NCBI GenBank assembly: GCA_030833145.1 | Contig: JAURHT010000024.1 | Span: 1-20,424, forward strand | Direction: 5' to 3' | From: Aquirufa sp. | GTDB lineage: Bacteria; Bacteroidota; Bacteroidia; Cytophagales; Spirosomataceae | Length of the DNA: 20,424 bases | In this document: positions 1 to 20,424 of the stretch, piece by piece | Layout of the letters: each line of letters starts with the position of its first letter | How positions within the stretch are numbered: position 1 is the stretch's first letter | The notes under the pieces: model-generated | What the model was told of the DNA's origin: nothing | Database searches by the model: none | Seen by the model: only the letters and a program-made list of their open reading frames with translations | Program-made: the position numbers and the translations under genes

Positions 1-24
1 CTACTGCGCCGTAGGCGCGTAAAC
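1..24. repeat. Hairpin unit resembling the 19-bp array at 1586-1661
   Basis: The window opens with a perfect 5-3-5 inverted repeat: arm GCGCC at 6-10, loop GTA at 11-13, arm GGCGC at 14-18, followed by a six-base linker GTAAAC at 19-24. The 13-bp hairpin plus 6-base linker matches the architecture of the tandem units at 1586-1661, whose linker is TTAGTC, although the bases differ. The unit is cut off on the left by the window edge, so I cannot tell whether it belongs to a longer array. It lies about 40 bases upstream of the msrB start. Confidence 0.5.
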
Positions 25-65
25 TTTTTCCCCTTATCTTGCGTTATGCTATAAATAATAATCAC

Positions 66-560
66 ATGAAAAAGATTCTAGGATTAGTACTCGTATTCAT
101 AAGCCTGCAGGCTTGTGGACAACAACCCAAACAAACGATAGCAACTACAGCAACAAAGACGATGGAAAATTTGCCTAAGACAGAAGCCGAATGGAAGGCT
201 AAATTGACAGAAGACGAATATTATATTTTACGCCAAAAAGGCACAGAACGCCCTTATACCGGCAAATTCTTGATGCACGCCGAGAAGGGAATGTATACGT
301 GCAGAGGTTGCGGAGCCCCACTGTTTAGCTCTGATTCTAAATTCGATTCGCATTGCGGCTGGCCTAGTTTTGACAAGGAAGTGAAAGCGGGCGTTATCAA
401 AGAAACCGTAGATAACACGCTAGGCATGCGCCGCACAGAAATTACCTGTGCAAAATGCGGAGGCCATTTAGGCCACGTATTTGACGACGGGCCTACAGAT
501 ACAGGATTACGCTATTGCGTTAATTCGGTGTCGATTGGCTTTGAAGCGGCGAAAAAATAG
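66..560 (+). CDS. msrB: Peptide-methionine (R)-S-oxide reductase, exported lipoprotein
   Basis: The 164-residue protein reduces methionine-R-sulfoxide in proteins. The N-terminus is a lipoprotein signal peptide with lipobox LQAC, giving Cys17 as the lipidated residue, so the enzyme should sit in the periplasm on a membrane. The SelR fold follows from about residue 40. It shows the two zinc-binding CxxC pairs (Cys79/Cys82 and Cys128/Cys131), the HCGWPSF motif with a possible resolving Cys97, and the catalytic Cys151 in RYCVNSVS. I chose ATG 66 because an upstream in-frame TTG at 39 would put residues in front of a complete signal peptide. The gene is convergent with the rhodanese-thioredoxin gene, with one base between the stop codons, so no terminator fits there. 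Reductant for an exported MsrB could come from the neighbouring exported thioredoxin domain; that is inference. Confidence 0.93.
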   Translation: MKKILGLVLVFISLQACGQQPKQTIATTATKTMENLPKTEAEWKAKLTEDEYYILRQKGTERPYTGKFLMHAEKGMYTCRGCGAPLFSSDSKFDSHCGWPSFDKEVKAGVIKETVDNTLGMRRTEITCAKCGGHLGHVFDDGPTDTGLRYCVNSVSIGFEAAKK

Positions 561-561
561 A

Positions 562-1266
562 TTAGAGAGATTTGTCTAACTCCTCTTTCCCGATCAATCC
601 CACGCTAGACCAGGTCTTAACGCCGTTCTTGTACATTTCAAGGTAGGGGATAGCTTCGATTTTCTTGGATTTTGCTAGCTCTTGGTTTTCATCTACATCG
701 ATTTCAATCAGTTCGACTTTGCCGTTTTGAGCTTTCACCCATTCCTTTAAGATAGGGCTTAATTGCTTGCAAGGGCCGCACCAAGTGGCATTGTAATCGA
801 TGATGACCATCGGTTTGCCTTTGATTTTTTCAGCAAATGTTGATTCTGTTAAGCCGGCAGAACCTGCAGATTTCGCTTCGCCTGTAGCTATGGGAAGATT
901 AGCTGATTGCCAGGCTAACATGCCCCCTGTTAAGTTGACGATGGATTTGAAGCCCATTTCTTTAAGCATCCCAGCAGCCGAAGCGGATCTTGAGCCGGAA
1001 AGGCAGTAGACGAAAACGGTTTTGTCTTTCGCTAATTTGGAGGCGATTTGTGCGAATACGAGTGGAGTGCTGATGTCAGCATTGATGGCTCCATCAATGT
1101 GTCCATTTTGGAACTCATCGATGGTTCTGACGTCCAAAACCTGTGCTCCAGACTCCCCAGCCATCGCAGATTGAAATTCGGATGCACCTAAATCTTGTTG
1201 CCCTTCTTTTGGCCCACAAGAATATAATAGTCCAAGGACTAAGAATGTGTATAAAACGTTTCTCAT
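562..1266 (-). CDS. Rhodanese-thioredoxin fusion lipoprotein
   Basis: The 234-residue protein joins two thiol/sulfur domains. A lipoprotein signal ends at lipobox LYSC (Cys17), so both domains should be periplasmic. The rhodanese domain spans about residues 27-128 and has an active loop CLSGSRS with Cys88. After a Gly/Ala/Ser-rich linker (about 129-140), a thioredoxin domain carries WCGPC (Cys163, Cys166) and cis-Pro207. A rhodanese holds sulfane sulfur as a cysteine persulfide and a thioredoxin reduces it, so the fusion could release sulfide or a reduced thiol at the membrane. The ATG overlaps the stop of the upstream thioredoxin gene (ATGA), indicating translational coupling. It could instead mainly serve as a disulfide reductase for MsrB next door; the domain calls are solid, the substrate is unknown. 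Confidence 0.9.
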   Translation of the reverse strand: MRNVLYTFLVLGLLYSCGPKEGQQDLGASEFQSAMAGESGAQVLDVRTIDEFQNGHIDGAINADISTPLVFAQIASKLAKDKTVFVYCLSGSRSASAAGMLKEMGFKSIVNLTGGMLAWQSANLPIATGEAKSAGSAGLTESTFAEKIKGKPMVIIDYNATWCGPCKQLSPILKEWVKAQNGKVELIEIDVDENQELAKSKKIEAIPYLEMYKNGVKTWSSVGLIGKEELDKSL

Positions 1267-1562
1267 TTCGAATGTTGTTTAATGATGCCTTCCAAAGTAC
1301 TCGCAGGAATAACTCCTGACTGACGCCAAACCGACTTACCATCCTTAAAAAGGATCATCGTAGGTACGGAACGGATTTGGAATTTATCCGCTAAGGTACG
1401 ATTCTTGTCGACATCGATTTTGATGATTTTAGCTGAATTTACAATTTTAGACTTCAATTGCTCTAAAATAGGCTTTAGCTGCTTGCAAGGGCCACACCAT
1501 TCAGCTGAAAAATCAACTAAAACGGGTTCTGGCGATTTCAATAGTTCGGCGAATTTGCTCAT
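1263..1562 (-). CDS. Thioredoxin, cytoplasmic
   Basis: This 99-residue single-domain thioredoxin has the active site EWCGPCKQLKP (Cys23, Cys26) and cis-Pro67 in the SVPTMILF strand, at normal length for the family. It has no signal peptide. It overlaps the downstream rhodanese-thioredoxin gene by four bases, so the two are cotranscribed: one thioredoxin in the cytoplasm and one anchored outside. The start follows a repeat-rich 251-bp gap, and I see no convincing TAnnTTTG element next to it. It may be read through from the rhodanese gene at 1814-2116, whose promoter carries a Crp-type site. Housekeeping TrxA cannot be excluded, but the context suggests a sulfur-cluster paralogue. Confidence 0.93.
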   Translation of the reverse strand: MSKFAELLKSPEPVLVDFSAEWCGPCKQLKPILEQLKSKIVNSAKIIKIDVDKNRTLADKFQIRSVPTMILFKDGKSVWRQSGVIPASTLEGIIKQHSK

Positions 1563-1569
1563 ATTGTGT

Positions 1570-1674
1570 TAGTGTTTAGTCGCTAGTCGCTAGGCGACTT
1601 AATCATCACTGCGCGATTTAGTCACGACTGTGTCGTTTAGTCATCGCTGCGCGATTTAGTCGATAGTCGCTAGC
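1570..1674. repeat. Tandem 19-bp hairpin array flanked by heptamers
   Basis: Four contiguous 19-bp units lie at 1586-1604, 1605-1623, 1624-1642 and 1643-1661. Each is a 13-bp inverted repeat (arms of 5, loop of 3) followed by a 6-bp linker TTAGTC or TTAATC. The arms are GTCGC/GCGAC, ATCAC/GCGAT (one mismatch), ACGAC/GTCGT and ATCGC/GCGAT: the sequence changes but pairing is kept. Heptamer copies of TAGTCGC flank the array (1577-1590, and an imperfect copy at 1665-1671). It occupies the 5' flank of the thioredoxin gene. No reading frame covers it. Confidence 0.8.
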
Positions 1675-1714
1675 ATAAAATTAATAGAGCAGATTACAAA
1701 TACTTCATGGATTC

Positions 1715-1729
1715 ATCCCCGAAGGGGAT
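1715..1729. repeat. Perfect 6-3-6 hairpin with no T-run
   Basis: ATCCCC at 1715-1720, loop GAA and GGGGAT at 1724-1729 form a perfect inverted repeat. In the minus-strand transcript the loop reads UUC next to C and G, so a stable C(UUCG)G tetraloop form is also possible. It lies downstream of the minus-strand rhodanese gene, after a heptamer tract. No T-run follows, so a rho-independent terminator is doubtful; transcript 3'-end protection is an alternative. Confidence 0.4.
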
Positions 1730-1735
1730 TCCAAC

Positions 1736-1818
1736 TCTATGCTTTATTCTTTGTGCTTTATGCTCTCCATATAACCTCTACTCTCTACTCTACCATCTCT
1801 ACTCTAAAATCTATTATC
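1736..1818. repeat. Degenerate heptamer tract A at the rhodanese 3' end
   Basis: The stretch divides into twelve 7-bp units, interrupted by one 6-bp unit (1771-1776). Examples are TTTATGC, TTTATTC, TCTACTC (three copies) and TATTATC. The period continues through the stop codon (1814-1816) of the minus-strand rhodanese gene. A 19-bp stretch at 1739-1757 is identical to 6241-6259 in tract C. On the coding strand the units are purine-rich. Confidence 0.7.
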
Positions 1819-2116
1819 TCAAGCTGCTCCACGCTCCTCCATTATACACCTGCGTATAACCCGCAGCTTGAAGTTGGCGGCGTGCCATGCCACTGCGACT
1901 TCCTGAGCGGCAACATGTGATGATAACCTGATCTTTCTTTAATTTGTTCAAATTTGATCCCAAAGTTTGCAAAGGTAAATTCATGGCTCCCTTGATGTGG
2001 CCGTCTTTGAATTCTGCGGGGGTACGCACGTCTACTAGGGTAGCGCCATCCGCTAAAAGTGCTTTAATGTCCACTTTTGGCCCAAAACCAAATAAATTCT
2101 TTAGTATCGTTAACAT
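1814..2116 (-). CDS. Single-domain rhodanese
   Basis: This 100-residue sulfurtransferase has the rhodanese signature VDVRTPAEFKDGHIKGA and the active loop CRSGSR with Cys69, preceded by a second cysteine (Cys68). It has no signal peptide, though the first dozen residues are hydrophobic. It likely carries sulfane sulfur to cytoplasmic acceptors. Its promoter region is shared with the divergent dsrE-like gene: a TATATTTG element (2137-2144, minus strand) matches the Bacteroidota -7 consensus exactly, and its last base lies 36.5 bp from the centre of a Crp-like palindrome at 2167-2180. The stop codon falls inside a heptamer tract. The thioredoxin pair lies downstream on the same strand. Confidence 0.92.
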   Translation of the reverse strand: MLTILKNLFGFGPKVDIKALLADGATLVDVRTPAEFKDGHIKGAMNLPLQTLGSNLNKLKKDQVIITCCRSGSRSGMARRQLQAAGYTQVYNGGAWSSLR

Positions 2117-2136
2117 GTTTTTTGTTTTTGTGTAGG

Positions 2137-2144
2137 CAAATATA
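2137..2144 (-). promoter_or_regulatory. -7 promoter element of the rhodanese gene
   Basis: Read on the minus strand this is TATATTTG, a full match to the Bacteroidota -7 consensus TAnnTTTG. It lies 20 bases upstream of the rhodanese ATG (2116). The distance from its last base to the centre of the Crp-like site at 2167-2180 is 36.5 bp, equal to the distance at the porin and tauE promoters. Confidence 0.65.
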
Positions 2145-2166
2145 GCTCACCTGATTAGGCTTGTAC

Positions 2167-2180
2167 GTGACATTTGTCTC
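2167..2180. promoter_or_regulatory. Crp-like operator 1 (rhodanese / dsrE divergent promoters)
   Basis: GTGA-CATTTG-TCTC matches the GTGA-N6-TCAC palindrome with one mismatch. On the plus side a TATCATTG element (2203-2210, 5 of 6 fixed bases of TAnnTTTG) ends 36.5 bp from the centre, and on the minus side TATATTTG (2137-2144) ends 36.5 bp away. The symmetrical fit to both divergent promoters is the main support for a site that is otherwise imperfect. Confidence 0.6.
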
Positions 2181-2196
2181 TCGGCTTTTGGAAAAA

Positions 2197-2218
2197 TTCT
2201 ACTATCATTGTAGTAGAA
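2197..2218. promoter_or_regulatory. 22-bp inverted repeat over the dsrE-like promoter
   Basis: TTCTACTA (2197-2204), a six-base spacer and TAGTAGAA (2211-2218) form a perfect 8-bp inverted repeat. It overlaps the proposed -7 element of the dsrE-like gene at 2203-2210 and the expected transcription start. It could be an operator for a second, repressing regulator, or a hairpin near the 5' end of the transcript. No candidate protein is visible. Confidence 0.45.
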
Positions 2219-2230
2219 AAAATAAAAACT

Positions 2231-2635
2231 ATGAAAAAAATCTTATTGAGTACATTGATTTTCGTCTGCGTTTCTGTTGCAGCAAATGCACAAACGCATA
2301 AAGTCGTGGTGCAGTTAAATTCGTCGGATACCTTGGTTTGGCATGGGGCTTTGAAAAATATTTCGAATCTTCAAACGGCGTTAGGGCCTACTACACAAAT
2401 CGAATTAGTAGCACATGGGGCGGGGATTAGTATTTTAGTGGATGGAAAAACCACCCAAAAGGCTAAAATTGCTGAGCTAGCTGCTTCAGGAGTTTTATTT
2501 AAAGCCTGTGAAAATACCATCCGCGAACGCAAAATCGATCGGGCTACAATTGTAACGCAGGCCGGTACAGTTCCGTCTGGTGTCGCCGAAGTGGTGTTGA
2601 AACAAGAGGCCGGTTGGGCTTATTTAAAATACTAA
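2231..2635 (+). CDS. Exported DsrE/DsrF-like sulfur-carrier protein
   Basis: The 134-residue protein begins with a Sec signal peptide (MKKILLST... with AANAQ near the cleavage site at about residue 20). The rest resembles the DsrE/DsrF/TusD/YchN fold: beta strand HKVVVQLN, a central IELVAHGAGISIL strand with the AHG motif, and Cys93 in LFKACENTIRER, the position of the conserved family cysteine. DsrE proteins carry sulfur as a cysteine persulfide. An exported one suggests handling of sulfane sulfur in the periplasm. I chose ATG 2231 over an earlier in-frame start at 2174 because the signal peptide begins there and the earlier start would precede the predicted promoter. It faces the SQR gene across a shared bidirectional terminator. 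Confidence 0.85.
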   Translation: MKKILLSTLIFVCVSVAANAQTHKVVVQLNSSDTLVWHGALKNISNLQTALGPTTQIELVAHGAGISILVDGKTTQKAKIAELAASGVLFKACENTIRERKIDRATIVTQAGTVPSGVAEVVLKQEAGWAYLKY

Positions 2636-2636
2636 C

Positions 2637-2667
2637 AAAAAGGCCGCTTAATTAAGCGGCCTTTTTT
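2637..2667. terminator. Bidirectional rho-independent terminator
   Basis: A perfect 20-bp palindrome (2642-2661, half-site GGCCGCTTAA) is bordered by five A on the left and six T on the right. It therefore works as stem plus U-tract in either direction. It separates the convergent dsrE-like gene and SQR gene. Confidence 0.93.
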
Positions 2668-2668
2668 C

Positions 2669-3859
2669 TTACATCTTTCCGGGTAGGATTTGATTCCAAT
2701 ACAAATAAGGAAGTAGGTATTTCTTCATTTGGTACATAGACCAGCGCTCCTTTGATTGATCCATTGGAAATGTTTCCATTGGGGTATTGTTGTAATCAAA
2801 TTCAGCTAACACTAATTTGTCATAACCAGTAACAATGGGGCATGAGGAGTAACCATCGTAGGAAGCGGTCATCGATTCACCTTTCATTATAGAAAGTAGG
2901 TTTTGGACTAAAATAGGTGCTTGCTTGCGAATAGCCGCTCCAGTTCTAGAGACAGGTAGTGCCGCTGCATCCCCACAAGCGAATATGTTTTTATAAGAGT
3001 TGTGTTGCAAGCTATGTTTATCTACATCAATCCAGCCTGCAGCATTCGCTAGTGAGCTTGATTTAATGAAATCGGGAGCCGATTGTGGCGGGGTTACGTG
3101 AATCATATCGTATTCAATCCAGTATTCTTGATCTTTATTGGATTCACCTATTCCCACAAATTTGGCTTTCTTGTTTGGTCCATCGATCTCGTCTAGTTTG
3201 ACGAAGAATTGCGTTTGGATTCCGTAACGAGCAATGACCTTTTTTAGCGTGTTTTCGTATTTTTCTACGCCAAAAACGCGCGTACCTCCGCTCCAAAACT
3301 CCACCTGGCTATCAATGCCGTGTTTTTTGAAATAATCGGCCGCTAAGTACATAATCTTTTGAGGAGCGCCGCCACACTTAATGGGGGTGTGTGGATTTGT
3401 GAAGATAGCTTTGCCTCCTTTGGTCTGCTGAATACACTCCCAGGTATAGGGTGCAGTCTCAAAACTGTAGTTTGAGCAAACCCCATTCTTGCCTAGATTT
3501 TCTTTTAAGCCTTTGATCTCTCCCCAATTCAATTGAATTCCTGGGGCAGTAATTAAATAGTCGTAGGCTAAATCGCTGCCATCGGCTAACGTAATTTTGT
3601 TCTCCTCTGGCTTGAAACCTGACACCATTTGTTGAATCCAAGTGGCTCCTGAAGGAATGACAGATGCTTCATCGCGCTCCGTGTCTTGAATATTGAATTC
3701 ACCACCGCCTACTAACGTCCAGGCGGGTTGGTAATAATGTTTCTTTGCTCCATCGACAATGGCAATGTCTAGGGAGGAATCTTTGCGTAATAGTTGAGCT
3801 GCGATCGAAATGCCGGCATTCCCTCCGCCTACGATTACAATGGAATGATGTGTTTTCAT
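2669..3859 (-). CDS. sqr: Sulfide:quinone oxidoreductase, type II (SQOR-like)
   Basis: The 396-residue flavoprotein oxidises sulfide to sulfane sulfur and passes electrons to quinone at the membrane surface. The FAD site is GGGNAGISIA (residues 11-20), followed by HYYQPAWTLVGGG, typical of type II SQRs including mitochondrial SQOR. Both redox cysteines of that group are present: Cys162 in IKCGGAPQKI and Cys340 in YSSCPIVTGY. The second FAD motif is IFACGDAAALP (about 292-302). The C-terminal stretch (YLLPYLYWNQ) is the expected membrane-contacting helix. There is no signal peptide, so the enzyme should face the cytoplasm, where the CstB-like dioxygenase can receive its persulfide product. It is divergent from tsdA, with Crp-like operator 2 midway. 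The proposed -7 element (TAATATTA, ending at 3885) fits only 4 of 6 bases but lies at the common spacing. Confidence 0.93.
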   Translation of the reverse strand: MKTHHSIVIVGGGNAGISIAAQLLRKDSSLDIAIVDGAKKHYYQPAWTLVGGGEFNIQDTERDEASVIPSGATWIQQMVSGFKPEENKITLADGSDLAYDYLITAPGIQLNWGEIKGLKENLGKNGVCSNYSFETAPYTWECIQQTKGGKAIFTNPHTPIKCGGAPQKIMYLAADYFKKHGIDSQVEFWSGGTRVFGVEKYENTLKKVIARYGIQTQFFVKLDEIDGPNKKAKFVGIGESNKDQEYWIEYDMIHVTPPQSAPDFIKSSSLANAAGWIDVDKHSLQHNSYKNIFACGDAAALPVSRTGAAIRKQAPILVQNLLSIMKGESMTASYDGYSSCPIVTGYDKLVLAEFDYNNTPMETFPMDQSKERWSMYQMKKYLLPYLYWNQILPGKM

Positions 3860-3914
3860 GATTAACGATTTAAAGAATATATTGTAATATTAGGGGATAT
3901 AATCAATTGATGTC

Positions 3915-3928
3915 GTGATAAAAGTCAC
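3915..3928. promoter_or_regulatory. Crp-like operator 2 (sqr / tsdA divergent promoters)
   Basis: GTGA-TAAAAG-TCAC is an exact CRP-type palindrome core, of the form GTGAT-N4-GTCAC. It lies near the middle of the 121-bp gap between the divergent sqr and tsdA genes. At 36.5 bp from its centre are TAATATTA (ending 3885, minus strand) and TAACTTGC (ending 3958, plus strand), each 4 of 6 matches to TAnnTTTG. One bound dimer could drive both genes. Confidence 0.75.
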
Positions 3929-3980
3929 TTGTACCTTTTTAATCTTCTCGTAACTTGCATTATAATTTTACGGCATAATT

Positions 3981-5003
3981 TTGAACTCATCCTTTGAACC
4001 CCGGTACCAGGTATTAACGACTTTTTTGTTTGCGTTACTTATCGTCCTTTTTGGCTATTTAGGTTTTCGAACCTTTCAAAATGTAGGAGTGGCTTCGTCC
4101 GATTCCACTTCCGTTTATGCTGCTCCTGATTCCAATTTTACGCATGTATGGACCGCGCCATCAGACTGGCGAATGATGTATTTGCAGCCAGAGGAGAAAG
4201 AATTAGTGGTGTATGGTCGGGAATTGATTGCGCATACGTCGGATTATTTAGGTCCCAAAGGTTCGGTAAAAGCCATCTCCAATGGGATGAATTGCCAGAA
4301 CTGTCACTTAAATGCAGGTACGCAGCCTTGGGGAAACAATTATTTTGCGGTTCAATCTACTTACCCTAAGTTCAGAGCTCGCTCAGGAACGAAAGAAAAT
4401 CAAATTAAGCGTGTAAATGATTGCTTCGAACGAAGCCTAAATGGGAAAGCAATGGATTCTACGAGTCGTGAAATGCGGGCAATTTTGGCCTACATTAAAT
4501 GGCTAGGTTCCGATGTAGAAAAAGGAAAGTCTCCTAAGGGTTCAGGGATATTTAAACTAAAAGGGATGAAACGGGCTTGTGATCCGATCAAAGGATCGGA
4601 GGTCTATACCATAAAATGCCAGTCATGCCATCAAGCTGATGGAGGTGGTTTACTAGCAGAAAATGGCAAGTCTTATACTTACCCACCTTTGTGGGGTGCT
4701 CATAGCTATAATAATGGCGCAGGATTATACCGTATTTCGAATTTTGCAGGCTATGTGAAATACAATATGCCCCAGGGAACTACGTATGAAAAGCCGCAAT
4801 TAACAGACGAGGAAGCGTGGGATGTGGCAGCGTACGTGAATTCGATGCCTCGTCCGGCGAAAGATTTATCGAAAGATTGGCCTAAGATTTCTAAGAAGCC
4901 ATTTGATCACCCCTTTGGACCGTATGCAGACCCTTTTTCTGAAGAGCAGCATAAGTACGGACCTTATAAGCCCATTAAGGTCTGGGCTGAAAAGCATCAA
5001 TAA
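3981..5003 (+). CDS. tsdA: Membrane-anchored TsdA-like dihaem cytochrome c (thiosulfate dehydrogenase)
   Basis: The 340-residue protein has one N-terminal membrane segment (about residues 11-28), then a periplasmic part with two haem sites, CQNCH (105-109) and CQSCH (213-217). Between them RSGTKENQIKRVNDCFERSL strongly resembles TsdA, whose haem 1 has a Cys axial ligand; Cys148 is the candidate here. GYVKYNMPQG supplies a Met (263) candidate for haem 2. TsdA interconverts thiosulfate and tetrathionate; the direction cannot be read from sequence. The start is uncertain: TTG 3981 is the first usable codon after an in-frame stop at 3963-3965, no ATG precedes the membrane helix, and it sits about 23 bases after the Crp-spaced -7 element. 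The gene is alone on its strand here. Lacking a cleavable signal, it is probably tethered beside the quinol chain. Confidence 0.85.
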   Translation: MNSSFEPRYQVLTTFLFALLIVLFGYLGFRTFQNVGVASSDSTSVYAAPDSNFTHVWTAPSDWRMMYLQPEEKELVVYGRELIAHTSDYLGPKGSVKAISNGMNCQNCHLNAGTQPWGNNYFAVQSTYPKFRARSGTKENQIKRVNDCFERSLNGKAMDSTSREMRAILAYIKWLGSDVEKGKSPKGSGIFKLKGMKRACDPIKGSEVYTIKCQSCHQADGGGLLAENGKSYTYPPLWGAHSYNNGAGLYRISNFAGYVKYNMPQGTTYEKPQLTDEEAWDVAAYVNSMPRPAKDLSKDWPKISKKPFDHPFGPYADPFSEEQHKYGPYKPIKVWAEKHQ

Positions 5004-5032
5004 AAAAAGGATGCCGAACCTAATCGACATCC
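5002..5032 (-). terminator. Terminator of the tauE-to-yeeE operon
   Basis: On the minus strand a 9-bp stem (5024-5032 with 5009-5017, one C/A mismatch, six-base loop) is followed by seven T (complement of 5002-5008). It lies 26 bases beyond the stop of the last YeeE/YedE gene. On the plus strand no T-run follows, so it would not strongly end the tsdA transcript. Confidence 0.75.
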
Positions 5033-5059
5033 CATTTACCATTCACCGTTTACCATTTT
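5032..5059. repeat. Degenerate heptamer tract B at the yeeE 3' end
   Basis: Four 7-bp units run without interruption: CCATTTA, CCATTCA, CCGTTTA and CCATTTT. The tract starts at the stop codon (5058-5060) of the minus-strand YeeE/YedE gene and reaches the terminator stem. CCATTTA and closely similar units recur in tract C. Confidence 0.65.
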
Positions 5060-5555
5060 AATGAGGAAGCTTATCTCTAAACTTTCCATATACCCAGGTA
5101 CCGGCAATCGAGCTTAAAATAACAACCGAAATAGCTAAGACTCCCGTTCCTAATTGAGCGAAAAGTGGGCCTGGGCAAGCGCCTGTTACTGCCCATCCTA
5201 ATCCAAAGATTAAGCCGCCGTAGATTTGGCCCATATTAAACTTCTTGTCCGTGAATGTGATATCTTCTCCGTGAATCGTCTTTACCTTGAACTTTTTAAT
5301 CAGGAATACGGAGATTGCGCCCACGACTACTGCAGTGCCTATGACCCCATACATATGGAAACTTTGTAGTCGGAACATTTCCTGAATGCGGAACCACGAG
5401 ATGATTTCTGCTTTCACGAATACCACACCAAACACGATTCCAACCGCTAAATATTTAAAATTATACCACCAAGGATGGCTCAAATTAGACTCGTTCAAAC
5501 ACATGGTGTCTAATGAACGTACTTCAAAATCAGTTTCTTTTTCTTGCGTATTCAT
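5058..5555 (-). CDS. YeeE/YedE half-transporter, C-terminal-half type (PmpB/DUF6691-like)
   Basis: The 165-residue membrane protein has about four hydrophobic segments. It carries FGLGWAVTGACPGPLFAQLGTG (about residues 117-138) with Cys127, the motif of the second half of YeeE/TsuA thiosulfate transporters. In full-length YeeE one chain carries both this motif and the GGCTSGH motif; here they are in separate adjacent genes, as in PmpA/PmpB pairs. The pair probably assembles to move thiosulfate or sulfane sulfur into the cytoplasm through relaying cysteines. Residues 1-28 form a polar extension with another cysteine (Cys19). It is the last gene of the operon, four bases after the upstream half-gene, and is followed by a terminator. 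Confidence 0.87.
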   Translation of the reverse strand: MNTQEKETDFEVRSLDTMCLNESNLSHPWWYNFKYLAVGIVFGVVFVKAEIISWFRIQEMFRLQSFHMYGVIGTAVVVGAISVFLIKKFKVKTIHGEDITFTDKKFNMGQIYGGLIFGLGWAVTGACPGPLFAQLGTGVLAISVVILSSIAGTWVYGKFRDKLPH

Positions 5556-5559
5556 CGGA

Positions 5560-6123
5560 TTAAAGAGCTAAAATGTAAGGAAGAATTAAATTGGCCATCA
5601 CAAATCCACCTATCATAAAGCAGATTGTAGCTACAAGAGAGGGCCATTGTAGATCGCTTAGGCCCATTATAGCGTGGCCAGAGGTGCATCCACCCGCATA
5701 GCGAGTGCCAAATCCCACGAGGAATCCTCCGCCTACCATCATAACGAACCCACGTAAAGTAAATACGTCATGAAGTTCGAATAATTGAACAGGAACCATT
5801 CCTGAAAGGTCAGTTATGCCATAACCGGCAAGTTCTTTGGCTAAATCTGGATGTATGATGATGGGAGCATCTGAGCCCAAAAAATGGGCAGCGATGAAGC
5901 CGCCGATGAAAATTCCACCGATGAAAAATAGATTCCAAGATTCTTTTTTCCAATCATATTTGAAAAAGGGAATGTCGCTCGGAATACAGGCGGCACACAT
6001 GTGACGCAGGTTGGCTGAAATGCCAAAGTGTTTGTTGCCTAACAAGAGTAGGGCTGGGACAATCAGTCCAATTAAAGCTCCGGCGACATACCAGGGCCAA
6101 GGTTGTGTAATAGTTTCCATCAT
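5560..6123 (-). CDS. YeeE/YedE half-transporter, N-terminal-half type (PmpA-like)
   Basis: The 187-residue membrane protein has about five hydrophobic segments and the family signature [16 protein letters not shown] with Cys146. A second pair, CAAC (Cys43 and Cys46 in [10 protein letters not shown]), lies in the first loop region. These cysteines correspond in type to those that pass the sulfur of thiosulfate in YeeE/TsuA. It should pair with the next gene. ATG 6123 and ATG 6120 are adjacent; either may be used. It is separated from the upstream small membrane genes by a 99-bp gap filled mainly by heptamer repeats, without a clear promoter, so read-through from the tauE promoter is likely but unproven. 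Confidence 0.88.
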
Positions 6124-6155
6124 TTATTTGGTATTTAATTGTTTTAATCTGTATT

Positions 6156-6260
6156 CAGTGGGAAGTGGACAGTCGGCAGTCCGGAGGGAATTAGTCGGGA
6201 GGGAAAATTCATCATTCACCATTTACGACTTACCATCTTTATGCTTTATTCTTTGTGCTC
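6156..6260. repeat. Degenerate heptamer tract C (15 units) entering a gene
   Basis: Fifteen consecutive 7-bp units can be read without a phase break, among them CAGTCGG, CAGTCCG, CCATTTA, TATGCTT and TATTCTT. The composition shifts from GC-rich units to T/C-rich units but the period holds. The tract runs across the stop codon (6223-6225) and encodes about the last 12 residues of the minus-strand small membrane protein. Bases 6241-6259 are identical to 1739-1757 in tract A. Confidence 0.75.
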
Positions 6261-6450
6261 TAAACCCACTAATCGTTCCCAACACAAAATACCCCAAAAC
6301 AGCAAAATATACAATGCTATTCAGGGGTTTACTCGTAATGGGACACGTGCCACTGGCACACCCTATATCTCTCCAATAGAAATATCCGGCTATTCCGCCG
6401 AATATTCCTCCTAGGATTTGCCAGAATCTATTTTGAATGAATTTCTTCAT
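6223..6450 (-). CDS. Small membrane protein with GCxSGTCPIT motif (DUF6132-like)
   Basis: The 75-residue protein has two predicted membrane segments (about residues 10-26 and 43-61). Between them is [15 protein letters not shown], a two-cysteine motif I associate with DUF6132-type proteins of Bacteroidota; the exact family is from memory. The function is unknown. The paired cysteines and the position between a rhodanese and YeeE/YedE genes suggest a role with sulfane sulfur at the membrane. I chose ATG 6450, overlapping the upstream gene by 23 bases; a longer frame to 6525 would lie inside that gene. The last dozen residues ([13 protein letters not shown] region) are encoded by heptamer tract C, so the C-terminus may be a recent repeat-derived extension. 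Confidence 0.78.
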
Positions 6451-6670
6451 ATTCCACTTCTTCGGGTTTAGTATAGTTGTTGCGAGGTGCTGGGATACCG
6501 CAGCCTTGGGATCCGCAGCCAGCATTTAGAAAGGCCATTCCAACCAGAACGGCTCCCATCATTCCGATTAAAATATCGGACGCACGGAAGGCCTCTACAA
6601 GCGCATATCCACCTACTAGTAGGCGGATAATGCGCATGAAACCCCAATTTTGTGTTAGGTTAGCTAGCAT
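6428..6670 (-). CDS. Small membrane protein, YgaP/DUF2892-like
   Basis: The 80-residue protein opens with QNWGFMRIIRLLVGGYAL, resembling the start of the YgaP membrane domain (DUF2892), has two hydrophobic segments, then NAGCGSQGCGIP with two cysteines, and an acidic tail. In YgaP a rhodanese and this type of membrane domain are fused; here the rhodanese is the adjacent upstream gene, one base away. That points to a membrane-tethered sulfur-transfer complex. It overlaps the next small membrane gene by 23 bases. The family call is moderate because the protein is short and the cysteine motif is not the usual DUF2892 ending. Confidence 0.78.
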   Translation of the reverse strand: MLANLTQNWGFMRIIRLLVGGYALVEAFRASDILIGMMGAVLVGMAFLNAGCGSQGCGIPAPRNNYTKPEEVEYEEIHSK

Positions 6671-6671
6671 A

Positions 6672-6944
6672 TTAGTTTTGGTACATCAACATATCGTGTA
6701 AACCTCCACCATTATATACCTCTGCTAATCCTGCTTGCTTTAAAAGCATTTGAGCCATACCTGAACGATTGCCGCTTCTGCAATAAACCACGATGGGTCC
6801 AGACATAGCCTTAAATTCGTCTAAGCGCAATGGAATGATTCCTAAAGGAATATTAATGGCACCATCGAATTGTCCACCAGCAAATTCTCCTGTTTCTCTT
6901 ACATCAACGACCGTTGTCGCTGGATTAGCTAATAATTCTTCCAT
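6672..6944 (-). CDS. Single-domain rhodanese, YgaP-rhodanese-like
   Basis: This is a 90-residue rhodanese with VDVRETGEFAGGQFDGA and active loop CRSGNRSG, giving one catalytic cysteine. I chose ATG 6944, two bases after the stop of the persulfide dioxygenase gene. A TTG at 6968 is in frame and would add eight residues by overlapping that gene; it cannot be excluded, since rhodaneses often have a few residues before the position where this start falls. The following gene is a DUF2892-like membrane protein, so the two together resemble a split YgaP. It probably passes sulfane sulfur between the dioxygenase, the transporter and cellular acceptors. Confidence 0.9.
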   Translation of the reverse strand: MEELLANPATTVVDVRETGEFAGGQFDGAINIPLGIIPLRLDEFKAMSGPIVVYCRSGNRSGMAQMLLKQAGLAEVYNGGGLHDMLMYQN

Positions 6945-6946
6945 GA

Positions 6947-8365
6947 TTACAATAGGGTTGATGGACAAACATATTCTGTTAATTGGAATTTCTCCGATTC
7001 TTTAATGGCTTTGAATCCACCTTTTACATCGATTAAGTTATCGAATCCGCGGGCTCTTAATGTTGAATTAAAGATCATAGAGCGGTATCCACTCGCACAA
7101 TGTACGAAGTAGGTTTTGTCTTTGTTGATTTTTAACATACTGTCATTAATAAAGTCCAAAGGCGCATTTTCCACATCAATCACGTGCTCTGAAAGGTATT
7201 CGCTGTTCTTGCGAACGTCTAGAATTTCGCCTTCACCAGCATGGACACGCTTCAATAATTCAGTTGCGTCAATCGATTCAATTCGATCGATTTCCATGCC
7301 TGATGCTTTCCAAGAGGCGAATCCCCCTTTCAAATATCCAATGGTGAAATCATAACCAACGCGTGCAAGACGTGTGATTACTTCTTCTTCACGGCCCTCA
7401 TCCGTCACTAACAAGATTTCTTGTTTGATGTCTGGAATCATCGCACCTACCCACGGAGCAAATGATCCGTCGATACCGATGTTAATTGAATTAGGTACAA
7501 ATCCAGCTGCAAAAGTCTGTGGATCACGCGTATCTAGGATGAGTGCACTGGTTTCATTTGCTGCCGCTTCAAATCCTTCTGGACTTAAAGCATGTTGGCC
7601 ACGCTCTAATACTTTATCAATAGAATCATATCCTTGGATATTCATCAAAACGTTCAAAGGGAAATAAGCGGGAGGAGCAACTAATCCTGTTAAAACTTCT
7701 TTTTTGAATTCCTCTTTCGTTAAAGCAGGGTTCAAAGCATAGTTTACTTTCTTTTGGTTGCCTAAGGTATCAGTTGTTTCCTTGCTCATGTTTTTTCCAC
7801 AGGCAGAACCAGCTCCGTGTGCAGGATAAACGATGATATCGTCCGCTAATGGCATGATTTTGTTGCGAAGGGAATCATATAGATGTCCTGCTAAAATGTC
7901 TTGTGTTAGATCGGCGATTACTTTTTGTGCCAAATCAGGACGTCCCACATCCCCTATAAATAGCGTATCACCTGAAAATAAGCTTGTTTCTTTTCCATTT
8001 TCGTCGATTAAAAGGAAGCAAGTGGATTCCATCGTATGACCCGGGGTGTGGATCACGCGGATGGTTACATTGCCTAATTTGAATTCTTGGCCATCTGTCG
8101 CTGAAATGCAATCAAAAGCACAAGCGGCATTTGGGCCGTAAACGATGGGTGCACCTGTTTTGGCAGACAAATCAATATGGCCAGAAACGAAGTCCGCGTG
8201 GAAGTGTGTTTCGAAAACATACTTTATTTTAGCGCCATTACGTTCCGCTTTCTCGATATACGGCTGCACCTCGCGAAGTGGATCAATGATCGCAGCTTCG
8301 CCATTGCTTTCGATGTAATAGGCACCTTGTGCTAAACATCCCGTGTAAATTTGTTCTACTTTCAT
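6947..8365 (-). CDS. CstB-like persulfide dioxygenase with two rhodanese domains
   Basis: The 472-residue cytoplasmic enzyme has a metallo-beta-lactamase domain (about 1-240), a degenerate rhodanese (about 255-360) and an active rhodanese (about 362-465). The dioxygenase metal motif is THFHADFVSGH (His54, His56, Asp58), with HTPGH (His110) and SGDTLF (Asp133). In ETHE1-type enzymes two His and one Asp bind iron. The middle rhodanese has VTDEGREEE where a catalytic loop should be, so it lacks the cysteine. The last has HCASGYRS with Cys423, and there is a C-terminal CPSTLL. This order matches CstB of Staphylococcus aureus, which converts persulfides to sulfite and thiosulfate. It follows tauE by 18 bases, fitting sulfite production coupled to export. 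SQR probably feeds it. Confidence 0.92.
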   Translation of the reverse strand: MKVEQIYTGCLAQGAYYIESNGEAAIIDPLREVQPYIEKAERNGAKIKYVFETHFHADFVSGHIDLSAKTGAPIVYGPNAACAFDCISATDGQEFKLGNVTIRVIHTPGHTMESTCFLLIDENGKETSLFSGDTLFIGDVGRPDLAQKVIADLTQDILAGHLYDSLRNKIMPLADDIIVYPAHGAGSACGKNMSKETTDTLGNQKKVNYALNPALTKEEFKKEVLTGLVAPPAYFPLNVLMNIQGYDSIDKVLERGQHALSPEGFEAAANETSALILDTRDPQTFAAGFVPNSINIGIDGSFAPWVGAMIPDIKQEILLVTDEGREEEVITRLARVGYDFTIGYLKGGFASWKASGMEIDRIESIDATELLKRVHAGEGEILDVRKNSEYLSEHVIDVENAPLDFINDSMLKINKDKTYFVHCASGYRSMIFNSTLRARGFDNLIDVKGGFKAIKESEKFQLTEYVCPSTLL

Positions 8366-8383
8366 ACTATTTTTCTGTTAAGA

Positions 8384-9205
8384 TTATTTTAGAGGGAAGG
8401 CTAATTGTTGGATTAGAATGTACATTCCCATCACTAATACGAACCAGCCAAAACCTACTTTTAGTTTGTTTCCGTCTACTTTTTTACTCAAAATATCGCC
8501 GAAGAAAATCCCGACAATGGCTAAACCTGTCACGGTTAATAATAAGTTCCAATCAATGACCGTGTGGCCAAGATCACCCGTAAATCCAATTAAAGACTTA
8601 GCGGCAATGATCAATAGGGAAGTCCCTACCGCCTGTTTCATAGATAATTTGGAGAGCATCACCAAAGCCGGAATAATTAAAAAACCGCCTCCAGCACCCA
8701 CTAGGCCAGTTAAAGTGCCTACGATAGCTCCCTCTAACAAGATCATGGGGTAATTGAATACTTGAACTTCTTCTACGTAAGTGCCTAATTTTTCTTTTTC
8801 ACATTGCTCACATTTGCCTCTAATCATCGATATCGAAGCGGCAACCATCAAGATCGCGAACAGAACCATCATCAAGATGGATTTAGTGACGATGAAATCC
8901 CCTATGCTAAAAACTTCAGACGGGATTAATGGAACAATGAATTTGCGAGTCGCATAAACGGCAGCAATCGACGGTATGCCGAAAATGATAGCCGTTTTTA
9001 CATTAATCAAACCTTGTCTGTATTTGGGAATAGCGCCTACTAAGGAACTCGCACCTACGACGAATAGCGAATAGGCAGTGGCTAGAATAGGATTCACCCC
9101 GAAAAGATAAACCAGAACCGGTACTGTTAAAATGGATCCGCCACCCCCGATAAGTCCTAACGAGACTCCGATTAACAAGGATGCGAAATAACCAATAATT
9201 TCCAT
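8384..9205 (-). CDS. tauE: TauE/SafE family sulfite/sulfonate exporter
   Basis: The 273-residue membrane protein has roughly eight hydrophobic segments and the two inverted-repeat signatures of the family, GLIGGGGSILTVPVLVYLFG (residues 17-36) and GLVGAGGGFLIIPALVML. Members export sulfite, sulfoacetate or related anions; here the adjacent persulfide dioxygenase suggests sulfite. A loop contains KCEQCEKEK with Cys132 and Cys135, unusual in a carrier and possibly redox or metal responsive. I chose ATG 9205; a longer frame reaching 9274 would start inside the Crp-like operator. It is the first gene of a seven-gene minus-strand operon, with a GAAATTTG -7 element (ending at 9231) and operator 3 upstream. 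Confidence 0.92.
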   Translation of the reverse strand: MEIIGYFASLLIGVSLGLIGGGGSILTVPVLVYLFGVNPILATAYSLFVVGASSLVGAIPKYRQGLINVKTAIIFGIPSIAAVYATRKFIVPLIPSEVFSIGDFIVTKSILMMVLFAILMVAASISMIRGKCEQCEKEKLGTYVEEVQVFNYPMILLEGAIVGTLTGLVGAGGGFLIIPALVMLSKLSMKQAVGTSLLIIAAKSLIGFTGDLGHTVIDWNLLLTVTGLAIVGIFFGDILSKKVDGNKLKVGFGWFVLVMGMYILIQQLAFPLK

Positions 9206-9230
9206 GTTGTGTTTTTTGTTATTGTTGATA

Positions 9231-9238
9231 CAAATTTC
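9231..9238 (-). promoter_or_regulatory. -7 promoter element of the tauE operon
   Basis: On the minus strand this reads GAAATTTG, matching 5 of the 6 fixed bases of TAnnTTTG. Its last base is 36.5 bp from the centre of Crp-like operator 3 and 26 bases upstream of the tauE ATG. A transcription start near 9225-9228 puts the operator at about -40 to -42, the usual place for a class II Crp activator. Confidence 0.6.
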
Positions 9239-9260
9239 AACCTTTTGCCAGACCTTATTC

Positions 9261-9274
9261 GTGATTTTTATCAC
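9261..9274. promoter_or_regulatory. Crp-like operator 3 (tauE operon)
   Basis: GTGAT-TTTT-ATCAC is a perfect CRP-type palindrome. It lies in the gap between the stop of the porin gene (9288) and the tauE start (9205). The flanks (TTC on the left, AAG on the right) resemble those of operator 4. It lies at activating distance from the -7 element of tauE. Confidence 0.85.
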
Positions 9275-9287
9275 AAGGTCCGAAAAT

Positions 9288-10547
9288 TTATAAGCGATAA
9301 TTTACGACGAAATTCCAGGAGTTCATATTCACTTTATTTTGGATATACTTAGAGTTCTCCATCATGTCCCCTTGATTCGTTTTGTTGGCTAGCAGAAATT
9401 GAAAATCAAGTCCTTTGGCAATTTTAGAGGCATCGATCAGGATTTCCAAATTCATTTGCGTGTAAGAGGGCATCCCGTATTTATTCAGACTAAAATTAGT
9501 TACCGATGGTAGTTCAAAATAGCCTACACTAGGATTGATTTTGATTTTCCATTTGGGAATTACATAACTAAATTTAGCCACATAGGCCTTCACATCGCCT
9601 AATCCCTCGTTTCTTTCTCTGGGCATAAACGTATAGAATGGATCTTTTCCCCATTCGCGTGGCATAAGATACCTACCCTCTGCGCTAATATTCGTGAAGT
9701 TTAAACTACCATTCCATCGCTTGTATTCTAGCCCAGTTTTTAAACTGATGACAGAAGCATGGGTATTTTTTTCTGTATACTGGTTATCACTGAGGGAGTG
9801 TTGCTTAATGAATTGTATTCCGCTTACCCATTTTCCACCTTGTATGAGTTTTGTGAATTCTGTCGAAATTAAGGCTGTTTGCAGAATATTTTCGACGAAA
9901 AGGTCATGGAATTTAAAGCTTATCCCTTTCCATTTCTGGTCCATTCCTGCCATCAATATCCCCGCACTCGTTAAATGGCCGGCATAGGTTGATTTTTTGC
10001 CATCAATGGAAACACCCACGGGAAAATAGCCAATGGACTCTGCTACAGGTGACCAGCCCATGGTTCCTCTAGGAGCCATTTCATATAAGTAGCCTAGACT
10101 AAGATGGCCCAATTCTGCATACATTCCTCCCTCAGCGCTTGGCCTCATTCGGCCATCCTGTGGATTAATAAAGGGGGTATTTAGCACTTGACGTCCTAGT
10201 TTGACTTTCATTTTCTTGTTTTGGTAAGTCAAAGATGCTTTTTCAATCCGTGTTAAAAAATCCAAATTAGTGGTATTAGCTTGATCGAATAAACCGATTT
10301 CATAGCGACTTGAAGAAAGGTTAGAAGAATTTAGAAAGGAGGTGCTTAGAGATCCCGAAAGATCTACTTTAAAGTGCTTGCCTACGTTTTTTGTGTAACC
10401 CAATTCAACTCCTAACGCATTAGCCCCATAATCAGGCAATACTTTTTCGTTATCCGTTTCTAAGTGAAAGTAGCGGAATTGGGCGTAAAAGGGCTTTTGA
10501 GCGAGTAGTGGAATGCTAAGCAAAAAGGTAAAAAGGAATTTCATCAT
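9288..10547 (-). CDS. Outer-membrane porin, OprD-like beta barrel
   Basis: The 419-residue protein starts with a signal peptide (MMKFLFTFLLSIPLLAQ) and consists of alternating amphipathic strands. The segment KLGRQVLNTPFINPQDGRM is typical of OprD-family porins, and the chain ends in a strand with FVVNYRL. It should form a channel for small anions or organic compounds in the outer membrane. Its place between crp and the tauE operon, and its own Crp-like operator, suggest passage of a sulfur substrate or product such as thiosulfate; no sequence feature proves this. ATG 10547 and ATG 10544 are adjacent. The predicted -7 element (GAATTTTG, ending at 10552) lies so close to the start that the mRNA would have almost no leader. 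It may also be reached from the crp transcript. Confidence 0.82.
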   Translation of the reverse strand: MMKFLFTFLLSIPLLAQKPFYAQFRYFHLETDNEKVLPDYGANALGVELGYTKNVGKHFKVDLSGSLSTSFLNSSNLSSSRYEIGLFDQANTTNLDFLTRIEKASLTYQNKKMKVKLGRQVLNTPFINPQDGRMRPSAEGGMYAELGHLSLGYLYEMAPRGTMGWSPVAESIGYFPVGVSIDGKKSTYAGHLTSAGILMAGMDQKWKGISFKFHDLFVENILQTALISTEFTKLIQGGKWVSGIQFIKQHSLSDNQYTEKNTHASVISLKTGLEYKRWNGSLNFTNISAEGRYLMPREWGKDPFYTFMPRERNEGLGDVKAYVAKFSYVIPKWKIKINPSVGYFELPSVTNFSLNKYGMPSYTQMNLEILIDASKIAKGLDFQFLLANKTNQGDMMENSKYIQNKVNMNSWNFVVNYRL

Positions 10548-10551
10548 AGGA

Positions 10552-10559
10552 CAAAATTC
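10552..10559 (-). promoter_or_regulatory. -7 promoter element of the porin gene
   Basis: On the minus strand this reads GAATTTTG, matching 5 of 6 fixed bases of TAnnTTTG. It ends 36.5 bp from the centre of Crp-like operator 4, exactly as at tauE. Its last base is only five positions upstream of the ATG at 10547, implying a leaderless or nearly leaderless transcript. Confidence 0.55.
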
Positions 10560-10581
10560 CCTTATTTAGTTAAGCTTTTTC

Positions 10582-10595
10582 GTGATGAAAATCAC
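10582..10595. promoter_or_regulatory. Crp-like operator 4 (porin promoter, overlaps crp stop)
   Basis: GTGAT-GAAA-ATCAC is a perfect CRP-type palindrome. The stop codon of the crp gene (10592-10594) is part of its right arm. It lies 36.5 bp (centre) from the -7 element of the porin gene, as at operator 3. Confidence 0.85.
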
Positions 10596-11215
10596 AGACT
10601 CCGTAAATCGATGATTTCGATTTGGTTCTTATTGATTTTGATGAATCCTTTCTCAGCTAACTTCTTCATTAAGCGTGATATGACTTCTCTGGAAGAATTC
10701 AATTCTTGCGCGATGTCTGTGAAGGATGCTTTCAAAATATTCGTTTTCAAGCTCTTTTGGTGCTGTTTTAAGTACCAAAGTAAACGTTCGTCCAGATTTC
10801 TAAACGCAATTTGATCTAAGGTGTCCAGTAATTCTTCGAAACGAGAACGGTAGGTCTCTAGCACAAATTGGTACCAAGATTTATATTTAGCGCCCCATTC
10901 GTCCATTAATTCGGCCGGGATGGCGATGACTTCGGTGTCTACGAGGGCTTTGGCCATAATCTGAGACGATAATTGTCTCGCAGCGCAAGTCATCGAAATG
11001 GCACAAGCTTCGCCAGGATGCAGATTGTACATAAATACCTCGTTGCCCTCTTCGTCTTCGCGGAATACTTTGATAATTCCTTTCGTTACCAAGACAGCTG
11101 ATCGAATGGATTGCCCTGTTTTCATCAAATAGTCGTCCGTTTTGAATTTTCGAACTACGCCTACTTGTTGAATTTTTTTGCTTAATTCAGGCTCAAACTG
11201 ATTGAATAATTCCAT
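10592..11215 (-). CDS. Crp/Fnr family transcriptional regulator
   Basis: The 207-residue regulator has an N-terminal cNMP-type effector domain (about 20-110), a dimerisation helix (about 112-140) and a C-terminal winged helix-turn-helix (about 150-200). The recognition helix reads SSREVISRLMKKL. R-E-x-x-x-R is the arrangement that reads GTGA in E. coli CRP, and the Ser before the last Arg is as in FNR. This agrees with the GTGAT palindromes found beside the sulfur genes. The effector domain has only two cysteines, Cys71 and Cys77 in EACAISMTCAAR, and no N-terminal cluster motif, so it is not an Fe-S FNR. A thiol or persulfide sensor is possible but unproven. Its ATG is one base after the stop of the Gfo/Idh gene, so it is cotranscribed with it. 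Confidence 0.93.
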   Translation of the reverse strand: MELFNQFEPELSKKIQQVGVVRKFKTDDYLMKTGQSIRSAVLVTKGIIKVFREDEEGNEVFMYNLHPGEACAISMTCAARQLSSQIMAKALVDTEVIAIPAELMDEWGAKYKSWYQFVLETYRSRFEELLDTLDQIAFRNLDERLLWYLKQHQKSLKTNILKASFTDIAQELNSSREVISRLMKKLAEKGFIKINKNQIEIIDLRSL

Positions 11216-11216
11216 T

Positions 11217-12251
11217 TTAGTAACTGATAACTGCTTGTTTTTCTAAACTTTCGTAAGCGGCATCGATGACGCGCATACTCGCGATTCCATCTTCTCCTGG
11301 TACCGCTGGTGCCACTCCGGAACGCAAAGATTGAAAAACATTCTCATAGAATGCCATATACTCGCCTTTTTCAGAGGGAACGCGTTCAGGACTGCTTCCA
11401 TCCACGTGCAATAAACCATATTCACTCGGTGCATCCACTCCCCAGTTTTCGCCCATGGGAACATGTCCTTTGTCTAAATCTACTTCTTGGCGATCAGAGC
11501 GAGTCTTAATGAAACTGCCTTTTGTGCCATGTAATTGGAAGGCCGGAATGGGTTCTTTGAAGTAATATCCACTTTTTAAGCGTACACGTAAGGATGGATA
11601 ATACAACAGAATCTCGAATAAGTCGATAACTTCCGTCCCAGGTCTCGTCTTGCGTAAATCGGCGAAAACGTGAGTTGGTTTTCCAAATAAGTGCAAAGCT
11701 TGATCGATTAAATGAGGCCCTAAATCGGTCACGATTCCAGCGCCGGGACCTGCATCCTCTTTATGTCTTTTAGGGGACATGAGGGGATTGTAGCGGTCAA
11801 AATGAAACTCCGCTTCGACGATATCGCCTAAAACACCTGATTCGTGTACCTTTTTCAAGGTTAAGAAATCGGAATCCCAACGGCGGTTTTGGTAAACAAA
11901 GATCTTTTTATGTACTTCTTTAGCTAATGATACGAGTTTTTCTGCCTCAGCCGCGTTGCAAGTAAACGCTTTCTCCACCACGATGTGCTTTCCCGCTTTT
12001 AAGGCAGCCGTAGCGTATTTGAAGTGAGAATAGATGGGGGTATTGACAATCACTAATTCAATTGATGGGTCTACTAAAACAGCTTCCATCGAATCGAAGG
12101 AGGTGGAATCAGGATAGGCATTCTCAATCGTTTTCTTGGAGCGTTCCCAAGATCCTCGTAAATTGAATCCAGGATGAAGCTGGATGAACGGGGCGTGAAA
12201 AACACGGCCAGACATTCCAAAAGATAGTAAAGCGGTTTCGATCGGTTTCAT
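11217..12251 (-). CDS. Gfo/Idh/MocA oxidoreductase, YdgJ-like
   Basis: The 344-residue NAD(P)-dependent dehydrogenase begins with a nucleotide-binding fold (LLSFGMSGRVFHAPFIQ) and has VVEKAFT where the family usually has EKPF, so the proline is replaced by alanine. QNRRWDSDFLTLKKV and GPGAGIVTDLGPHLIDQAL closely resemble E. coli YdgJ and scyllo-inositol dehydrogenase IolW. The likely substrate is a cyclitol or sugar; I cannot name it. I chose ATG 12251; an in-frame TTG at 12269 is less likely. It is divergent from the GH43 gene across 47 bp, which fits sugar use, but it is tightly coupled to crp downstream, an unusual pairing for a sulfur regulator. Confidence 0.9.
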   Translation of the reverse strand: MKPIETALLSFGMSGRVFHAPFIQLHPGFNLRGSWERSKKTIENAYPDSTSFDSMEAVLVDPSIELVIVNTPIYSHFKYATAALKAGKHIVVEKAFTCNAAEAEKLVSLAKEVHKKIFVYQNRRWDSDFLTLKKVHESGVLGDIVEAEFHFDRYNPLMSPKRHKEDAGPGAGIVTDLGPHLIDQALHLFGKPTHVFADLRKTRPGTEVIDLFEILLYYPSLRVRLKSGYYFKEPIPAFQLHGTKGSFIKTRSDRQEVDLDKGHVPMGENWGVDAPSEYGLLHVDGSSPERVPSEKGEYMAFYENVFQSLRSGVAPAVPGEDGIASMRVIDAAYESLEKQAVISY

Positions 12252-12298
12252 AGAAGTAAAAATAATCAATTCAGACCTTTAAACATAAACGATTTAAC

Positions 12299-13309
12299 AT
12301 GAAAAAAATACTTGCTTTAAGCTTATTAAGTTTAACTGCGCTGGGGCAGTCGAAACCCTTAGTTTCGCATATGTTCACCGCTGATCCATCCGCGCATCTA
12401 TTTCAGGGACAAATCTATATTTATCCATCGCATGATATCGATGCGGGAGTGAAAGAAGATGATTTGGGAAGTCATTTCGCGATGAACGATTACCATGTTT
12501 TATCTCAAAAGACGCCAGCAAGTCAGGTGGTTGACTATGGTGTTGCTTTAAAGTTGGAAGATGTGGCTTGGGCATCCAAGATGCTTTGGGCTCCAGATGC
12601 GGCTGAATCGAAAGGAACCTATTATTTGTATTTTCCAGCCAAAGATAAGGACGGAGTTTTCCGCATTGGAGTAGCCTCTTCCTCTAAGCCAGAGGGTCCA
12701 TTCAAAGCAGAAAAAGAGTACATGAAAGGCTCATTCAGTATCGATCCTTGTGTTTTTAAGGACAAAGACGGGTCTTATTATTTATATTTTGGAGGTATCT
12801 GGGGAGGTCAATTGCAACGCTGGAAGTCAGGAAGCTATGGTGCGACAGATGAGTCACAACCGGCAAATGGCCAGCCTGCTTTGATGGCCAAAGTAGCCCG
12901 ATTAGATGCGAATATGAAACAGATGGCAGAAGCTCCTCGTAACGTACAGATTTTAGATGCAAACGGGAAGATTTTATTATCAGAAGATCACGATCGCCGT
13001 TTCTTCGAAGCCGCTTTCGTGCATCAATACCAAGGGAAATACTATTTTTCTTACTCTACAGGCGATACGCATAACATCGCTTATGCCACAGGAACTAGTC
13101 CCTATGGACCATTTACCTACCAAGGGGTAATTCTAAAACCAGTGAAAGGATGGACAAATCACCATTCGATTGTGGAACAAAATGGTAAATGGTATTTATA
13201 CTACCACGATGTAGAAATCTCGGGTAAGACTCATTTAAGAAATATTAAAGTGACTGAGTTGAAATACCGACCGGATGGTAGTATTGAGACGATAGATGCT
13301 TATAAATAA
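12299..13309 (+). CDS. Glycoside hydrolase family 43, secreted
   Basis: The 336-residue protein has a signal peptide (MKKILALSLLSLTALGQ) and a five-bladed beta-propeller catalytic domain. The three family acids are visible: Asp29 (MFTADPSAHLF, base), Asp149 (FSIDPCVF, pKa modulator) and Glu237 (RFFEAAFVHQY, acid). Further GH43 motifs include MLWAPDA and YYLYF repeats. The enzyme probably releases arabinose or xylose from plant polysaccharide side chains. It is single-domain, with no carbohydrate-binding module. A hairpin terminator follows. No SusC/SusD pair is in the window, so this is not a complete polysaccharide utilisation locus. Confidence 0.9.
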   Translation: MKKILALSLLSLTALGQSKPLVSHMFTADPSAHLFQGQIYIYPSHDIDAGVKEDDLGSHFAMNDYHVLSQKTPASQVVDYGVALKLEDVAWASKMLWAPDAAESKGTYYLYFPAKDKDGVFRIGVASSSKPEGPFKAEKEYMKGSFSIDPCVFKDKDGSYYLYFGGIWGGQLQRWKSGSYGATDESQPANGQPALMAKVARLDANMKQMAEAPRNVQILDANGKILLSEDHDRRFFEAAFVHQYQGKYYFSYSTGDTHNIAYATGTSPYGPFTYQGVILKPVKGWTNHHSIVEQNGKWYLYYHDVEISGKTHLRNIKVTELKYRPDGSIETIDAYK

Positions 13310-13310
13310 A

Positions 13311-13345
13311 AAAAAGGGCGCTTCACATTATGAGGCGCCCCTTTT
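13311..13345. terminator. Bidirectional terminator between GH43 and isomerase-like gene
   Basis: A 10-bp stem with one G-T pair (13316-13325 with 13331-13340, arm GGGCGCTTCA, five-base loop) has a run of A on the left and CTTTT on the right. It separates two convergent genes and can serve both. Confidence 0.88.
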
Positions 13346-13358
13346 ATAAGCATTTTTA

Positions 13359-14354
13359 TTAAGCTAAGATATTCTTCGCATATTCCACGCATTTCTTCAC
13401 TTCGGCTACTGCCGTAGATCCTGCCGGAACTTCGTATTCTAATTCGATTGTTGCTGGGAATTTGTATTTTTTCTTTTTTAACAAGGTTAACACCTCTTTT
13501 AAAGGAGTATCGCCTTTGCCCCATTCTAAGTTACCAGCGCCATGTTCTTTCGATGTGCGGTCTTTAATGTGCATGCTGGTGATGCGGTCGTGTTTTGCTT
13601 CGATGAAGGCTAATAAAGAAGCAGTGTTGTGAGGAGCTCCCACCGCGATGTAGTGACCGCAGTCTAGGTTGATGGAATTGTATGGGTTTTGGGCCAAAGC
13701 CTCATCATACACATTATCCTTCACTTGTAAGTGGGTATGGTAACCGAAATACACTTTGTGTTTCTCTCCTAAAGCACCCAAACGCTGCGTTTGAGCAGAA
13801 GAAGTAGGCAATTCTACCGTCACCGATTTAGCACCTAAAACTTTGGCTGCTTTTAATGCTGATTCCACCTCAGCGTCTGAGTTTCTCTCACTAAAGGCAT
13901 TGGGTTTGTAAGCATATACGGAGATTCCCGCGTCATCTAGCATCTTGCGCACTTCCTTGAATTTGTCCATCGAAACAGACTCTCTCCATGCAGAAACATC
14001 TTTTTGATACTGTGCCATCTGTGCACGTTGCTCATCAGTAAAAGTAGGACGAGGTTGACCTGGAGTCCAACGCATAGGTACAGGATTCACCGGACGGCCT
14101 GCATAATCCTCCACCGCATCACCCATTAATTCAATGGCTGAAACACCTGAGTCTACACAATATTGGATGATTTGCTTGATATCTCCCGGCATACCGCGGA
14201 AAGAATAGGTAATGGTTCCTACTTGAACACCACCAAAAACCGAGTTAGGTTTAGCGAAACTAAAAGAGGAATTTGATGCCCACAAAAGGCCTAAAGAGGC
14301 CAATGAGCCAGCCGCCAAAAACTGACGACGCGAAGGGTTGTTGTTATTTTTCAT
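13359..14354 (-). CDS. Tat-exported sugar phosphate isomerase/epimerase-like TIM barrel protein
   Basis: The 331-residue protein starts with a twin-arginine signal, SRRQFLAAGSLASLG. The mature part is a xylose-isomerase-like TIM barrel (AP endonuclease 2 family): GTITYSFRGMP, YAYKPNAF, VTVELPTS, FGYHTHLQVK, INLDCGHYIAVG, HIKDRT and TIELEYEV hold the likely metal-binding Glu, His and Asp residues. Bacteroidota encode many such exported proteins near sugar genes; the substrate is unknown. ATG 14354 gives a standard Tat n-region, while an in-frame ATG at 14378 would add eight residues. It shares a terminator with the GH43 gene, so a joint role in sugar catabolism is plausible. Confidence 0.88.
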   Translation of the reverse strand: MKNNNNPSRRQFLAAGSLASLGLLWASNSSFSFAKPNSVFGGVQVGTITYSFRGMPGDIKQIIQYCVDSGVSAIELMGDAVEDYAGRPVNPVPMRWTPGQPRPTFTDEQRAQMAQYQKDVSAWRESVSMDKFKEVRKMLDDAGISVYAYKPNAFSERNSDAEVESALKAAKVLGAKSVTVELPTSSAQTQRLGALGEKHKVYFGYHTHLQVKDNVYDEALAQNPYNSINLDCGHYIAVGAPHNTASLLAFIEAKHDRITSMHIKDRTSKEHGAGNLEWGKGDTPLKEVLTLLKKKKYKFPATIELEYEVPAGSTAVAEVKKCVEYAKNILA

Positions 14355-14437
14355 GTTAGTATAGGTTTCTGATTCCATTTTACGAATATATCTTGTAAAT
14401 CATATCCTTGCGGTCAAATTTTGCGACGAAATCCCGC

Positions 14438-15946
14438 CTATTTTCGTTGCGGAATCTTAATCTCGGTTTTGGGTTCATAAGAATTAACCACGCTCACTTG
14501 ATCACCTTTCAGCGTAAACGTCCAATGGTGCGGACTTTCAAAATACAATAAGGTGATCTCCAGCGTCTCTGTATCAATCCATCGATACGATCCAGCGTAA
14601 TCAAATGGTGCTTTTTTGGCTAAGTCAACTCTGGCAGCTCTCAGCATGTAAGGACCCACTAGGTTTGACTTTCCCGTAGCCCAAAAACCTTGAGCCAGTT
14701 TAAATTCATGCTGCGTGGAATCTTTGGTTGTGATGGTTAACGTCCCTTTTGAATCGACCTTGAACTGGCTGAAATCCAGTGGGTTAGTTCCTAATAAATA
14801 GCTTTTCGTAGGCAAAGCAGCTTGTAGGCTAGAAACCGGTGCTTTAATTTGCCTGCTAGCATTAAATGCGGCAAGCGCTTTTAACCCGGAAGGATTTGCA
14901 GGTAAAGCTTTGGCCTGAAACGCAGGCAATAAGTTTTTCCAAACCTGGTTCAAATCATCAGGCAAATCCTGAGATTCTGATGTAATAATTAGCACAGCAT
15001 CTTGTTTTGGCATCATCAAAATGTATTGTCCAAATGCCCCATCCCCTCTAAATGCCCCATGTCTAGAACGCCAAAACTGGTAGCCATAGCCCTGCAACCA
15101 ATCGGCGTATTGTCCGTTAGTTTTTTTATCCTCGCTCGCATCCGGTTCTTGGTCGATGTGTTTGCTGGTCGCTTCTTCCACCCAAGCGGCTGGTAAAATC
15201 TGCTTTCCTTCGAATTTCCCTTTGTTTAGATACAATAAACCCAGTTTCGCCATATCCTCCGTCTTTACTCGAATGCCCCAGCCGCCCACGTTAATGCCTT
15301 TTTGGTCGGCTTCCCAGTCGATTCCGCTGATGTGCAATGGATCTAATAATCGCGGTTTTAAATAATCCAAAGTCGTCATTCCCGTCACCTTTTGAATAAT
15401 CGCTGATAACATATACGTTGCCAAGGTATTGTATAAAAACTTCGTGCCCGGTTTATTGGCTATCGGGTAGTTCAAAAATCCACGAACCCAATCTGGCGAA
15501 AAGACGATCACGCTTTTTAACGGCTCTTTTTCGTGGCCCACGGACATGGTTAAGAGATCTTGAACACGTAGGTCCGCTAGAAAGGGTTTGTCTTTCAAAT
15601 CAGCGTGTTCTGGAAAAAAAGAAAGGACTTTATCTTGTACGGTAAGGCGCTTTTCAGCCACGGCGAAACCGATAGCGGTGGAGGTCCAGCTTTTGGAAAC
15701 ACTGTACATACTGTGTTTTTTATCTGCAGCAAAGGGCTTCCACCAAGCCTCAGAAATCACTTTTCCATGGCGTATCAGCATATACGAATGCAATTCGTGT
15801 TTATCTGCGGAATAGCCCTCGATGAATTTGATGATGGCTTCAGATGAAACGCCTTCAGCTTCAGGCGTGCTGTGTGGTAAAGATTGGGCAAGGATAGTAA
15901 AACTACACAGGAACAAGAGTCCGGCGAGGAATGAGGCTTTTTTCAT
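14438..15946 (-). CDS. Class C beta-lactamase-related serine hydrolase, exported
   Basis: The 502-residue protein has a signal peptide (MKKASFLAGLLFLCSFTILAQ). The beta-lactamase/transpeptidase-like domain covers about residues 28-350. The nucleophile motif is SVSK (Ser82, Lys85), the second motif YNT at 172-174 in FLYNTLATYMLS, and RGDGAFGQYI stands at the third position. A C-terminal beta-rich region (about 360-502) follows, with DYAGSYRWIDTETLEITLL, resembling the lipocalin-like tail found in such hydrolases. It is probably a peptidase or esterase acting in the periplasm; resistance to beta-lactams is not implied. It is divergent from the ABC gene with a 37-bp gap. Confidence 0.9.
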   Translation of the reverse strand: MKKASFLAGLLFLCSFTILAQSLPHSTPEAEGVSSEAIIKFIEGYSADKHELHSYMLIRHGKVISEAWWKPFAADKKHSMYSVSKSWTSTAIGFAVAEKRLTVQDKVLSFFPEHADLKDKPFLADLRVQDLLTMSVGHEKEPLKSVIVFSPDWVRGFLNYPIANKPGTKFLYNTLATYMLSAIIQKVTGMTTLDYLKPRLLDPLHISGIDWEADQKGINVGGWGIRVKTEDMAKLGLLYLNKGKFEGKQILPAAWVEEATSKHIDQEPDASEDKKTNGQYADWLQGYGYQFWRSRHGAFRGDGAFGQYILMMPKQDAVLIITSESQDLPDDLNQVWKNLLPAFQAKALPANPSGLKALAAFNASRQIKAPVSSLQAALPTKSYLLGTNPLDFSQFKVDSKGTLTITTKDSTQHEFKLAQGFWATGKSNLVGPYMLRAARVDLAKKAPFDYAGSYRWIDTETLEITLLYFESPHHWTFTLKGDQVSVVNSYEPKTEIKIPQRK

Positions 15947-15956
15947 CGAATAGGTT

Positions 15957-15964
15957 TATTTTTG
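15957..15964 (+). promoter_or_regulatory. -7 promoter element of the tandem ABC gene
   Basis: TATTTTTG fully matches the Bacteroidota consensus TAnnTTTG and lies 20 bases before the TTG start at 15984. I do not see a good -33 TTTG at the usual distance, so the call is moderate. Confidence 0.5.
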
Positions 15965-15983
15965 TTAAAAATAGGAAATATTC

Positions 15984-17333
15984 TTGGATAATTGCCTCGC
16001 TAAAATTTCAGACGTATCGGTCTCCCTTGGAGCTAAACCTGTCGTCTCATCGATCTCTTTTCAGATTTTATCTGGCCAAAAAACGGCCATCGTTGGACCT
16101 ATGGGATCAGGAAAAACTTCTTTAGCGAAAGCCTTAGCGGGACGATTGTTCAGAACGGGTGAGGTGTTTTTTACTTCTCGAAATTCAGATAAACGAGCCT
16201 ATGTGATGCTTGTGGAGCAGCAACACCAATTCAAGAATCGAAGTAATCTCTCTGAATTTTATTTACAACAGCGTTTTAATTCTTCCGATTGCGAGGATGC
16301 TTACACGGTGGAAGAGGAATTAGCCGGATTGGCATTAGGGGATTGGGTGTCGATTTTTGAGCTATCGGGACTCCTAAAACGTCCTTTGATTCAATTGTCT
16401 AATGGGGAAAATAAGCGCCTTCAAATCGTTAAATCATTAGCTTACCAGCCAGATTGGTTGATTCTTGATAATCCCTATGTGGGTTTGGATGTAAATGGCC
16501 GGGAAATACTCACAAAAGGATTGTTATCGCTAGACTCGAAAGGTATACAATTCATCCTCGTTTCTTCGCCAGGCGATGTTCCTGAATTCATTAATCAGGT
16601 GATTGAATTGCCATCGGCGCGAGTTGTTGAAGCTAAACCTGAGCCTTTGCTGCGACCATTAGACCCATTCGAAACAGCAGTGAAAATGGAAAAGGTGCAG
16701 ATAAAATACGGATCGAAAACCATTTTAAGCGATTTTAGCTGGAAAGTGAATAGGGGAGAGCGCTGGGCGATCAAAGGTCCAAATGGGGCAGGGAAGTCGA
16801 CTTTGATCAGTTTAATTACGGCGGATAATCCGCAGGCTTATTCACAAGATATTACGCTGTTTGATCGAAAAAGAGGGACAGGGGAGAGCATTTGGGATAT
16901 TAAACGAAAAATTGGGTATTTGAGTCCGGAGTTGCATTTGTATTTTAAGGAGGGTGGCTCTTGCTTTTCGGTGGTGGCCTCCGGGTTGTTTGATACGTTG
17001 GGATTGTTCAAGCGCTTGTCTGAAGAGCAAACCGCACAAGTAAATCACTGGATGCAGGTTATGGGTATTGCTCATTTGCAAGAAAGATCTTTCTTGCAGA
17101 TTTCGGGTGGAGAGCAGCGTATGGTGTTGATTACGCGTGCTTTGGTCAAGAATCCGGAACTTTTGATCTTAGATGAACCTTGCCAAGGACTCGACCGTGT
17201 TCAGACAGAGCACTTGAAGTCGGTGCTCGATTATTTAGCGAAAAATTCTGAAATGACATTATTATACGTCAGTCATTATGACCGCGATATTCCGTCTTGT
17301 GTGAACCAGGTGCTGGAATTAAAACGGCTCTGA
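15984..17333 (+). CDS. Tandem ABC ATPase, ModF/PhrA-like, with a degenerate first domain
   Basis: The 449-residue soluble protein has two ABC domains and no membrane segment. Domain 1 has Walker A GPMGSGKTS (38-46), signature LSNGE and Walker B LILDNPYVGLD, in which Asn163 replaces the catalytic Glu, and its H-loop region (FILVSSPGD) lacks His. Domain 2 is intact: GPNGAGKST, ISGGEQR, LLILDEP and His431 in YVSHYD. So one hydrolysing site is probably impaired. It resembles ModF, whose role is poorly defined; no molybdate permease lies nearby. It starts at TTG 15984, since an in-frame stop lies just upstream at 15972-15974. The 3' end overlaps the convergent M24 gene by 15 bp. Confidence 0.87.
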   Translation: MDNCLAKISDVSVSLGAKPVVSSISFQILSGQKTAIVGPMGSGKTSLAKALAGRLFRTGEVFFTSRNSDKRAYVMLVEQQHQFKNRSNLSEFYLQQRFNSSDCEDAYTVEEELAGLALGDWVSIFELSGLLKRPLIQLSNGENKRLQIVKSLAYQPDWLILDNPYVGLDVNGREILTKGLLSLDSKGIQFILVSSPGDVPEFINQVIELPSARVVEAKPEPLLRPLDPFETAVKMEKVQIKYGSKTILSDFSWKVNRGERWAIKGPNGAGKSTLISLITADNPQAYSQDITLFDRKRGTGESIWDIKRKIGYLSPELHLYFKEGGSCFSVVASGLFDTLGLFKRLSEEQTAQVNHWMQVMGIAHLQERSFLQISGGEQRMVLITRALVKNPELLILDEPCQGLDRVQTEHLKSVLDYLAKNSEMTLLYVSHYDRDIPSCVNQVLELKRL

Positions 17334-18536
17334 GATGGATGGGCTAGGATTTGAGAACCATTTAGGGCCTTCCGCCGTCATATAGGCACAATCTTCCAAA
17401 CGTACGCCAAATTCCCCTGGTATCGCAATAGTAGGTTCGATGCTGAAACACATCCCTATTTCAAGTGGCGCTTTGTTCCCTTTTACCATATTTCCCCATT
17501 CGTGTCCACTCATTCCGATTCCGTGACCGGTACGGTGAGGTAGACCCGGTAATTTATAATCTGGGCCAAAACCTGCGTCAATCAATACTTTACGCGCAGC
17601 AAAATCCACGTTTTCAGCCGGTGCGCCTAATTTAGCTGCCTCAAAACCCGCTTGCTGTGCCTTTTTCTCTAGATCCCAGATCTGTTTTTGCTTTGCACTA
17701 GGCTCCCCAAAAACAACGGTCCTAGTTATATCTGATTCATATCCTCCCACGCTGCATCCGCAATCTAACATCACCACATCGCCTGATTTCAAAATTTGTT
17801 TTCTCGAACTTCCGTGTGGAAATGAAGTCGCCACCCCAAAAGTCACCGACGCAAAACCATGCATCGTTCCTTGTTCTGCGTGAGCCTGGGCAATTTTTTG
17901 AGAGATTTGCCTAGGCGTGCAACCTATTGATAAAGCCGCAATTCCTGCCTGAATAGCCTTAACTGTCGCGTCATTCGCCTTTTGCATTAAGGCAATTTCA
18001 GCAGCTGATTTAATGATCCGGCAAGGAATCGTGATCGAGTCAGCGCTCACGAATTGAAAATTAGCCTCTGATTTGCGTAATCCATCGAAGATGAAGAAAC
18101 GACAGAATTCGTCGATACCTATTTGGCCCTTCTGAATCCCCATTTTCCTAAGGCTAGCAGTCGTCAAGGCGAATGGATTCTCATCCTCTTCCCAAGTTTG
18201 CACTTTCGTACCCGCTGGAGTCATTTCAAGGAAACGATCCTCTTCAAAAGCCGGGCAGATAAAAAATGGATCTCCTTTCACAGGAATAATGGCCAACATC
18301 GACCGCTCCGATGTATGCCAGCTGATGCCCGTGAAATAATTCATATTAATCCCTGCGTCTAAAATGATGGCCTGGATTTGTTTCTCCGCCATCAATTTCT
18401 GCGCCTTAGCCACGCGCATCTTGCGCTCTTCCGCACTGATGGGCGTAAATTCGATGGGTGCTAAAGCCGATGAGGAGGATTTTAAAGATAGGGTAGAAGC
18501 CAATAGGCCTCCTTTGATGAAGTTTCTACGTTGCAT
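17319..18536 (-). CDS. M24 family metallopeptidase (Xaa-Pro peptidase-like), Tat-exported
   Basis: The 405-residue protein begins with a twin-arginine type signal (MQRRNFIKGGLLAS). A creatinase-like N-terminal domain is followed by the pita-bread fold. All five metal ligands are present: Asp258 and Asp269 (VMLDCGCSVGGYESDITRT), His338 (HRTGHGIGMSGHEW), Glu367 (FSIEPTI) and Glu381 (VRLEDCAY). It likely removes N-terminal residues before proline from peptides, outside the cytoplasm. The 15-bp 3' overlap with the ABC gene leaves no room for a terminator between them. Creatinase or ectoine hydrolase activity is an alternative within the same fold. Confidence 0.92.
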   Translation of the reverse strand: MQRRNFIKGGLLASTLSLKSSSSALAPIEFTPISAEERKMRVAKAQKLMAEKQIQAIILDAGINMNYFTGISWHTSERSMLAIIPVKGDPFFICPAFEEDRFLEMTPAGTKVQTWEEDENPFALTTASLRKMGIQKGQIGIDEFCRFFIFDGLRKSEANFQFVSADSITIPCRIIKSAAEIALMQKANDATVKAIQAGIAALSIGCTPRQISQKIAQAHAEQGTMHGFASVTFGVATSFPHGSSRKQILKSGDVVMLDCGCSVGGYESDITRTVVFGEPSAKQKQIWDLEKKAQQAGFEAAKLGAPAENVDFAARKVLIDAGFGPDYKLPGLPHRTGHGIGMSGHEWGNMVKGNKAPLEIGMCFSIEPTIAIPGEFGVRLEDCAYMTAEGPKWFSNPSPSISEPF

Positions 18537-18610
18537 CTCGAAATTTAAAATAAAACATTTAGAATAGAAATTCTCCCGGGATGAATTAACTTTAAATTCA
18601 GAATTTACCT

Positions 18611-19582
18611 ATGCGGCTACTTTTTATTCGTTTCTCGGCCATCGGCGACATCGTTTTAGCTTCCCCAGCCTTGCGTTGTGCGAAGCAGCAGATTCCCGGT
18701 GTGGAGATTCATTTCTTGACGAAAAAGTCAATGAAAGCCGTTTCTGAGGCGAATCCTTATGTGGATCAGTTCCATTATTTTGACAAAGATCTTTCGGCCA
18801 CCATCCAAGAATTAAAGGCCTACAAATTCGATTACATCATCGATTTGCATAAGAATCTGCGCAGTTTGCGGATTCGTTTGGCATTAGGCGTTCCCTATTT
18901 ATCCTATAATAAGCTAAGTGCTGAGAAGTTTTTGTTGACCAAATTCCACCTGGATAAAATGGCAGATCGCCACATTTCCTTGCGCAGTGTGGATACCTTA
19001 GCCCCTTTAGGGGTTGTCTACGATGGAAAAGGTTTGGATTATTTTGTACCATCTGAGGTTAAGGAGCCCACTTTTTTCCCAGAAGGTTATGTCGCTTTAG
19101 TCATTGGCGCTTCGTATGCCACGAAGAAATTACCATTAGAATCATTACAGACGCTGTGTGCACAGATTCCCCATCCGATTGTGTTAGTAGGAGGTAAGGA
19201 GGAAAAGGAAGATGGCGATACATTGGCGGCACTAGATCCTGCCCGCATCATGAATACCTGTGGCACTTATTCTTTACACGAATCCGCTTTGATGGTTTCC
19301 AAAGCCCGTGTTGTCATCTCGCATGACACCGGAATGCTATATATCGCTTGTGCCTTTGAAAAGAACGTAATCGCGATCTGGGGAGCCACTTCTCCCGCTT
19401 TGCAGGTGGAGCCTTTAATGCCTTCAGATTCGAATGCCAAAGTGTTTCAATCCATTGTCCCTGATTTAAGTTGTCAGCCTTGTTCGAATTTTGGTACTAA
19501 GAATTGTCCTAAAGGACATTTTGCTTGTATGAAAAAGCAGGATTTGCCTGAGATTGTTAGGCAGGTGGACAACATGTGGTAA
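18611..19582 (+). CDS. Glycosyltransferase family 9 (heptosyltransferase-like)
   Basis: The 323-residue protein has the GT9 start MRLLFIRFSAIGDIVLASPA, with the GD that precedes the acceptor-binding loop. The C-terminal Rossmann half has VALVIGASYATKKLP, IVLVGGKEEKEDG and the nucleotide-sugar motif SHDTGMLYIACAF followed by IAIWGATSP. GT9 enzymes add heptose or related sugars to the lipopolysaccharide core at the inner face of the membrane. The C-terminal part has several cysteines (CQPC, CPKGHFACMK), as in many Bacteroidota homologues. A hairpin terminator follows the stop codon. Confidence 0.92.
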   Translation: MRLLFIRFSAIGDIVLASPALRCAKQQIPGVEIHFLTKKSMKAVSEANPYVDQFHYFDKDLSATIQELKAYKFDYIIDLHKNLRSLRIRLALGVPYLSYNKLSAEKFLLTKFHLDKMADRHISLRSVDTLAPLGVVYDGKGLDYFVPSEVKEPTFFPEGYVALVIGASYATKKLPLESLQTLCAQIPHPIVLVGGKEEKEDGDTLAALDPARIMNTCGTYSLHESALMVSKARVVISHDTGMLYIACAFEKNVIAIWGATSPALQVEPLMPSDSNAKVFQSIVPDLSCQPCSNFGTKNCPKGHFACMKKQDLPEIVRQVDNMW

Positions 19583-19587
19583 AACAA

Positions 19588-19616
19588 AAAAGCCCAACAT
19601 TGCTGTCGAGCTTTTT
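19588..19616 (+). terminator. Terminator after the GT9 gene
   Basis: An imperfect hairpin (A-run then AGCCCAACA, loop TTGC, TGTCGAGCT, then a T-run) has 7 of 9 core pairs plus four flanking A-T pairs. It follows the GT9 stop by a few bases. It also lies just beyond the 3' end of the minus-strand tRNA gene, where the A-run gives a U-tract, so it could serve both. Confidence 0.65.
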
Positions 19617-19617
19617 G

Positions 19618-19690
19618 AGCCTCCTATCGGGATCGAACCAATGACCTACTGATTACAAATCAGTTGCTCTACCAGCTGAGCTAAGGAGGC
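19618..19690 (-). tRNA. tRNA-Thr (anticodon TGT)
   Basis: The 73-nt minus-strand gene folds as a full cloverleaf. The acceptor arms are GCCTCCT and AGGAGGC, D stem GCTC/GAGC, anticodon stem ACTGA/TCAGT with loop TTTGTAA (anticodon TGT, threonine), variable loop AGGTC, and T stem ATTGG/CCGAT with one T-G pair and loop TTCGATC. The discriminator base is T, and the 3' CCA is not encoded (CAA follows). Confidence 0.95.
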
Positions 19691-19751
19691 GCATTTCGGT
19701 TTACAAAAGTAGTGTTATTCTCCTAAATCGCAAAACCGAGTGTGAAAAAAA

Positions 19752-20424
19752 TTAACTTTTTTTCAGTTTTTCTAATTCTTTTTCAGCGGCCTCAATTTTC
19801 TTTTCTACCTCCGCACGCAGCTTATCGCTGTTTTTAGACTTCGCAAAGAATTCTAAGTTATTGGTTAACACGGCGATATCATTTTCCAAGGCTTGGATTT
19901 TCTTGCGCGCATCTGGGGAAGCCGATTTTTTATCTTCTCCTCCTGCATTCGCTTCCGAAGCCAATGATTTTAATTCAAAACCCCATGCAGCCAGTTGCTC
20001 TTTCGGTTGTGTGCGTGCTAAATCGATTAAAGCATTCCACGTTGTGCGGAAACTTTCTTGAATGGCTTTCACATTGTTACGAGGTACGAAACCGATGGCA
20101 TCCCAAGCCGCTTTCTTTTCGCCTAAAGTCGCTAAAAGGCTAGGATCCTTTAACATCGCCTCCATCTCTTTTAATATCGCTTGCTTAGCTTCTAAATTGC
20201 CTTCGAATTCCACATCCTTCGCATTCTTACCTTTTTCACGAGTTAAATTGAAGTACGCGTCACACGCAGCCTTGAATTTTGCGTAGATAGAATCCTTCTG
20301 CTTTTCTGGTACGTGTCCGATCTCTTTCCACTTTTTCTGTGTTTCGATGACCATTTGAGTCACTTCAGGAGTGATGGTGCCTGTTTCTACGATACCGTTC
20401 ACCTGGTCGATCAATAATTGCTTC
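19752..20424 (-). CDS. DUF349 domain protein, C-terminal part (truncated by the window)
   Basis: The visible 223 residues are helical and highly charged. They contain DUF349 repeats: WKEIGHVPEKQKDSIYAKFK and a second copy around WDAIGFVPRNNVKAIQESF. The end is a coiled-coil-like Lys/Glu-rich tail (KIQALENDIAVLTNNLEFF to the C-terminus). The frame stays open to the window edge, so the start and further repeats lie beyond 20424. DUF349 proteins of Bacteroidota are large and of unknown function. Confidence 0.85.
   Translation of the reverse strand, partial: KQLLIDQVNGIVETGTITPEVTQMVIETQKKWKEIGHVPEKQKDSIYAKFKAACDAYFNLTREKGKNAKDVEFEGNLEAKQAILKEMEAMLKDPSLLATLGEKKAAWDAIGFVPRNNVKAIQESFRTTWNALIDLARTQPKEQLAAWGFELKSLASEANAGGEDKKSASPDARKKIQALENDIAVLTNNLEFFAKSKNSDKLRAEVEKKIEAAEKELEKLKKS

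Follow-up and report, generated by a model that had tools for sequence, protein, structure and literature searches.

The window analysed here, the whole stretch of 20,424 nt, is Aquirufa-like and carries a cluster of sulfur genes, together with genes for a porin-like protein and for a Crp/Fnr-family regulator (the window Crp). The genes, the putative palindromic operators found between them and the -7 boxes of six promoters are given in Table 1.

Table 1. Genes, predicted operators and -7 boxes of the sulfur cluster (positions in the window)
Feature	Position	Strand	Remarks
rhodanese, single domain	1814..2116	-	Pfam PF00581 7.3e-18
rhodanese -7 box TATATTTG	2137..2144	-	6/6 consensus bases, 36.5 bp from operator centre
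operator, one mismatch, GTGACATTTGTCTC	2167..2180		rhodanese side: promoter-distal half GAGA, proximal half TCAC intact
dsrE -7-like box TATCATTG	2203..2210	+	5/6 consensus bases; clade-specific, weak
dsrE-like protein	2231..2635	+	Pfam DsrE 6.5e-7
sqr, sulfide:quinone reductase-like	2669..3859	-	NCBIfam type III SQR selenoprotein-subtype 1.8e-69, below its cut-off; Pyr_redox_2
sqr -7 box TAATATTA	3885..3892	-	4/6 consensus bases
operator GTGATAAAAGTCAC, common to divergent sqr and tsdA	3915..3928		exact palindrome
tsdA -7 box TAACTTGC	3951..3958	+	4/6 consensus bases
tsdA-like cytochrome c	3981..5003	+	Pfam SoxA-TsdA_cyt-c and Cytochrom_C
YeeE/YedE-like sulfur transport protein	5058..5555	-	Pfam Sulf_transp PF04143 8.7e-10
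YeeE/YedE-like sulfur transport protein	5560..6123	-	Pfam Sulf_transp PF04143 1.2e-17
rhodanese, single domain	6672..6968	-	Pfam PF00581 6.7e-13
pdo, persulfide-dioxygenase-like	6947..8365	-	metallo-beta-lactamase and two rhodanese domains (Pfam); NCBIfam matches below curated cut-offs
tauE, sulfite exporter TauE/SafE family	8384..9205	-	Pfam PF01925 1.2e-41
tauE -7 box GAAATTTG	9231..9238	-	5/6 consensus bases
operator GTGATTTTTATCAC upstream of tauE	9261..9274		exact palindrome
porin-like outer membrane protein, 419 aa	9288..10547	-	no Pfam match; label from first reading
porin -7 box GAATTTTG	10552..10559	-	5/6 consensus bases
operator GTGATGAAAATCAC upstream of porin; crp stop codon inside	10582..10595		exact palindrome
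crp, Crp/Fnr-family regulator, 207 aa	10592..11215	-	Pfam cNMP_binding and HTH_Crp_2

Predicted operators and -7 boxes in the window

The original prediction placed three exact GTGA-N6-TCAC palindromes and one copy with a single mismatch in promoter gaps of the sulfur genes, and all four are present. The window contains no further exact copies; window shuffles yielded 0.24 on average, and none of 100 reached three. One-mismatch palindromes number seven, with 5.26 expected and 25 of 100 shuffles reaching as many. Since such copies alone are not rare in the window, we do not count the site at 2167 as significant by window statistics; its case is made by its conservation, described below. The gaps are not all clean: the TCAC of the operator at 10582 (10592-10595) includes the TGA stop codon of crp on the minus strand, and the operator and the end of crp thus overlap by 4 bp.

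Class II Crp promoters have the activator site centred near -41.5. The -7 element read by the primary sigma factor of Bacteroidota is described as TAHHTTTG, with its G at -5 in Flavobacterium johnsoniae (PMC6847099). Reading of the sequence bore out the predicted octamers ending 36.5 bp from the operator centres at six promoters, with the match counts that had been claimed for them; inside the window the consensus is matched in full (6/6) at rhodanese only. If the G is placed at -5, as in F. johnsoniae, the operator centre falls at -41.5, a predicted position that coincides with the class II one, near -41.5 and overlapping the -35/-33 region. The same placement puts the predicted start of the porin transcript at 10547, on the first base of the start codon ATG; this transcript would be leaderless.

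Because the distance of 36.5 bp had been picked by eye, we compared it with other distances, scanning gaps of 11-41 nt from palindrome to TTTG in six related genomes. A gap of 26 nt (36.5 bp from the centre) holds 23 of the 101 matches; the mean over the remaining 30 gaps is 2.6, and the runner-up is a gap of 24 nt with 8 matches.

Conservation of the arrangement

Phylogenetic footprinting over 36 related loci and the window separated likely targets from other genes. An exact palindrome lies upstream of tauE in 31/31 loci (always with TTTG at gap 26), of the porin gene in 16/16, of sqr in 15/15 and of tsdA in 16/24. For rhodanese, a site with no more than two mismatches and a 6/6 octamer at the fixed spacing were seen in 15/15 loci. 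Seven control genes had no site: yeeE1 (0/26), yeeE2 (0/26), trx (0/13), the rhodanese-thioredoxin gene (0/7), msrB (0/7), crp (0/36) and gfo (0/34).

The -7 boxes vary more. At least four of six consensus bases occupy the -7 place of sqr in 14/15 loci; only 2/15 sqr and 9/24 tsdA promoters have the complete TTTG at gap 26, the box being degenerate at sqr and at many tsdA promoters, and in 7/16 porin promoters the box is degenerate or about one base closer. A fixed-spacing match for dsrE was found in 4/20 loci only (the window, L004, L006 and L033), all in the window's closest clade, and we rejected dsrE as a general target. Of the six promoters that the Crp protein had been predicted to activate, operator conservation favours tauE, rhodanese, sqr, porin and tsdA as probable targets and speaks against dsrE as a general one.

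The genome search proposed with the original prediction was run on relatives of the window, and its matches concentrate on sulfur-cluster genes. In 17 related genomes we found 51 palindromes followed by TTTG at a gap of exactly 26 nt, and 2 matches to the reversed pattern; of the 51, 37 precede cluster genes, 9 precede rhodanese-OsmC, HMA or peroxiredoxin genes, and 5 precede neither kind. In one genome (G015) the crp locus lacks tauE and pdo, and the site precedes tauE on another contig (L098). At least two of these five non-target matches do not lie inside ORFs: in L099 the palindrome is intergenic, ahead of a methyltransferase gene, and in L089 (3654-3697) the match is directed into an ORF but overlaps no more than its end.

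Among 15 distant Cytophagales genomes we counted 29 matches against 2; 22 of the 29 precede tauE, pdo, rhodanese, YgaP-like, peroxiredoxin, SulP, thioredoxin-like or crp genes and 7 do not, and two of the genomes had no match genome-wide. For the phylum we took 60 pdo upstream regions from 49 genomes, with the operator written as GTRAY-N4-RTYAC; the exact GTGA-N6-TCAC alone misses most of these pdo promoters, and on reading some of them a GTAA variant was seen. The degenerate operator stands at gap 26 in 33/60 regions (34 occurrences), compared with 0.35 per other gap and 0.09 in mononucleotide shuffles; the remaining 27 regions have no site at this gap. Of the boxes at gap 26, 33/34 start with TA, though the search required TTTG alone, and positions 3-4 are never G, in keeping with the TAHHTTTG consensus. 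The site arrangement recurs across many Bacteroidota; the original prediction, a regulon of the sulfur cluster, understated its scope, as it reaches both distant genomes and targets outside the cluster.

The Crp protein follows pdo as well: it was found in 50/58 pdo-bearing genomes against 36/189, in at least 29 of the 50 within 10 kb; 8 of the 58 had no match at E 1e-25.

The Crp protein

The window Crp has a PF00027 domain (6.8e-10) followed by PF13545 (1.6e-10), both above cut-off, which places it in the Crp/Fnr superfamily. It has no Pfam match to a CsoR, ArsR or AAA+ fold, those of the CstR, SqrR/BigR and FisR families. Aligned with E. coli CRP, it has R176/E177/R181 in its recognition helix, SSREVISR, at the places of R180/E181/R185; the cAMP contacts R82, S83, T127 and S128 are replaced by L82, S83, L129 and L130, one of the four being kept. 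With R82, T127 and S128 gone, we dismissed cAMP as ligand and an identity with cAMP-CRP; the NCBIfam CRP equivalog gave 37.3 bits, its cut-off being 266.

The protein contains only two cysteines, C71 and C77. An FNR-type 4Fe-4S cluster needs four, and this too was discarded. In an alignment of 31 Crp rows, C71 is present in 31/31 and C77 in 29/31; the two lacking Cys77 (G180 and G267) both have the operator, and it is absent in L076 too, so that a two-cysteine mechanism could not be universal. Structure prediction gave a model of middling quality (pLDDT 74.4; Foldseek TM-scores of about 0.3-0.4), and for this reason we make no claim on the placement of C71 and C77.

Proposed regulation and alternatives

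We consider it highly probable that the palindromes are operators of the Crp protein and that it acts as a class II activator of a phylum-wide sulfur regulon. The dimer would bind centred at -41.5, covering about -48 to -35, where a -33 element would lie, and would recruit the housekeeping RNA polymerase of Bacteroidota to TAnnTTTG -7 boxes. The most likely targets in the window would be rhodanese, sqr, tsdA, porin and tauE with the downstream pdo-rhodanese-YeeE genes; dsrE might be activated weakly. In many Bacteroidota this system, with GTRAY-N4-RTYAC exactly 26 nt before TTTG, probably controls pdo, TauE, rhodanese and related thiol genes. We are less certain of the signal; it could be a sulfide-derived persulfide or polysulfide, rather than cAMP, read via the conserved Cys71, often with Cys77. 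That the Crp protein binds and activates these promoters, and where their transcripts begin, are predictions from sequence.

The strongest alternative accepts the operators and changes the signal: the Crp protein might respond to redox or disulfide stress, oxygen, NO, haem or another ligand, and the sulfur genes would form part of a redox or respiratory regulon. This is a real, if lesser, possibility, as OsmC, 1-Cys peroxiredoxin, thioredoxin-like and flavin-reductase-flanked HMA targets are compatible with thiol stress as well, Cys77 is missing in some homologues, and sensors of other ligands (NtcA, HcpR, FNR) appear in the Foldseek list. However, tauE, pdo and rhodanese are the commonest targets, the two cysteines per monomer of the window Crp are too few for an FNR-type cluster, and the cAMP contacts R82, T127 and S128 are lost.

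One could also suppose that another Crp/Fnr paralogue binds GTGA-N6-TCAC, with the linked Crp a bystander or minor partner. Relatives do encode more than one Crp/Fnr-type protein, one locus (L087) has an extra cNMP-binding protein near the cluster (without a Pfam HTH_Crp_2 match), and GTGA half-sites are of the general Crp type. Yet the paralogues examined, in G001, G002, G003 and G006, have the helices ATESVIR, ATETVIR or RVETVIR and no RExxxR; moreover, among the 31 genomes with the pdo operator, 26 have a single Crp homologue (E 1e-15), four have two or three and one has none, and the Crp gene often adjoins the sites. Residue 177 (E181 of E. coli CRP) points the same way as the helix: its change from E to V tracks loss of the third-base G in both half-sites (1/19 vs 8/12; Fisher 5e-4, a statistic that ignores kinship, or 0.002 when the other pdo copy of G277 is used). 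In the tree the V177 rows fall mostly in one clade, G204 and G263 being exceptions. Synteny, co-occurrence and the recognition helix therefore support the linked Crp as the protein that would bind the predicted sites, and we judge binding by a paralogue very improbable.

Equally improbable, in our view, is repression, in which the Crp protein would sit on the palindromes and keep the sulfur promoters off as long as sulfide is absent. The operator does cover the -33 region, but a repressor has no need of exact spacing, and a site held at -41.5 ahead of -7 boxes that are imperfect at several promoters is the layout of a class II activator. Repression would nevertheless have parallels in the persulfide regulators CstR, SqrR and BigR (PMC9774590). 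That the palindromes reflect chance, or shared ancestry without function, we practically discount: one-mismatch sites are at chance level in the window and close relatives are mutually non-independent, but exact sites, spacing and targets greatly exceed what shuffles, reversed patterns and other spacings yield, distant genomes included, and the phylum-wide result already contradicts it.

The activator reading can be extended: a Crp/Fnr protein with the motif CAxS-x2-C, which would have replaced cyclic-nucleotide sensing, might be a phylum-wide sulfane-sulfur sensor and activator, driving pdo, SQR, TauE, rhodanese and thiol-repair genes from a single fixed class II geometry, in the role that FisR, CstR and SqrR have in other bacteria, with a helix co-evolved with its operator (E177 with GTGA, V177 with GTAA). 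On this proposal we are evenly divided.

Among solved structures, the best relative by sequence and fold is PDB 3dv8, a Crp/Fnr protein of Eubacterium rectale (of another phylum), which keeps the C-x5-C pair and the REV helix, at 22% identity to the window Crp. HcpR of Porphyromonas gingivalis (9day), a regulator of nitrosative stress, is a Crp/Fnr-type protein from a Bacteroidota species; it appears in the Foldseek list but is absent among the sequence matches. The window Crp shares with E. coli CRP the cNMP-binding and HTH fold, the arginine-glutamate-arginine helix contacts and, at its predicted sites, GTGA half-sites and the -41.5 centre; it differs in the lost cAMP contacts, the TAnnTTTG promoter, the putative sulfur targets and the GTAA half-site of other Bacteroidota.

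FisR, described in Acinetobacter and Cupriavidus as a sulfide-responsive activator of sqr-pdo-tauE (PMC7315123), resembles the proposed system in activating SQR, PDO and TauE genes in response to sulfide; it is, however, a sigma54-dependent AAA+ activator, whereas here a Crp/Fnr protein would act at a promoter of the Bacteroidota primary-sigma type. Thiol persulfide sensors have two reactive cysteines that form di- to tetrasulfide links. BigR/SqrR (ArsR family) and CstR (CsoR family) control persulfide/sulfide detoxification genes and read persulfide through a pair of cysteines (PMC9774590, PMC7315123). They have other folds and are repressors, and sensing by the window Crp is a prediction. 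Among the open-access matches listed, no title or abstract opening named a Crp/Fnr regulator of Bacteroidota sulfide oxidation, and none of the sulfane-sulfur regulators there, which belong to other families (CstR, SqrR/BigR, MarR types, FisR, OxyR, PerR, AdpA and others), was assigned to that process.

The predicted regulator, operator and spacing rule would help to annotate sulfide-response genes in Bacteroidota, and flavobacteria amenable to genetics would allow the rule to be tested simply. Here a single rigid distance clearly links operator, -7 box and proposed regulator, and does so in a promoter system that differs from the one of E. coli. The rule is also a route to missing members of the regulon: rhodanese-OsmC, YgaP-like and peroxiredoxin genes have already been found with it. 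Among the targets outside the cluster, the 87-aa HMA gene has no evident sulfur role.

Predicted operators and promoters in the window and close relatives

The 20-kb Aquirufa-like Cytophagales window, whose Crp shares 97% identity with its A. antheringensis counterpart, carries genes for a rhodanese, a DsrE-like protein, an SQR-like reductase, a TsdA-like cytochrome, YeeE/YedE-like proteins and a second rhodanese, as well as pdo (persulfide-dioxygenase type, with a metallo-beta-lactamase and two rhodanese domains), TauE, a porin-like protein and Crp. The porin-like protein has no Pfam match and owes its name to the original prediction, which held that four GTGA-N6-TCAC palindromes at a fixed spacing let the linked Crp activate six sulfur promoters. 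Three exact palindromes were found against 0.24 expected, and none of 100 shuffles had three or more; the fourth site has one mismatch, and one-mismatch copies are not rare (7 in the window against 5.26). All six octamers at 36.5 bp from the palindrome centres were present as predicted; at this distance the TTTG of a full −7 box lies 26 nt past the palindrome (gap 26).

Coordinates of features in the window and in fetched loci (L087 and L089)
Feature	Sequence	Coordinates	Remark
crp	window	10592-11215 (-)	cNMP-binding domain and Crp-type HTH
Operator	window	10582-10595	contains the crp stop codon
Predicted porin start	window	10547	A of the porin's own ATG
Predicted porin start and −7 box	window	10547-10559	start 5 nt past the −7 G; suggests a leaderless transcript in the window's clade
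Degenerate 19-bp tandem repeat GCGATTTAGTCATCGACTGC	window	1594-1661	3.5 copies, between thioredoxin and rhodanese genes
DUF2202 gene	L087	9007-9663	adjoins tsdA, between sqr and tsdA; own operator in some Aquirufa
DUF2202 gene	L089	1807-2499	adjoins tsdA; own operator in some Aquirufa
Second cNMP-binding protein	L087	2491-3072	no Pfam HTH_Crp_2 match; adjoins msrB in A. antheringensis

We fetched 36 loci by Crp similarity, mapped them with 17 window proteins and read their promoters, counting loci and window only where the sequence covered the start of the gene plus 150 bp or more before it. An exact palindrome preceded tauE in 31/31 cases, the porin gene in 16/16, sqr in 15/15 and tsdA in 16/24. 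TTTG followed the site (at most one mismatch) by exactly 26 nt at tauE (31/31), porin (9/16), tsdA (9/24) and sqr (2/15); the −7 boxes of sqr matched at least four of six bases at the fixed place in 14 of 15 loci. All 15 rhodanese loci combined a fully matching TAnnTTTG, at the fixed spacing, with a site that had at most two mismatches and an unchanged promoter-proximal TCAC; dsrE had a site at that spacing in only 4 of 20. Control upstream stretches, some of them coding because the gene closely follows another, yielded no site with at most one mismatch: yeeE1 0/26, yeeE2 0/26, trx 0/13, rhodanese-thioredoxin 0/7, msrB 0/7, crp 0/36 and gfo 0/34. In these relatives pdo lies downstream of tauE, and its own upstream had an exact site in 1/30, a one-mismatch site in 15/30 and the fixed spacing in 0/30. 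Three loci (L023-L025) showed no sqr, pdo, tauE or exact site within the fetched stretches; G015, the genome behind one of these loci, has tauE and pdo on a separate contig (L098) with a palindrome and TTTG at gap 26.

PMC6847099 places the G of the −7 box at −5 in Flavobacterium johnsoniae, hence the predicted porin start. The site-to-porin distance of 35 bp recurs in one locus (L003); 13 of the 16 loci have 154-217 bp between the site and the beginning of the porin match. A palindrome overlapping the end of the crp match was also seen in L110, L113 and L159.

Specificity of the spacing at genome scale

Genome-scale counts refer to relatives' genomes. The A. antheringensis genome has 38 palindromes against 15 of the reversed pattern; six of the 38 lie within 12.4 kb round the sulfur cluster (nominal Poisson 5e-8, the stretch being picked afterwards). 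The whole-genome search called for by the original prediction, run on 17 of the genomes behind the 36 loci, gave 51 matches to palindrome plus TTTG at gap 26 against 2 reversed, though these genomes are close kin and the matches thus not independent. With targets assigned from maps, promoter letters and fetched loci, 46 matches fell to tauE (17), tsdA (7), porin (7), rhodanese-OsmC (4), an 87-aa HMA protein (4), DUF2202 (3), sqr (2), the cluster rhodanese (1) and a 1-Cys peroxiredoxin (1); of the remaining five, three were within ORFs, one pointed into an ORF and one was upstream of a methyltransferase (L099). When gaps 11-41 were compared in six genomes, gap 26 held 23 of 101 matches, the other 30 gaps averaging 2.6 (maximum 8).

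The rhodanese-OsmC operon is remote from the cluster (L090, L091, L093, L096) and in all four genomes the other strand has a further TTTG at gap 13, perhaps a divergent promoter. The HMA-domain gene, with a divergent flavin reductase, has the operator in four genomes (L085, L094, L095, L100).

A search of 15 distant Cytophagales genomes (Crp 41-54% identical) for GTGAY-N4-RTCAC followed by TTTG at gap 26 gave 29 matches in 13 genomes against 2 reversed. Downstream of 22, with part of the labels assigned by sequence, were tauE (6), pdo types (6), rhodanese (3), a YgaP-like membrane protein (3), and a peroxiredoxin, a SulP transporter, a thioredoxin-like gene and crp itself (one each); the other seven comprised an MFS transporter, a DinB-type gene with divergent rhodanese, three matches within ORFs and one palindrome below tauE read twice. 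Across 40 distant loci (753 kb), GTRAY-N4-RTYAC with TTTG occurred 46 times at gap 26 against a mean of 1.33 at other gaps (maximum 6, gap 27); 38 of the 46 precede one of the 17 query genes, a target content biased by fetching the loci for crp or pdo, whereas the spacing is unbiased.

pdo promoters across the phylum and the recognition helix

From the strongest pdo matches in 247 genomes of the A. antheringensis phylum we took 60 upstream regions (49 genomes, in sets of 20 and 40). GTRAY-N4-RTYAC (at most one mismatch) with TTTG at gap 26 was found in 33; eight of the 60 had served to derive this wording and are no independent test, and among the 40 regions not previously read 18 had the site. 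The site was counted 34 times at gap 26, whereas each other gap averaged 0.35 and 200 mononucleotide shuffles gave 0.09. Although TTTG alone was demanded, 33 of the 34 boxes begin with TA, and G never occurs at positions 3-4, in agreement with the Bacteroidota consensus TAHHTTTG given in PMC6847099. Some of the 27 regions with no site at gap 26 may lie inside operons. Flavobacterium-like loci (the label is a guess) that lack exact GTGA-N6-TCAC have GTGATAAATGTTAC or GTAACATTAGTCAC, again 26 nt before TTTG.

In the alignment the window Crp has R176, E177 and R181 where E. coli CRP has R180, E181 and R185, and E181 of CRP reads the third base pair of the half-site. Taking one operator per genome (the pdo copy nearest crp if two; tauE for the window), neither half-site had G as its third base in 1 of 19 operators with E177 against 8 of 12 with V177 (Fisher 5e-4; 0.002 with the other pdo copy of genome G277). 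By the tree, the V177 rows are mostly one clade, except G157 and G180, with G204 and G263 against the trend, so the link between residue 177 and the third base is supporting, not decisive. Third-base G was confined to the promoter-proximal half in 11 of 31 rows and to the distal half in three.

The regulator and its putative signal

Of the 31 genomes with a pdo operator, 30 encoded a Crp homologue (E 1e-15), 26 of them in single copy. Among the 247 genomes, Crp (E 1e-25) accompanied a close pdo (E 1e-140, our own threshold) in 50 of 58 cases and was found in 36 of the 189 genomes lacking one (Fisher 1e-20, kinship uncorrected). In at least 29 of the 50, no more than 10 kb separates crp from pdo. 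RExxxR was absent from the helices of the further Crp/Fnr proteins read in four relatives.

Class II activation by Crp/Fnr proteins is long known. A Crp dimer would centre its site at −41.5, the palindrome covering about −48 to −35; these positions, together with imperfect −7 boxes at several promoters, argue for a class II activator acting in place of a −33 contact. Binding, activation and signal are predictions from sequence. Of the cAMP contacts of E. coli CRP, R82, T127 and S128 are lost and S83 is kept. The two cysteines of the window Crp, C71 and C77 (CAISMTC), are kept in 31/31 and 29/31 rows, which comprise the window and 30 genomes that have a pdo operator. Given the targets and the conserved cysteine, the signal is most likely a sulfide-derived persulfide; the main rival, thiol or redox stress, draws support from OsmC, peroxiredoxin and thioredoxin-like targets.

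Similar gene sets are controlled elsewhere by FisR, BigR, SqrR and CstR, which differ from Crp in fold (PMC7315123, PMC9774590). The nearest precedent found is a Crp that PMC7315123 lists among persulfidated proteins of Acinetobacter baumannii. What appears new, with no counterpart found in searches of open-access literature, is a predicted sulfur regulon spanning Bacteroidota that pairs a rigid operator with a likely non-nucleotide, cysteine-bearing Crp sensor. The nearest solved relative, a Crp/Fnr structure from Eubacterium rectale (3dv8), has both cysteines (C-x5-C) and an REV helix; members of the cysteine subfamily may occur outside Bacteroidota as well.
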